Of a stretch of 64,000 bases of DNA, positions 1-64,000 are shown in pieces. The stretch lies in assembly GCF_024713945.1 (NCBI RefSeq), contig NW_027461521.1:64501-128500 (forward strand), written 5' to 3'. The position numbers were made by a program, and so were the translations under genes. The number at the start of each line of letters is the position of its first letter. Position 1 is the first letter of the stretch. The notes beneath the pieces are model-generated. The model had not been told where the DNA came from. It saw only the letters and a program-made list of their open reading frames with translations, and ran no database searches. Source of the stretch: Dermatophagoides farinae (Eukaryota > Arthropoda > Arachnida > Sarcoptiformes > Pyroglyphidae).

Positions 1-2
1 AT

Positions 3-2147
3 GAAGACTGTAACGGAAATCGCTGGGTTTGGGATGGCGATGAATATGTAGTCATTGACGAGAATGGCGTTAAATGGGTTTATTACGAAAACCAGTGGTT
101 GGCAAAACTCGAGGACGGAGTATGTTATGTAAATAACGACGGGAAATGGGAACCAATGATACGCAAAATTGATCCAGCGTTAGAACAGAGTGAAAATACA
201 TTTGATAATTCGAGAAGAAAAAGTTTAAGCAGATTTGATTCAGAGGTAGAAAAAATGAACTCGAAAAAAGCCGAGTCTTATAAAATTTCTAAAAATAGTG
301 TATCGTCGGCTGCAAAAAACAACGAGAATCGAAACCATTTTTCAATAGACGCGGCAGATCCGTCAATGAAAGCTGTGAATTCTCAAATTAAGAATGCGAG
401 TATGAATACTACAAAAAGTAAAAATACGAAATTCAATAATATGAAAAGCGCACATGAAACAAAAGTAAAACATCATCTTAATTCTTACAATCATTCGAAA
501 CAAGTAGCCAGATCAAATTACGTGCCTTATTCCAGACACAAACATAAAACGCCTCAGCAAAGAGAGGGTTTGTTCAAAAGTATGTTCAAATCGATATCAA
601 ATATTTTGAACATGAAAGACGCAGCATCCAATGTTCAAGACTACGAAGATGGTGAAAACTTTGATTCAATGTTAAACGACGAAATTGAAAACATAGAAGA
701 TCAAATTGTATCAAACAACTTTGACTCTATGATTGATAATGACACTTCGAACGAACTTTTAAATGAAATTAAAAGCTTAGTTACCCAAGTAACACCAGTG
801 GAAGATTTAGAAATGGACCAATTAAGACAATTGGTAAGCGTCGCTAGCAGAATAGTCAATTTTCCAGAAAGCAAACGGACTACACCATCTGATGCTTTAG
901 TATATAATTTAGCTAAAGCAATCCAATTTTTGAGCAAACAAAATATTGAACTAAATAAACAAGTCAAAGATAAAGGTGTAAATCGACTTTGGTCTCCGAA
1001 AGAAGCGTATCGAGCAGATGCGTTAAATACCAATACATCTACAGTATTGACAGATGTAAACAATATCATAAACACCACCTCATCAGTGTTAAAGTCTACA
1101 GCCAAAGAATTAATATTATCGTTAAATGAAACACTGCCGGCTACAAAAATAAACAAAGACTTCATTAACCGTATTAAAGACACTTTCTCATTAATTTTAG
1201 ACGAAATTGGCGATACACAAGAACAAGTTTCAATCTTACGAGCTGAAGTCGTAGAGGCGATTGAATTAGCAAATAAATTGGCGAGTAATTCGCACGAATG
1301 CCCGTGTAGACCGTCTAGATATTTATTACAATGTGAGCGAGACGAATTTGAAACAAAGCTCCAAGATACAAGAAGTGAACTAACACAAGCGAAAGAGAGA
1401 CTATTCATTGTTGAAATAAAATCTGTGCATTTGAAACGTCAAAATGAAATCTTGAACGCGGAACTTGAAGTTTTGTGTAAAGAAGGACTACAAGATCCTG
1501 ATACATTAGCTATAATAAATACTGGAAAAGAAGTACTAAATAACGAAACCAAATCTTTAGAAAATCGGTTGAATAAACTAGAATCTATTATTAGCTGTCA
1601 CAAAAACAGTGTATATTTGAATAAAAAAGATAACACAGCGTTTACAGATAAGTTTTTTGGCAACTCAAGAAATCAAACCAAACATGAACCAACTAACTTA
1701 GCAATTAAAAATCAAACAATGAGTGAAGGTGGACAAGTATCATTCTCAGCGCCTCAGCTGCGTATGGTATCTCGTCAGGCTGTGCCAAATTTGCCTCCAG
1801 TGGAGCTTCACATTTCCAACGAAACCCCGCTTACAAAGAGCCTTATTAATATTTTATCAAGTATTTTCAACGTTACTAGTCCAGAAGAAGCTAAAGTTAT
1901 AGAGACTAAAGAAATCAAAACGTTATTACAAGATGTTCAAGGAATAATAGAGTCGTTGAAAAGCGATCCTTCACAAGATATCGCTGCTACGGTTGCTAAA
2001 GATGTTGTCAGCAGAATAAGCAAAATAGCAAACTCAAATATTCCCGAGACTTTACCTGAAACCGACCAGAAAGTGCTTCAGAAATTTTCAGATGTTTCGA
2101 ACCGGCTTCAAAATCTGAGTTTAAATATTTCTAATAAAATTATTTAA
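3..2147 (+). CDS. Coiled-coil protein with aromatic N-terminal repeats, 5' end missing
   Basis: The reading frame is open to the window edge with no ATG in its first 50 codons or so, so the true start lies upstream. The first 50 or so visible residues hold a degenerate repeat of Trp and Tyr around Asp-Gly/Asn-Gly turns (for example GNRWVWDGDEY and ENGVKWVYYENQW). A Lys/Asn/Ser-rich, probably disordered stretch follows, then a largely helical remainder. A coiled coil starts near a CPCRPSRYLLQC motif (about 430 codons from the visible start). No family is recognised. The helical C-terminal half suggests a structural or scaffold protein, but this is only inference. The downstream gene is on the same strand, 80 bp away. 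Confidence 0.75.
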   Translation, partial: EDCNGNRWVWDGDEYVVIDENGVKWVYYENQWLAKLEDGVCYVNNDGKWEPMIRKIDPALEQSENTFDNSRRKSLSRFDSEVEKMNSKKAESYKISKNSVSSAAKNNENRNHFSIDAADPSMKAVNSQIKNASMNTTKSKNTKFNNMKSAHETKVKHHLNSYNHSKQVARSNYVPYSRHKHKTPQQREGLFKSMFKSISNILNMKDAASNVQDYEDGENFDSMLNDEIENIEDQIVSNNFDSMIDNDTSNELLNEIKSLVTQVTPVEDLEMDQLRQLVSVASRIVNFPESKRTTPSDALVYNLAKAIQFLSKQNIELNKQVKDKGVNRLWSPKEAYRADALNTNTSTVLTDVNNIINTTSSVLKSTAKELILSLNETLPATKINKDFINRIKDTFSLILDEIGDTQEQVSILRAEVVEAIELANKLASNSHECPCRPSRYLLQCERDEFETKLQDTRSELTQAKERLFIVEIKSVHLKRQNEILNAELEVLCKEGLQDPDTLAIINTGKEVLNNETKSLENRLNKLESIISCHKNSVYLNKKDNTAFTDKFFGNSRNQTKHEPTNLAIKNQTMSEGGQVSFSAPQLRMVSRQAVPNLPPVELHISNETPLTKSLINILSSIFNVTSPEEAKVIETKEIKTLLQDVQGIIESLKSDPSQDIAATVAKDVVSRISKIANSNIPETLPETDQKVLQKFSDVSNRLQNLSLNISNKII

Positions 2148-2227
2148 AATAATCGAGCACATATTTAATTTCATCGCGCTTGAAGAGGCAATAATGATAT
2201 CCAATAGTTTGATTTTAATGTAGTAAC

Positions 2228-3194
2228 ATGCGTCTTCATAGATTTTCAGAAACTCTGAAATCTTTACAAAACCCTAATGATATAGAAAAATATTTGGTAG
2301 GTGTTGCCTTATAAATGTTAACATTAGAGCCTACCATCAATCGTCAATGAATCAGGTGAAAAAAATTTAAAAAATACGCTCGTGAAAGAAAATAGCAGTG
2401 TATTATCTGAAAAAGTAAACAATGCTTCTTGCAACGATGAAAACGTTGTTCTCATAAACCAAACTCAAAGCTGTTCAAAAACTCCCAAGTTTTGTGCCAG
2501 TAATAGTTTACCAAAAATGAACACGAGTCAAACATATCAGGCATATGCAAACACATCTAATAACTCTTTTGAATTACGTAATGAACAGCGTGAAAACAAC
2601 GATAGTGCGTTGAATAATGTTAAATTACACAGTAAAATTTGTAAAAACGGCATTTTAAACAATAATTTAAGTGTAAATGACGACAATGCAAGATTAAACG
2701 CCTTCGCCGCTCGACTGGCCGTTAAACTTTTAAAAAAGATAAATATTTGTGTTGACGACATAAGAAGTGCCGACTTGACGCAAGCAAACAGCTATTTGAA
2801 GGACATAATTAAACGCATTAAACAATTTGTACACGTATTCAGAACGCAAACGGGTCAAGAACCTAGTCAAAAGCAGCTTAAATACATCGAGAATCTGCTT
2901 GATTTGCAAGAACATTGCTTGTCGCATTTAAGATGTCTCGAATCGAGAGAACTGATTAAAACTCCAGTTTACCATCAGACTGAAAATTTGCACAGAACGT
3001 TAAAAGAACTGATTGCTAAAAAAAAACAAATCAAAACAAAATTACTAGAATGTGAAAAAGCATATAAAATACTTTATGGGACGAATCTTTCTGTAGACGA
3101 TAATATCGAAAATGTTCAAATACTTTATAACGAGTATATAAGTATTAAAAACGAAATACAAGATTTGAAAAGACAAATGAACCATCCACACTAA
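2228..3194 (+). CDS. Coiled-coil protein with a 31-nt intron after codon 23
   Basis: The main open frame has no usable ATG and is open back to 2328. A mini-exon 2228..2296 starting with ATG joins in phase 0 across a 31-nt GTAGG...TTAG intron (2297..2327), giving about 311 residues. The first third is Asn/Ser-rich. The rest (from about residue 145) is predicted helical, with heptad-like Leu/Ile spacing ending in an amphipathic Lys/Glu-rich coiled coil. No domain is recognised. The TFIIF-alpha-like gene converges on it with only 18 bp between stops. Splicing is inferred from the sequence; the lack of any other ATG is the main support. Confidence 0.7.
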
Positions 3195-3212
3195 CGCAGT
3201 AAAATAAGTGAG

Positions 3213-4334
3213 CTAAGGTTTTTTCACCGAAATATATCGAACTTTGACGTTTTTCACGAGTTCAGTAGTAATGACAAAATCTTCCCGTAAAATGGCACGA
3301 ATCACTTCAAGTCTTCCCCCGCGCATATCAATATTGATTGCTTCTAAAGCGCGTCGAAGCTCGCAGTTTGGATTTTTTCTGACAAATTTGAGAAGTTTTT
3401 CTCGAATACACTCTTTGGTTTCAAGACGATCATATATGGGTCTCATTTTGTTTGTGTTTTCGCGATCCCCTACGTTGATGTTAAACGATTTGGATTTGAA
3501 CTGACCCAAGTTGGTGCTGTTTTGCGAAGGCTCGTTTCTGAAGATACTGCTTCCTTCATCACTTTCCAAGTTGCTGACGTCTTTGAACTCTTGTTCTACT
3601 GTTAATTCATTCATGTTTTTCATGGCTTTATATAGCTTTGTGCCGTATTTGGAAAAATCTTCCTCGTTTTCATTGTCGAGCAAATCGGCATTTATGGTTA
3701 GATTTTCGCTTTCCGAAGAATCGTCCATATCTTCGTCATCTGTTGCGACCTTGTTATTATAATCCCAATCAGCGTCGTTGCTTTCAATATGGGTTATTTT
3801 AAGCAATGATGTGGCTTTGCGCTCTTCATCTACTTTTTTTTTTTGGGTACTTGATTTTTTTTTCTCACTGACAACACTAGTTGTTTTATTATCGCCTTCT
3901 TCAAAGAATTTATTCTCATTGTTGCACACATTTTTTATTATTTGTTCTTCAACAATACGGTTGTGTTTTAGCAAGTCAGATTGAATCATCAAATCGTCTT
4001 CGGTTAAGTTAGCAGCGTTGTTGGGCAAAAACTTCAAAACAAATTGCAGCGGGAAAACTGTAAAGTGTGTACCGTTGTCGATCATGCCGTACAAACCTTG
4101 AGCGGCGTTTTGTGTAGCTGAAATTTTCCCTGTCAAATTTATTTGATTGCCATTTGAAAGGATGAAATTGTTGTTTAAAACAGCTGACTCGGATTCATTA
4201 CTAATTTCTCGAATTTCCAAATCAAAACTACTGTTCAGTAATAAATTAGAATTAGGAAACGTTGTTAATAAAGCTTCAGAAGACGAATATCCTAGCTGGC
4301 TCAAAACAACAGGTTTCTTATTTTCTAAATTCAT
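3213..4334 (-). CDS. TFIIF alpha subunit-like (RAP74-like) transcription factor
   Basis: A 373-residue protein. The N-terminal third is beta-rich, with a segment (DNGTHFTVFPLQFVLKF) that fits the TFIIF-alpha barrel pattern in which an 'aFPv..wY.F' strand follows a turn. A central acidic, Lys/Ser-rich linker contains DADWDYNN followed by an Asp/Glu run, like the DWDY/EWDF-plus-acidic element of RAP74. The last 65 residues (from KECIREKLL) look like a winged helix, the usual RAP74 C-terminus. TFIIF acts with RNA polymerase II in initiation and elongation. Overall similarity is weak, so the call rests on domain order. Its start faces the small gene at 4412, leaving a 77-bp shared promoter. Confidence 0.5.
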   Translation of the reverse strand: MNLENKKPVVLSQLGYSSSEALLTTFPNSNLLLNSSFDLEIREISNESESAVLNNNFILSNGNQINLTGKISATQNAAQGLYGMIDNGTHFTVFPLQFVLKFLPNNAANLTEDDLMIQSDLLKHNRIVEEQIIKNVCNNENKFFEEGDNKTTSVVSEKKKSSTQKKKVDEERKATSLLKITHIESNDADWDYNNKVATDDEDMDDSSESENLTINADLLDNENEEDFSKYGTKLYKAMKNMNELTVEQEFKDVSNLESDEGSSIFRNEPSQNSTNLGQFKSKSFNINVGDRENTNKMRPIYDRLETKECIREKLLKFVRKNPNCELRRALEAINIDMRGGRLEVIRAILREDFVITTELVKNVKVRYISVKKP

Positions 4335-4411
4335 TAAATCCCCAAAATAATCGAAAATTATTACTGTTTAATTTTCTCGAATATTTCAATCGTTTTTATT
4401 TACGGATTATT

Positions 4412-4650
4412 ATGCTTGAAGAGCAAAAATTTACGATTGCAATCATAATCATAGGAGTTTTAGCCGTTCTTGGCTTATTGATTACACAAGCTATATATAA
4501 CCGAAAGAAAAAGTTAAAATTGCTTAAAATTACAAATCAAAGAAACACAAATATTGATCAGCACGGTAAGCAAAGAAAAAAAAATTTCTAGAATTGATGT
4601 TTCTGTACGAATGTATTTCTAACACAACATATCAGATTATCCAGAGATAG
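4412..4650 (+). CDS. Small single-TM protein, possible 26-nt intron
   Basis: Starting at ATG 4412, the frame gives a short acidic N-terminus, one strong transmembrane helix (residues 8-28, rich in Ile/Leu/Val) and a basic tail (NRKKKLKLLK). Read straight through it stops at 4591 (59 residues). That stop lies in a 26-nt stretch (4566..4591) that starts GTAAG and ends TTTCTAG, like the introns elsewhere in this window. If it is spliced, the frame continues to a TAG at 4648..4650 (70 residues). Both forms are plausible tail-anchored or signal-anchored membrane proteins. No family is recognised. Confidence 0.35.
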
Positions 4651-4750
4651 ATTAATTAGTTAACCAGAGAATACCAAATCAATGTTTCTCACAGATTTAG
4701 AAAGCGTTTTAAACGCGAAACACGACGTGTATGAATTTGAAAATAGGAGA

Positions 4751-6034
4751 TTAGTTATTAGAAGAAGGAGAGTACATGGAATTTTGCATTTGCTTGAGTT
4801 CATTGTATTCCAGCTCGAGTTGTTCTTGCTTGGATCGGAATCTGCAACTCAAGGTGTAGCAAATGCTAAGAACGCTAATTGCAATGCAGAGCAGTACTTT
4901 TGCTCCAATCAACGGTTCTCCTGAAATGCCACAATCGACGATGATGTATATTATTGGTAGGGCAATCGCATACGCCAAACTTTTCAAAAGAGAATCGTAG
5001 TAAGTGATCAAGAAAGTGGTAAAAAATAAGTCAAACGCTAGGCAGAAAAAGTAGATCCACTGCTTGAAATTGTACGATTTTAACAATCCGTTTGCGAAAG
5101 GGTTTGGAGATGTATGAGAGAATGTCCACATTATGCATAAGTAGATAAGAATAATTAAGCTGCAGTTAGCGGTAGAACTGTACAAGTTGGATGAAACCAA
5201 GTCTTTTTTCGCAATTCTTTCGTTGACCATGCTGCTGTAAGTAGTCATGCAAACAGTAAGAAAACCCATGATAAGTGTGAACACGAAATCGTTTGGTACA
5301 GTACCTGCACGGCTCGTGGCAAGTTTTCTCAATGCTATCAGCTTTTCAGATCTATTTTGGTACATTCCGTACAGTTTGACTTTCCGTTCAGCTAACTGAC
5401 TAAAGGTAGAAGGAAAGCTGTAAAAAGACATGATCAGAATTGGAATAATTGAGATAAGAAGAACTTGAGAGGCGTTGTATCTCTTCTGATACAGTACAAT
5501 GGAAAACAAAACGGTTATCGGCAACTTTAGGTTTGCTATTAAACTCCATAATGTAGGTAGATTCGCAGTCCTGAATGTTCCTTGGACTAATTCTTGAACT
5601 ACATAAGGCACGTTAATGACGAACCAAGTACAGGTATTCTTGTTGAACACACAACGGGAAGTACCTATTATAAAACCGCTTTGAACTATGCTCATAATCC
5701 AACATCCAAGAAAAAAAATAAAATAAGAAATAATGGACGCTGCGGAAGGGTTGACTGATTGAAATGGATTTTCAGGAGCGTTGAATGATTTAATCAAATA
5801 TGATTGAATGACCTTGCTTAATATCATTGCGCACACAAACAGAATGTAGTAGATGGTAGATTTATTGAGGTACGACGAGATGTTTCCGTCTTGAAATTTT
5901 TTTTGCGCATCCATTCTTGCAATTAATTCTTCTTTTAACATGCTTTTATCCATAAGAGACTGGGCCGAACGACTTAGACGGCGGCGGTCTAACTTAGAAG
6001 ACGAAGTTTGACAACTTGTTCCAGTTGCACTCAT
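4751..6034 (-). CDS. Nucleotide-sugar transporter-like membrane protein (DMT superfamily)
   Basis: A 427-residue protein with a basic/Ser-rich cytosolic N-terminus (about 60 residues) and around ten hydrophobic segments. A middle stretch (NLPTLWSLIANLKLPITVLF, then a Lys-Arg turn and SQVLLISIIPILIM) has the spacing of the conserved core of SLC35-type nucleotide-sugar transporters, where two helices flank a short basic loop. Such proteins exchange activated sugars for nucleotide monophosphates across Golgi or ER membranes. It may instead be a CRT-like or other DMT carrier; substrate cannot be read from sequence. It lies in tandem with a second, much larger transporter of the same fold (139 bp apart in coding terms), suggesting an old duplication. 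Confidence 0.6.
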   Translation of the reverse strand: MSATGTSCQTSSSKLDRRRLSRSAQSLMDKSMLKEELIARMDAQKKFQDGNISSYLNKSTIYYILFVCAMILSKVIQSYLIKSFNAPENPFQSVNPSAASIISYFIFFLGCWIMSIVQSGFIIGTSRCVFNKNTCTWFVINVPYVVQELVQGTFRTANLPTLWSLIANLKLPITVLFSIVLYQKRYNASQVLLISIIPILIMSFYSFPSTFSQLAERKVKLYGMYQNRSEKLIALRKLATSRAGTVPNDFVFTLIMGFLTVCMTTYSSMVNERIAKKDLVSSNLYSSTANCSLIILIYLCIMWTFSHTSPNPFANGLLKSYNFKQWIYFFCLAFDLFFTTFLITYYDSLLKSLAYAIALPIIYIIVDCGISGEPLIGAKVLLCIAISVLSICYTLSCRFRSKQEQLELEYNELKQMQNSMYSPSSNN

Positions 6035-6172
6035 AAAATCAAATTTTGTTACACTAAAAAAAGCAACGCTTAATTTTATTTTTTTTTAATGAAGAAAAAA
6101 TAAAAATTGTTAGTGTCGTGAAAATAATAATTCTATTAACTCATTAATTTAAATATATAAATAAATATTAAA

Positions 6173-9100
6173 TTAAAAATTGTTATACAGTTTTTCGTAA
6201 TCTGCTGTTAATTGTAACAACTTTTGTTTTTCAGTCTTGCATAGTGAAAACGTAATAATTTCTAGCATAACAGCGGTGTATGCCAACAGTCGGAAAAAGA
6301 CGAAAATGTTACGTTGGGGGAACATGAAACAGAGTAGCAAGTAATTGAGAGTCAGTCCGAGCGATCCGTTCAAAGTTTTCCACAAACTATCCAAACGCAC
6401 AACCATCAAGACACTGGCGGCAGCACTGAAAAGAATTTGGAGTGGCCACAAGGCTACGAAAAAATTCCATTCCTTGAAGGGGAATTTGCTGGCAGCGTTT
6501 GAATCAGTGAAATATTCGAGGATGACCTGGAAAACGGCAATTATAGATCCAATGTATCTTGTCAAACCGAAGTGAGTCAAAAACGGCAAAGTGCTTTGCT
6601 TCATGTTAACTTCGGACCAAAGCCCAACGGCAACAGAAATGATAGATAGGAATTGAGTGATCAAAATTGTGATTGGAAGTGATAGTTTCTCACCCGTAGC
6701 TTTGGTTTTCTTCAAATGTGAGATGTTATGTTTGTTTTGAGCGGCTATTGCGTCATTTTCGTAATCAGAGTCAAATGGTTCGAGTTTGTATTCGGCGTCG
6801 GCCGATAGTTTTTCAACAGGCTCCGACGGTACAGTTTTGATGTATAGTTTTTTGTCAATCATGTCATTGTATAACAAAGGATTGTCTTTTCGTTGTTCCA
6901 GATACAAAACACCGTTTGCACGATGGTCAAAACCATTTTTTCCAGTTATAAATAAGTAAAGAGCAGCCTCTGAAACCAAGTTTAGCTTGGCAGTATATCT
7001 GTCAAGCTGAGAGATGAAGTGGTAAGTCGGTGTTTTATCAATATAGTTATAAAATGGAGCATAGTAACAATTAGTTATTCTGTCACCATCATCAGATGTA
7101 TCATTTAAATTTGGTTCTAATCGTTCTTCAGGTAGTTCTGATAAACATGTTTCCCGCAGTTGATTTACTTGGTATTCTGGTAGAAGTTTATAAAGTAGTT
7201 GTTCTAGTTGATGTTGTAGTTGAATTATTAGTTTTGTTTGCTTATCCATTTGGTTTAGTTGTTTTTGCACTTGTTGTAGTTTAGACATTATTACTTTTTC
7301 CTGTTCTGCTAGTTGTTCTAGCACTTGTACTGCTTCATGTGTTAGTACTTTTTTCTGTTTTGCTAGTTGTCGTTGTTCTTCATCACCTTGGGGTACCTGT
7401 TTAAATAGAAATTGTTGTTGTTTTAGTTGGTATAGCTGGTTAAATAGAAGTTGTTTAAACTCTAGATGTTGGTTTTGTAGTTTTATTAGTTCAGATGGGT
7501 ACATTAGTGTCTTTAGAAATTCTTTAAACTCATTAGTTGGTGATATGGACGTTAGTTGTCTTAGCGTAAGAGTTGAATATTTTTTTTCCATGGTTAGTAT
7601 TAGTTTTCGGTGTGTGTCTATTTGTGCTTGGAACTGTTCTAGTTCTTGTTGGTACTGTTCAAGTTTATGTTGTTGCCGTTTAAGTTCTTGTTCTCGTTCA
7701 ACTATTTGTGTTTGGTATTCTTCTCCGTTAATTAACGGGAAAGGTACACCTGAAATGTATGGTTTTGAAATACTAAGCATTGGTATGCGGAAATTTGTTG
7801 GAACATTATTTTCATTAGTTGATACTTGATAGAAAGGGTGATCTGCAAATAAGTTTTTTTCCAATGAATTTGATATTAATCGGGCGTTAGCTACAAAGTT
7901 GATGTATTTTCTGTAAGCTATTATATCTTTAGTATCAGAAGCGTCTAATTTTGCGAGCAACTTTTCAGCAGATTGGTCGTACCTAAACCTACCGTCTTTG
8001 TAGTACTGAAGAAGAGTTTTCAAATCCGGATCATAGGGGGATGAAAAGTTGTCCTGCGGGTTGTATACAAAAAGTGTTGTACGTACAATCCATCTGTATA
8101 TGTCCTTAAGGGCAATGTAACTAATTTTGTCCGTTCCTCCTTCTTGCTTGTTATAGTCCTCAATAACCTGACCGAATGTGGAGAAAAACAAATGCAATCT
8201 TTGCTTGACAGTAAGTCCATTGAACATAATTAAGGATAGTGCGGAGTAAAACAAGCTAAAATCTTCGTTGGGGTTGCCGACGATATTGTATTTCTCAACA
8301 TTATTGATAAAATTATCGATCCAGTGTCTGTTTTCACATCTCATGTATAAGTAGTAGTTTTCGAGATATAATGGTATGGATGTTTTTAGTGAATTAGCAT
8401 TATTATTTTCAGTTTGCTCATTAGATTTCGTTGATGTTTCTTTGTATATTAAATCGTTGTTCGTATTAAACTGTTTCAATTCGCTGTAGACAATATCTTT
8501 CACATCGTCAGGAACAGTGTAGGGTTGTGTTAATTCATGTTCTTGAAGTTGACTGCATAAAGTATAGAAGTTCATAACATCGTCAACAGACGTATTTAAA
8601 AGAAAGCTGTGAGTGAGTGAATGTACTGAAGAGCTTATCTTAGTCTGATGAAAATTTGTACCGAGGAATTTAGTAAGATGATTTTTCAGATCTATCAACT
8701 CAACTGAAGAAAATAATTGTTTTGGAGGACAGAAGTATCTTGCAAACAAGGCTCTGGCTGGTGTTTTAACTTCTTTAGGTTTGTTATGCAATAATTCGAG
8801 TATGAGACGAGAAGCGGTCAGGAACTTAATAGTAGAGCCGATATCGTACATATTTTGGAAAATAAGTTCGTTAAGTTCAATTTTTTTTTGAACCGGAAAT
8901 GGTGGCGTATTTATAAGTTTTTCGGAAGACGCGGAGGTATCCGAGGAGGGGGTTTCATTCAAAGAAGTTTCAGATTCATGATTCGATGGCGTTTGATATT
9001 GAGTCGTATCTGGAGTTACTGGTGTGTTCATTGTTTTAAACGAATGGTCAGTAGGTATTGGAGCGGATTTAGATGTGTCAGTAGCTTTTTCAGTTTTAGT

Positions 9101-9928
9101 TGCTACAATAGGTTGTGGTTTTTTCTTGGGAAGGAAATCATCGTAACATTCATACATGGACACACAAATTGTTAACATGATTGCCACTAACATAGTTGAC
9201 TGTAGGATGGACATCTTTCGCTTCAAAAAGAGGTAAGCGAAAACAGAAGTATACAAGATACGAGTTTGACTAAGTATTTTAATAGCTCCACCTGTTAAAA
9301 AAGACTGTAAATAATTACCAGCTACTTCATTGAAACCGAATCCTGCAGCTATTGGAAAAAAAAGTTTGCAATGTTTGTAGGAGAACATCTGCATCGAAAT
9401 TTCTTTACCGTGGAAAATTAAAGATAGTAAGAAAAAGATAACGGTACCAGCTCCGTGAGACACAAGGAAACGCATAGTTTTCATACCGGGAGGGGATCTG
9501 AGCCCCACCTTGTATTGATCGATGATATAGTCATTGTAAAGATCCGTTGCAGCAGACATAAACAAAGCTAACCCGACAGTACCTAAATTTGAAAGCATAG
9601 AGCTTTTTGCGGCTTTCTTTGCTTCATTTTCGTTACACAAGTCTTTTGTTTTTTGAATTAAAGAAAGTGACTCTTTTAGCTGACGTGTGTTTTCGTCATT
9701 GAATTTACTTGAATCATTCAAAGTGTTTTTATCTATAAACTCATCAAGAACAATCTCTGCGTCTGGGTTATATATGGCTGAGAGACGCACTTTTGATTCG
9801 CTAAGATTTGAGTTTCGTCTACTCTGAGATTCTAATTCAGATTGCAGCTCCTCTCTAAGTTGTTCTACAACAAGAGATTCACTAAAAACTTGGTTGTTAT
9901 TAAGATTTTCACACTCTTCTCTTGACAT
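6173..9928 (-). CDS. Nucleotide-sugar transporter-like protein split by an ~816-residue insert
   Basis: A 1251-residue protein. I start it at ATG 9928 (MSREEC); an in-frame GTG nine codons upstream is unlikely. Residues 110-262 carry about five membrane helices with the SLC35-like core (AIKILSQTRILYTSVFAYLF, then LKRK). Residues 1081-1230 carry the remaining helices. The roughly 816 residues between them are hydrophilic: a Ser/Thr/Pro-rich part, a globular helical part (about 330-700) and a Gln/Leu-rich coiled coil (about 735-910) before a mixed alpha/beta part. No stop or intron signal interrupts the frame. In DMT carriers the two halves normally meet through a short loop, so the insert projects from one membrane face. 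Substrate unknown. Confidence 0.65.
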   Translation of the reverse strand: MSREECENLNNNQVFSESLVVEQLREELQSELESQSRRNSNLSESKVRLSAIYNPDAEIVLDEFIDKNTLNDSSKFNDENTRQLKESLSLIQKTKDLCNENEAKKAAKSSMLSNLGTVGLALFMSAATDLYNDYIIDQYKVGLRSPPGMKTMRFLVSHGAGTVIFFLLSLIFHGKEISMQMFSYKHCKLFFPIAAGFGFNEVAGNYLQSFLTGGAIKILSQTRILYTSVFAYLFLKRKMSILQSTMLVAIMLTICVSMYECYDDFLPKKKPQPIVATKTEKATDTSKSAPIPTDHSFKTMNTPVTPDTTQYQTPSNHESETSLNETPSSDTSASSEKLINTPPFPVQKKIELNELIFQNMYDIGSTIKFLTASRLILELLHNKPKEVKTPARALFARYFCPPKQLFSSVELIDLKNHLTKFLGTNFHQTKISSSVHSLTHSFLLNTSVDDVMNFYTLCSQLQEHELTQPYTVPDDVKDIVYSELKQFNTNNDLIYKETSTKSNEQTENNNANSLKTSIPLYLENYYLYMRCENRHWIDNFINNVEKYNIVGNPNEDFSLFYSALSLIMFNGLTVKQRLHLFFSTFGQVIEDYNKQEGGTDKISYIALKDIYRWIVRTTLFVYNPQDNFSSPYDPDLKTLLQYYKDGRFRYDQSAEKLLAKLDASDTKDIIAYRKYINFVANARLISNSLEKNLFADHPFYQVSTNENNVPTNFRIPMLSISKPYISGVPFPLINGEEYQTQIVEREQELKRQQHKLEQYQQELEQFQAQIDTHRKLILTMEKKYSTLTLRQLTSISPTNEFKEFLKTLMYPSELIKLQNQHLEFKQLLFNQLYQLKQQQFLFKQVPQGDEEQRQLAKQKKVLTHEAVQVLEQLAEQEKVIMSKLQQVQKQLNQMDKQTKLIIQLQHQLEQLLYKLLPEYQVNQLRETCLSELPEERLEPNLNDTSDDGDRITNCYYAPFYNYIDKTPTYHFISQLDRYTAKLNLVSEAALYLFITGKNGFDHRANGVLYLEQRKDNPLLYNDMIDKKLYIKTVPSEPVEKLSADAEYKLEPFDSDYENDAIAAQNKHNISHLKKTKATGEKLSLPITILITQFLSIISVAVGLWSEVNMKQSTLPFLTHFGLTRYIGSIIAVFQVILEYFTDSNAASKFPFKEWNFFVALWPLQILFSAAASVLMVVRLDSLWKTLNGSLGLTLNYLLLCFMFPQRNIFVFFRLLAYTAVMLEIITFSLCKTEKQKLLQLTADYEKLYNNF

Positions 9929-9943
9929 TTTCTTTTCCGTATA

Positions 9944-9955
9944 GTGCACGTGCAC
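9944..9955. promoter_or_regulatory. GTGCACGTGCAC palindrome upstream of the split transporter
   Basis: A perfect 12-bp palindrome ending 16 bp upstream of the ATG at 9928. It contains two GTGCAC hexamers around a CACGTG core. GTGCAC is a known ApiAP2 binding sequence in Plasmodium (AP2-I type); CACGTG is a general E-box/G-box. Regulatory use here is inferred. Confidence 0.35.
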
Positions 9956-10032
9956 TTATTGCTTGCTTTTTTTAAAATTTAAAAATTTAAAAAAGAAATA
10001 AAATAAAATAATTTTTGAAGACTTAACATTTT

Positions 10033-11268
10033 TTACATGTCGTCCAATGTAGCATTTAGCTCACTAAAAGACTCATTTATATTCGGGGAGTAAGCTTTTT
10101 TTTTAAATAGCTTTTCCCTTAAGTTCTTCATTTCTTGAGTAATTTTATTATTTAGTATAACATCAGTCTTGTGAATTTTATTTTTTTTTTCGCGACGTCG
10201 TTTTTGATGTGATGCAAACGGTCGTTCTTCCATCAATTCTCGGAAATCTACGACCGTTGTATCACCGAAACATTGATCGCTATAATCACTATCGGGGTCG
10301 TCGAAAAACTTAACATCATCAATAATTTTTACCGTATATTCATTTTCATTCGAGATCAGACTGTTACTTATTAACGTAGAAGAGTTTTGGTTAAAAGCTT
10401 CTCTCATCATTAAAGATTCTAAACTATTAATGAGTGTCAATTCATTCCACTCCTCACGTCCTCGTTTTAGCATACCAAGCATATTAATTTCTGTTGCGTG
10501 AACAAACGCAGCGTCTACATCCAAAGCCGTTCGATGACGTTCTTCTCTAAATTTACGCAGGGGCGGCAATAAACCTGACGGGTTCAGCCATGGACATTTA
10601 GTTTTGCTAACTAATTTATAATCATAATCAGCGGATTTGTATTCATTTAAAAATTCACATGAGTGAACTTTGCCCATTACTTTTCCGCCAAGTGTGATTT
10701 CCTCGTCCTCTTCAAAAAAACAAACTAATAATTGCGAAGTATGATTTGCTTTAACAAGGTTTTCTGCATCTAAACCTATGTAAAGCTCAACTAAATTAGG
10801 TAAATCAGTCAACAAACCAAACAAGGTTATTTTAAAAGGAACTTTTTCTAGTTCACATGTTTTGCTATCTTTGAACTTTTTTATATAAGGATGCCATTCA
10901 TGAAGTGTTGCAACCTCTTCTTTAAGCAATATGTCGATTTCTATCTTAAACAACCTAAAATCTTCGTTTTTTAAAGGACTGATTTTTAAACCATAGTCTT
11001 TGAGGTCAAGCTTTGCGTACAATTTAGGAGGAAGTAAAAAATTTTGTACTTGGATTTTAGATAGGTCTTCAAAATTGTTGAGTTTTGCACAAATTCTCGA
11101 CTGCAAGATTATTGCAGTGCCTGGTGGAAAACGTATGATACAAACATGTTCTGGCGCATTTTCCCACTCCTGAAAGTCTGATGTTAAAACTCCAAAAGAA
11201 GAGTTAGCCGTATAAGCGGGATATAACCTTTCTGAAAAACTAATATGAGAAGTCGTTGTTTCAGTCAT
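10033..11268 (-). CDS. TAF7: TAF7, TFIID subunit 7
   Basis: A 411-residue protein; I use ATG 11268 (MTETTTSH) because the longer frame starts with TTG. Residues about 40-190 match the TAF7 (TAFII55) N-terminal domain: an EHVCIIRFPP strand where TAF7 has 'nQfILRlP', then LFGLLTDLPNLVELYIG..DAENLVKANH where TAF7 has the 'kLvDLPcivEt.KT.D....yKt.DI.QmL' block. The segment CPWLNPSGLLPPLRKFREER corresponds to the conserved 'y...hGiTPPmknvr.rRFr' motif. The rest is acidic, with a basic cluster (QKRRREKKNKIHK) that could be a nuclear signal. TAF7 works in TFIID beside TAF1 at Pol II promoters. Confidence 0.75.
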   Translation of the reverse strand: MTETTTSHISFSERLYPAYTANSSFGVLTSDFQEWENAPEHVCIIRFPPGTAIILQSRICAKLNNFEDLSKIQVQNFLLPPKLYAKLDLKDYGLKISPLKNEDFRLFKIEIDILLKEEVATLHEWHPYIKKFKDSKTCELEKVPFKITLFGLLTDLPNLVELYIGLDAENLVKANHTSQLLVCFFEEDEEITLGGKVMGKVHSCEFLNEYKSADYDYKLVSKTKCPWLNPSGLLPPLRKFREERHRTALDVDAAFVHATEINMLGMLKRGREEWNELTLINSLESLMMREAFNQNSSTLISNSLISNENEYTVKIIDDVKFFDDPDSDYSDQCFGDTTVVDFRELMEERPFASHQKRRREKKNKIHKTDVILNNKITQEMKNLREKLFKKKAYSPNINESFSELNATLDDM

Positions 11269-11340
11269 TAAATGCAATAGTTCTGAAATAAATCGGTTCT
11301 TCCTCAAATATTATTTTTTAAAACTTTACGCTGCCAATTT

Positions 11341-11616
11341 CTAAAAGTAAATTATTTTGAGGATTATCCCGTTAACATACGAAAAAAAAGGATCGATTTC
11401 TTGTTTTTGTAAATCATTAAAAATAAGGAATATTAAACTAAATATAGAAAGTAAAATTTCCAATATTAGCCTGAATAAATATTTCGCATAATCTGATCTT
11501 ACCAAGCCATTCTGACATTGTTTTTGGTTAAATAAATAATTGTCAACAATACAATCTGGACTAGCCAAAACAGAACTAACGCGTTTGGATTAGTATTAAT
11601 ACTTACTATTCCACAT
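11341..11616 (-). CDS. Micro membrane protein, two TM helices, two mini-introns
   Basis: The longest open frame starts with TTG and has no ATG, but splicing gives a clean 70-residue protein. Exons are 11607..11616 (ATG plus 7 nt), 11503..11575 and 11341..11470. The introns are 31 nt (11576..11606, containing a yeast-like TACTAAT) and 32 nt (11471..11502), both GTAAG...AG. Total exon length is 213 nt, a multiple of three. The product has two hydrophobic helices (FWLVQIVLLTIIYL and ILEILLSIFSLIFLIF) separated by a short basic loop, and an amphipathic end. No family is recognised; size and topology resemble small ER/Golgi accessory subunits. The agreement of frame, topology and splice signals is good evidence. 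Confidence 0.6.
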
Positions 11617-11673
11617 AAAATTAATGATGGATGAATCAACCAATCAAAATAAATTATAGATTAAATAAAACAT

Positions 11674-12981
11674 TTATTTATTAAATTGGCAATAAAAAGC
11701 TGGTTTTATTAGTTGCAGTTTGTTAATTTTCTGATACGCTAGACCTACTTCAAAATTTTGATTCTGAAATGTTTGGATTTGCAATCCAGTCCCATAGGAA
11801 AAGTTAACTAATCTATCTAAAAAGTGAGATGAAAAATCAAAAAAAACAATTGGCCTGATAGAGTCTAACAGTTTATTAGTAGCTAATTTAAGACTCTGAT
11901 TTTCACTATTTTTCAGTTTAAGTGTGACGGTTGTGCTTACGTTGAGAAAATCTTTTAAATTATTCTGCGGGTTTGTTGAAAAAAGAAAAAGATTATCGTT
12001 ATTGCTGTCGATGCTGTTAGAAAATCCTCTTAGCTTGGTGTTTCTGAACGGCTTCAAATACGGTTCATCCGGGACCGATAAACGTCTGGAAAAAGTAGAC
12101 AACCCAGCTGAAATGTTGAATAAGGACTCGACATATTTACCGTTAATTGAAACTTTTTTTTTAAAAATAGATCCTATTAAAAAACTGATGTTTTGATCGA
12201 TGCCTATTCTTTGAAAAATCTGGTACTTGGAGTTTTTAAGCAAAATATTATTTACAGTAGAAAAATCTTTTTGATAAAACGTGCTGAAAAAATATTGTTT
12301 AGGACTGGACTGTTTATCAATTGGAAACTTCATTTTTCCAAGTTTCACTTGCAAATTATGATAGTTTATACATAAATGGTTCGACACTGCTGAAAAACTC
12401 GTGTTTTTCTCTTTCAAAGGCATATTTACCGTGAGAGAGTAGTCTTTTCGAATATCGCGTAAAAAATCCAAATAGCGGCTACAAGTAATTGTAAATGTTT
12501 GTGAGAATAAATTGTTTATTGAAAATTGAGATTTGTGAATCCAAGAGCATCCTTTGAAACAATGAGTGCTATATAGCGCTGAAAAATCAAAATTTTTTTC
12601 TGCATTAATTTGGCCTTGCCAGCTGAAAATAGTTTTTTTTGGTGTTATATTGATTCGCAATGTCGGTGAAGTAAGCGTAGAATTTTTACGTTTAAAAAAT
12701 TTCGACGACAGACTTGGCCTCAAGTATTGAATTGAATAACTGACGGATTTTGCTAGATTCTTGCTTAATAGTGCTTGCTTGGCTAGTTTTAAGTTTTCGA
12801 TTGCATCATCAAGGTTTTGGCTTTGCAACAGCTCCGCAAAATATCTAGATAGTAAAGCGAGTTCAGAGTGTTCACTTGAATATTTTTCTAAAGTATGTCC
12901 GTTGAGAATTATATTAAATTTATTTATCTGATGATTAGTTTTAATTAGTTCTTTATTGTTTGGGTTTGCATCCACAAACAT
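11674..12981 (-). CDS. SAM50: Sam50/Tob55-like outer-membrane beta-barrel protein
   Basis: A 435-residue protein. The first 80 or so residues are helical and could be a reduced POTRA-like or presequence region. The rest consists of alternating polar and hydrophobic strands typical of a barrel. TKLRGF (about residue 311) corresponds to the conserved (V/I)RGF/LRGF loop motif of the Omp85/Sam50 family, and the protein ends in a strand pair (NFEVGLAYQK... then FYCQFNK) as barrels of this family do. Sam50 inserts beta-barrel proteins into the mitochondrial outer membrane. Length fits (Sam50 is usually 400-480). Sequence divergence is high, so the call rests on LRGF and overall architecture. The divergent neighbour starts 113 bp away. 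Confidence 0.65.
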   Translation of the reverse strand: MFVDANPNNKELIKTNHQINKFNIILNGHTLEKYSSEHSELALLSRYFAELLQSQNLDDAIENLKLAKQALLSKNLAKSVSYSIQYLRPSLSSKFFKRKNSTLTSPTLRINITPKKTIFSWQGQINAEKNFDFSALYSTHCFKGCSWIHKSQFSINNLFSQTFTITCSRYLDFLRDIRKDYSLTVNMPLKEKNTSFSAVSNHLCINYHNLQVKLGKMKFPIDKQSSPKQYFFSTFYQKDFSTVNNILLKNSKYQIFQRIGIDQNISFLIGSIFKKKVSINGKYVESLFNISAGLSTFSRRLSVPDEPYLKPFRNTKLRGFSNSIDSNNDNLFLFSTNPQNNLKDFLNVSTTVTLKLKNSENQSLKLATNKLLDSIRPIVFFDFSSHFLDRLVNFSYGTGLQIQTFQNQNFEVGLAYQKINKLQLIKPAFYCQFNK

Positions 12982-13093
12982 ATATTTATATCACAATATT
13001 ATGTAATTTATTGGTCGTTATATTTAACTGATTAATTAAATAAAACGTATAATTTGTGGGGTGTGTAAATATTATCCCTGTGCTGAAAAAGTT

Positions 13094-13534
13094 ATGCAAT
13101 TTTTTGTCTTAAAAATATATGTTCATTGTTCCTTATTGTTGTTTAATTCATTAGTTTCATCGCGACATAATACTATGGTTTTGGAAAATATTATTATTCC
13201 GCGAGAATTTTTGAACGAATATGGATTTGACGACACTATAACTCCTGCCCAAATCATTGGATCGTCTAGCGTTTCAAAAAGAGATTACATTTTCAGACAT
13301 TCAAATTCTGTACCGGAAATTGAAGTGATTATTGATCCAAGTGCTAAAAATAAATCGGAAAAATTTGGACTGATAAACAGAGAAATAGTTCAAGCGCAGA
13401 TTTCAGAAAAAAAACAAGATGTAAACGGTTTACTATCTGAAGTAATCAAAGAGATCAGCAAAATTGTCATTAACATTATATCGTCATTTGTTAATACAGT
13501 AACAACAAATAATACAATACAAAATATTAATTAA
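13094..13534 (+). CDS. Small secreted protein
   Basis: A 146-residue protein from ATG 13094; the longer frame begins with GTG. The N-terminus (MQFFVLKIYVHCSLLLFNS, then LVSS) has the hydrophobic core and small residues of a signal peptide. The mature part is hydrophilic with a predicted C-terminal amphipathic helix (LLSEVIKEISKIVINIISSF), then an Asn/Thr tail. It has no cysteine in the mature part, no ER-retention signal and no recognised domain. It precedes the PDI gene on the same strand by 89 bp. Confidence 0.6.
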   Translation: MQFFVLKIYVHCSLLLFNSLVSSRHNTMVLENIIIPREFLNEYGFDDTITPAQIIGSSSVSKRDYIFRHSNSVPEIEVIIDPSAKNKSEKFGLINREIVQAQISEKKQDVNGLLSEVIKEISKIVINIISSFVNTVTTNNTIQNIN

Positions 13535-13623
13535 AAATTAAATTTATAAATACTTAAAACAAAAATATTATAATAATATAAATATAAAATTCAATTTCTT
13601 TATCGATCTATATTTTTACCATT

Positions 13624-15174
13624 ATGAAAGTTGCGTTACTACGTTATATTCCTTATTTGTATCTACTAAGTTCAATTCCAACAGCTTTCGTTGCTGGGGA
13701 TGCCGTCGTAGATCAGCGCAACCGGGAAAATGGTCAACTTAATTATGAATGCATAAACAATAAAGTTGAAGCGGATGGTAATGTCATCTGCTTAGACAAT
13801 GTCCATGAAAAAAGTGCGCAAGAAGTCAAGATTAACAGTGCCATCGGTAACGGCTCTGTAGAAAAGTTAACCTCGGCTAACTTCGATGATTTTATGAAAT
13901 CAAATGACAACGTCATGGTAATGTTTATGGCGCCTTGGTGTAGACATTGTAAACATCTAGAACCAGAATACGCTAAAGCTGCAAAGAATTTACGTGACGA
14001 GAACGTTCGTTTTGCTGAAGTTGACGCCACTATTGAAAACGAATTAGCAAATAAGCACGAAATTAAAGGATTCCCAACAGTTTACATGATACGCAAGGGT
14101 AAAAAAACTGCTTACGACAGTGGAAGAACAGCTGAAGCTATAACTGAATGGGTAACCTCATTTCTTTCCCCCATCCCAAAAATAGCTCCAAGTTTATCAC
14201 AAGCAAAAGCAGAAGAGGCTAAAATTGTAAAATACATTTTGGTTGTTCATGATGAAAAAGATCCATTAGTAGCAGAATTTGTTAATTATGGAGAAAATAA
14301 CCGAGCTAAAGGGATATACTACCAAGTAGTAGACCCATCCGAGAAAAAAGCTTTATACATTGTTCGAGCTAACTCTGAGGTCGAAATGTTGACTGACTTA
14401 AAAGTAGACACTCTCGCGGCTCTTATCGATAGAGAAACTCTTCCATTATTTGGGCCGATAAATGGAGAAAATTATCCAGAGTATGCCAAGAACAGTTCAA
14501 ACTGGGTTTGGTTTGCCGGAGCTAACAAAGACTATGAAGCTGTCCGAAAAGCTGTTCAAGCAGTTTCAAAAAAATTCAGAAACAAGTTTAATTTTGTATG
14601 GCTTGATACTGAACTTTTCCCTCACCACGCACAAAGTCTATTGAGCATCAGCAACCCACCAGCATTCGTTGTCACGTTCAATGATAAAAATTATATTGCC
14701 GATTTCAAGGTTGTCGACGCTACTGAGCATAACATCACTTCCCATATTGAGAATGTTGTTAAGGGAGAAGCCAAACGTCACATCAAGAGTGCTCCTGAAA
14801 GTGAAAAGGATAAAGGATGTTTGAGAACAATTGTCGGTTCTAACTTCCGTAAACTTGTTTTCCAAAAACAAAAGGATGTCTTATTACTGGTTCACGTCCC
14901 TTGGTGCCACCACTGTACCCAGTTCTTCCCCATTTTTAAAGATTTCGCTAAAGAAGTTTGCAATGACAAATCTCTCATGGTCGCTTCGATTGATGCTAAT
15001 GACAACGAAATCGATTCAGATGAGTTTAAATACGACGGATTTCCCGCTGTCTTTTTCTTAAAAGCTGGAACTAAGACTCCTATAGTTTACCATGACGCTA
15101 GAACAAAGGAAGCATTGCACAACTATATCAAGAAAGTTCACGTCAAAACTGATACCAAACAAGATGAATTATAA
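13624..15174 (+). CDS. PDI: Protein disulfide isomerase
   Basis: A 516-residue ER enzyme that forms and rearranges disulfides in secretory proteins. The order is: signal peptide (residues 1-24), an extension with two Cys (43, 56), thioredoxin domain a with active site WCRHC (C106/C109) and the cis-Pro segment KGFPTVYM, two Cys-free b-type domains, domain a' with WCHHC (C428/C431) and DGFPAVFF, and the C-terminal ER-retention signal QDEL. The layout a-b-b'-a' and the length are standard for PDI. Both active sites differ from the usual CGHC: the first middle residue is Arg in one and His in the other. The gene is intronless and converges with CCR4 (195 bp between stops). Confidence 0.95.
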   Translation: MKVALLRYIPYLYLLSSIPTAFVAGDAVVDQRNRENGQLNYECINNKVEADGNVICLDNVHEKSAQEVKINSAIGNGSVEKLTSANFDDFMKSNDNVMVMFMAPWCRHCKHLEPEYAKAAKNLRDENVRFAEVDATIENELANKHEIKGFPTVYMIRKGKKTAYDSGRTAEAITEWVTSFLSPIPKIAPSLSQAKAEEAKIVKYILVVHDEKDPLVAEFVNYGENNRAKGIYYQVVDPSEKKALYIVRANSEVEMLTDLKVDTLAALIDRETLPLFGPINGENYPEYAKNSSNWVWFAGANKDYEAVRKAVQAVSKKFRNKFNFVWLDTELFPHHAQSLLSISNPPAFVVTFNDKNYIADFKVVDATEHNITSHIENVVKGEAKRHIKSAPESEKDKGCLRTIVGSNFRKLVFQKQKDVLLLVHVPWCHHCTQFFPIFKDFAKEVCNDKSLMVASIDANDNEIDSDEFKYDGFPAVFFLKAGTKTPIVYHDARTKEALHNYIKKVHVKTDTKQDEL

Positions 15175-15294
15175 GCTATTATTTTATAATATGCATATTA
15201 TTACTTATTTGAAGTAATATTTTTTGCTATGTTTTATACTTTATAACTTTTTGTTTTGGATTTGAAATACACAGAAAACCTATGCTATTTCATT

Positions 15295-15312
15295 GTGTAT
15301 ATATATATACAC
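15295..15312. repeat. 18-bp perfect palindrome between convergent genes
   Basis: GTGTATATATATATACAC reads identically on both strands and lies between the PDI and CCR4 stop codons. It may form a hairpin in both transcripts and help 3'-end formation, or may be a simple AT repeat. Function is inferred only. Confidence 0.5.
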
Positions 15313-15369
15313 CATTTATCTAATATAACATTTTAATTAACTGTAATCTATACTGAATATATCAGCGTG

Positions 15370-17748
15370 CTAATGTTTCCATTCAAAGCGCGTCAGCAGT
15401 GGTAAATGATCACTTGGTCTTTGCGCGGACGGAAGTGCCCAATCACTGGCTTGCAAATTATGAGCTTCTTCCAACAATTCGAGCTCAGAAACTAATTCTA
15501 ACGTGGCTGTTACTTGCAACATTGTTTGATCGAAAAAAATATAATCTAAACAGGCTATGTACATTTGGGTGTAATTTGTAAATTCTGGTTCGTATTCGCT
15601 ACTTGGGTAATTAGCCGGCGCACAGATACGAATTGCATTTGCTAAACTGTAAGAACTAATAAGTTTCAAGCCGTGACCTAATTTGACATCTTCAAGCCAC
15701 GTGTATGATTGAGAGTTTGTAAAATCAGGATGGTTTTGACGGCATTGTCCAGTTACAATTAATTCATAAACCGCACTCTCGGGCGTACTATTGAAATCTC
15801 CGCAAATGATTAAAGCTGGTTGCGTAATACTTGCGGCTTTACCACAAATGTACTTCCCGGCTTGTATAAGATATTGCGTTAAAACACTTGTGAGTGCGTT
15901 AGCTTGCCAAATTTTAATGTCTGGGGCATCTGGATTTGCAATAATATGAGTGTTGGCTACGACTAAGACAGAGTTTGTACTGTTAGTTTGCATGTTATAC
16001 GTTCCGTTATATTCGAGACATAGAACCAAAGCTACGTTATCTTTGCTAATTCGCTTATCTGTCATTTTATTTTTGAAATTTGTTGGGAGAACTCTAGCGA
16101 ATTCAATTCCGAAATGATCTAGTAATGTGAACATAGGGGTTTTAAAGAACGTTGCACATCCGTCGCAAACAAACTTCCCGGGTTTGTACTTTCCACCTCC
16201 ACAAAATAGTTTAGTAGTCTTTTGTTTGTACAGACCTTCGTACCCTCGTTGCAGCAATGCTGGAGCAAAAAACTCTTCGAAATGATCTCCTTGAATTTCT
16301 TGTAAACAAATAATGTCTGGGTTATATGAGATGATTTCAGCAAGAATTCTCTCCCGTCTAAAATTCCAGTTCAATATGTTGGGCTTTGCATGCGGGAATG
16401 CTTTGACCGTCGCGTATATTTCGGCCAAAACATTCCATGTCATGACAGTAAAAGACTCACCGCTTGAATTGTTTCGAATCGAACGAAGTTCTTTTTTGTG
16501 TTTTACTTCTTGAGGTTTCCAAGAGAAAAAAAATGTTTCAGTCAAAAAGTTGATGCGTTCTCTTTTTATTTTCTGAAAATGTGACTCCATTGCTTGTAGT
16601 GAATGGTGTTCTTCTATAGAAGACGTGTATTTGCCGCTTGTCTTCATTTTACGAAAACGCCGAAAATCAAGTCCAATGCCTAAAGTCTCAGCGAGAAAAG
16701 TGTTGGGTAAAATATATCTTAAACGTTTGATAGTGTTAGAGCCTAAAACCACAGGCACGAAAGGTCTTTGTTCAACATACGGCGGCAAGGGGACTACACA
16801 GTTAGTTTTGATGTTTGTGTAGTAGTCACTGAAATCTTTGCCCGAGGTCAATTGTTTGTCAAACTCGGTCCACCACATAATTTCGTTGGCGTTGTTGGAG
16901 GTGGATGGGTAATCGTGCAAGTACTTTTGCGAATGTTGCGTTTTTATATACGCAATTAGTGGACGCGAAATGTGTTCCACAGCGACTCTCAAAAAAAGTT
17001 CGTGTCCTGTGTCGTTTTCTGTGGGAATATACTGTTTCGTGTAAGCTATTGGCTCGCAACAAATTATGTTGCTTCCGGAAATTAAACCTGAGTAACTCAA
17101 CAGAGAATAATGCTTATAATCTATTTCTCTGAAATCGTCTAAAGTATACGGGTCTACTATTCGAACAGGTACACCGTAACTGTAGTCGTCGCTTTGCTGT
17201 GGAATTTTGACTTTTCCATTGGTCAAGTAAAACTTTTTCACCTGGATGTAACCACGTTGAAAACATTCTACAGAGCAGTAGCAGCGCAAGGTTACTGTAC
17301 ATTCCATAATAGCGATGCGGTTCAAGTGGAAATAGCAAACGGCCCGCGCCGGACCACGACACCAAGAAAAATGCAATCTGATGTCACCGTCAGGATCTAT
17401 TGAATGCAGATCTATAAATTGATCTTTTATTTTGAGAATGATTGTGGGATTGATTTCACAGCCCACGACGGGTGTAAAAAGCCCGTCACATAAATGTGCA
17501 TTCGAACCGAATTCACATTTGTGTAGTTTAATGTTCTTTTTATCAATTCGTGGTGTTGAAATGTCGGAATTGACTCCTTTTTCAATTTGATGCGTCGGAT
17601 TTTTGTCAAGATTGATATCTTCAAAGTTGTTTATTTTATCTACGTTCTTATAATCTTTTAAAAGAGGAAATACAGACTCACTTTCAAACTTCGAGTGAAT
17701 AGAAGTTGCATTTTTAGCGTCTGGTTGTGTTTTTGATTGATTTTCCAT
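15370..17748 (-). CDS. CCR4: CCR4 poly(A) deadenylase with MYND-like N-terminus
   Basis: A 792-residue protein; I start at ATG 17748, as an in-frame GTG lies three codons upstream and a stop precedes it. The C-terminal 370 residues are an exonuclease-endonuclease-phosphatase domain with all signature motifs: FTVMTWNVLAE (catalytic Asn), IICLQEIQ (catalytic Glu), ICGDFNSTPESAVYE (Asp/Asn) and RPSDHLPLLTRF (Asp-His pair). This is the Mg2+-dependent nuclease that shortens mRNA poly(A) tails in the CCR4-NOT complex. There is no leucine-rich repeat N-terminus as in yeast and animals. Instead, residues 130-162 hold a Cys cluster (C130, C138, C150, C156, C158, C162, with RCYCSVEC) like half of a MYND zinc finger, as described for plant CCR4. 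Residues about 170-400 are unassigned. Confidence 0.9.
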   Translation of the reverse strand: MENQSKTQPDAKNATSIHSKFESESVFPLLKDYKNVDKINNFEDINLDKNPTHQIEKGVNSDISTPRIDKKNIKLHKCEFGSNAHLCDGLFTPVVGCEINPTIILKIKDQFIDLHSIDPDGDIRLHFSWCRGPARAVCYFHLNRIAIMECTVTLRCYCSVECFQRGYIQVKKFYLTNGKVKIPQQSDDYSYGVPVRIVDPYTLDDFREIDYKHYSLLSYSGLISGSNIICCEPIAYTKQYIPTENDTGHELFLRVAVEHISRPLIAYIKTQHSQKYLHDYPSTSNNANEIMWWTEFDKQLTSGKDFSDYYTNIKTNCVVPLPPYVEQRPFVPVVLGSNTIKRLRYILPNTFLAETLGIGLDFRRFRKMKTSGKYTSSIEEHHSLQAMESHFQKIKRERINFLTETFFFSWKPQEVKHKKELRSIRNNSSGESFTVMTWNVLAEIYATVKAFPHAKPNILNWNFRRERILAEIISYNPDIICLQEIQGDHFEEFFAPALLQRGYEGLYKQKTTKLFCGGGKYKPGKFVCDGCATFFKTPMFTLLDHFGIEFARVLPTNFKNKMTDKRISKDNVALVLCLEYNGTYNMQTNSTNSVLVVANTHIIANPDAPDIKIWQANALTSVLTQYLIQAGKYICGKAASITQPALIICGDFNSTPESAVYELIVTGQCRQNHPDFTNSQSYTWLEDVKLGHGLKLISSYSLANAIRICAPANYPSSEYEPEFTNYTQMYIACLDYIFFDQTMLQVTATLELVSELELLEEAHNLQASDWALPSAQRPSDHLPLLTRFEWKH

Positions 17749-18092
17749 AGTAATCACTTGTATAGAGGATTTTTAAAATCTATAATTATGGGCTGCTTGA
17801 AAGGTACTTACATTATTCTAAAAATTTCATTATAGCCTACGCTTTTAAATTTGCATTATTTCTGGTGATTTGATGATTTTTCATAAGCTAACCTAAAGAA
17901 ATTTATTTTTAATCTGCAACAAACATAATAAATATGTAAAGCAGCATGCAACAATCTACACAAATCAACTGTATTATTTTACAAATGAATGTAATTTTAT
18001 ATGATTATTTCGCACTTGATTAGCTCAATCGCAAATCGTCGGTAATTAATATTCTAACGCAAAGAAATTTATCTTTTAAGATAAAAATTTTT
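17749..18092. promoter_or_regulatory. Divergent intergenic region
   Basis: A 344-bp region between CCR4 (minus) and the 18093 gene (plus), so it should hold both promoters. It is AT-rich, with a GCATGC core at about 17945 and the possible leader intron of CCR4. I see no RNA gene or ORF in it. Confidence 0.4.
17780..17811 (-). other. Possible 32-nt intron in the CCR4 5' leader
   Basis: On the minus strand this stretch begins GTAAGT and ends TTATAG, matching the other mini-introns in length and ends. It lies 31 bp upstream of the CCR4 ATG. A stop in frame between it and the ATG means it would be in the untranslated leader. Confidence 0.35.
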
Positions 18093-19058
18093 ATGTTGGA
18101 TAGGCTACAAAACAATGTGTGTACATTTGCCCACGAAATAGAATATAAAAATGGCTGTCTGCCAATTTATCTCGATCAGAAAAATATATCCAAACCGGCA
18201 AATAATGTTTCTATTACAAACAAAAATCAAGCGCTAATTAACCTAAACAAATGTTTGGTGTCTTGCGTACTTCAAGGACCTTTCACTTTTCCAGTGTATT
18301 CTATTAACCAAAGTTCGTTAATATCGTACTATAAGTCGCTACAAAATAATAACGTCAGTAATGAAGATGAATATTTAGAGTCCCAGCTGTATTTTTCGTC
18401 GAAATTTACCGTAGGCGTCATAATGAAGCAATCACTCGAGCTCCAAACGTTGAATAAAATTTCGGACAGCGAAAAAACAATTCAGTTTCAAACTCCAACC
18501 AATACTTTTAATAATATTGTTACGTACGATGAATTGCAAAGCAAGACTGTTAACTCCTTGTATTACAGATTCGACGTAGACTCTAATAAAATACAAGACC
18601 TGTCGATTTTCTGCAGCACGATGTGCAATTTCATTGTTTCAATGATCGATGAAGACAAGTACGAGTCTGTTTTGTATTTAGTTATAATCGACGTCTTGAA
18701 GTTCACTAACTACGACGACCTGATGATCGCTTGCTTGTCAGCTATTAACGTTATGTTTTTGACAAAGAATATTTTCACAAACGTTACATTCACTGCTGCG
18801 CGTTGTGCGTTAGTCGTAAATGAAAACGATGGAATCTCGTTGATTGAGTTGCCTTTCGAAGATTATGTTGAAGATCTGCGAAATAGCGGAAAACAATACA
18901 CTCTGTTATCTCTCGTTATAGATAAAAACACTAGAGAAATATATTACTACAAGCAAATAGGAGACGTCAAAGATGATGAAGCTATAGACGAACTAGTGGA
19001 TTTTACAAAAAATTCCGCAACTAAAATTTACGACGAAATCGTCCTAAAAGCGCTATAG
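18093..19058 (+). CDS. Unidentified protein, possibly a divergent RNase PH-fold exosome subunit
   Basis: A 321-residue protein starting at ATG 18093. I do not firmly recognise it. The second half has the run of a divergent RNase PH fold: a strand-helix stretch (LYLVIIDVLKFTNYDDLMIACLS...) where exosome ring proteins have 'vl..DGNllDAa..Aa..AL', then two short strands, a TREIYYYKQIGD strand and a final helix pair. Such proteins (Rrp42/43/45, Mtr3) form the inactive exosome ring and are usually 270-300 residues long. No catalytic residues can be assigned. This reading is tentative. The next gene on the same strand is eIF2-gamma, 132 bp downstream. Confidence 0.5.
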   Translation: MLDRLQNNVCTFAHEIEYKNGCLPIYLDQKNISKPANNVSITNKNQALINLNKCLVSCVLQGPFTFPVYSINQSSLISYYKSLQNNNVSNEDEYLESQLYFSSKFTVGVIMKQSLELQTLNKISDSEKTIQFQTPTNTFNNIVTYDELQSKTVNSLYYRFDVDSNKIQDLSIFCSTMCNFIVSMIDEDKYESVLYLVIIDVLKFTNYDDLMIACLSAINVMFLTKNIFTNVTFTAARCALVVNENDGISLIELPFEDYVEDLRNSGKQYTLLSLVIDKNTREIYYYKQIGDVKDDEAIDELVDFTKNSATKIYDEIVLKAL

Positions 19059-19190
19059 AATATATTATTTTTCTTTTATACGAAATAAAGAAAAAATTTA
19101 ATTTATTGTAGCAAGTCTGAAAAATAAAAATTATCAAAATATTATTTTGAGAAAAATCTTGAGTACTTGTTACTTTAGTTAGTTACATTA

Positions 19191-20610
19191 ATGTCAAATC
19201 AGATAAATGTAGGTTTTCACTAGTTTATCAATCAACTGCTAGGATATTGCGCATTTAGAGGTGGAAAAACTAAATCCTAGTTCACCTGAAATTATTTGTC
19301 ATCAAGCCACGATAAATATTGGAACTATCGGGCATGTAGCTCATGGAAAATCCACAGTCGTAAGAGCTTTATCAGGGGTTCAAACGATTAGGTTCAAAAA
19401 CGAAAAAGAACGTAACATTACAATTAAGCTCGGATACGCGAATGCCAAACTTTACAAATGCACAAACGAGAATTGCAAACCTCCGGAATGCTATTCTAGC
19501 TGTGGGTCAGACGCTCCTTACGAAATTCCCTGTTCAGCCGAGAACTGTAATGGTATAGCGCGACTGGTTCGACACGTTTCGTTTATTGACTGTCCTGGGC
19601 ACGATATATTGATGGCAACGATGTTGAACGGAGCTGCAGTCATGGACGCTGCTCTTTTGCTGATTGCAGGAAACGAATCGTGCCCCCAACCGCAAACAAG
19701 CGAACATTTGGCTGCGGTAGAAATTATGAATCTTAAACATTTAATTGTGATACAAAACAAAGTTGAATTAGTGAAAGAAGAACGTTGCATCCAACATTAC
19801 GAACAAATAAAGTCATTTATTCAAGGAACAATTGCCGCTAAAAGCCCGATCGTACCCATAAGTGCAATCATGAAGTACAATATCGATGTGGTTATTCAGT
19901 ATCTTTGCGAACAGATTCCTGTTCCTCCAAGAGACTATTCTGCTGACCCAGAAATGATTATCATTAGATCTTTCGATGTAAACAAACCTGGAGAAAAAAT
20001 TAGCACTTTAGTTGGAGGTGTCGCCGGAGGCAGTATATTGAAAGGTGTGTTTAAAATTGGTGACAAAGTCGAATTCAGACCGGGCATAATTACTAAAAAC
20101 CCGGATGATTCGTTCAAGGTAAAGCCGATTGAGAGCATAATCACTTCTCTCTATGTAGACAACAACAGTTTACAGTTTGCGGTTCCAGGGGGTTTGATTG
20201 GTATTGGAACCAACGTTGACCCTTCGCTGACAAAAGGAGATGGGTTTGTCGGCCAAGTTATGGGTCATCCAGGAAAAATGCCAGACATTTACGAAGCCAT
20301 CGAAGTTAACTATTATTTACTTCGACATCTGATCGGTGCTCGAATAAAAAAGTCTAACTTAGAAGACGGTTCGAAAAAGCAAAACCGCGTTAAACCCATA
20401 GAAAAAAGCGAATACCTCATGGTCAATATTGGCAGTACCAGTGTAGGAGCCCGTGTGAGCAGTGTAAAATCGGACGTGTGCAAACTATTTTTAGCAAAAC
20501 CCGTCTGCAGCAGAATAAACTACAAAGTGGCACTTTCCAGAAGAATCGACAAAAATTGGAGACTTATCGGTTGGGGTGAAATAACTCGAGGCCGAAAAGT
20601 GAAAATTTAA
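19191..20610 (+). CDS. EIF2G: Translation initiation factor eIF2 gamma subunit
   Basis: A 461-residue GTPase core of eIF2, which delivers initiator Met-tRNA to the small ribosomal subunit. Exon 1 (19191..19208, MSNQIN) joins exon 2 at 19243 in phase 0 across a 34-nt GTAGG...CTAG intron; otherwise the frame would have to start with GTG. Motifs: P-loop GHVAHGKS (36-43), [14 protein letters not shown] switch 1, the Cys knuckle ([11 protein letters not shown] ... C ... CSAENC), DCPGHD switch 2, the guanine motif as NKVE (178-181) instead of NKVD, and SAIMKYN. Domains 2 and 3 follow, ending with the conserved RLIGWGEI segment. The fungal/animal acidic N-terminal extension is missing. The next gene's stop is 1 bp away on the other strand. 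Confidence 0.95.
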
Positions 20611-20611
20611 A

Positions 20612-21367
20612 CTAATCATTTTTAATTATCTCTGGCTGGTTGAAAGTCTTTACTAACGTCAGCCCGTTGTTTATTACTTCGTAGCTGTTTTTGTCCATTT
20701 CTAATTCAATAATCACTTGTAACATAGCTATTTCATTGCAAACATCAATAAATTGGTTTAGGTTGTATTTTTTTAAAATAACGTCGCTTATTTTATTTGA
20801 TGGACTGTTGGCCAGTTCAGCTAACTGTCCTTCAAATTCAAACAGATACTTTATGTACTTGTCTATTTGGAAGTTTAATTCAAAGTATTCGTTTGTCAAA
20901 CTAATACGGTTTTGCATTTCGTATAATTTGGTGCGAAAATAATTTATTTTATAATCGAGCACGGCTGTGACTTTTAATCGAGAAAAAACCGACGTTTCTT
21001 CGACGGAATGGTGATAAACCAAAGAATCCAAAAATTTGGGGTTCAGTTCGCTCCAACCCCAAGCTTCCCCTATGACGTTAGCTTGCCGTAATCGTTCGGA
21101 TACGATATATGTTAACGATTTTAACAAAGTTTGTTTTTGACAAATTTCAGCTTCTAAATTTTGATGCACACTCAACAGCTGTTTGTATTTATTAAATTCG
21201 TGGCGCAACCTTTTCTTTTCTTCTTTAAGATTTTTGATTTGTTCCATACATTTCATAAATTCGATTTGCGAACTCATGTTATTGTGCTCATTGCTCGTAG
21301 TGTTCAACTTGACGTTGCTGGCAGATCCGGTTTGAAATATTATATAATCTGCTTCATTATTTTTCAT
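20612..21367 (-). CDS. Coiled-coil protein, unknown
   Basis: A 251-residue, intronless, mostly helical protein starting at ATG 21367. Residues 35-85 form a basic/acidic coiled coil (EQIKNLKEEKKRLRHEFNKY), a small conserved-looking patch with tryptophans follows (AWGWSELNP, about 103), and a second long helical region runs from 140 to 235. Size and layout would fit a small kinetochore, spindle-pole or intraflagellar subunit, but no family is recognised. Its start faces SFT2 across 223 bp; its stop nearly abuts that of eIF2-gamma. Confidence 0.7.
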   Translation of the reverse strand: MKNNEADYIIFQTGSASNVKLNTTSNEHNNMSSQIEFMKCMEQIKNLKEEKKRLRHEFNKYKQLLSVHQNLEAEICQKQTLLKSLTYIVSERLRQANVIGEAWGWSELNPKFLDSLVYHHSVEETSVFSRLKVTAVLDYKINYFRTKLYEMQNRISLTNEYFELNFQIDKYIKYLFEFEGQLAELANSPSNKISDVILKKYNLNQFIDVCNEIAMLQVIIELEMDKNSYEVINNGLTLVKTFNQPEIIKND

Positions 21368-21590
21368 TTTGCATATTTGCTATATAAATATTCACCCATT
21401 TATTTATCTCACACCGATCACATTGTAAAGAAAAATATAAACATCGACGTAATTTACCTTATTTTTGTTTTATTAATTTATCATGATTTATAAATTAATT
21501 TTTTTCAACAGTAAATAATATTTTTGACAAAAATTAATAGCTTGCCGTAATTTAAAGAATTATAATAACACTATAAAATTATAGTTACTT

Positions 21591-22247
21591 ATGGCAGGAA
21601 AAAGTTCTGATCCCTACTCTTATCCGGGAATATCTTCAAATGGTAAGTCAATATGATTTTTTCGTCACTGATCACTTTTAGACAATGCAAATTTTTCTAG
21701 TATGAATTCAAAGTCAGTTTTTGAAAACATGTCTAATGTCGTTTCTTCTTCCTATTCTAACGCCAGACGAGCTGTGTTTGGAGACAATCAGTCGAGAAGT
21801 TCTTTTTCTTTGCTTAATTTGAGTTATTCGACATTGTTGATGTTTGGCTCATTTTTATTGATAGGAACTGTGTTTATGATTTTAGCTTTTCTGTTTTTGC
21901 CGATTCTCGTCATTTCTCCGGAAAAATTTACAGTATTGTTTACTTTTGGCGGCATTTTCTGGATGATTGGATTAGGAACAGTTCAAGGCCCCAGAGCATT
22001 TTTAAACGCGATGATTGAAAAGCCGCGTTTAACTTTATCTATTGCTTATTTAGTTTCTGTGTATGGAGTTATTTTTTCAACGTTCCTGAAGAAATCATAT
22101 ATTTTAACGTTGGTTTTTGCAGGATTGCAAATTGCAAGTTTAGTAATGATTCTTATTAGTTACATTCCCGGTGGTTTGAGAGTGATTAGATTTTTACGAG
22201 AATACACGATAAGTAAATTTCGTGGTGATAGTTTCTTGCCCATATGA
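21591..22247 (+). CDS. SFT2: SFT2-like vesicle transport protein
   Basis: A 205-residue four-helix membrane protein of the Got1/Sft2 family, which acts in fusion of endosome-derived vesicles with the late Golgi. Exon 1 (21591..21642, MAGKSSDPYSYPGISSN) joins exon 2 (from 21682) in phase 1 across a 39-nt GTAAG...TTTTAG intron. After a Ser/Asn-rich cytosolic start come four hydrophobic helices. The first is followed by a short LPILVISPEKF loop, and FGGIFWMIGLGTVQGPRAFLNAM carries the Gly-rich and Gly-Pro turns typical of the family ('F.lGs.fll.G...Gp..ql..m'). A final helix and basic tail end in SYIPGGLRVIRFL, resembling the Tyr-Ile-Pro-Gly-Gly end found in SFT2 proteins. Confidence 0.85.
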
Positions 22248-22435
22248 GCTACAAAAAATATATTATAAAACAAATCTATGTAAATCTTTTTATCAGGTAT
22301 TTAATTGTATAAAATATTTCTACCGATTAGCCGGATTGTCGACTTGAGTAAGCAAAAATTTTGAATAAAAAATAGTATAATTTTCTTTGTAAAGCTAAAA
22401 AACTGTCATAGGCCAAGTGATAATATTACCCCACC

Positions 22436-23791
22436 ATGGCTCTGTTATTAAATGATTTGAATAAGTTAAATACAAGACAAACTAAGCTGAGCTTACATAG
22501 TCATATTCAGGGTTTGGGTTTGGAATACAATCTCCAAGATGTGTCTGCAAATCCGGTACTTTTTGAATCTGATGGTTTTGTTGGCCAAATTGAAGCTCGA
22601 AAGGCAGCTTATATAGCATTATCATTAATCAAAGAAAAATCTCTTTCTGGCCGAATTATGATTCTTGCTGGAAAGTCTGGAACCGGTAAAACAGCCATTG
22701 CGTATGCCATGTCTCAAGCGCTAGGGAATGATATCCCATTCACACATTTGATTGGTTCTGAAGTTTACAGCATGAATTTGAGTAAATGCGAGGTGTTGAC
22801 GCAAGCATTGCGCCAATCTGTTGCCGTATATATAAAAGACCAGGTTGAAGTTGTCGTGGGAGAAGTCGTAGAAATAATAATTGAAACTACTAAAAACGGT
22901 ACAAGAAAAGCCAGTTTGACGCTTAAAACCACTGATATGGAAGGACTCTACAAAATCGGACCTAAGCTAATCCTTGCATTTGAAAAAAAAAACATTACGT
23001 CTGGCGACATCATTTCTTTAGACAAAAAAATTGGACGCGTTACAAAGTTGGGCAGAGCTTACAACCGATCAATTAAATATGATGCCGTGTTAAACGACGA
23101 TGTTTTGATGGAAACACCATCGGGCGAATTACAACAATCAAAAGAAGTAAATTACCACGCTTCTTTGCACGATATTGACGTGATAAACAGTCGTACAGAA
23201 GGGTTTACTGCGTTGTTTGCAGGAGACACGGGTGAAATACCGTATGAAATTCGGCAAAAAGTTGACGAAAAAATAAGTGAATGGATTCTTGAAGAAAAAG
23301 CCAAACTTGTTCCAGGAGTTTTATTTATTGACGAGTCTTACTTGCTAGACATTGAATGTTTTTCATTTCTGAATAAGGCTTTAGAAGTACAGGGATTGCC
23401 ACTAGTTATTTTATCAACTAATAAAGGACTGGCAAACGTTCGCGGAACCAACCAAATATCGCCACATGGTATTTCCACCGATTTATTGGACAGAGCATGG
23501 ATCATTAATACAAAACAATACACTATAGATGAATGTAGGAAAATTTTACAGCTGCGCATATCGCACGAACAAGTATCAATAGACACAGACGCCGCCGAGC
23601 TTCTAGTGCAAATAGCTACTAAGTCTAGTTTGCGTTATACAATAAACTTAATCGCTTTATGCAAAATTTATGCTTATAGAAAAAACCATGAAGCTATAAC
23701 AGTGTCAGATGTTGAAGCGACTTACAAATTATTTTTTGATGTCGGCCGCAGCATTGAATATATTAAAAGAATGGACAAACTTTTTTGTTAA
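22436..23791 (+). CDS. RUVBL2: RuvB-like 2 (Reptin/TIP49b) AAA+ ATPase
   Basis: A 451-residue AAA+ helicase-like protein that with RUVBL1 forms the double-hexamer scaffold of INO80/SWR1 remodelers, TIP60 and R2TP. The RUVBL2 identity comes from the HSHIQGLGLEYNLQ start, FVGQIEARKAAYIALSLI, the insertion-domain segment LTLKTTDMEGLYKIG, and HDIDVINSRTEGF with LFAGDTGEIPYE, all closer to RUVBL2 than RUVBL1. Walker A is GKSGTGKT. Walker B is VLFIDESYLLDIE, where most family members have DEVHMLDIE; the catalytic Asp-Glu is kept. Sensor (STNKG) and sensor 2 (SLRYTINLI) are present. It starts at ATG 22436 in a good context (CCACCATGG). Its stop lies 16 bp from that of the CorA-like gene. Confidence 0.95.
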   Translation: MALLLNDLNKLNTRQTKLSLHSHIQGLGLEYNLQDVSANPVLFESDGFVGQIEARKAAYIALSLIKEKSLSGRIMILAGKSGTGKTAIAYAMSQALGNDIPFTHLIGSEVYSMNLSKCEVLTQALRQSVAVYIKDQVEVVVGEVVEIIIETTKNGTRKASLTLKTTDMEGLYKIGPKLILAFEKKNITSGDIISLDKKIGRVTKLGRAYNRSIKYDAVLNDDVLMETPSGELQQSKEVNYHASLHDIDVINSRTEGFTALFAGDTGEIPYEIRQKVDEKISEWILEEKAKLVPGVLFIDESYLLDIECFSFLNKALEVQGLPLVILSTNKGLANVRGTNQISPHGISTDLLDRAWIINTKQYTIDECRKILQLRISHEQVSIDTDAAELLVQIATKSSLRYTINLIALCKIYAYRKNHEAITVSDVEATYKLFFDVGRSIEYIKRMDKLFC

Positions 23792-23807
23792 AAAAGCGTA
23801 TTTTAGA

Positions 23808-25097
23808 TCACAATCCATACTTTTGTTTGAACCATTTGGATACTCCAACGCTGATCAGTATAATAAAGAGCGCAAAAATCGAAATAATATAAAAAGCGTA
23901 GTAAGAAGATTCAAAAGGTAGTCGGAAATTCATTCCAAAGGCGCCAGTAATCGATGTACTGACCGCTACGCCGACTGACATCATAGTACACGCGACTTCC
24001 CAAATTTGTATGGAGTTTCTCGAAACACTAATTTTATAATGAATTAAAGATTCAAGATTTAGCAAATTGTTGTTTAGGTTCAAAACTTTTACGGCTACTG
24101 TTTCGGCTTCTTGATTGATGTGTTCCAGTAGAACTTCGAGGTTTGGATTAATTTCAAGGTTTGAAAATTCTTCGTTGTTAATGTTAACTGAACTATTGTA
24201 GATAGCTGTGCAATGCTCTGGCATGAAATAAAGTTTGGTTAGTTGTAAAGTAAAAATTCGCTCGTCCGAATCGATTAACTCGTCTATCGCTTTATTTAAG
24301 TTATCAATATTAACTTTCAAGTATTGTATCGGTTCTTTGTAATCATAAATTTCTAATATGTGAGCTGCTTTCAGATAACTTTTTCGAACTACATCAGAAA
24401 TTCTCGAAACTTTTGCGTTCCACTCTTGAATTTTGTTATTATAATATTGAAAAATGATGCCCATAAGAAACTCTAAAAACTGCATCTCAAGTGGCATAAC
24501 CACGCACATAGGCAAATTGAACTCGTTCGCCGTTTCCAAAGAGTAAGGTTTGAAAATTAGGTTGTATTCAATTTCAATGAGTTTATTTTTTCTTTGTTTT
24601 TCGCTGTTATAGCTGTTCTCAAGGTTGCTGTTGCGCTCATTGTGTAACCTTTCATTTTCTCTTTCGTAATAACGCTTAACTTCTTCTATCTGTGTAACTG
24701 CTTCTTGCGTTATAATATCCAATTTTTTAGAGATCTCGTTCAAGTTGAGTTCAGAAGTAATCTTTAGCAATAATCGATCGTATAAAATAATTGCAGTTAC
24801 AGGATGAATCGATATTAAAATGGTGTCTTTTCTTATTTCAATAGTTGGAACTTGAGATAATGCATTGCAAAAACTTTGCTTTATGTCATTATAAGAAATG
24901 TCACCCCCTATTTTGCCATTAGAATGCGCTCTGATGCGTTTAATTAAATCAGAACTACTTAGCTCTTCAACTTGATGTTTTCCCCAGGCAAACTCAATGA
25001 CTTTGTATCGTTCGGGTTTATTACTTGGTTTAAATGATATTCCAACTGTTGGAAGTATTTTTTCTCCAAATAATATTTTGTTAGAATATGACAACAT
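23808..25097 (-). CDS. CorA/Mrs2-type magnesium transporter
   Basis: A 429-residue membrane protein. The soluble N-terminal two thirds are alpha/beta then long helical, including a charged helix (YYERENERLHNERNS) as in the CorA funnel. The C-terminus has the two adjacent membrane helices with the family's selectivity motif GMN (residues 388-390, in TGAFGMNFRLPF) between them, and a short basic tail. CorA-family pentamers conduct Mg2+ down the membrane potential. Whether it is mitochondrial (Mrs2), plasma-membrane or vacuolar cannot be read: there is no clear presequence. It is divergently transcribed from the Nuf2-like gene. Confidence 0.85.
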   Translation of the reverse strand: MLSYSNKILFGEKILPTVGISFKPSNKPERYKVIEFAWGKHQVEELSSSDLIKRIRAHSNGKIGGDISYNDIKQSFCNALSQVPTIEIRKDTILISIHPVTAIILYDRLLLKITSELNLNEISKKLDIITQEAVTQIEEVKRYYERENERLHNERNSNLENSYNSEKQRKNKLIEIEYNLIFKPYSLETANEFNLPMCVVMPLEMQFLEFLMGIIFQYYNNKIQEWNAKVSRISDVVRKSYLKAAHILEIYDYKEPIQYLKVNIDNLNKAIDELIDSDERIFTLQLTKLYFMPEHCTAIYNSSVNINNEEFSNLEINPNLEVLLEHINQEAETVAVKVLNLNNNLLNLESLIHYKISVSRNSIQIWEVACTMMSVGVAVSTSITGAFGMNFRLPFESSYYAFYIISIFALFIILISVGVSKWFKQKYGL

Positions 25098-25399
25098 CTT
25101 AGATCATTATTATCCGCTGTGTGAAAATATAAAAAAACCAGATTTACATCAATGATTTAGTTTTTCGGCCTAATATATCTTGCTTATTACATATCGTTTG
25201 GGTTTTGCATGCAAATCACAAGATGTTCCTTCTTGAAATAAAATAATGCCTAATATGCAGTGAAAATAATAATATTATTATACTAAATTCTCTATTTTTC
25301 TATAGTCTAAATTTTTTCGTGTAAAAACTTGAAAAAATCGCGTGCTGTTAAGTCGAAATACACGTCTGATTATAATAAAAGTGTTCATGTTTGTCAACA
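25098..25399. promoter_or_regulatory. Divergent promoter region with TTGCATGCAA palindrome
   Basis: A 302-bp AT-rich region between the starts of the CorA-like and Nuf2-like genes. At 25205..25214 it holds TTGCATGCAA, whose core TGCATGCA is the binding site of a conserved ApiAP2 factor in Plasmodium (PF14_0633) and its Cryptosporidium orthologue. An out-of-frame upstream ATG at 25387 precedes the Nuf2-like start. No RNA gene is seen. Confidence 0.35.
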
Positions 25400-26824
25400 A
25401 TGACAAATCAATCATGTGGTGGACTTTTGCAAGTTTTAACTGAAGAAAATGTAGCTGTTAAAGAATATTTGAAATCCTTATTTACAGCAGATAAAAAAAT
25501 TGATAAGAATACTTTAATTAACTTATGTGCAGAGTTTGTCTGCACATGTTCGATACGAATGCGAGATGAATTAGATTACGACTACACATCTATTTTAAAT
25601 ACAGAATCTAGAAACAAGGTAAATGAAAAAACTGGTTACATTTATGCGATTCCGATATTAAGGGTGATTTGTCTTTTTAAAAGTTGGCTCAATATTTTAG
25701 GCCTGTCATTTCCATTAATAGATTTCATCTATGTACATGGATTTGATCATGAATTCGACGGCGAAGAAATCGATAAAGCTGGTCGAGACATCATTAATTT
25801 GTTTCACTCTGCTCTCCAGTACCATCAATTAGTTATTGATTTCGAAACTTGTTACAAAGAAACTTTAGACGAGGTTGCTAAAATCACTGCGGAATACAAC
25901 GAATTGGTCGAAAAAAACTATTTGGCCAACATGGAATTTTCTAAAATTCAAGAAAAAATTTCGGAAATTAAAATCATGATAAACACTAAACAATGTGAGT
26001 TCGATTTACTTTTTAAATTGTACCATGAAAAAGAACAAGAACGTAAAAGACTTGATTATGAAAATCTTCGTATTGTAAGCGACAAACAAAAACTACAATC
26101 AATTATTCAAAAAAATCAAGAATCTTTAACGCAAACAAAATCCCGAATCGAAGCAGCTAAAGCGATCAATGTTAATGTTAATGAAGTTAAATCTTTAGAA
26201 GAATTGTGCAAACTAAAAAAGAATGAATTGACAACGTTAGATGCTGAAAACACGAAACTCTGTGATACACTTTCAAACGTCAATAAAAGCCACAACCTAC
26301 TAATGCAAATGCTTAACACTTTAAATGAGACAGATGTGCAGAGCTACATTAATTCTTTGCTTGAATATAAAAGTAAGCTCGAAAAGGAAAAAGATCTTTC
26401 CAGCAAAATTAATTCTATGCAAGAAGAAACAGAAAAACTCAATAATCTTTTATGCACTGTCAATACTGAATACGAGTTGAAAATTTTAAAGGAATTAAAG
26501 GATGAAAAAATTAGAGAATACGAAACACAAGAGAAGCTGCTCGAACAATTGACACATGATGAAAATAATTTTATAAACTTGGTAAACCAAAAAAAAGATC
26601 AACTTAGCAAATTGAATGAAAAATTTAATTATTTAATAAACTATGAAAATGATTGCGAACTAGCTTTTAAACAAACAAAAAATTCGTTTACCGATAAATT
26701 GAATCAGATTCAAGATATAGAAATTCATATTTACAATAAAGAGCACGATTATGTTTTGAACTCGTCAAAAAAATTGTATTTAATGATCAGTTCATTGTTG
26801 AGTAAATTGAAGACGTATTCTTAA
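25400..26824 (+). CDS. Nuf2-like kinetochore protein
   Basis: A 474-residue protein; the start is ATG 25400 because the longer frame begins with TTG. Residues 1-145 are globular and helical. They end with SFPLIDFIYVHGFDHEF and DIINLFHSALQYHQ, spaced like the 'f.l.Dl..P...Rt...LsalInF..fr' part of Nuf2's calponin-homology domain. The remaining 320 residues are almost continuous coiled coil. This layout (CH then rod, about 450 residues) is that of Nuf2, which with Ndc80 couples kinetochores to spindle microtubules. Ndc80 itself is less likely because there is no long N-terminal tail. Similarity is weak, so another CH/coiled-coil protein cannot be excluded. Confidence 0.5.
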   Translation: MTNQSCGGLLQVLTEENVAVKEYLKSLFTADKKIDKNTLINLCAEFVCTCSIRMRDELDYDYTSILNTESRNKVNEKTGYIYAIPILRVICLFKSWLNILGLSFPLIDFIYVHGFDHEFDGEEIDKAGRDIINLFHSALQYHQLVIDFETCYKETLDEVAKITAEYNELVEKNYLANMEFSKIQEKISEIKIMINTKQCEFDLLFKLYHEKEQERKRLDYENLRIVSDKQKLQSIIQKNQESLTQTKSRIEAAKAINVNVNEVKSLEELCKLKKNELTTLDAENTKLCDTLSNVNKSHNLLMQMLNTLNETDVQSYINSLLEYKSKLEKEKDLSSKINSMQEETEKLNNLLCTVNTEYELKILKELKDEKIREYETQEKLLEQLTHDENNFINLVNQKKDQLSKLNEKFNYLINYENDCELAFKQTKNSFTDKLNQIQDIEIHIYNKEHDYVLNSSKKLYLMISSLLSKLKTYS

Positions 26825-27027
26825 TAATTTTACTCAAGTAGTACCGATCTGAATCGTGTATTAAAAATTTTTTTTGTTTTACTGTTACACGTATTTTCGC
26901 GCTTATGTTATATTAATAAAATTTATTGTTACATGTAGAATAAGTTTACGTGTCTTATAAATCCTTTGCCGATTAAATAAAGAAATAAGTAAAAAAGAAT
27001 AAGTATTAACCCAGGAATTGTTCGACT

Positions 27028-30000
27028 ATGCACAGTGATTATACAACGAAACTAAGTGTTATATTAGCGGATATACCGGATACTCCTGGTTTTAAATCTG
27101 CATATTTTTTCAAATTACAACCTTTAGTTACTGAGCTTGTGGGTACAACCAAAAACAATATTGAAGCTTGTGATGCCGCTCTTTCATTAGGAGTTATAAA
27201 GAAGCTGGCGCCTGCGCTAATAAAATTCGCTGCTGAAAGTAATCTATCTGAAGTAATTTTAAACATCTTTTCTTCTATCATAGATAATTCTGCTTATTAT
27301 ACGGTTTCATATTACTCTAAACTAATTCAAGAACAGAATATGAGCCAAAGTATTATAGAATGGTTAAAAAATTGTGACTATGACGATCAAGTTTTAATTG
27401 AAAAAGCGATTAAGCTTGTTACTCCTTTTATTAATTCAGCTGCTAACCTAACTTCAAATAGTGTTCTTCTAATGGAAGCAACAGTCCTATTTACTACATT
27501 GTTAGTTAAATGCCAATTGTCACATTCTGTTGAAGCTACAATTTCAAAAATTATCTATAACAATTGTCAGTTAGATATTATAATCCCAGGTGATAAAAAA
27601 TCAGAAATATTGGATAACATTATTATTATATTGCAAAATAGAGGAAAAGCTCCAGAATATAGCAAAAATAAGAAACTGATTGATAATCTCATAAAATCAT
27701 TACCTAAATTATTTGAAAAAGCCGAACTGGGTCAAGCTACTCATAGTCGTTTGATCAATCTTCTTGAAATATTCGAAGCAGATGCTGAATACAAGCATAT
27801 TATATGTGAATCGATATTAATCGATATTAATATTAAAGAAGAATGTAGTAAAATAATAAATGCTATTACTTCAGGTGAAACAGGACCAGGTTTGACTTCT
27901 AAAATACAAAATCTAAGTTTAATTAGATCCAGCCCGGTTGCTATTGAACATATTGTTGAAATGAATGCTATAGGAACGCTCATTGATTTTGTTTGCGCAA
28001 ACGACGATCCAGTAAATAATATTTTAATTTTAAAGTTTTTAATTGAAGTTGCGAGTTCTAAGCTTTATCTAAATCATATTACTCAATTAGGTATTGTCGA
28101 CCCATGCTTACAGGCAGTACACAACAACTTATCAAAAGAGTATGCTCCAGAATTTATTGAATTCGTGGCTTGCCTTTGTTCAGACATTAATTTGGCCGAA
28201 GAATGTTTATCATACGATTCTTTTAACGCAATATTTGATGAAATTCAAAACGTTATAAATGCTAGAATAAACGCTAAATTATTATTATTACTTGCTGAAT
28301 TGTCTAAACACTATTCTTGTGTTTCTTTAGTTATGGATTATTATCTAGACGAATCTTTTATTAAAGCTATTACTTCTGATTGTTTATCGACTAATCGGCA
28401 GACAATAAAAGCTTTTACCACTATAAAGTCAAACAGTTATTCCCCAATTTATAAATCTGAAATTAAAGCACTCAATAAATTACTGCGTGACGGCCCTGTT
28501 TCTGACACGCTGTTAAAAAATTTAGCTAGTTTGTTCAACAGTTATTACACTGAATATTTTTTTCAAAATAAGACAAGTGAACGAAATTCTATAGAACTGG
28601 ATGCTATAGATTTAGCTTTTTCAATTGTTACTAATGAACTAGCAACTGCTGAGATACTTAATCAATGTATATCATTTGTCCAAACTTTCCAAGATCTCGT
28701 AAATATTGATACCATAAAACATGCTTTGACAACTTTTGTTGAAAATGAAAAAATCACCAAATCAGATTTGTTCAAGCTGAGTATTTTTTGCCACTGTTCA
28801 AATTTCTCGACGGCTATGGAAGATTATCCACAATTATTTCCTAAATTAAAAGCTTATTCAAAAAATTTCCTTGACGATCCAAACAAAAGAACACAAATTC
28901 CACTTATTTCAGCTTTGCTCGAAACGATTTATGCACTATCACCTCATGTTGGTCTTTCAACCTCGCTTAAATCGATTTTTGAATTTTCTACTAATCCTTA
29001 CTTAAAAGATCAAAAAAAATCCGCTCATGTGATTGAGATTCAAGATCTAATAAAAAATTCAATCAGCAAAGCTTTCAATAATATGGGTGACATAACTGAT
29101 ACTGAAATTAGAAAACTCATTAATCTACTTTCATCTTATATTTCAGACGCAAACGCAGAAGTTTTTATGTTTCTACTTATTATTAGAACTTCTCGTCTGC
29201 TTTTAGCATTTTATCCGGCGAACTTTATACCAGCAGCACTCGATCTTGATTTCATTGCTCAGATACATGATGTTTGTAGACTGAAAGTAATGAATACTGA
29301 GATTATCATGGCAGGTTATTCGTTTATGCTTGAATTACTTGAATCTGGCTATGAAAAAATTCAAGATATATTAGATTCAATAGGTTTATTAGCCAGTTTG
29401 GCTAAGGTTCAAAAAATTCATCACGGAAAAACTGAAGTTCAAAAACTTCTACAGAATTGCATTGAAAAATGTATGACACCAGAAAAGAAAGCAGAAAGAA
29501 TCGAAGAATGTATAGTTCTTATAGATAGAACTCAGTTAACAAGTAAAACTGTTTCAAAATTAAATACAATTCTTTCAGAGTTGAACACCTTGGTATTTAC
29601 TTCTTTAGATAGAAAAATGTGTTCTCAGAAAAATATTTTTAATTTACTACGAAAACAGCTACTTGTAATTCCTACAGTAAATTTAGATGAAGAAAACACT
29701 TTAGCTTTGAAAAATAATATTGCTGATTTATTGCTTAATTTACTGAAGAATCCTGCTGTAGTAGTGTACTTTAATAAATCAACATTATTAAGTTGGTATA
29801 TCGATGATTCTAAGGAAATATTAGGTGAAATAAGAAACAGAACCATGGGAGATAATCCTGTAGAAGCCTATGAAGAATTACTAAAAAAATACGATTTAAT
29901 CATCAGTAAAAGTTGCAGTGATAAAAATAATATTGCTAATAAATTTTCTTCCGAACAGATCGAAATTGTCAATGATTTGTTGAATACTCTTTTAGATTTA

Positions 30001-33000
30001 AATGATTTCACACCCGAACAACTTGAATTATCTCTAAACATTTGCAATTTCGGCTCAACAACACCAGAAATAGATCAAAAACTTATAAACAATATTTGTT
30101 CAATATTACAGTTAGTTCAACCTTCAGATACAGAAAATCTGATAAACATTATTAATTATTGTTCAACAAACAAATCTCTAAACGAAGCATTATGCAAAGC
30201 GTTACCGACATCTACGATACTCGAAATGCTCAATTATTCACAAAACCCTAGTGAAGTCGAAGTACTTAGTTCTTTATTAGAATCTAGAATTTCTGAGATT
30301 GATGCTGAAAATATTGATACTGTTGCTGCAATTTTATTGAACGCTTTAATGATAAATAAATCTCCTAGAACTATAGAAAGCGTTTTAAATGTACTCACAG
30401 GGGTGATCGACAATTTAGAATACCCAGATATTGTTTATGGAAACAGAAATATAAAAGAGATAATTAATATTGCGAAATCTTCTGAAAATGAATCAAGTCT
30501 AAGATCTTCTGTTGGTCATATTTTGAAATATATTCTTAATGAAGCAGATTTTGAAATGCTTATTGATAGTATTAGTCCTGATTTAGACGATGCAAGTCTC
30601 ATTGAAAATTTAAATGATATCGTGATGGCATTTAATAATTCTAAAATCGACTCTGGTGTTAAATTAGATAAATTTGGAGCTTTTGCTCGTAATCAACTTC
30701 CTATTTTACAAAATGAAAATACAAAAGCTCTTGTTAAAACAAAAATTATAGAATCATTAAGTGATATTACTAAGATAGTTCTAAATACTGACTCATCATT
30801 AGCTCCTGAGGTAGCAAAATTATTTACAGGTGATGTTTTATTCACCATAGCTGATATTATTAATAACATTGATTTATCGAACTTAGATTCTTATGATATT
30901 AAAACACTTTCAAGTGTAGCTAATATAGCATCTGTCTTAGTTGAAAATAGTGATGATCCTACAGAATTAGAAATTTGCAAGGATGTTTTAAAAAAATGTT
31001 TAGCAGCAGACGAAATTGTAGATGATTTGAATTTGCAAATTAACACTTCGAAGTTAATTGAATCAGCGTATCGGAGTAATAAGTATAATGAAGATATGGA
31101 CGAGATCTTCCAAGATTCAAAATACTATGATGAAAATAGGCCCACAGCCATTTCGCGAGGACTAAAGAAGTTAAAAGAAACAATATTGAAATATAACGAT
31201 GTAGACTCGAACAACGATATTTCTAACGCCGAATTAGATACGGCTTGTGAAAACCAATTAAAGTCTCTTATAGCATACTTTTCTTCACCAAAGGGAGAAA
31301 AACTTTCTAATGAAGAAAAACGTAGAATTGCAAAAGATTGCATCAGTCATTATGATAAGATCAAATCTTCTGTAGGACATTTAATCAATTTGCAAGCAGC
31401 TTGTGGCAATGATCCTGAAAACATAGCCGAGTTCGAAAATATTATTAACAAAATAAATGGAGATCTTGAACAGAAAAACTTCACTAATGTACAAAAAGGT
31501 AAAATATTACAAGAATTGTTAAACTTAGCAAGTGTTAATCCTGATTTGTTTATTAGTTCATCAGTACAGGATCTATTGGGTCGTTTAGCTGCTGATAGTA
31601 ATACCAAAATTGTATTAGATGATATACTCGATCCATTACTTAGAGCATCAAAAGTTAATCCGAAAGTTGCGAATTGTTTATCTACTACTATAATTCCTCG
31701 TTTAATAAAAGATAAGAAATTATTCAAATCTCCCAAAGAAGCAGAAAAATTAACAGAGATATTCAATAATCTTATTTCACATAAACTATTGGCGCAAAAA
31801 CTCAAAAAAATAGACGGAATAACGAACTTTTTAACTGAACTTTCAGCCTTAGCTGCCAATATCGATGGTTCTTTGATGAGTTTATCAGAAATTGCAAATA
31901 TCATTGATGAGACGGTTGAAACTAAACTAACACTAAGAGGTATTTTAGAATTTTGTAGAAATGCCGTGAAAAAGGACGATCTTGAATTAATAAATTTAAT
32001 GTTGGACTCGAGCATTTCTGAAATGGTAGACTATTTAATCCTCAAATCTAAAGAACTCTTCGCTGCTGACGCTGCTACCCCAGAAGAAAAAGAAGACGTG
32101 GTTATGGCTATTGAAGCTTTATATCTATTCACTTTAAACGAGGTTAATGTGGAATACTTAACTAATAACGGTTTAGATACAATTATACTTAGTTTATTGT
32201 CTTACCAATCAGACTTGGATGTTGTTAGAGATTCAATCAAATACACACATAAGATTACGCAACAGTGTCCAATTTTGATTATTTACTTCGAGGCCTATCC
32301 TTACCTTATAGGACGATTAGCCGAGTTACTAAACTTCGTTTACTATTATGAGGAATCTAATCAATCTGACGTTATTATTTCATGTTTAGATTTCATTGTA
32401 GAGTTACTTAAAGACAGAGTGCAAGTTGATTGTCCACAGTTATTAGAAATGGTTTGTATAATAGTGCATGATATAATTCAAAATAACAGTAGTACAATAT
32501 ATCTGCCACCATGTTTGAATATTATATCATCTTGTGTTTCAGAATCAAATTATAAGTTGATAATCGAGCACGATATATTAGTATACGTGATTTCTTTGAT
32601 TAAAGATAAAAGCATTGGAAATCTAAACGTATTAAAGCCTGCCGCTAAATTCTTTCTATCTACAAGTACGATTAGTGAATTGAATAAATTAGCTCTTGAT
32701 AACGGATTTATTAAAATTATATTCCCCTATTTATCGAGCGTTCAACTTCAAGTGCTTGAAAATGCTGAAACTTTAGCACAGTTGCTTAAATACTCTAGTA
32801 TTATTGTTATTAATTCAGTGCAAGCGAACAGAGATTTAATGCAATGTAAAGTTTTGCACTACATTAAAGATTTGTTAATCACAGTAGGCACGAAGAGTAA
32901 ACCAGAACTTATAACTCTAGCTTCTGCTTCTCTTATTTTCCTTTGCAATGCATCGTATAAACAGGATAATGTTAAGGCTCAATTTGGAAAAATCAACGGT

Positions 33001-34740
33001 ATTGAAGCTTTGTTTTGCTGTATTAAAGCTTACAATCAGGATAACCGGAAAGAAATACTTGACTTTTTGTCAAATGTGTTTAAAAGCATAATGAATTTAG
33101 CATTGTGGCCTGATAACGTAAAATGTTTTGTTAATTGTGGTATAATTGAAGTTATATCCCAAGTCATAGATTCTGAGTCTACAAACAGTTTGACCTTATT
33201 CGCAATTCGTTGTTTGAACAACTTCGTTGCAGATGCTAACAGAACAATAGCAAAAGCTTTTTACGATTTAATTCCAATAATAATTCGCATTGGAATAAAA
33301 GCTTACAAGTCATCAAATCACGAGTTAGCTACAGAAGTTTTGTCATTCGTATCTCAGATGAGTCAATTCGATGATAATGCGGTTGTTTGCGTCGACGCGT
33401 TAGACATAGGATTCGATCTTCTTCGCACTAACTATTCGCAGTATGTTGAATCATTAGTAATTTCATTGATTTCTTCTTTAGCTATGTGTAATGATTTAGG
33501 CGAAGATTTATGTAACACGACTGCGTTTGATTGCATACTTGAGATCATAGTGTACGGAACGGAAGCAAATAAGATCAAAGCGGCCGGTGCCTTAATAAAG
33601 ATGATGAAGACTACTAATGGGATGAGAAAATATTTGGAATATGAATGTCCAGAAGTTATTGCGCAGTTGATCATTAAAAACACCTATTTGCAAAACATTC
33701 GTATGTTTGTAGCGATATTAATATATTCCTTCAATTATATGTTGAAGAATCCCGAGGAATCTTTAGTTCAAGAAATAGAATTTGATTCGTACTACTCAGG
33801 TGTTCCAAATAATTTGAAATTTAGAGAAACAGGGCCTGTATATGCTAGTCTGGGATTTTCGTCTGAAACAGTGTATTTACTTTTGCTTGCGTTGACTTAC
33901 CGAATCAAGGAAAACAAAAACTTAATGGAGCAAAATCTGATGTTATTAGCATTGATAGATTTTATAGTCAGTGAGAAAACTTACGACACGGTTAACTATA
34001 TATTCGACTCTGGAATATATACGTATGTGGCCCCTTTAATATCTATGGACGATACCAGTAAGGAAATGTCTCATTACGTTGCAAAGATTTCCGCGAATAA
34101 TTTGCTAGTGATCGATGAATCGAACTTGGGATTGTTGCAGGACTATAGATCTTGTTTCGATTCGATATTTATTCCATGGACAGCACACGGTCTGAGAGAT
34201 AGAAAGCGAAAAACATTCTGCCGTGATATTTACGCATTATTAAACCAAATTGCAGAAACTGAAGTTTTGAACAGACTGGAGTTGCTCAATTATCAAACTC
34301 TGGGTGAGGAAATAGTTCAGTTCGATTTGTTCCAAGACAATTTTGTTCACAATTTTAATTCCATGCCTGTTAAGGTAAAGAACAAATTAAGAACGGGAGG
34401 AAAAGTCACCTATTATCCTAACGATTTTTCAGCGCCAGTAGTTGCAGTTTGGAAAGCTTCAATCGATCTAGTATCGTTTTTCATATATGTAGAAGACGAA
34501 TGTGTGTTTTCCAAAAATATTTTCAGGTTGACTCGTATTGACAACAACGCTTTGCGAAGTGCAGTTTTTCAGGAACATTCGAATAATAAAGTATTTTCGA
34601 AAAACGAAGGTTGCTGTGTTTACATGCAGTTTAACAACGATCCAGTTTATTCAGTATCTCTCACTTTTAAGAATCAATCAGACGCCCAGGACTTTGTGTC
34701 ATTAATAGTTCAATGGAAAGAAGTATCTAATCGAATGTAA
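27028..34740 (+). CDS. Giant ARM/HEAT-like solenoid protein with C-terminal PH-like segment
   Basis: A 2570-residue intronless protein starting at ATG 27028. Nearly the whole length is repeating helical hairpins rich in Leu/Ile/Asn with armadillo spacing (for example LLQNCIEKC, ILKYILNEA, VLSFVSQMSQ). Around residues 1370-1430 a charged, less repetitive linker separates two solenoid blocks. The last 140 residues (2427-2569) are beta-rich, with LRTGGKVTYYP, VAVWKASIDLVSFFIY, IFRLTRI and a terminal helix, a pattern resembling a PH-like domain. No ATPase or kinase motif is seen. Solenoids of this size serve as scaffolds or adaptors; the exact family is not recognised. It is the longest gene in the window. 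Confidence 0.8.
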   Translation: MHSDYTTKLSVILADIPDTPGFKSAYFFKLQPLVTELVGTTKNNIEACDAALSLGVIKKLAPALIKFAAESNLSEVILNIFSSIIDNSAYYTVSYYSKLIQEQNMSQSIIEWLKNCDYDDQVLIEKAIKLVTPFINSAANLTSNSVLLMEATVLFTTLLVKCQLSHSVEATISKIIYNNCQLDIIIPGDKKSEILDNIIIILQNRGKAPEYSKNKKLIDNLIKSLPKLFEKAELGQATHSRLINLLEIFEADAEYKHIICESILIDINIKEECSKIINAITSGETGPGLTSKIQNLSLIRSSPVAIEHIVEMNAIGTLIDFVCANDDPVNNILILKFLIEVASSKLYLNHITQLGIVDPCLQAVHNNLSKEYAPEFIEFVACLCSDINLAEECLSYDSFNAIFDEIQNVINARINAKLLLLLAELSKHYSCVSLVMDYYLDESFIKAITSDCLSTNRQTIKAFTTIKSNSYSPIYKSEIKALNKLLRDGPVSDTLLKNLASLFNSYYTEYFFQNKTSERNSIELDAIDLAFSIVTNELATAEILNQCISFVQTFQDLVNIDTIKHALTTFVENEKITKSDLFKLSIFCHCSNFSTAMEDYPQLFPKLKAYSKNFLDDPNKRTQIPLISALLETIYALSPHVGLSTSLKSIFEFSTNPYLKDQKKSAHVIEIQDLIKNSISKAFNNMGDITDTEIRKLINLLSSYISDANAEVFMFLLIIRTSRLLLAFYPANFIPAALDLDFIAQIHDVCRLKVMNTEIIMAGYSFMLELLESGYEKIQDILDSIGLLASLAKVQKIHHGKTEVQKLLQNCIEKCMTPEKKAERIEECIVLIDRTQLTSKTVSKLNTILSELNTLVFTSLDRKMCSQKNIFNLLRKQLLVIPTVNLDEENTLALKNNIADLLLNLLKNPAVVVYFNKSTLLSWYIDDSKEILGEIRNRTMGDNPVEAYEELLKKYDLIISKSCSDKNNIANKFSSEQIEIVNDLLNTLLDLNDFTPEQLELSLNICNFGSTTPEIDQKLINNICSILQLVQPSDTENLINIINYCSTNKSLNEALCKALPTSTILEMLNYSQNPSEVEVLSSLLESRISEIDAENIDTVAAILLNALMINKSPRTIESVLNVLTGVIDNLEYPDIVYGNRNIKEIINIAKSSENESSLRSSVGHILKYILNEADFEMLIDSISPDLDDASLIENLNDIVMAFNNSKIDSGVKLDKFGAFARNQLPILQNENTKALVKTKIIESLSDITKIVLNTDSSLAPEVAKLFTGDVLFTIADIINNIDLSNLDSYDIKTLSSVANIASVLVENSDDPTELEICKDVLKKCLAADEIVDDLNLQINTSKLIESAYRSNKYNEDMDEIFQDSKYYDENRPTAISRGLKKLKETILKYNDVDSNNDISNAELDTACENQLKSLIAYFSSPKGEKLSNEEKRRIAKDCISHYDKIKSSVGHLINLQAACGNDPENIAEFENIINKINGDLEQKNFTNVQKGKILQELLNLASVNPDLFISSSVQDLLGRLAADSNTKIVLDDILDPLLRASKVNPKVANCLSTTIIPRLIKDKKLFKSPKEAEKLTEIFNNLISHKLLAQKLKKIDGITNFLTELSALAANIDGSLMSLSEIANIIDETVETKLTLRGILEFCRNAVKKDDLELINLMLDSSISEMVDYLILKSKELFAADAATPEEKEDVVMAIEALYLFTLNEVNVEYLTNNGLDTIILSLLSYQSDLDVVRDSIKYTHKITQQCPILIIYFEAYPYLIGRLAELLNFVYYYEESNQSDVIISCLDFIVELLKDRVQVDCPQLLEMVCIIVHDIIQNNSSTIYLPPCLNIISSCVSESNYKLIIEHDILVYVISLIKDKSIGNLNVLKPAAKFFLSTSTISELNKLALDNGFIKIIFPYLSSVQLQVLENAETLAQLLKYSSIIVINSVQANRDLMQCKVLHYIKDLLITVGTKSKPELITLASASLIFLCNASYKQDNVKAQFGKINGIEALFCCIKAYNQDNRKEILDFLSNVFKSIMNLALWPDNVKCFVNCGIIEVISQVIDSESTNSLTLFAIRCLNNFVADANRTIAKAFYDLIPIIIRIGIKAYKSSNHELATEVLSFVSQMSQFDDNAVVCVDALDIGFDLLRTNYSQYVESLVISLISSLAMCNDLGEDLCNTTAFDCILEIIVYGTEANKIKAAGALIKMMKTTNGMRKYLEYECPEVIAQLIIKNTYLQNIRMFVAILIYSFNYMLKNPEESLVQEIEFDSYYSGVPNNLKFRETGPVYASLGFSSETVYLLLLALTYRIKENKNLMEQNLMLLALIDFIVSEKTYDTVNYIFDSGIYTYVAPLISMDDTSKEMSHYVAKISANNLLVIDESNLGLLQDYRSCFDSIFIPWTAHGLRDRKRKTFCRDIYALLNQIAETEVLNRLELLNYQTLGEEIVQFDLFQDNFVHNFNSMPVKVKNKLRTGGKVTYYPNDFSAPVVAVWKASIDLVSFFIYVEDECVFSKNIFRLTRIDNNALRSAVFQEHSNNKVFSKNEGCCVYMQFNNDPVYSVSLTFKNQSDAQDFVSLIVQWKEVSNRM

Positions 34741-34812
34741 TTTAATATTATGTAGTTTTATATATATAGGATAAAAACATTAAGTATTTTCAAAAACAAC
34801 TCGTTCTTTTGA

Positions 34813-35336
34813 TTACGAAAGGATTGCTTGTGAATAGTTATGGGTTTCCACGACAGTTTTCCACATGACATTGATTCTAATAACGTAAGTAAAAATAGTC
34901 AGCATAACTCTATCAACAAAGTTGAGGACTAATTCGGAAATGATTAGAGCTTTTTCGTTTCTGCAAAGTGATAACAACGGTAAACTTACTCGCTATAGTT
35001 TAAAATGCTGGCGAAAAGCACGACCAGAATGGAGGCTATAACTAGATGTATAACGTGTTTGAGTTCAAATAGGATTTTGTTAGCAATTTTACAAACAAAA
35101 ACAAACCAGATAGACATTTCGATAACGCAAACCGTTTGTGCCAGGTAGTGGATGAGGAAAGACTGATTTTTGGGGCTGGGGAAAAATACGAAACTGCTCA
35201 GTATTTTGAGGGGGGTGTTTTTGGTGGCAGGAAAGCTTTCGTTGCTGTCCAGCGAGTAAATCAGAATTACAAACACAGTTGAAGCAATGGTTATAACGGC
35301 TGGGTAGCGAAAAACTTCAGAGTTGAATATAGTCAT
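34813..35336 (-). CDS. Multi-span membrane protein with one 29-nt intron
   Basis: Exon 1 is 34990..35336 and exon 2 is 34813..34960, joined across a 29-nt GTAAG...TTTGCAG intron (34961..34989). Total length is 495 nt, a multiple of three, giving 164 residues. Without splicing the frame stops just inside the donor site (GAG TAA G), a typical sign of an intron. The product has about four hydrophobic segments (VITIASTVFVILIYSL; VCVIEMSIWFVFVCKI; LVIASILVVLFASIL; VMLTIFTYVIRI) with short loops. No family is recognised. Confidence 0.55.
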
Positions 35337-35389
35337 GGGGTGCTACAAATCGGAATTAATTTAAACTATTTCTGAATACACATAATATA

Positions 35390-35753
35390 TTAGGAAAACT
35401 TCGTATGGTGAAAATTTGATTTGATCGAAAAACAACATAAGGAAGTAGCTTGTTTGAGCGGTGTCTGAAAAATGCGAAGTTCACGCCTTGGATAATAATA
35501 TTCCAACTTATCAGGGTTACAATTGTTTCACAATAGCACCGTAGCACGTAAATGCTATTATGAAACGTAAAGTGTGTGAAAATATTGGTGATATCTGGTT
35601 CGAGCTAGTTTTTAGTTGATCAAGCAATGGATAGTGAAGCAGCAACGGTGAACAACTTTTTTTGAAATAGGAATGTGCAATACATAATAAAGAAGTTGAT
35701 TTGAAGTTGTTTAGAATAGTAGAAACAGAAAAATCAAAAACGAATGTACACAA
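35390..35753 (-). CDS. Candidate spliced gene, 5' end not found
   Basis: An open minus-strand frame (35521..35753, no ATG) can be joined across a 34-nt GTAAC...CCAAG stretch (35487..35520) to a second open piece ending at TAA 35390..35392. The joined C-terminus would be basic and hydrophilic. The upstream frame stays open to about 35819 without an ATG, so a further 5' exon would be needed, but I could not find a convincing one. It may also be non-coding. The remaining 200 bp up to APC11 hold nothing recognisable. Confidence 0.22.
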
Positions 35754-36008
35754 AACGGTGAAGAATAAAGTTTCAAGATTTACTGAACATGTCGAACTAA
35801 TTTTAAATTTTAGAAATCATTAACGCAGATGTTGGAAGAAAGTAATTGGACTAAAACTAAAAAATAATTGTTATTTCAATACGAAAGTGTTTACAAAAAA
35901 CAAGTCTTAAAGACAAAAACAAAACTCGAAGTTAATGAAATGGAGTGGGGAAAGTTTGGAGGGCGGGAGGTAAACAACTGGTTAAAAAACATGAAATAGA
36001 ATTAGCAT

Positions 36009-36275
36009 TCAGGCCAAATCTTCATTTTGAAAATTTTGCCGACAAAGCGGACATTTGAGGTTTTTGGGTTTGCTTTCGTACCATTTGGCGAGGCAGTGTT
36101 TATGAAAGCTGTGTCCACATTCGCCACTGACGGGCTGGCAGTCTTTAGAAATTTTGACGCAGGAGGGACACGGGAACTCATGGAGTTGGAAACATATATG
36201 ACAAGTCATATCAGCTTTTTTCCAGCACCAAAAGCCTACTCCTCGAACTTCTTGTATTTGAAGTTCAACAACCAT
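36009..36275 (-). CDS. APC11: APC11, RING subunit of the anaphase-promoting complex
   Basis: An 88-residue RING-H2 protein. A short beta strand and FWCWKK match the conserved N-terminus of APC11 ('W.W.....CGIC'). The zinc ligands follow in order: CHIC, CPSC, the C/D in DCQPV, GECGHSFHKHCLAKW and CPLCRQ. The extra CPSC loop between the first Cys pair and the rest is characteristic of APC11 and RBX1, and the spacing with 'DCplv.G.C.H.FH.HCi..W' fits APC11 better than RBX1. It recruits the E2 to the cell-cycle ubiquitin ligase. The start is the first ATG and the length is typical (about 85 residues). Confidence 0.88.
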   Translation of the reverse strand: MVVELQIQEVRGVGFWCWKKADMTCHICFQLHEFPCPSCVKISKDCQPVSGECGHSFHKHCLAKWYESKPKNLKCPLCRQNFQNEDLA

Positions 36276-36333
36276 TTGCCATTAAGAGGAAGTTTGAAGG
36301 TGCAGGAGCCGATCAGGACGACGTACTTTAACG

Positions 36334-39303
36334 TCAACCTGTATTGCTCCCGACAGTTTTGTCGTTAATCAAATTACTGAGAGTAAGAGCAACGTCTGCG
36401 AGACCAGAGTTTACTAGAAAGATTTTTAATTTTAAAAACTCGAGGAAAAAATTGTTTTGATAAGATTTAGAAAACTTTGTCGAAAAATTTGGATTAGGTG
36501 TAGAAGAAAAGTTGAACCAAAAAAATTGTTCTTGGAGATAGACCAGATCGGAGTGCTTGACAGACTTATATTTAGCAGCAACGTGCTGGACTTGGGTTTG
36601 TTTCAGTAAAAGATCTGGAGAAAGTTCTACTGTTTTGACGAGGTATACGGCTAGAGCAACGTGGAACTCGGACAAAATTTGCAGCATAAGTGAACACAAA
36701 ATGATATCTAGTTTGGGTTTTTCGGACACAATGCTGTAAATGGCCAAAGTAGACTCAAAAATCGCAAATTCTGCATTTATGAGAAAACTATACAAAATTT
36801 TTTGACAATGGCGAATTACAAATTCGTTTAGTTTAGAGGGTGGCTGGGCCGAAGACTCGTTTGGCGTGAGTGTACCGGTGGGGAACGCCAGTTCGTACAA
36901 TAGGGAAAACCAGTAACTGAGTTCTTGGTTCCATTTGGATTGGACAAAGTATGCTGGAAGACTTTCGAAAATCGAGATCAAGCCAGTTTGGTTGTAGTTA
37001 ATTAAGTGCGTCAACAGGTTTTTCATTATCTCAGGTTTGTAGTTGATTCGAACAAACAAGAGCAAGTTTTTCACAGTTGCCATGATTATTTCGAATTTGG
37101 AAGTATTAACCATAAAGAGATTAATCAACTGTTGAAGCCGTTTCGGTCGGTAATTTTCAATAATTTTTTGGACGGCTAGCTCGTATTTTGCTAGTTCTAT
37201 GTTTTTGCAGCTTATTTTAGTGCTGATAACGCCGGTACTGGCTACGGTTTGCGTGAGATAAAACACCATTTCATTTCTCGCGCTGATAAGTACATCATGT
37301 TTGGCAAAAAAAACATTGAAAATCTTAAAATTGAGGACAATGTGTGGTTTTTCGCTGTGCACAGTGTTTGGTGTTAGTTTGACTAAATACTTCGAACGCA
37401 GCCAAACCCCATTTTGATGATCTAAAATTATTTGGCTAAACCTTACTGCGAAACGTTTGGTAAAATAACATTTCGAATTTAGATCGACGACAAAAATTCT
37501 TTCGTGAACATCATCCCCAAAAATGATGTAGTAATTTGTTTGTTTCACAATTTCGAGTGGATTGATGCAAACATTCAAAGACAGACTTTGTTTTAGATCG
37601 AATGTTGCTTGGTTTCCACAGGGACGGGAAGCGTTGGCCAAAAACACGTTCACAATGTCTTTGATACTAAAACAAAGAATGTTTGCGTTTTTTAAGGTTA
37701 ATAGGAATGAATCGGTCAGATTTTCTACTATTTGTACTGCTGGATTGTGTTTCCAGTTTTCAAAAGCTGAGATGTCATAGTTTATCGTCAAAGTATTTAA
37801 TACTTTAGATGTTAAATCCACCAATAGTAGTTCATCGTGCTCAAGGTAAAATATTAGATATCTTTCGCTGAAACATGCATGACACAATGCTTTTTTCTTA
37901 AGTAATAAGAAAATAAAGGAATAAACGGTCGGATTGGACGTTATTAATTGTTCGATGACATGGTGATTTATCAAAGAATCGTTTCTGTTTACTATACAGT
38001 ATTTCGGACGATCTAATTTGTTTAAAATGATTCGCGAAGACAAATTTTTGTCGACAAAAAAACGTAATAGATTAGTCTGAGTCTGAAGCAAAACTTCTCG
38101 AGCGTACTCGTATACGATTGAAACTGTGTTTTCTACTTTGAACGGCAGAGATAACGTTTTTTTAATGTTTTCGTCGAAAATATTATGGAAACTTAGCACG
38201 GTAGTTTCTTTTTGCGCTTCAACAGTTAATATTGTAATTGCATCAAACAAAAATTTCGGGTTGAAGCTACTTAAAAATAGCGGAATTTTGAGTTCCCCAT
38301 TAAGAACTATTTGGGTATCCTGCAGTTTGTAGTATCTTATAAAACATTGACTCGTTTCATTAGCTTCAAAAGCATACATCATATCTTTGCTTATTAAAGC
38401 GGCATGTAACACAGCACAGTCTGACTGAAAATAGCTTGTTTTTATTGCGTCGGCATGAAAAGCTTTGCTGACGAGTTTAACCGTAAAAAATTCTCCTGTC
38501 GATGCAACCAAATAAGCACACAAATAATCGCTATTTTGGACTTTGAAAACAACATTCAGTTTTAAGTTTTTCCAAGACTTTAAGTGAGAAGGACGCAGCC
38601 GTTTATGGGAGATTAGAACATTTTTATTAACCAGAGCGCAACAGTCGTTATCCAGTAGAAATAAAACGAACAATTTTTCTAACTGCGACTCTCCAAATTC
38701 CGTGGAGTGCTGAGGAGCTTTATAATAACAAAAAATTGGCTCTGAAATGTTGTAATTGAAGGTATATTCTACATATCTAAAATTAGTAAAATCTTCAGAA
38801 TTGATTTCTTCTAGCGGAAAATAGTTTGGCTCACATTTATAAGAACAAAAATCAACCCAGCATGCCACTTCTGTCTGTTTATTATAAGCATTTCGCGTTT
38901 CGCCCCGATCAGAAAAACGCGACAGATCTAAAAAAAAAGTATTTAAGTTTATATTAAATTTTGATCGGTTTAAGTGAAGGTAATCATTTTCTTGTATCAA
39001 CGGGTCTAAATTCGAAAAAAACAAATCGTTGCAAAGCCTTTCTATAGTATCAAAATTAATCAGCTTGACATCGAAACGGGCTGAGTTTTTTGTATAAAGC
39101 ACGAAGCCAGACGAAAACAAATCTATTTTTTCGAAGCTATGCGTGTTCTCAGTCTTATAAATAATCTTTAATTGATTTAAATATCGTAAAAAAATAGTAA
39201 CCTTTTGAGTTTCGAGAACTCCGACAAAAGCCTTATAAGTGTTTACATCACGAAGAGAAGAAGAAACTATTAAGTTTTCAAATGAGCTAATATAATAACT
39301 CAT
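36334..39303 (-). CDS. Large beta-propeller plus alpha-solenoid-like protein, unknown
   Basis: A 989-residue intronless protein starting at ATG 39303. Residues 1-680 or so are predicted mostly strands with short loops (for example LLVDLTSKVLNTLTINYDIS and YYIIFGDDVHERIFVVDL), suggesting propeller blades. Residues 690-989 are mainly helical. Propeller-plus-solenoid order occurs in vesicle-coat, nucleoporin and Vps-C/RIC1-type proteins, and no signature lets me choose. There is no signal peptide and no membrane helix. Codon use and composition match its neighbours. It lies between APC11 (58 bp) and another unknown (87 bp), all on the same strand. Confidence 0.75.
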   Translation of the reverse strand: MSYYISSFENLIVSSSLRDVNTYKAFVGVLETQKVTIFLRYLNQLKIIYKTENTHSFEKIDLFSSGFVLYTKNSARFDVKLINFDTIERLCNDLFFSNLDPLIQENDYLHLNRSKFNINLNTFFLDLSRFSDRGETRNAYNKQTEVACWVDFCSYKCEPNYFPLEEINSEDFTNFRYVEYTFNYNISEPIFCYYKAPQHSTEFGESQLEKLFVLFLLDNDCCALVNKNVLISHKRLRPSHLKSWKNLKLNVVFKVQNSDYLCAYLVASTGEFFTVKLVSKAFHADAIKTSYFQSDCAVLHAALISKDMMYAFEANETSQCFIRYYKLQDTQIVLNGELKIPLFLSSFNPKFLFDAITILTVEAQKETTVLSFHNIFDENIKKTLSLPFKVENTVSIVYEYAREVLLQTQTNLLRFFVDKNLSSRIILNKLDRPKYCIVNRNDSLINHHVIEQLITSNPTVYSFIFLLLKKKALCHACFSERYLIFYLEHDELLLVDLTSKVLNTLTINYDISAFENWKHNPAVQIVENLTDSFLLTLKNANILCFSIKDIVNVFLANASRPCGNQATFDLKQSLSLNVCINPLEIVKQTNYYIIFGDDVHERIFVVDLNSKCYFTKRFAVRFSQIILDHQNGVWLRSKYLVKLTPNTVHSEKPHIVLNFKIFNVFFAKHDVLISARNEMVFYLTQTVASTGVISTKISCKNIELAKYELAVQKIIENYRPKRLQQLINLFMVNTSKFEIIMATVKNLLLFVRINYKPEIMKNLLTHLINYNQTGLISIFESLPAYFVQSKWNQELSYWFSLLYELAFPTGTLTPNESSAQPPSKLNEFVIRHCQKILYSFLINAEFAIFESTLAIYSIVSEKPKLDIILCSLMLQILSEFHVALAVYLVKTVELSPDLLLKQTQVQHVAAKYKSVKHSDLVYLQEQFFWFNFSSTPNPNFSTKFSKSYQNNFFLEFLKLKIFLVNSGLADVALTLSNLINDKTVGSNTG

Positions 39304-39390
39304 GAACGAGAATTATTTTTCACAAAAATAATTTAAATTATTTCTTAATAATTTGCAGCCAACGCGATAATCAAATGCGTTCAATCGAAA

Positions 39391-40758
39391 CTACATGAAC
39401 CGAGTTTGCTCGTTTAAGTGATCGTTGCTTCTGCAAGTGCAATGTTGCAGTTGAAGAAATTTCAACTTTGTTTCAACTGTATAAAAATGTTCTCCATCAA
39501 CAGTGATGCTTTCATTTATATTTTTCAAGCTGTTGTAAGCCATATCACACAAAACATGCGGTTTGTTTGGTAATTGCGAGCAGTATTGGTTCATAGCTTT
39601 GAGGTGTTCATCTACTAATTCAAATATGTAATAGTCTAGTAACAAAGAGTAGATCAGTTTAGCCAAACAGTCATCTTTATTTTCAGCCTCAATATGCAAC
39701 AAACTTTGAGCAGGGCTTTTACAAAACAACTTTAGAGTGACCATTGTAATTTGTTTAACATAGTTGGCGGTTGTAATTCCAAATTTCGTTAACAACAAGC
39801 CGTTTATTATGCATTTGGAAACATCGGTTATTAAAGGTTTAAGTTGTGTTTTGACGCGTAATCCTTCTTTAGTAACTATGTTTCGGAGTTTATTTCGGTC
39901 GAGATCGTAAAGTAAATTTAACCCTGAGATAAAGTATTTAGTGATGAAATTATCGTCATTCATTTGGAATAGCTGTTCAAGTTCTAACATAGTTGTTGTT
40001 AAGCACGTATCGCTGCTAAAATAATTTTTTAAGGTTAATTCGAAGCAAGTGAGAGACGCGGCGCTCAATATAAGACCACTCGCATCGCAGAATTCAAAGT
40101 TTTCTAAAAATTTCACGTAAATTCCGTGGAGAAACTTGTAAGAGGTCAATAGCGAATTTCCGTTTTCTCTTTTATATATAATATTCCAATAAGTAGTGAG
40201 CTTTTTGCAACACAAATAAAAACTCACAGTTTCGTAGGTGCAATCCGACATTTCGCCATAATACGTATCAGACAACCTAAACAATACAAAAAACGACTTT
40301 AGATCTTTAAGTTGAAATTCAGTTTTTTCAATAATGGAGAATGTGAAAAGAATTATTTTCTCGAATATTTCATTAAATATAGGTGAAAATTCTTTGCCAT
40401 ACAGTGCTCTCGAATGTTCAGTTGCTGCTTTTAACGTGTCTGAACATGTATCGAAATCTCCAGTTAGAATTTTATAACACAAGAGTACATAGATCTTTAA
40501 AGCTTCGTTAAAATAAGAAAGAATTTTTTCTTTTTGCGTAATAGATTTCAGCTCGTTATTGTAAAATACGTATTCGTTATTTAATTTTAAAATATCCGGA
40601 AAAATCCTAAGAAAATCTTCTGATATGGTTCGTTTTTTCTCATTTTCCGGATCTATTTTTTTTTCATTAACGCTGTTTGAAATTTCAGTATTCACAAGCA
40701 AAGTGGTCACTGGTAAACTGTCAACGATTTCACGAAAACTTGTGCATCCATTAGGCAT
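39391..40758 (-). CDS. Helical protein of unknown function
   Basis: A 455-residue protein starting at ATG 40758, intronless. Almost all helix by inspection, rich in Leu/Phe/Cys, with paired amphipathic helices (KILSYFNEALKIYVLLCYKI; GIYVKFLENFEF) suggestive of a TPR/14-3-3 or solenoid-like fold. No catalytic motif, signal peptide or membrane helix. The C-terminus (HCTCRSNDHLN) has a small Cys/His cluster that may be chance. I do not recognise the family. Confidence 0.7.
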   Translation of the reverse strand: MPNGCTSFREIVDSLPVTTLLVNTEISNSVNEKKIDPENEKKRTISEDFLRIFPDILKLNNEYVFYNNELKSITQKEKILSYFNEALKIYVLLCYKILTGDFDTCSDTLKAATEHSRALYGKEFSPIFNEIFEKIILFTFSIIEKTEFQLKDLKSFFVLFRLSDTYYGEMSDCTYETVSFYLCCKKLTTYWNIIYKRENGNSLLTSYKFLHGIYVKFLENFEFCDASGLILSAASLTCFELTLKNYFSSDTCLTTTMLELEQLFQMNDDNFITKYFISGLNLLYDLDRNKLRNIVTKEGLRVKTQLKPLITDVSKCIINGLLLTKFGITTANYVKQITMVTLKLFCKSPAQSLLHIEAENKDDCLAKLIYSLLLDYYIFELVDEHLKAMNQYCSQLPNKPHVLCDMAYNSLKNINESITVDGEHFYTVETKLKFLQLQHCTCRSNDHLNEQTRFM

Positions 40759-41014
40759 CGCCTGTACTGCTATTAATCAGGCTTGAATAAAATCTTATCC
40801 TATGAATTAATTAAATTTATTAATAATAGCTTTTCCAAAGCCAACGCAAAACCGATATTTCATTAAAATCAGAAAATAGAAAAATGATAAAAAAAATTAA
40901 TATACCAAGTGTATTATAATACTCCAATACAAATATACAACGACTTGAATCTCATAAATAGTTAATTAATTACAGTGCAATAGTTTTAAAAAAGCGATTT
41001 GCTTTCCCAATTGT

Positions 41015-43669
41015 TCACAAACATGGTTCAACTTGCCAAATTAATTCGGAATAATCTTTGATTGTTCGATCGGTAGAAAAGAAGCCCATAGAAGTTGCTG
41101 CATTGATGGACTTTTCCCACCACTTAGCTTCGTCTTTATACGTTTCGTCTACTTTACTTTGAGCATCAATATAACTTCCAAAGTCGTTACTTAACAAAAA
41201 ATAGTCAGCACACCTGGTGCCATTGCGGCGGTAATGAGAATTAACAAAATCATTTAGTCTCTTATTAGTTTCTTCGTCGTTTTGTCCTAAGTGTCCTTCG
41301 TTAATCCAATCAAAAACACGTTTTAGTCGGAAATCTATATTGTAAAGTCCATTAGTTTGATTTTGACGAATATTTGCAACTTCATGCTCAAACGCTCCAA
41401 AAATAAATGCTGTGTCTTCTCCGCACTGCTCGACGATTTCAACTGTTGCACCGTCCATAGTGCCAACAATTAAACTTCCGTTCATGACAAATTTCATGTT
41501 ACCAGTTCCACTAGCTTCCATTCCAGCAGTAGAAATTTGCTGGTTTATATCAGAAGCAGGGATAATCAGAGAAGCACTAGTCACGTTGTAGTTAGGCAAA
41601 AAATAAACTTGCAAATAACTATTTACGTCTGGATCATTGTTTACAAGCTCAGAAAAACTTGTTATCAACTTGATTATTGTTTTGGCTGCATAGTAACCAG
41701 GCGCAGCTTTACCCCCAATTATAGAACACCTCGGAATCAATTTCATGCGCTCCTGCGGTGTCATACTCTTGATTTCTAAATATCTGTGAATCAAATAAAA
41801 TATATTAAGTTGCTGACGTTTGTATTCATGGATTCTTTTAACTTGAACATCTAACAACATATTTGGATTAATAGTAATATTATAGGTGAATTTCAGCCAT
41901 TTAGCAAACCTAAGTTTGTTTTCGAATTTTATCTTTTTGAAGCTGCTTATAAAGTCTGCGTTCGTTTTGAATTTGTTCAACTTTTTCAAAAGGTCTAGAT
42001 TTGTCAGCCAGTCTTCTGAACCTAGAGTTTTGGTATACAATTCACTTAAGCTCCGGTTAGCATTGTGTATCCATCTTCGTGGAGTCACTCCATTAGTTAT
42101 GTTAATGAATTTGTTCTGCAAATTAATTTTATTATAGTACGAAACAAATTCTGGAAAAATTAAATCTTTGACTAGTTGACTATGCAACGCCGCTACTCCA
42201 TTCACTTTAAAACATCCAATAACAGCTAAACGAGCCATACAGAGAAACTTTCCGTTTTTTTCTTCAAAAACACTGATTTTCTTCAACAAATCATTGCAAT
42301 CATTTCCAAAAACGAGTTTAATTTCTTCCAACATTTCGTGGTTTAATTGATTTATAATTTCCAAATGTCTTGGTAACAATTCTTTAAATAAATTGATATC
42401 CCAGTTTTCTAAGGCTTCAGGTAAAACAGTATGATTAGTATAAGCAAAACACTTCGAAAACAATGATTTTGTTTGCTCCCAAGATAAATCTTCGCTATCA
42501 ATCAGTAATCGCATCAATTCAATTGGTGCAATAGCAGGATGCGTATCATTTAACTGAAATACGACTTTACTCGGTAATTTATTCCAATCAGTTCCAAAAT
42601 TTTTCTTAAACCTTCTGAGAGCATCTTGTAAACTAGCTGAAACAAAAAAATATTCTTGTTTTAATCTTAGCAGTTTTCCTTGATAGTCATTATCATTTGG
42701 ATAAAGGACACTACTAATAGCTTCTGCTTCCTCCTTTTCTTTTTTAGCTCCGAAATAATCTGCATTATTAAATGCGTCGAAATCAAATTCATTTAGCGGA
42801 ACACATCGCCATAGACGCAAATTATTACAAGTATCAGTTTTATATCCTGGAATAGGATTGTCATAGGCAATTGCTTTTACCATTTTGCCTTCAACCCATC
42901 TACTTTTTTGAATATTGTTAGAATCAAAATATCGCTCAACCTTACCTCCAAATTGGACTAGATAGGATACGTCGGGACGATATATTTCCCACGGATACCC
43001 GCGTTGCAGCCAATAATCTGGATATTCTTTTTGCCAACCGTTTTCAATTTTCTGTTGAAATATACCATATTGAAATCGAATACCATATCCCCATACAGGC
43101 AAATTCAACGTTGAAAAAGAATCTAAAAAACATGCGGCTAATCTTCCTAAACCTCCATTACCGAGTCCAGCATCACATTCTAGTTCATACAAATCTTCTA
43201 ATTCATATCCTAGATCCAATAAAGCTTTTCTAAAAGATTCTTCGCAATCAATATTTACAATAGCATTTTGCATGGCTCTTCCCATCAAAAATTCCATCGA
43301 GAGATAATAACATCTTTTAACGGACTGTTCACGATACTTCTTTTTTGTTTTATTCATTTTATCTAATAAATAACTACGTATCGTATACGAAGCTGCCTGA
43401 TACATGCTATCAGAATTTAAAGTTGACTCATTTCTTCCTAAATTATATTTTGCTTGACTGATTATATTTGACTTCAATTCAGAGATCGTTGGGTTTAATT
43501 CCTTATTTATTAGATTATAAAAATCAGACGAACAAGCACGAGTGCAACATGTGCCACAATGAGGATCAACGTTGTCACCACAAGCCTTTTTTAAGCAAAT
43601 AGATTCATAAGAATTGATTCTCTTCAAATCCCATCCACAGATACACTTATGATTTTCTAACTCGCTCAT
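41015..43669 (-). CDS. GP: Glycogen/amylopectin phosphorylase
   Basis: An 884-residue PLP enzyme that releases glucose-1-phosphate from storage glucan. The whole family fold is present: YYLSMEFLMGR, GLGNGGLGRLAACFLDS, WGYGIRFQYGIF, the catalytic core QLNDTHPAIAPIELMR, NHTVLPEALENW, NITNGVTPRRW, DVQVKRIHEYKRQQLN, GGKAAPGYYAAK and EASGTGNMKFVMNG, with the PLP lysine at K726. The N-terminus is unusual: residues 1-50 carry eight Cys (9, 11, 25, 30, 38, 41, 42, 46) ahead of the catalytic body. The regulatory Ser14 region of animal enzymes is not recognisable. The gene implies a stored glucan such as the amylopectin of coccidia and Cryptosporidium. Intronless; 161 bp separate it from FTase beta. 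Confidence 0.95.
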   Translation of the reverse strand: MSELENHKCICGWDLKRINSYESICLKKACGDNVDPHCGTCCTRACSSDFYNLINKELNPTISELKSNIISQAKYNLGRNESTLNSDSMYQAASYTIRSYLLDKMNKTKKKYREQSVKRCYYLSMEFLMGRAMQNAIVNIDCEESFRKALLDLGYELEDLYELECDAGLGNGGLGRLAACFLDSFSTLNLPVWGYGIRFQYGIFQQKIENGWQKEYPDYWLQRGYPWEIYRPDVSYLVQFGGKVERYFDSNNIQKSRWVEGKMVKAIAYDNPIPGYKTDTCNNLRLWRCVPLNEFDFDAFNNADYFGAKKEKEEAEAISSVLYPNDNDYQGKLLRLKQEYFFVSASLQDALRRFKKNFGTDWNKLPSKVVFQLNDTHPAIAPIELMRLLIDSEDLSWEQTKSLFSKCFAYTNHTVLPEALENWDINLFKELLPRHLEIINQLNHEMLEEIKLVFGNDCNDLLKKISVFEEKNGKFLCMARLAVIGCFKVNGVAALHSQLVKDLIFPEFVSYYNKINLQNKFINITNGVTPRRWIHNANRSLSELYTKTLGSEDWLTNLDLLKKLNKFKTNADFISSFKKIKFENKLRFAKWLKFTYNITINPNMLLDVQVKRIHEYKRQQLNIFYLIHRYLEIKSMTPQERMKLIPRCSIIGGKAAPGYYAAKTIIKLITSFSELVNNDPDVNSYLQVYFLPNYNVTSASLIIPASDINQQISTAGMEASGTGNMKFVMNGSLIVGTMDGATVEIVEQCGEDTAFIFGAFEHEVANIRQNQTNGLYNIDFRLKRVFDWINEGHLGQNDEETNKRLNDFVNSHYRRNGTRCADYFLLSNDFGSYIDAQSKVDETYKDEAKWWEKSINAATSMGFFSTDRTIKDYSELIWQVEPCL

Positions 43670-43830
43670 GAATTAATACTACTTAAAAATTGCCGCACAC
43701 ATACAAATATAACGGTGTAAAAATAAATTTATTTGTTATTTAGATATAGCCTACTTATATCACAGATATATAATATACACATATATTTACATTTAAATGA
43801 TAGTGAGAGAATGGTAGGTAAGAAGCACGA

Positions 43831-45069
43831 TTATTTTGTTTTATTTGAAAACCAGATTATAAACTCATCATAAAGATTATCATTTTGATTGGGACCATTC
43901 ATATGTTTAATTGAAATATCTAAAGGAACGTTGAGTATGGGATCACAACAGTTTATACTCGGTATTTCAACGAATTTGTAGTAATTTTTTAATAAAGACA
44001 AAGCAGAGATTGAGTAACAAGTATGATACACATCAGGCTTATTAGGAGATCTATCAGAAAATCCTCCTTCATCTTTTCCTAAAGTCCATTTACCTTCAAC
44101 GTAGTTTATAGTAGATGTTTGACAGAATATAATAAGAAAGTCTACTATTGGTTTGAACGTAGATTTATCAGTTGTAAAGCCAGCGAAAAATTCAACTAGT
44201 ATGATTGATGCAGTCAAGTAAAAAGCATAGCAAGCATCTACAAGTTTGTCAGACCGTCCATTACAGCCAATTTTCGAGATTCTACTGATCAACCATGCCT
44301 AAAAAAATATAATATACTAGTAACATACGTATGTATTTGCTAAGTTCTCAGGTTTTTTGCTGAGCATTAAATAAGAGCTCAGAGTGCAATATGTGTAGCC
44401 CAAGTGCGCTTCTCCATATTTAGTTCCACTATAACCTCCACCAAGTTTTTTACAACCGTTTAAGAAATTTAATAAAGGTTTTGAATAGATGCTTGTGTCT
44501 TGTTTTAATATTTTTCCTGTGCACAGAAAACAAAAAATCGACCTAATAGAATAAGTGTCATTACAACATACCTTACATCGTTTTCTCCTTTTGGAAATGA
44601 AGCAAGAGAACCGTCTTTACATGATAATTCTTGATAAATTTTATTTACATCAATATGTTGAAGTTCATCAACTAATTCAAAAGCCAGTGAGCTAGCTGCA
44701 AATCCAAATGTGTTTCCTATATGTTGAACTTTCAGACTAGATCCACTCATAGCGTATTGCGTCTTGGTATTAGAAAAAAGTTTACGGCATCTAATATAAG
44801 TGTTAAATTGAGACTTACATGTTGAAATGAGATTCGTTTTGTTTACCACATAAAGAAAGCACAACAGAACACCAGTGAATTAGCCAACCCTGATTACTTT
44901 CTAGTGAGATTAATCGTATTGGAACCGGCGTAAACAAACATTTGTCAACGAAAGTGGCGTGTTTACTCCAATCCTCCATTAAGCATACTGCTCTATCGCT
45001 TAGTTGCGATAAAGCGTTTGACAATAAAATTTGCAGATTATAATGAGATTCTATATTATCCGGTAGCAT
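43831..45069 (-). CDS. FNTB: Protein farnesyltransferase beta subunit, four exons
   Basis: Exons are 44819..45069, 44572..44790, 44329..44542 and 43831..44298; introns are 28, 29 and 30 nt (44791..44818, 44543..44571, 44299..44328), all GTA(A/T)G...TTAG. Exons sum to 1152 nt (383 residues) and every junction restores conserved sequence. FTase beta moves a farnesyl group to CaaX cysteines. Markers: LESNQGWLIHWC near the start, the GENDVRS repeat block, GGGYSG...EAHLGYTYC, GRSDKLVDACYAFY (zinc ligands Asp and Cys) and GGFSDRSPNKPDVYHTCY (zinc ligand His). GGTase-I beta is the alternative; DVYHTCY preceded by a full 'GG..D.p.k..D' favours FTase. This is the most intron-rich gene in the window. 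Confidence 0.88.
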
Positions 45070-45133
45070 TAGCTAAAATAATATTGAATTATTCGGGTTA
45101 AACATAAATAAATATATTATATAAAATTTACAC

Positions 45134-46351
45134 TTATGGTGTGGTAAAACACTGCTTGCCTACACAAGGAGTTTCGATTACACCAACAGGTTCTGCGATT
45201 TCTTTACCGATACATTGTGTACCTTCCAGTCTCATTCCAGATTCACAGACAAATTGGGGTTGGCTGATGAATACACATTTATTTCCTTCTTGTCTGCTTC
45301 CGGGGGGACAGTAAGATTCAGATGCGATTTGCGATTGTGTAATACACATTCCGTCGACGAGAGTACCCATGTTACAAACGTAAACCGGTTCAAATATGTC
45401 TGTTTTAAAACATTTATCAATAGATGAACCGTTTATGCAAACTCGTTCGCTTGGGTAGGTAACTGATCGAGTACAGTAGGCTCCGTTATCATCATAACCA
45501 GCAGGACAGAATTTTTTAAGGAGGGGTGCCACGATATCTTGGCGTCTGCATTTTTGTTCAACTACAGCAACGTTGCTGGTAATGACAGGTTCCTTTACAA
45601 TTATTGTTTCTTCCTCGACCCGTACTGGGGCAGGAGCGATCTTTATCGGCACTATGGATGAATGGTGATGTCCTGAGTGGTTATGACCGTGAGATCTATG
45701 GGATGAATTTAGGTATCTCATGCCACCCCGGGTTTGATAGCCTCTGTGATGACCATGATTCGAGTGATAGTGATTAACTGGAACTCGTGTCGAGATCAGT
45801 AAAGGCTTTGTAGTTTCGGTGACAGTTTTAGTTACAATTTTAGGAGTTAGAAGAGGAGGTGCTTCTGGGCTGCAATCATACTCACTAATCTTGGTACATG
45901 CATCTCCCTCGTTGTAGAATCCAGGAGGACATTCAATTTGTTCCAACTTGGAAACCTTTTCGATGTCAACACAACTACCGTTTGGAGCGAGTTTTCCTTT
46001 CAAACACGTGTTGACGATTTCTAACGGACGCATAGCTTTACATTGCTGTAGTTCTAAGTTCGTTCCTGGCGGACAAACTTGAACTGCTTCGCTCATTACT
46101 TGAGTTACGCAAACGCCTCCTTGCATTGTTGACCCTTCAGGACAGTGTTTTAGGGCTGGTGTTGAAGCTAGACACACACCATCCACAAGCTCACCGTTCA
46201 TGCAAACGGGCATTGATGGTTTAAAAACTGTTCCTACGCATTTTTTCCCCGTCAATGTCATGTTTGGGGGACAACCAATGTTTGGCGTCAAAAGAAATTC
46301 ACCTGCCTTAACAGCTGATAAAATCGTAAATAAATGCAAATATTGTCTCAT
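45134..46351 (-). CDS. Cys-rich secreted protein, oocyst-wall-protein-like
   Basis: A 405-residue protein starting at ATG 46351 with a signal peptide (MRQYLHLFTILSAVKAG). Two Cys-rich blocks (residues about 27-160 and 265-400) consist of repeated units of 10-25 residues of the form CPPG....G..C (CPPNMTLTGKKC, CPEGSTMQGGVC, CPPGSRQEGNKC, CESGMRLEGTQC). This is the layout of the COWP/OWP family that builds the Cryptosporidium and coccidian oocyst wall through disulfide networks. Between the blocks lies a linker with Thr/Val-rich ends and a His-rich stretch (about 190-235, with HYHSNHGHH and HGHNHSGHHH). No membrane anchor. The mate upstream, 1.15 kb away, is another secreted protein on the same strand. 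A generic Cys-rich wall or matrix protein is the alternative. Confidence 0.75.
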   Translation of the reverse strand: MRQYLHLFTILSAVKAGEFLLTPNIGCPPNMTLTGKKCVGTVFKPSMPVCMNGELVDGVCLASTPALKHCPEGSTMQGGVCVTQVMSEAVQVCPPGTNLELQQCKAMRPLEIVNTCLKGKLAPNGSCVDIEKVSKLEQIECPPGFYNEGDACTKISEYDCSPEAPPLLTPKIVTKTVTETTKPLLISTRVPVNHYHSNHGHHRGYQTRGGMRYLNSSHRSHGHNHSGHHHSSIVPIKIAPAPVRVEEETIIVKEPVITSNVAVVEQKCRRQDIVAPLLKKFCPAGYDDNGAYCTRSVTYPSERVCINGSSIDKCFKTDIFEPVYVCNMGTLVDGMCITQSQIASESYCPPGSRQEGNKCVFISQPQFVCESGMRLEGTQCIGKEIAEPVGVIETPCVGKQCFTTP

Positions 46352-47500
46352 TTTAGCAGCCAGTTTTTACGATACTAAACTTAAGAAAAAAAATTGTGTG
46401 TACCGCGTCTAATGTTCGAAGTCTTTTGAGACAAAGGATGTCCCTTTATTTTGTTATTTGACGCTACTAGCCTACTTTGAGTGCTCAGTCGAACATATAT
46501 TACCAATTTCTGAAACATTTTAGTTCCAAGTTTTTTTATATGGTTTTTGTTGGCTTTAGTTTGGCTAAATTTAGATAGATTCGACGTGCAGTCTTGATTG
46601 ATTTTGCTTACCACTATATGATCGACTAAAACGGTCTGACTTTGTTTTGCCAGCGCGTGCCGCACTAAATAAGTGATTACAGCTGTATAAGCCAACATTG
46701 CCTACATCGTGCCGACTACCCATGATTTTAAATAGATAGACTGGTCAAAGCTATTGCCAATTTTCTACAAAAAATACGTTTCACGCTCAATTAGGGTATC
46801 CTTTTGATGGTTTCTGATTTTTTTACGCCAGTTTGTTTCTACTAAGTTTTTCAAAACGTTTATTTTAACTATTTGAGAAAGCCTTTTCGGCCCAGTTAAT
46901 AATTGTTACAATACAACTTAAATTACACTCAATTTCTTTATGGTTATGTATCACATCTCATAAGCATTAATCTGAATTAATGTTACTATACAATTAAATC
47001 TAGCAATCACGATTTATTTTTTAACTTTTTTACAGGTTGGTTAACCGTGAAAAAATTGAAAGTCAAATTTTAATGATATTTGATGCGGTAAACCGCGCAC
47101 AATATATAAAATATGATAATAAATAAGAATAACTTCGCGTTATATTTATCAATTTAGTCATGGTTACGCCAAATCAACTGAAATTTACCTACCTCTAGCA
47201 TAGAAAAAAATCTTTGATACGAAGGCAAGTTTGCAACCATGTATATATGTTTTTCGATCGATGTGTGCTAATAAGAGACAATAAATGAAATTTGCAATTA
47301 GATTTAGTTTGAACTTAGTATGGTACTGTTTAAAGCTGACGATTAACGATTAATTATGTGACTTGCATCAATCTGATTAAAGTCAAATTAAATAGTATGT
47401 TATTTTTGTCGTTTCTAATAATAATAAAAGTTATCAGACTTTTACTAATATTGCGCGCTTCAAAACATACGTACTAACCAAGAAGGCCGTTGGTTTTTGC
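46352..47500. promoter_or_regulatory. Long upstream region of the oocyst-wall-like gene
   Basis: A 1.15-kb stretch with no convincing gene. It probably contains the promoter of the Cys-rich gene and the 3' end of the secreted gene at 47501. A 105-codon minus-strand ORF with ATG (46381..46698) has no signal peptide or recognisable feature and looks random. A short GCGGTAAACCGC inverted repeat occurs near 47084. No tRNA or snRNA signature found. Confidence 0.4.
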
Positions 47501-47911
47501 TTATAATTCGTTGTTTTCAAAATTGGTGTGATTCGCTTGTCCATTTTCTGGAAGCTCGTTCGTCGAATCGTTAGAACTATTAATTTTAGAATTGCTACTG
47601 TCAGAAGCTGAAGCATTGCTGTTGTCTTGCGGTTTTTCGTTAGAAAGAGCGGAATTTTCAGAGTCCAACTTAAAATTATCAATTTCATTCAAGAGAGAAT
47701 CAATAAAAGCGGGGTCGACCGATCGTAATGCCTCTATCAGCTCACCCATTTGCTTCATAAAATCATCGTTAAAAAGAGTTGAACCAAGATTATTGATGTT
47801 TACATCATCATTGCTTGTTTGAGATACGGCTTCATTTTCCGAGTTTATAGTTTGCTCACCTTGTACAAAAGCAAAAGAAAGCAGGGAAACTAAATATAAT
47901 GCTTTTTTCAT
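47501..47911 (-). CDS. Small secreted acidic protein
   Basis: A 136-residue protein starting at ATG 47911. A clear signal peptide (MKKALYLVSLLSFAFVQG) is followed by an acidic, Asn/Ser-rich mature chain with one amphipathic helix (MKQMGELIEALRSVDPAFID) and a low-complexity Ser/Asn/Asp tail; no cysteines. It lies in tandem with the oocyst-wall-like gene and has the longest upstream region in the window (2.1 kb). A secreted or vacuole-lumen effector or matrix protein is possible; nothing more specific can be said. Confidence 0.6.
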   Translation of the reverse strand: MKKALYLVSLLSFAFVQGEQTINSENEAVSQTSNDDVNINNLGSTLFNDDFMKQMGELIEALRSVDPAFIDSLLNEIDNFKLDSENSALSNEKPQDNSNASASDSSNSKINSSNDSTNELPENGQANHTNFENNEL

Positions 47912-50051
47912 TTTTTACTTATAGTTTATTAGAGTGGTAAGTATTATTTTTTTAAAAGGTGTAGACATAACGCGAATGCAGATCGGTCTCGAGGTCGCTG
48001 ACAGCGGTACTTTGTTTCGTTGTGGAACACCTGTTCGCAATGCACTCAAATAACTTCACTAACGTTACAAGCACGAACGTTGCATGAGTATCCTTCTTGC
48101 GAATTTTGTAAAGATCAAAAGTAACTTTTGTCCACTACAGGTTGGATCGTTGTTTGATTTGTTAATGCTTAAACGTGGAAATAGTAAACTAGTACAGTGT
48201 TGAAAGTGGTACGTTGCGGAACCATTGTCTCGCTTGGTTACATAACGCGTGCTCAAGTTTAGCGTTAAGTAGATGAAATGCTGCACTATTGGCTTTTAGC
48301 CAAGTTATGAACGATCGTGCTCTTGATTTCCGACTTTTCGGCCCGTACCACATATGGCAACATCATAAACAGCGAACGCGAACACGAGAGCAAGCAGTAA
48401 AACTTAAACATTGAACGGCGAATTATCTCAGCAAACGTTCTAGTGAAAAATTTGTTATCAAGATCTAAAAGTTTTGCACGCCATCTGCGCAAAAAAACAA
48501 TATATTATTTGCAAAATAAAGATAAATTCTTGGAAAAGTTATTTTGAAAATAAATTGATTTCTGTCAAATGCAAAGTCGCATCACGGCTTGATAAAATTA
48601 ACACTTCAATTTAGTTTGCCAAACTTGTGCAAGTAAGTTTGGAATTCTGCGTAAACTAAATAGCGTGACGCATGTTTTTCGAAAAACTTTTTATTCAATA
48701 ACCTTAGACTTCAGCAGGAAAAATACGAGTTTAAATCAAATTAATTCTAGCCATTTTTGCTTTTTTATTTGCTGGCGCGAAAGTTACTGCCTGCGTATTT
48801 GAATATTTATAATTTTAATCCCGCGAAAAATTTTTAGTTCACTTTTCAGCATGGCAAAAAAGTCTATATATTTCAGCACTCTTTTTTTAATTTTTCAATT
48901 TTTGACTTCATCTTGAGTGGGTGGCGTTGATTCTGATAATTAATATTTACACGCGGTAAATAACTATTTCATACCGGCTTGTGTCACATCTAGTAAAAAA
49001 ATTTTTAACACTGACGAATTAGCAGAATTTAGGCGAAGTTAAATGAAGTACATTTTTCAATATGATCTTATCTTCGAGGTACGACCTGCTTCCAACTTGA
49101 AAACACGTTCTGCAAATTTTCATGAGCAGGTTTTTACATAAAAAACGAATCATACACGATTATTTATTTCATTTAGAATTGAAATAAACGTTTTGTAGTA
49201 GTCTGCAAATCTTGTGCTTAAGACGACGAAATTATTTTTTCGAAATTTTAAAAATAACTGGTTTGAGTTTCATTTATTTTCCATACAAACAAGAAATTAT
49301 TTTTTAGACTAAAACTCAAGATTTTTAATATTTAATTTTATGCTATTAAGCCTTGTCAATTCCGTCTATATTTCGTCTTTTTTTCAACACGTTCATTAAA
49401 GTTGAAAATAAAATAAATTATTGAACTGATCAAAATTAATTTTTTTTCATAATATTGACAATTGTCATTTCGATTTTTACTTTCGCAAATACAAATTGCA
49501 TACTATGACGCAATGATAAAGCATCTGTAGATTTATGATTTAAACTGTCATGGCTAAGTAGTAAGGTTCAACTCAAGATAGCCGTTTTCACAAGGATATT
49601 GTTGATATTTTTGCTAAACGTATTTATAATTGTTATGTAAGCGCGAAATTTTTGCTCATTGTCCATGTGTAACACCGTTTCTTATTTGTTTAACACTCGA
49701 CAAATAATTTCCCGCCAAACGCAATAGTTGTCAACTTAGTCACAATTGCAGAACTAAAAACATGTGTAGTTCGTTCACTAATCGTGAAAAACGGAAAAGA
49801 CAAAAAATTTTATATTGGCCGTATCAATAAATATTTGGCGTGAAAACAGAGTTTTTCACACGCGTCAACTACGACAGCCAGTCAAGACAAATAAAGTTAT
49901 AGCACTGAATATTGAGATGTATAGCTAGCAAAAATTTATTTCCAATAGTTGACGGTGGTGACAATATTCGAATGTTTGCTCAAAAACTGTGGGTTGACTT
50001 GCGTAAGCAGTCTGATCTCGGGGAAGTGTTTTTCCTAAAATAGTTAAATCA
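47912..50051. promoter_or_regulatory. 2.1-kb gene desert with E2F-like sites
   Basis: No ORF over 75 codons with ATG. The plus-strand side meets the 3' end of METTL13, so the only start it serves is that of the secreted gene at 47911. Beyond a GC-rich island (47941..48420) the rest is AT-rich. It holds E2F/DP-like sites: TGGCGCGAAA at 48773..48782, CCCGCGAAAAA at 48820..48830 and TTTCCCGCCAAAC at 49708..49720. I find no tRNA, snRNA or rRNA signature. Confidence 0.4.
47941..48420. other. GC-rich island, unassigned (possible RNA gene or decayed gene)
   Basis: By hand count, G+C is roughly 40-45% over most of this 480-bp stretch, against about 23% in a sample line of the AT-rich DNA nearby (49261..49320). 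It contains a perfect hairpin TTGGCTTTTAGCCAA (48289..48303). A 41-codon minus-strand frame with ATG at 48411 has a signal-peptide-like start (MFKFYCLLSCSRSLFMMLP, then YVVRA) but stops at 48286, and another open frame follows at 48286..48065. It could be a structured RNA, a spliced secreted-protein gene I cannot resolve, or a pseudogene. Confidence 0.3.
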
Positions 50052-52091
50052 TTAAAAACTTACAAAACCTTTGAAATAGTTTCTCAAATGAACTATGTTT
50101 TGGTTTAAATTGCCATAAGCAGGTCCTCCGCAAATGAAGAGTTCATTTAGTTCCTTTGGCAATTTACAACTTGTGACGACATCGAATGTCATTAAGAAAT
50201 GCGCAGCAAGAGCTTCTCGGGCAGATTCTTCTTGACAAACGCAGTTAATCAATACGAAACCTTCATCACTAACGAGAGACTTAAGCTTCTTCAAAAAGTT
50301 TTCGTCCAAGAACGCAACAGGCGGCCCTGTGACATCTGGGTACATCGGGGAGAAATACTCGTGCGTTCCGTTAATATCTACAATCAGAAAATCATTGACT
50401 TCAGTTTGTTCGTCAATGTATTCAATCGCGTCTTGAACTACGACTTTTGTATTTTCTGTCTCCTTAAAGCCGAAATATTGTTTGGCGATGTTAACAATCT
50501 CGGAATCAATGTCGACACAAACAGTGTCTAATTTGTTGGGGAAAATTGTGTTTAACATTGAAGACAACGTTCCTCCGCCTAAGCCGAGTATTTTGCCTTT
50601 GAGTTTTTCTTCAGTCAACATTTTTTTGAGAGATAAAATGGCTGCTACAATGTGCAAATGGTAACTGTGAGAAACGTGGTGGAACTGGAAATCTGGAAAA
50701 TTGTTTTCATCTAGTTTGTACCACACCTCACTTTGACTGCAACGAGGACTTTGAGAAAACACCATGATTCTGCGGAGGTAGTTGCTATGGACGTCGGACT
50801 TCAGTAAAGACATGGTTTCTGTGAAGTCTCCTGTGTGAAGTTCTTCGTCGTCTACACAAACGTCTGAATCGAATATTACTACTTCATCAGCAAGCTTCGC
50901 TTTTGTAGTATATATTATTTTTCGCTGATCCGTATACAAGTCGCTAATGGTCTGGATGTAGATTTTGTCTTTAGACTTGACGAATTGGCTTAAAATTTTT
51001 GACAGATCTTGTTCGATCAGTTTCGAAAGCTCTTCTTTTGGCAAATCACAACGAGTTGAAGTGAATTCTAGTAAAAACAAAACAATGATCTTTTTTGACT
51101 TAGCTGACATAGCAAGTTTTGCTAATCCGTTTTTGGTGTTAAACAACCAGTGATGCTGGTCTGCCAAAGAAGCGATTACTACACTTACATCTTGCTCGTA
51201 CTTGTTAATGCCGTTCTTAGTCGTGCTGTCAAAAACTAAAAGTTCGTACTTAGGCTTATCAGTGCTTTTGTCATGAATGTAAAAGTGTTCAATCTGTTTG
51301 TTGTCTATACTGTTTGTAATGGAATCAATGTAAATGTTGTTTGCAATTTCAGATTTTCTATCAAAATAGACAGCGCGACTGATCAGAAATTTATTAACCC
51401 CGTTGTCACACAGGAAATCAATTTCAAACAAATCATTGTCTTTACCGTCATCTTTAAATATGTGGTATTTCGAAAGCACGCTATCAAAAACTTTCATCAA
51501 GTAAATCGACACACTTAGTTTACTCTGGTTAAAATGCGTTTTAAACATCTCGACCCATTCGTTTTGACAAAATCCTTCTATGCATATTTCCTTCTTTTGA
51601 TCAATACAATCTTGGTAAAACTCAAACAACTTCTTTAACTCTGTTTTAGCATCGCTACAATTTGAGCTTGCAATCGCTAAGCAATCTGAAAAACCTAAAT
51701 CATACACTTTTGCAACGTTTTTAATTTTTTTAATTTCTGAAAAATCAATTTTTTGAACGTCCAGCTTAGGTATTAGATAATGCAGATAGCTGTATTTTAA
51801 TTCTTTCTTATTTTTTTGATCTAGTTTGTAACCAAGCGTGATATTTATCAAATTCACGTTGCTCAAAGAACTGCATAAACTTGCTATTTTCTTACAACCA
51901 AAAAAACTGAAAACCAAAACATTCATTTTCTCAGATTTCTTAGTGTTCTTAAAATATTTTCTTTGAACTGGTATAACTCCGTAATATTTGTTTACATCAT
52001 GCTGCTTCAACCGTTCTAACAAAGTACAATCTTTGTAGCTATTCTGGATGGCTTGCGACTGAATAACTAGTTCTTTGTTTGGTTCTGCCAT
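50052..52091 (-). CDS. METTL13: METTL13-like dual methyltransferase
   Basis: A 679-residue protein starting at ATG 52091. The C-terminal 230 residues form a spermidine-synthase-like Rossmann methyltransferase: a SAM loop ILGLGGGTLSSML, an acidic ribose-binding strand TVCVDIDSEIVNIAKQYFGF, VVVQDAIEYI and FLIVDINGTHEYF. The preceding VFSQSPRCSQSEVWYK matches METTL13's linker ('lvF....vvQSE..l'). The first 250 residues are a very diverged second methyltransferase-like part without a clear SAM loop. In animals METTL13 methylates the N-terminus and Lys55 of eEF1A through its two domains; the length (about 700) fits. Whether the N-terminal domain is active here is doubtful. Confidence 0.8.
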   Translation of the reverse strand: MAEPNKELVIQSQAIQNSYKDCTLLERLKQHDVNKYYGVIPVQRKYFKNTKKSEKMNVLVFSFFGCKKIASLCSSLSNVNLINITLGYKLDQKNKKELKYSYLHYLIPKLDVQKIDFSEIKKIKNVAKVYDLGFSDCLAIASSNCSDAKTELKKLFEFYQDCIDQKKEICIEGFCQNEWVEMFKTHFNQSKLSVSIYLMKVFDSVLSKYHIFKDDGKDNDLFEIDFLCDNGVNKFLISRAVYFDRKSEIANNIYIDSITNSIDNKQIEHFYIHDKSTDKPKYELLVFDSTTKNGINKYEQDVSVVIASLADQHHWLFNTKNGLAKLAMSAKSKKIIVLFLLEFTSTRCDLPKEELSKLIEQDLSKILSQFVKSKDKIYIQTISDLYTDQRKIIYTTKAKLADEVVIFDSDVCVDDEELHTGDFTETMSLLKSDVHSNYLRRIMVFSQSPRCSQSEVWYKLDENNFPDFQFHHVSHSYHLHIVAAILSLKKMLTEEKLKGKILGLGGGTLSSMLNTIFPNKLDTVCVDIDSEIVNIAKQYFGFKETENTKVVVQDAIEYIDEQTEVNDFLIVDINGTHEYFSPMYPDVTGPPVAFLDENFLKKLKSLVSDEGFVLINCVCQEESAREALAAHFLMTFDVVTSCKLPKELNELFICGGPAYGNLNQNIVHLRNYFKGFVSF

Positions 52092-52348
52092 GTCAAGTGC
52101 CGCTAACCAATTATTCGCAAACTCAAAAAATGATCAATTAAATAATTAAAACTAAAATGTTTCCAATAGCGGAAAACTATTTATTTTTCCTTGTAAAACA
52201 ATTAACTAAATAAAAATCACAAAACTATTTTTGTATTAACTAGTTAAATATTATGAATGAAATAAATTTAACTATATTTTTTGTCAGTATAAAACTTCAA
52301 AAAATCAAATTTTAAAACTAAAAATTATTGCATTTAAAACTACCTTTT

Positions 52349-55121
52349 CTACAATCTTTGATTAAGAGTATCATTAAATGCAATAACTTTATCGCGTAAC
52401 TCCTTTGATTTACGTTGCGAAGCCACATTATTTAGTAGAACAAGAATGTTCGACTGCTGAAGTACTGGAATGAATTTTCGTCTGTTCTTTAAAACTAGAT
52501 CTTGGAGTAACGACGCTATAAAACATAAAGCATCATCCTCTACATTTTTCAGTCCTAAAACAACAACAATTGAGCTTAAAGCGAGCATTATTAGATTGTT
52601 GATTTCGGGTATATCGAAAAACTCTTGATTGGAAGGTAAAACGTTAGCATAACACACAGTTTGAATTGCATAATAGCATGAACAAACTAATTTAATGAAA
52701 TAATCTGGATTATCACAGTCTGGAGATTTTAATTCATTAGTTGCAACTTGTATACCGTTCTGTAAAATTCCGATAAAATCTAAAATGAATGCTTGGAAAG
52801 TGGAATCGAATTTGATTATAATATCTGACAAAACATCTATAACAACGGGGCGAATTTCTAACGAACAATTGGGATTTCCAAAAAAAGCCGCAAGACATAA
52901 AATACACTTGCTTACTAAAGGTTTAAAATTGTGTTTAGCATTTAAAACTAATGCAGAACAGGCTGAAAGAGCAGCACAAAGCGTATCGTCATCCAATTTC
53001 GGATTGTTTAGCGTTGCTTCAATGAAATAATACAGCTTGTCTGTATTATTGGCTATATTTTCTTTTAATTTATTTATGAGTGTTTCAAAACAATAATATA
53101 CATTGGTAGCAGCGCCACCAATTTGAGTAATTACGTTGTTTTGTAGAATTGTACCGTGTTGCAGCGTGTTGAAAATCAACATAATCAAGTCGTCAAAATC
53201 ATAATAAAGTTTATTGTTCATTTTAAAGATAAGAGAATTTAAACAGCCGACAATTGAGGCTTCAGTTGCTCCGATTTCCGTGGTATAGGGCAAGTGAATC
53301 ATGTCACCCAGCCAGGACGTAAGTATTTCACATATTTCTTTGCATTCCTGAGTTTTGCCTGTTATTGAATCGCATTTATCAATTAACGCATATATGACGT
53401 CGAAAGCCCACTTTTGCAAACTGTGCTCTCTTGCATCAGCCCTTTTCGCAGTTAAAATCATCTTAGAAAAAAGTGATTTATAATTCTTGTCGAGATCAAA
53501 TATTTGATGGTCATATTCAACTTTGTATGCTAAAATCAAATTATATAGCGCGTCGCAACTTCTAACGGCAACGAGCGGCTCATCGTTTAAGGCATGTAGC
53601 AAAACATCAATGAGATTTGATTTAGAATCGGTTTTCTTAATAAACATAGTTACAGACTTTAAATGATTTGCAATAATGACTGTAATTAAGCAAAGAGCAC
53701 TTTCTCTAACCACAGACTTTGCGTAGAAGACGCAACTCAATATATTGGGAAAAGTGTTTCCAATGAGCTGTGAAATTTCAGGAGACGGAGGTAACGATAA
53801 AAATTCTGTAAATACAATCAGAGCACTGTCCGCTCTATGCCAATCCACATTGTTCCAATTTAGATTAACATGATTCAAAATTAAATTTGAAATTTCGTAT
53901 TTCAATAGTTTTAAACAGAGTCCGATTGCGACACAAGCAGCCTTTGAAACTGTCCATTCCTCCTGTTCTGCTAATTCGTCATTATTCGTGATTATCGAAG
54001 CAATACATAAAACAGAGACTATTTCATTTTTATATTTTTTTATGAGTCCCAAATCCTGTTTATTATTGTTAACATGATCTAGTTCAATATCACATATATT
54101 AGAAATGAATTCGATCGCGTAAATCTTGAGTGAAGAAATTTCATATTCGTTTTTTTCTCGAGTCAATCTGATTGCATCATTATACATTGCTACAATACTC
54201 GCGTTAGGATTGTTACCAAACTGTTGGAGTTCTGGCAAACCCACCAAAACTGTTATGACGAATAGCGGAATGTAGAATTCCGAAAGGGGCTCAAAGAACT
54301 TGTAATATATTTTCAAAGAGTCAATGACAAATTCCCAGGCTGCCAAACGAACATTTATAAAATATGATAATAAATGTCTATTTATCGTTTGATAAATAGA
54401 GTAAACAGCATCATATGTAGTGTATATTTCATTTAAAATACCAAGACTGTGCACTAAAGTCTTTAATGCCTTTAAAATGACGTAAACGTCGTCAACGTTC
54501 AATGAAAAAATCAAATATTTAATGATGACATCCTGTAATGTTGGATTTATCATTTCAGCTCCAGCTACTTCAACCGCATCGATAAAATCATCAATTACGT
54601 AATTTAACAATAAAACACCGCGTTGTAGTAGTAATACATTTGCCTTAGTAGCTTCCAAAAATGAAAAAAAAATTTGATCTCCAACTTTAAATTGTAAACA
54701 AACTATTCTGGATACCACTTGAATTAACGGTTTTAAATTGTCAGGATTTTTTTCATCAGAATTATGTAAAATCATAAACAGCTGATTAACTACGTTAGCT
54801 CTAAACTCGTTACTAAGTTTTGTTAGCCATTTTGTAATAGCAAACTCATAATTCGTGACAAATCCAGTCCCAAAAGCAAATGTATTTCTAAATAATATAC
54901 TTGCCATTTGTTTCAAACTAGGATGTTCATTTGAAACCAAAATATTTAATAACATCAGAATGAACTGTTCCGTATTCTCCTCGCTAATCTTTAAAAGATT
55001 ATTTTCAGCAGATGCTCGTACATTTTTTTCACTCGCTAAACAAAATGTTTAAACCTGGTCAAATTAACTAAAAGAGATACTTACAAAGAATGTCATTCAA
55101 TAGTGGTTTCAAAGTATTCAT
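52349..55121 (-). CDS. KPNB1: Importin beta (karyopherin beta-1)
   Basis: Exon 1 (55085..55121, MNTLKPLLNDIL) joins exon 2 (52349..55035) across a 49-nt intron (55036..55084, GTAAG...TTTAG). The sum is 2724 nt, or 907 residues. The joined N-terminus restores HEAT repeat 1 of importins (SSEKNVRASAENNL then a second helix with LMLLNILVSNEHPSLKQMAS), which the unspliced frame lacks. The rest is about 19 HEAT hairpins, and length agrees with importin beta1 (about 870). It carries cargo-importin-alpha through nuclear pores with Ran. KPNB1 is inferred from even coverage and QLFMILHNSDE-type N-terminal repeats; another importin such as transportin is possible. Confidence 0.75.
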
Positions 55122-55412
55122 ATCGTAACTGTGTTTTTTTTTGATACTTGATATTTTTAAATTGGCATCAAAGTCAAAACAGCGTGGTACACTTAACTTC
55201 CAAAATTATATTTTTCAAAAATGTAAATATTTTTTATGCTATTAATAATTAGTGACGAATTTATTTAATAATTTTTAGGTTGAAATTTATTTGGAATTAA
55301 CAAATCTACTGGTATATCGTCAGTTATAGATATAAAAAAGTGAAGTAATCTCATTTCGCTATCAGTTTTTTGTTCTAACATTGATTAAAACTATTAATTA
55401 TAGTTTTAAAAA

Positions 55413-56261
55413 ATGAACGAGAATAATATTGGCACATATTTACACCTAATTAACCAAGTTTCGCCTTCAGGAATACCAGAAGCAGTGTACACTATTTGTC
55501 GTAAGTAGTTTTTAAAAAAATTTAATGTAGAAAGATCGAATTGTTCTGAGGATGTTGTAAGAGGAATTAGTGCTTGTTGTCGAGCTTGGTTACAAGTAGT
55601 AAACGGTAACATCATCGTTAATTCTATTATTGAAGCTTTTATCCAGCCCAATTTGAAAATCCAAGAAAAATTGGCCATTATTTATATAGTAAACGATATT
55701 GTACAAAATGAACCAGTCGAGTTTCACCAGCCTGCTTTAACATTTTTTAAACGAACGGCCCCTTTGATCAGAACGTTCAATGAATCCCTGAAAAAACCGT
55801 TGTTCAGAGTGTTAGACATATTAGTGGAGAGAAAAATCTACACCACGCAAGATTTAGCACAAATAAAGTCCGTAATTGTTGCCCCCATTTTAAACGAAAA
55901 GGAAGAGCTAAACCTAATCATTGAAACTAATAAAACTGAAAATAAACAATTTCAAGTATCGAAGATTCATTTCCACTCAGGAAAAATCTATGCTTTGCTG
56001 AATATCTTGGAACGCTGGAACAACGAAATCAATGCTTTTTTAGATTTTGAAAAAATTCAAAAGCAAATTGATGATCTAAAAAACATGTCGTGCAATGACG
56101 AGTTCATAAACCCCTTACTCTCATTTGCAAAAGCAAATCTCGAACTTATCACTAGTTCTGTCGATGTACTTTGTGTGGAAATGGAAAAGCAAAAACAAAG
56201 AATTCTTGAATGTATCGTCGACAACGATTCGACTAATTCAAAAGACGCCATTATCGATTAA
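55413..56261 (+). CDS. CID-domain protein (Rtt103/RPRD1-like)
   Basis: Exon 1 (55413..55500) joins exon 2 (55531..56261) across a 30-nt GTAAG...ATGTAG intron in phase 1, giving 272 residues. Residues 1-135 form a CTD-interacting domain: helices with RAWLQVVNG, KIQEKLAIIYIVNDIVQNEP (fits 'klal.YL.NDvvqns') and LIRTFNESLKKPLFRVLDIL. A helical segment and C-terminal coiled coil follow, as in RPRD1/Rtt103. The domain binds phosphorylated RNA polymerase II tail repeats during 3'-end processing and termination. Its stop overlaps the coding end of the convergent gene by 24 bp. Pcf11 or SCAF-type alternatives are less likely because the protein is short. Confidence 0.8.
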
Positions 56262-57527
56262 ACAAAGTTTCGATTCTTCGCGTACTTTTGCATAAAGTTC
56301 ATTTTTAATTAGTCTCGATATCGAACTAGGGTTTAACAACCGATTGCTCAAGTAGCTCTTGGAAACCTTAAACAGTATCTTATCAATCATATCTGTATCG
56401 TTAATGGTCTTTTTCAAATAATTTTCTAACATAACTAAAATGTCGTTTGTTTGGTCCAATTTGGTTTCGATTAATTTATAATTAGTTAGGCGTAAAAGTT
56501 TCTCGCTACACGAATCAAAAATCATAATCGATTTAAAAGAATTGTCTCGCAAGTTTTTGTTTAGCAATGTGACAAAGTAAATAAACGATTTTATATCGTA
56601 AATTAAGCTGTGCTCTTCAGAGTTAATTTTTTTCAAAACAATAATTACTCCGGGAAAAAGTTTGAGATACGAACTTATACGTTGCATATATTTTTCCCGC
56701 GTTCCACTATGCTTACTGTACATATCCGAAACGCATATGTTTAAAATAGGCTGTTTAATGCAGTGTGAAAGACATTTGACCACAGTGTACGCTTCATTCC
56801 CACGCACTTCAAAAAAATAACACTCTCTTTTTATTTCTGATTTGAAGCGATTTATTACAGCAGAAAATAAAATTTCATCCACGGGAGAAATTTTGCCATA
56901 TTGAATATCTAAAAAGTTGAGCTTGTTTGTCACTGAGTCTTCAATTACATGAGTAACATAATTATACGTAATGTCCATCTCACTTATAACTGCAGCTGCT
57001 AATAGTCTTTCAATTTGCAAAAATGATAATTTGAAATACCTGTCTCCAATGCTTGTTAAAACCTTTGAAATGTCAAAATCTGCGTGATAAATCTTGTCTA
57101 AAAAACTTTTGATGGTTTTAGTATACCATACGTAACATGTCTCACTTAAAACTTGAACCAGATTTATTGTGACTATTTTCTTTACGACGTTGGACTGCGA
57201 TAAATTAGTTTCCAAGCTGCACAAATCGTTGTAACAACAGTTGTAAGCGACCAAAATCAAGTTTTTTTTTTTTGGCATCAGGTGCCAAGCAAAAAGTAAT
57301 TCATCGTCATTGCTGCACAAGAGAACAGCGTTAGGTTCATCAGTTAGATCGCCGAATTGGTCACTAGTTATGTAAACAAAGTTAAAACAGCTTTTAAATA
57401 AATGCGAAATGAACTCACGTGAAAGTAGTTCTAAACCAATGATGTAAAAAATACGATTTCCATCTCTTGCTTTTGCTTGAATTTCACTGGTTAAATTTCC
57501 TAGTTCGCAAAATGACGTGATGTCCAT
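56238..57527 (-). CDS. Degenerate AAA-ATPase-like protein
   Basis: A 429-residue protein from ATG 57527 (MDITSF); the longer frame begins with TTG. Residues about 235-400 follow the order of an AAA module: FFEVRGNEAYTVVKCLSHCI where Walker A should be (GxxxxGKT is replaced by GNEAYTVV, residues 243-250), NICVSDMYSKHSGTREKYMQ resembling 'i....l.sky.GesE..ir', FPGVIIVLKKIN where Walker B should be (the acidic pair is lost), and IMIFDS near the sensor. A first, weaker module may occupy residues 20-200. The likely role is as a catalytically dead partner subunit in an NSF/Pex1/Pex6-type assembly. This is inference from motif order only. Confidence 0.5.
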   Translation of the reverse strand: MDITSFCELGNLTSEIQAKARDGNRIFYIIGLELLSREFISHLFKSCFNFVYITSDQFGDLTDEPNAVLLCSNDDELLFAWHLMPKKKNLILVAYNCCYNDLCSLETNLSQSNVVKKIVTINLVQVLSETCYVWYTKTIKSFLDKIYHADFDISKVLTSIGDRYFKLSFLQIERLLAAAVISEMDITYNYVTHVIEDSVTNKLNFLDIQYGKISPVDEILFSAVINRFKSEIKRECYFFEVRGNEAYTVVKCLSHCIKQPILNICVSDMYSKHSGTREKYMQRISSYLKLFPGVIIVLKKINSEEHSLIYDIKSFIYFVTLLNKNLRDNSFKSIMIFDSCSEKLLRLTNYKLIETKLDQTNDILVMLENYLKKTINDTDMIDKILFKVSKSYLSNRLLNPSSISRLIKNELYAKVREESKLCLIDNGVF

Positions 57528-57613
57528 ACAGTTTTTATTTCTCACATTGACATGTAACAACTATTAATATTTAACACGAATGCGTGATGTTCAAACCAAA
57601 ATAATTTTTTATT

Positions 57614-58093
57614 ATGATATTTCGTGTTTTTCGATTATTTATTTTAACCAGTCATAAGAGCGAGCGCAAAATGCAATCCAAAAAAAAATTTGTCTGTGAA
57701 CAAGAACAATATTTGTCTCGTTGGCACGATTTACTGCTTAAACCCCACGCTGCACTTTTCAAGAACGCACTTGAGCTTACTAACGCTGCTGTACGAGCTA
57801 AAATACAAAACAAACAGATAGCAACTGTCAATTCGGGTTTAGATGCACATGATGAAAACTCACATGAACGTTACACAGTTTACACAAAAGCAAACTTGTT
57901 AAAAATGTGCGGAAAATCCGTTGACATTACAATATCCAGAACTAATAGTGTAATATTCAATATCGAAAAGCAGGCAGCAATTAGTAAAACAGACGCTAAC
58001 GGCAATCTTTTCAGTGAAGACAAAATTTATTATCTTTTGAACAAGAGCAAACACAAAGTGGAACTAATGAAAACAAAATTTTCCGACGAATAG
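57614..58093 (+). CDS. Small basic protein, unknown
   Basis: The first ATG (57614) gives 159 residues with a hydrophobic, basic N-terminus (MIFRVFRLFILTSHKSERK) that could be a targeting peptide. A second ATG at 57671 (MQSKKKFVCEQ) gives a soluble 140-residue form. The body is helical at first (YLSRWHDLLLKPHAALFKN), then has a short beta part (SVDITISRTNSVIFNI) and a basic C-terminus. No family is recognised. It diverges from the AAA-like gene (86 bp) and its stop lies 4 bp from that of TRM9. Confidence 0.6.
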   Translation: MIFRVFRLFILTSHKSERKMQSKKKFVCEQEQYLSRWHDLLLKPHAALFKNALELTNAAVRAKIQNKQIATVNSGLDAHDENSHERYTVYTKANLLKMCGKSVDITISRTNSVIFNIEKQAAISKTDANGNLFSEDKIYYLLNKSKHKVELMKTKFSDE

Positions 58094-58097
58094 CTTT

Positions 58098-58808
58098 TTA
58101 CATTTTCTTCAATATTGCCGCCCAGTTATTGCTGTCGTAGCTTAAGTCAATTAATTCGACGAGATCGTGGAGTGCTTCTTCGATGTCAGCCTGAAACTCT
58201 TCTTTTGAATATATGTGGTAATAACGCTTTCCGACTAGATTTTTTTCATTGTCTCGCCAGTCAACAAAGTTATCAGGCTGACTGAACGACCTCGCGCCAA
58301 TGGAGTTTTCTTTTTGTTCCATTGCCCATACATAAATTAAAATTTTGCAATTGTGTTTAGTAATGCGCACAAGTTCTTTCATAGTTGCCATTCTCCTGGT
58401 TCGCGAACTTAAATGATGCAGCGTCGCTATACATATGCAGCAGTCTGCGGCATTTGTGCCGATTGGGATGTTTAAAATGTTCCCTTTTGTAAATTCTGCA
58501 TTTTTACAGAGCTTCGTGTTTATTTTTTGAGCTTCAGCAAGTAAATTTTCGCAGGCGTCTACTCCGATGTAGCGACAGTTATGAGGTATGTCGACTAAGT
58601 ATTTGCCGTTTCCACAGCCAATGTCTGCTATAAGCAAGCCGGCTGAAGACAATTCAGTCTGAATGAAATGCGATACTCGTGGCCAAGTTGAGTGTCTCGT
58701 TCCGCTGAACTTTTTAGCAATTACGTTGTAAGTTTCGTGAACGTATTTATTCTCAAACTCTTCGTTGCCCAAATCTTCAGTTGTATTTATTTCATTTTTT
58801 TTTACCAT
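58098..58808 (-). CDS. TRM9: TRM9/ALKBH8-like tRNA wobble-uridine methyltransferase
   Basis: A 236-residue SAM methyltransferase. Markers: ENKYVHETYNVIAKKFSGTRHSTWP (family start 'E..yVH.vYd.IA.hFs.TR...WP'), the SAM loop IADIGCGNGKYL, IGVDACENLLAEA, ADCCICIATLHHLSS and the end ILIYVWAMEQ. Together these define TRM9, which with TRM112 completes mcm5U at the wobble position of certain tRNAs. The C-terminal part (RYYHIYSKEEF, about 35 residues before the end) is also conserved. Length is close to fungal TRM9 (about 280). Intronless; start at ATG 58808. Confidence 0.92.
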   Translation of the reverse strand: MVKKNEINTTEDLGNEEFENKYVHETYNVIAKKFSGTRHSTWPRVSHFIQTELSSAGLLIADIGCGNGKYLVDIPHNCRYIGVDACENLLAEAQKINTKLCKNAEFTKGNILNIPIGTNAADCCICIATLHHLSSRTRRMATMKELVRITKHNCKILIYVWAMEQKENSIGARSFSQPDNFVDWRDNEKNLVGKRYYHIYSKEEFQADIEEALHDLVELIDLSYDSNNWAAILKKM

Positions 58809-58901
58809 ATTTCCTTATTATTTGAGCCTATAGGTCAAGTTAACATTAAAATTATATAATTTAGCTTATTAAATTTTTTCCACTGTTTAAACAATAAATT
58901 T

Positions 58902-60581
58902 ATGAAGAGTGCGTTCTCTGTTATCCACAAGTATGAACAAGAACTAACTAATAAAAATCAAGATTTAGCTTCATGTAAGAAGGACACACAGACAAGGAAA
59001 TCCAATGAAAACGGCTCATTAGTCCTAATTTCTGATATTATAAATTTCTTAAAAGATTCTGCAAACAACAACTCCAACTATCATGTTACCCTTGTTGTAC
59101 TTTTCAACGTTTTTTTAAAACTGTGTAAGACGTGTAACACGCTGCACTCTCAATTGCGAAGAAAGTTTACCACTGATTTGTTCGAATTACTAAAATTCAT
59201 TTTAAACGATAATATTTTCGTTTCCAACCACAGTCAATTGTTGATTGATAAACTGTTGTGTTTGGTGAAGTTTGATATTTGGTTCGATATTTCTCACTCG
59301 ACATATTACTTGGATTTTTTATCTGGTTACATTTACTCAGAATCTACTGAAATTGATTTTGACCTGTATGTATTGTCCATATATCTCTTTTCCATTTTAT
59401 TTTCTGATCAACCACTCAGTCACAATCCAGATGCGGTTTCAGACACAAAAACTAATGATCCTTTAATTTATTCTAGAATTACTAAAGACAGTGTAGAAAG
59501 ACTGATCAATGCTTTTAAGGCACAACTAGGTTACACACTTAATAAAAAAAGTTATGTTTCATTATGTACGGCTCTCCAGCATTTGGCATTTAATATAGTG
59601 GCAAAATTTAACTTTTTCGAAACAACAAATATTTACCACTTGGTTCATTTTATCCTTTCGATCTCAGTCAGCCACGCGATCAACTTCGAAAATATTTTCA
59701 GCAACCATCTTGAAATGCTGTTCTATTTAAGCAACGAAACTATATCTATTATAGCACACAAAACTCCACAATATTTATTTACTGCTTTGGATTCAAACCA
59801 CACTACTTTTGTCGATCAAAACCAGTTTCTACTAAATGACTCTATCAGTAAATATAGTTTGAGTGAAGTGCTGCTAAACGAGTACACATTCAGCCTGAAA
59901 CGTATCTGGGAGATTTTGCAAACAGCTAAAGAAACAGAATTATATTCTAACGATTTTCAAGAGCCAGCTTACAACAGTATTTCAAACATTATTTCGAGTA
60001 TTTTAAATTCCGTAGCCTACGTAGTCAAAACGTCCTACGACCTTCCTGCTGTTGAAAAACCAATTGACTGCAACACAATTTTCAAAGAAACGCTAATGTG
60101 GATGTATCACAGCATTCATATTTTGTCTAACACCATGCAAATCAGCACTTCTCACTATGAACGAAAAAAACTTAAAAATTGTTTGACAGATTCATCAAGT
60201 GTAGACGAACTAAATCTTCAATTTAATTTTTTGCAACTTGTATTAACTTGCAAAGCACAGTTAATTCATACTCTGATGAACACTATATTAGCTTTTTATA
60301 ATTACGATACGAATAAGTTCGTTATTTACCCGAACGTAGTTAATCTTGACAAACCTAAAAATATCGTTATAGAAAAAAAAAAATACATCAAACCCATTTC
60401 ATCTTTACTCCTGCTCTGTAAAGAGCTACTGGATCAGTTTAGCTTGTGTCACATTCCCATAAAACTTCTTCGTAGATTAGATGCTATGATTGCATTATTT
60501 GACTCGTTGTCGTCTAAAGACTTGCCAACGGATCAAACTAATAACTTAAAAAGTAAGATTCCATCGCTATCTCTGTTCTAA
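58902..60581 (+). CDS. Helical protein of unknown function
   Basis: A 559-residue intronless protein starting at ATG 58902. It is nearly all predicted helix with many Leu/Phe-rich hairpins (VTLVVLFNVFLKLC; LYVLSIYLFSILF; FLQLVLTCKAQLIHTL), probably a solenoid; the hydrophobic stretches contain polar residues and are unlikely membrane spans. No signal peptide or catalytic motif. No family is recognised. Its coding end overlaps TMCO1's coding end by 15 bp on the opposite strand. Confidence 0.7.
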   Translation: MKSAFSVIHKYEQELTNKNQDLASCKKDTQTRKSNENGSLVLISDIINFLKDSANNNSNYHVTLVVLFNVFLKLCKTCNTLHSQLRRKFTTDLFELLKFILNDNIFVSNHSQLLIDKLLCLVKFDIWFDISHSTYYLDFLSGYIYSESTEIDFDLYVLSIYLFSILFSDQPLSHNPDAVSDTKTNDPLIYSRITKDSVERLINAFKAQLGYTLNKKSYVSLCTALQHLAFNIVAKFNFFETTNIYHLVHFILSISVSHAINFENIFSNHLEMLFYLSNETISIIAHKTPQYLFTALDSNHTTFVDQNQFLLNDSISKYSLSEVLLNEYTFSLKRIWEILQTAKETELYSNDFQEPAYNSISNIISSILNSVAYVVKTSYDLPAVEKPIDCNTIFKETLMWMYHSIHILSNTMQISTSHYERKKLKNCLTDSSSVDELNLQFNFLQLVLTCKAQLIHTLMNTILAFYNYDTNKFVIYPNVVNLDKPKNIVIEKKKYIKPISSLLLLCKELLDQFSLCHIPIKLLRRLDAMIALFDSLSSKDLPTDQTNNLKSKIPSLSLF

Positions 60582-61139
60582 CAATGTATGCTCTTTATTG
60601 ATCAATTTCGTTATTGAATTCAGTCTGCGAATTCTCGGTTCAGATATCCTTGGCATTACATTTTTTATTAGCGGTGCATTTACGATTAAACACATAATAT
60701 ACCAAGTGGGAGCGCTAATATCACGATCTCTTTCGCTCTCAACGGTCCACTGCATCAATTCCCGTAGCCAAGGATATGGTTTGAATGGAAGCTCACCAAT
60801 AACTACAGACTTAAAGTTTGTTGTGATGACCGCGATAGAGATCACAATAAAAGTTATGGACATGAGATTTAGTTTAATGAGTCTTCTAGAAAGTTGTTCC
60901 GATAAACGTTTAAATTCATGAATAAGCCTTATTAATTCTTCATCATCTTTTTGTTCATACTGTTTGTCATTGATCTTTTTTTCGACATATGCAATTTTTT
61001 TTTCAAGATCGCGAAATTCTTTTTTTCTGTAGCTGCGAGTATAAAATATTAATTCAGATAGAGCAACAATAATCAGACTCAGTACAAAAAGAAAAAACTG
61101 TAAGTTTTCATAAACCAATATCGGCAGATTATCAAACAT
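60567..61139 (-). CDS. TMCO1: TMCO1-like ER membrane protein
   Basis: A 190-residue protein starting at ATG 61139. Order: short lumenal start, TM1 (FFLFVLSLIIVALSELIFY) and a basic turn (YRKKEF), a 55-residue cytosolic coiled coil, TM2 (MSITFIVISIAVITT), then NFKSVVIGELPFKPYPWLREL, which lines up with TMCO1's 'fdgrvvAkLPFtPl..iq.l', and a third hydrophobic segment. This is the Oxa1-superfamily design shared with GET1 and EMC3; the LPFxP motif favours TMCO1. TMCO1 acts in the ER translocon for multi-span proteins and has been reported as a Ca2+-leak channel. Length matches (188 in humans). Confidence 0.75.
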   Translation of the reverse strand: MFDNLPILVYENLQFFLFVLSLIIVALSELIFYTRSYRKKEFRDLEKKIAYVEKKINDKQYEQKDDEELIRLIHEFKRLSEQLSRRLIKLNLMSITFIVISIAVITTNFKSVVIGELPFKPYPWLRELMQWTVESERDRDISAPTWYIMCLIVNAPLIKNVMPRISEPRIRRLNSITKLINKEHTLLEQR

Positions 61140-61388
61140 ATTGAGCGATTATGCCTGAACAACAAATTTTTATGTATGAACGTTAAATTAAAGACAATAT
61201 AATGTAATTTATTATATAGTAGAAATTACACAAAAGAGAAAACTCTTTAAAATAAAAAAAATTAGAAAAAAATAAGTAGAAAACTATTATTAAAGTAATA
61301 TTGGTTTATTTTATATTTTTCTCAGAATAGTTTAGAATAATATCTTGTACATAAATGTCAATATACTTAATTTATAAAAAAATATTTC

Positions 61389-63815
61389 ATGTCGGATAAT
61401 GCTTGTAATTTAGACGTTTCAAGAAACACGAAAACAATTTTGGTCAACAATAAAAAACCTAACGAATCTAAATCTGGAAGCACTAGCAAAGACAATGTTA
61501 CAACGTCAAGAAAAATTAGTTTTTCTAAATCAGAAAATAATAATGATAACACGTCGAGCTTGATAAAAAAAAAAGTTGGATTCGTGTATAACAACTACGA
61601 TAAACGCAATATAAAACACAACAGAGATTTTAATGGTTTTAGTTCAGCTCCTCATTTGATCTCATCAGAAAAAACTGAAACACAAAACAGAGGTAATACC
61701 AGTCGCTTAGACCCTAAAGTTGAAACAACTGATAACTCAGCCAACGAACAGATTAATAGTAACGATGAATCCACAATTTCTGACGGAAAAAAAGTAAATA
61801 AGAATGAAAGAGTGTACAAGCATCCTAGTAATGTATCTAGAATGCATACAGGAAATTTTACGGCTAGTCCTGACAAAAATTATAATTTTTTAAATAAAGC
61901 AGTAAACAATACAAGGAGTTCGTCAACTATTTCTTTTTGGCCTAGTAAACAAATTTTATCTCGGAACAACGGTTATGAATACAGTTCGGATCACATATTT
62001 AGTGAAGCTCAATTTCAAAGCATATTCAGTACAGATAATTTTTATTTATCTTGTCATAACGACAATGTCAAAAGTTTAATAAATAACCAAAACGTATTTG
62101 CTCGATTAGATAAGAATATTTTAGACAAAACTACAAAATTGATGAAAGACGCTAAAAAACAACTGAACGAGAACTTCAAAAGTGGAACTCTTGGAACAAA
62201 AGCTTTATACAACGAGCTTTCACTAGATAAACTTAAAACAGCTTTTATAGAGAGATTTGATGAAACAGATGCAACCGTTTTTAATAGTTTATTCTCCAAC
62301 CATTTAGAAATTGATAAAACAGAGCTCAAGCAATTTTACGAAACTATCTTCACACTCAAGCATGAAGATTTCGATCTGGCAATTTGTTCTAACAAAAAAA
62401 AAGACTCGTCAAATAAATCAATTAAAAATACCGCAAATGTGGAACCAGTGGATGCAATGATAGAAATGCTGTCAAACTGCAAATTCCGAAGTTGTCACTC
62501 CACAATTCATACCTCGCACACTGACTCAAACAAACCAAACCACGATTCACGGAATAGCTTTTCCAGAACTAACAAACAAGATCGTCATAGTTTTAGTCTT
62601 CAAAAAAGTGACTCTGTCGTGAAATACGCGTTGGATTTTTTTTATGCTAGGCGTAACCACGCTCATAGTATTGTAGCTCAAAAAATCCAGGTAAAGTCCG
62701 AAATTGCGTGTCTGGTTTTCCGTAACTTGCCTATGCATCATTACATAATGATGTCTTCCAAAAAGTATAGTTCATACGAAAGTAAGCATCAGGAAAACAA
62801 ACCTTACGTCTCCTCAGCTGTTTTACTCGAAACTGCAAAATCACAAAATCTCACCAGTGAAGGTTTCCCCATGAGTAATATAGTCCCGCCATCTAAGCCT
62901 TCTGACTTCACAGAAGAAAAAATGGTTTCGCGAAAGACTAAAGCCTTGCTCAACAAGTTGTCAGCTGATAATTTCTGTGTTATCGTTCCTGAAATTTTGG
63001 GAATCTTTAATCTTTTGAACGAAGAAAATTTAATTCGTGCAGGTACTACGTGTTTATACAAACAAGCAACGAGTAACGAGTTAAACATCCACATTATTGT
63101 GGATTTTATAACTGTCGCGCTCCTTCTTCTTGGCAAGAACAAAAATCTGTTTAATAGATCCCTTATTTCGATTTGCCAAACGGAATTTTTGAAATTATTG
63201 AAAGACGACTTGAGACCAGACAAACTCATTGAACTTCTTGGAGACGTAGACAATATAGACGAAATCGCCGAGCAAAACGAAAAAATCAGACTGAAAATTT
63301 CTTCAACAATGCGCTTTTTAGCCAAACTCTTCCTCAACAACATTTTGTTAGCTCGACAGTATGCATATATACTCTACTCGTTTTTAGAAACGAAACCTTA
63401 CTCCGATGAGTATATTGACTTTAAAGGCATCACTAAATCCGACAATATGCATTTAAACTGTTTCATACAAAGTGATAACCTTACAGTTCCAGTTGTTTCC
63501 AATAATATCGTGTTGGCCATCACTGAATTTTTAATCTCGCTTGGAACTTTCGCCAAGTTAGTCAAAAAATACATCGGCATCTTTCATAGAACGCTAGAAC
63601 AGTTAGTTATTTATTATGACGCTGATTGTTATGAGGGTTACATCAATTTCAGAATGTCAGTGCTCTTCGATAATTTGATTTCAAACAAGCCTTTCTCTTT
63701 TGATGACTCAAACAGTAGTAATTCGCCTTATAAAAAATGGATAAACCATCTCAAAGCTAATCACACCATTAGAGCTTCAAAACATGTTTCCAACTCTGAC
63801 GAGGAATCAAGCTAG
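61389..63815 (+). CDS. MIF4G-domain protein, eIF4G-like
   Basis: An 808-residue intronless protein starting at ATG 61389. Residues 1-190 are Ser/Asn/Lys-rich and disordered. A helical region follows (about 210-330), then another polar linker. Residues about 520-770 look like an MIF4G HEAT domain: KALLNKLSADNFCVIVPEIL, SLISICQTEFLKLL (matching 'l...CQ.eFe'), then IRLKISSTMRFLAKLFLNNIL ('kr..lgnirFIGeLy...ml') and later hairpins. In eIF4G this domain binds eIF4A and RNA. I see no sure eIF4E-binding YxxxxL motif or MA3 domain, so a Paip1/CTIF- or eIF4G-type factor is possible. Divergent from TMCO1 (249 bp). Confidence 0.6.
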   Translation: MSDNACNLDVSRNTKTILVNNKKPNESKSGSTSKDNVTTSRKISFSKSENNNDNTSSLIKKKVGFVYNNYDKRNIKHNRDFNGFSSAPHLISSEKTETQNRGNTSRLDPKVETTDNSANEQINSNDESTISDGKKVNKNERVYKHPSNVSRMHTGNFTASPDKNYNFLNKAVNNTRSSSTISFWPSKQILSRNNGYEYSSDHIFSEAQFQSIFSTDNFYLSCHNDNVKSLINNQNVFARLDKNILDKTTKLMKDAKKQLNENFKSGTLGTKALYNELSLDKLKTAFIERFDETDATVFNSLFSNHLEIDKTELKQFYETIFTLKHEDFDLAICSNKKKDSSNKSIKNTANVEPVDAMIEMLSNCKFRSCHSTIHTSHTDSNKPNHDSRNSFSRTNKQDRHSFSLQKSDSVVKYALDFFYARRNHAHSIVAQKIQVKSEIACLVFRNLPMHHYIMMSSKKYSSYESKHQENKPYVSSAVLLETAKSQNLTSEGFPMSNIVPPSKPSDFTEEKMVSRKTKALLNKLSADNFCVIVPEILGIFNLLNEENLIRAGTTCLYKQATSNELNIHIIVDFITVALLLLGKNKNLFNRSLISICQTEFLKLLKDDLRPDKLIELLGDVDNIDEIAEQNEKIRLKISSTMRFLAKLFLNNILLARQYAYILYSFLETKPYSDEYIDFKGITKSDNMHLNCFIQSDNLTVPVVSNNIVLAITEFLISLGTFAKLVKKYIGIFHRTLEQLVIYYDADCYEGYINFRMSVLFDNLISNKPFSFDDSNSSNSPYKKWINHLKANHTIRASKHVSNSDEESS

Positions 63816-63900
63816 CATGAGATGTGTTTTACAATTTTTGTATTATAATTCAATTACATATCAATGATGTGTATTTATATATGTATATGTGAGAAAAGAG

Positions 63901-64000
63901 TTAAAAAATTAAATTTTGTTTTTCCGATTCGGAGTCAGCCTCAGGGGCTTTGAAACCGAGTTGCAGGCCTTTTTTATATAAATAATTTTGTAGAAAATCT
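63901..64000 (-). CDS. 3' end of a gene cut by the window edge
   Basis: On the minus strand one frame is open from the window edge to a TAA at 63901..63903, giving 32 residues (LYKKGLQLGFKAPEADSESE, then KQNLIF). Its basic-then-acidic character and higher GC content than the flanking DNA make it look coding. It converges with the MIF4G gene (85 bp between stops). Family cannot be told. Confidence 0.5.
   Translation of the reverse strand, partial: DFLQNYLYKKGLQLGFKAPEADSESEKQNLIF

Follow-up and report, generated by a model that had tools for sequence, protein, structure and literature searches.

The open reading frame (ORF) at 6173-9928 on the minus strand of the window, the whole stretch of 64,000 nucleotides analysed here, raises the question of whether a nucleotide-sugar-transporter-like protein carries a very long insert between its two halves, and if so, whether this insert is translated, on which side of the membrane it lies and what it might do. 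The contig looks apicomplexan, within a mixed assembly. As originally predicted, the frame is open throughout, with 1251 codons free of stops from the ATG to the stop codon. The following features are referred to below.

6173..9928, minus strand: whole ORF, split 5+5 transmembrane (TM) carrier-like protein of 1251 aa (six-frame and codon scoring)
9605..9928, minus strand: hydrophilic N-terminal extension, residues 1-108, expected to be cytosolic (composition, hydropathy)
9131..9604, minus strand: N half with TM1-TM5, residues 109-266 (TM cores, profile matches)
8894..9130, minus strand: insert part 1, Ser/Thr/Pro-rich linker, residues 267-345 (composition)
7724..8893, minus strand: insert part 2 of ordinary composition, residues 346-735 (390 residues), containing 558-574
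7094..7723, minus strand: insert part 3, Q-rich and coiled-coil-like, residues 736-945, GC3 0.17
6719..7093, minus strand: insert part 4, residues 946-1070 (about 135 by another count)
6173..6718, minus strand: C half (residues 1071-1251) with TM6-TM10, the first core of which starts at 1086, and a short C-terminal tail
4751..6034, minus strand: neighbouring gene for a 10-TM carrier-like protein of 427 aa with a TM5-TM6 linker of 42 residues, used for comparison only

Hydropathy placed five TM cores in the N half (111-127, 155-171, 187-203, 218-234 and 241-257) and five in the C half (1086-1102, 1121-1137, 1163-1179, 1188-1204 and 1209-1225), coinciding with the transporter halves proposed earlier at residues 110-262 and 1081-1230. 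The TM5 and TM6 cores are separated by 828 residues, compared to 12 in the comparison carrier L018, 20 in L013 (an ORF without TM1-2), 25 in L015 (a stop-to-stop reading), 29 in L016 and 42 in the window neighbour, which bears out the claim of an insert of ~816 residues in a mid-protein loop that is normally short. TM centre-to-centre steps of 44, 32, 31 and 23 in the N half seem close to 41, 33, 31 and 26 in the neighbour, and steps of 35, 42, 25 and 21 in the C half to 39, 38, 27 and 21. In 138 kb of protist-type DNA, comprising the window and 11 sampled loci with 60 ORFs of at least 200 aa, the gap of 828 was also the largest interior gap among the nine ORFs with at least four strong TM segments, followed by 344 (in an ORF taken as soluble), 201 and 183; the stricter TM threshold of this survey called 5 of the 10 segments of the 1251-aa ORF. 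The long stretch in the mid-protein loop is confirmed, and the 5+5 layout looks real.

Besides the ten TM segments with family-like spacing, of which TM3 and TM4 are weak (hydrophobicity 1.08 each), hydropathy marked four extra candidates within the insert (363-379, 558-574, 717-733 and 980-996). The segment 558-574 has a hydrophobicity of 1.46, equal to that of TM1, with TM9 at 1.42. We read all four as probably soluble, since a 5+5 pattern leaves no place for them; if 558-574 were membrane-spanning, neither the parity argument nor the 5+5 arrangement would stand.

The neighbouring gene lies on the same strand 138 bp downstream, has 10 TM segments and is the best single match of the C half (z 5.2; BLAST E 0.040). 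Both proteins have D-S-L-x-K between TM8 and TM9 (D-S-L-W-K in the C half of the 1251-aa ORF), but the neighbour lacks the insert, its 42-residue linker standing against about 815 residues. Its own family scores are below the cut-offs (best Pfam CD225, E 0.0022; TIGR00803 nst, E 0.012). SLC35A-type nucleotide-sugar transporters (NSTs; PF04142), exemplified by the mouse CMP-sialic acid transporter, appear to resemble the ORF in 5+5 TM layout, spacing and split site, and their TM4-TM5 region is where the ORF matches best, whereas they usually have 320-400 residues (PMC9368800) and the ORF has 1251, ~815 of them in the TM5-TM6 linker. For Toxoplasma TgNST1, an apicomplexan nucleotide-sugar transporter compared by description only, passages of the published account make no mention of a large insert, and the words 'loop' and 'transmembrane' are absent from its text (PMC3642066).

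The insert is a composite of four unlike parts. Part 1 is probably disordered judging from its composition, and part 2 is possibly folded. Part 3 contains 26 Q per 100 aa, the next highest value among the 60 ORFs being 13, and includes imperfect 21-bp repeats at 7617-7692; the coiled-coil evidence is modest, two of the 21 blocks showing a heptad contrast at uncorrected p values of 0.020 and 0.022. Composition, GC3 and codon usage are unremarkable at residues 346-735 and 946-1070. No known domain was found for the insert among Pfam or solved-structure matches, including parts 2 and 4. Solved-structure searches with pieces alone gave best E values of 0.72, 0.8, 0.47 and 1.2, and the whole protein, within which alone the Q-rich part was searched, gave 0.89. 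Residues ~553-612 look EF-hand-like by eye; this candidate was dropped, as the listed Pfam matches include no model of an EF-hand. The top Pfam match of the N-terminal extension was YabA (E 1.1).

A paralogous or mobile source for the insert was likewise rejected: in its own genome, residues 347-940 (594 aa) retrieved themselves and one chance-level match with E 6.2 (6 candidates scored). Own-genome searches with the whole protein (2 candidates scored), which covered the C half and residues 941-1080 too, and with the N half (1 candidate scored) retrieved only the query itself. Bacterial/archaeal and viral contigs yielded five pattern matches each and no confirmed relative; neither set includes eukaryotes, and these negatives say little. 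None of the searches gave a relative with a conserved insert, which counts against the preferred reading given next.

Our tentative preference, held at a little under even chances, is for an apicomplexan DMT carrier, nearest to the SLC35 type, with a lineage-specific loop expansion and a possible lumenal tether. The ORF would encode a divergent member of the DMT superfamily whose pattern is closest to SLC35 nucleotide-sugar transporters and in which the linker joining the two five-helix halves would have grown to ~815 residues. Both halves may still combine in the fold of a single 10-TM carrier, which would exchange a nucleotide-linked substrate for a by-product across an ER/Golgi-type membrane, the insert projecting into the lumen if the topology of the mouse CMP-sialic acid transporter applies. 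There it could form a tether in which a flexible linker leads into a perhaps folded region and the Q-rich coiled-coil-like part, the last of which could bring carriers together as oligomers or keep a partner close to the exit site. Golgi membranes are reported to contain assemblies of NSTs with glycosyltransferases (PMC6453868), which makes such a tether plausible. That the insert acts in this way is possible but rather doubtful, and an expansion that is long and tolerated but serves no particular purpose has about the same probability. The bolder version, a built-in lumenal scaffold, in part folded and in part coiled coil, that brings carriers or glycosyltransferases together at the exit site and so physically couples transport and sugar transfer in one polypeptide, we consider unlikely. 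No carrier bearing a large lumenal domain of its own was recognised among the titles and abstract beginnings listed for open-licence papers, which does not imply its absence from print. If real and lumenal, the insert would be specific to the lineage of a sparsely sampled apicomplexan, and would serve as a natural experiment on the tolerance of the TM5-TM6 linker and on the ability of a carrier to attract the enzymes that it supplies.

Apicomplexan proteins often accumulate long lineage-specific sequence. It is quite possible that in an otherwise ordinary carrier the TM5-TM6 linker, being permissive, gained such sequence by neutral or near-neutral expansion, with no dedicated function; this reading has the carrier part in common with the preferred one. 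Consistent with this, the insertion site corresponds to a linker that is disordered in the structure of the mouse CMP-sialic acid transporter (PMC6508934), and low-complexity regions are inserted in Plasmodium falciparum coding sequences (PMC11260460). The repeats and the low GC3 of the Q-rich part are as expected of expanding repeats, and the lack of a recognised domain in the insert points the same way. However, the ordinary character of residues 346-735 and 946-1070 is unlike that of typical low-complexity sequence, and the size of the insert is an outlier among the nine multi-TM ORFs of the survey.

Returning to the preferred reading of a DMT carrier nearest to SLC35, its family assignment is weak because the best Pfam matches lie below their cut-offs and close to chance-level matches of other families. 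The N half matched EamA with 19.6 bits (E 0.0012; cut-off 28.2) and Nuc_sug_transp (PF04142) with 14.4 bits (E 0.022; cut-off 27), while the unrelated families DNA_primase_lrg (E 0.042) and SpoVAC (E 0.082) came near these scores. EamA was the top match found for the protein, though below cut-off (E 0.0093 for the whole protein and 0.0044 in the own-genome profile search). Neither did the whole protein match PF04142 at E <= 1, nor did the ORF occur among the 10 PF04142 matches listed in its own genome. Against an HMM of four carriers, so narrow that the Pfam-recognised carrier L005 of the same assembly scored -5.0 bits, the N half obtained 15.7 bits over 43 residues (217-259; best of 200 shuffles 8.5) and the C half 2.2 bits (best of 200 shuffles 12.1), or 6.9 bits with the neighbour added (best shuffle 9.7). 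The two halves aligned in the right order, to HMM positions 122-162 and 198-329. In pooled Smith-Waterman comparisons, the observed sum was reached by 0 of 300 shuffles for the N half against N halves and by 2 of 300 for the C half against C halves, and in the crossed comparisons by 260 of 300 (C half against N halves) and 4 of 300 (N half against C halves).

The C half, which has no Pfam match at E <= 1, thus appears recognisable only by TM spacing and weak pooled alignment, and filing the protein under SLC35/NST seems only partly supported. The original description as nucleotide-sugar-transporter-like is borne out in part: the N half beat 200 of 200 shuffles, but no Pfam cut-off was reached and the C half responded in the pooled test only. 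The weak scores, together with the TM1-like hydrophobicity of 558-574, would also suit a receptor-like or structural DMT derivative or an unrelated membrane protein, perhaps with extra membrane segments in the insert, and yeast Ssy1 provides a precedent for a carrier turned receptor (PMC12958826). Given the 5+5 TM spacing and the alignment in order to NST-type carriers, we regard this alternative as improbable.

The insert had been predicted to be either cytosolic or lumenal. The mouse CMP-sialic acid transporter has 10 TM domains with both termini cytosolic (PMC9368800), and with the same placement of its termini the protein would project the insert into the lumen. The lumenal option is thus favoured provided that published NST topology holds, but flank charges, sequons and the hydrophobicity of 558-574 do not clearly support it. 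The insert ends carry 3 and 4 K/R per 15 residues, and elsewhere the excess of K+R inside (13/77) over outside (8/70) is only modest. The insert contains 4 N-glycosylation sequons versus 7.1 +/- 2.4 in shuffles, and 5 Cys in 815 residues.

It had further been proposed that the insert is translated or a very unusual intron, and the former is very probably the case. None of its 815 codons is a stop, whereas 300 Markov-1 simulations of the insert gave on average 52.5 in-frame stops and never fewer than 28; a second set of 300 reached at most 156 codons without a stop, whichever of the three frames was read. The remaining frames of 6173-9928 contain 85 and 117 stops on the same strand and 96, 56 and 86 on the opposite strand. 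Codon log-odds, a score that penalises stops too, ranked the ORF frame first of the six in all 16 blocks of 80 codons, and synonymous codon usage of all four insert parts falls inside the range of the other window genes.

The alternative that the true protein is a short carrier, the insert being a large intron or the result of faulty assembly, is judged very unlikely because of these stop counts and codon usage; moreover, the carrier-type genes L005 and L073 (contig C14) and L018 (C20) on small contigs are each a single open frame. This holds despite one strong donor-like and three acceptor-like sites within the insert and hints that the organism may have introns, since the eIF2-gamma frame upstream of 19612 hits a stop near the expected first exon. 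A self-excising intein would likewise appear as an in-frame, translated, internal insert, but this has a negligible probability, as no Hint/intein model was among the Pfam matches listed (insert at E <= 1; residues 347-1076 in pieces at E <= 10) and inteins do not usually sit in the loops of membrane carriers. We infer that the ORF product is made as one chain of 1251 residues.

The 1251 codons of the feature run uninterrupted from ATG to stop at 6173-9928 on the minus strand, as the original prediction of a frame open throughout had held, while the remaining two minus-strand frames carry 85 and 117 stops over this interval. Hydropathy placed five TM cores within residues 111-257 and five within 1086-1225, which agrees with the positions first proposed for the two transporter halves, and separated the TM5 and TM6 cores by 828 residues. 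The same spacing is 12-42 residues in five comparison carriers, namely those of sampled loci L013, L015, L016 and L018 and a neighbouring gene:

4751-6034, minus strand, second 10-TM carrier-like gene, 138 bp downstream of the feature, without the insert

Reviewed NSTs are 320-400 residues long (PMC9368800). Among 60 ORFs of at least 200 aa in 138 kb of protist-type DNA (the window and 11 sampled loci, of which L025-L027 on contigs C11-C13 were included mainly for their ORF density), the feature has the largest interior gap of the nine with at least four strong TM segments, at a threshold calling only 5 of its own 10. The layout is real, translated-looking and unusual, a variant of a known carrier kind.

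No stop occurs in the 815 codons of residues 266-1080. Markov-1 simulations of matched composition (n=300) contained a mean of 52.5 stops and a minimum of 28, and the longest stop-free run in any of three frames of a second 300 was 156 codons. By a codon log-odds score, for which 25 other ORFs of the window served as training set and which penalises stops and thus partly depends on the open frame, the feature frame was best of six in all 16 blocks of 80 codons, with slightly negative values in three. Synonymous codon usage, a measure independent of stops, was 0.073-0.109 for four parts of the insert and 0.027-0.148 for other window genes, the C half (0.014) falling just under the latter range. 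The insert had initially been proposed as either translated or a very unusual intron; the open frame and codon usage favour the former, and it is very probably coding. Its composition varies along its length:

residues 267-345, Ser/Thr/Pro-rich
residues 346-735, ordinary composition, GC3 0.35
residues 736-945, Q-rich, GC3 0.17
residues 946-1070, GC3 0.35

The Q-rich part contains 26 Q per 100 aa (runner-up among the 60 ORFs, 13), and its DNA includes imperfect 21-bp repeats at 7617-7692. Heptad contrast reached p about 0.02 (uncorrected) in two of 21 blocks, both within this part. Searches recognised no domain, structure or relative of the insert, some parts being covered only as whole protein, and found no relative showing it conserved.

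The N half matched EamA (E 0.0012) and Nuc_sug_transp (E 0.022) in Pfam, both under cut-offs and closely followed by the unrelated families DNA_primase_lrg (0.042) and SpoVAC (0.082); the C half had no Pfam match at E <= 1. The neighbour's family scores were also under cut-off (Pfam CD225, E 0.0022; TIGR00803 nst, E 0.012), and in its own genome it matched itself only. Against an HMM of four carriers from the window's own assembly (L013, L015, L016 and L018), which is small, mixed and narrow, its first three members sitting on large contigs taken as another organism, the N half scored 15.7 bits over 43 residues (TM4-TM5, model positions 122-162; best of 200 shuffles 8.5) and the C half, aligned at 198-329, 2.2 bits (best shuffle 12.1). 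With the neighbour included in the model, the N and C halves scored 14.8 (shuffles 6.1) and 6.9 (shuffles 9.7), respectively. The four-carrier HMM assigned 7.9 bits to the neighbour and -5.0 to L005, which lies on contig C14 and is recognised as a carrier by Pfam. In pooled local alignments to the five carriers (300 shuffles each), observed scores were reached by 0/300 shuffles for the N half against N halves and 4/300 against C halves, and by 2/300 for the C half against C halves and 260/300 against N halves. The C-half signal is owed mainly to the neighbour (z 5.2), itself under family cut-offs, whose TM spacing looks closely alike on direct comparison. Carrier identity rests on these modest scores: the feature is probably a DMT-type carrier, and its original description as nucleotide-sugar-transporter-like is partly supported, an NST being plausible.

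The mouse CMP-sialic acid transporter is described as having 10 TMDs and cytosolic termini (PMC9368800), so that by parity the post-TM5 linker would be lumenal; this linker is disordered in its structure (PMC6508934). K+R counts in the remaining loops of the feature (13/77 vs 8/70) lean mildly toward the N-in model. Against lumenal placement count the basic ends of the insert, its few Cys (5/815) and its sequons, fewer (4) than in shuffles (7.1 +/- 2.4). Hydropathy marked further segments within the insert:

residues 363-379, score 1.06
residues 558-574, score 1.46
residues 717-733, score 1.01
residues 980-996, score 1.06

We judge all four to be soluble helices, since a membrane reading would break the 5+5 pattern. 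However, residues 558-574 equal TM1 and exceed TM3, TM4 and TM9 in hydrophobicity in the same scan, and could be a membrane segment, against lumenal placement. Because of this equality and the neighbour's weak family scores, our confidence in the best explanation, a carrier with the insert as lumenal tether, is lowered from even to slightly less than even. Neutral loop expansion is about equally likely, and the odds of the two overlap because the carrier part is common to both.

The assembly comprises 22 contigs (62.4 Mb). ORF density, the fraction in ORFs of at least 150 codons in one 6-10 kb sample per small contig, was 0.69-0.99 in C11, C12 and C14-C21 and 0.46 in C13; sampled large contigs were less dense (C1 0.30, C5 0.24, C9 0.00), except C10 (0.70). 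Among the matches listed, alveolin/IMC occurred on C14 alone (E 1.4e-6) and AP2 four times, on C19, C16, C14 and C11 (the last under cut-off); each model also matches in 1/14 prokaryote control genomes. Of 20 contig ends viewed, two, both of them starts (C14 and C16), showed short TTTAGGG-type runs. From these sequence features we take C18, on which the window lies, to be apicomplexan and the assembly to be mixed; the larger contigs would belong to another eukaryote, perhaps the host. Since C11-C21 total about 3.6 Mb with few telomere-like ends, the apicomplexan genome is probably incomplete. Assignment of C11 to it is uncertain, because its start (L053) has TTAGG-like repeats, unlike those of C14 and C16. 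The first 1500 bases of C18 (L065) read N throughout, which may reflect a gap, masking or withholding.

Other genes were noticed in passing:

23808-25097, minus strand, relative of CorA-like magnesium channels whose GMN motif lies close to the C terminus; its Pfam CorA score of 24.6 bits (E 1.9e-5) falls short of the cut-off, 27
27028-34740, plus strand, ORF of 2570 aa that looks repeat-like by eye and matches nothing in Pfam at E <= 1
45134-46351, minus strand, Cys-rich protein, apparently secreted, in which CPxG...C units recur (best Pfam E 0.087) and which we take to resemble oocyst wall proteins
L018 (contig C20) from 592 onward, plus strand, 290-aa Cys-rich ORF adjoining the C20 carrier gene, with repeated units resembling the Lin12/Notch type by eye
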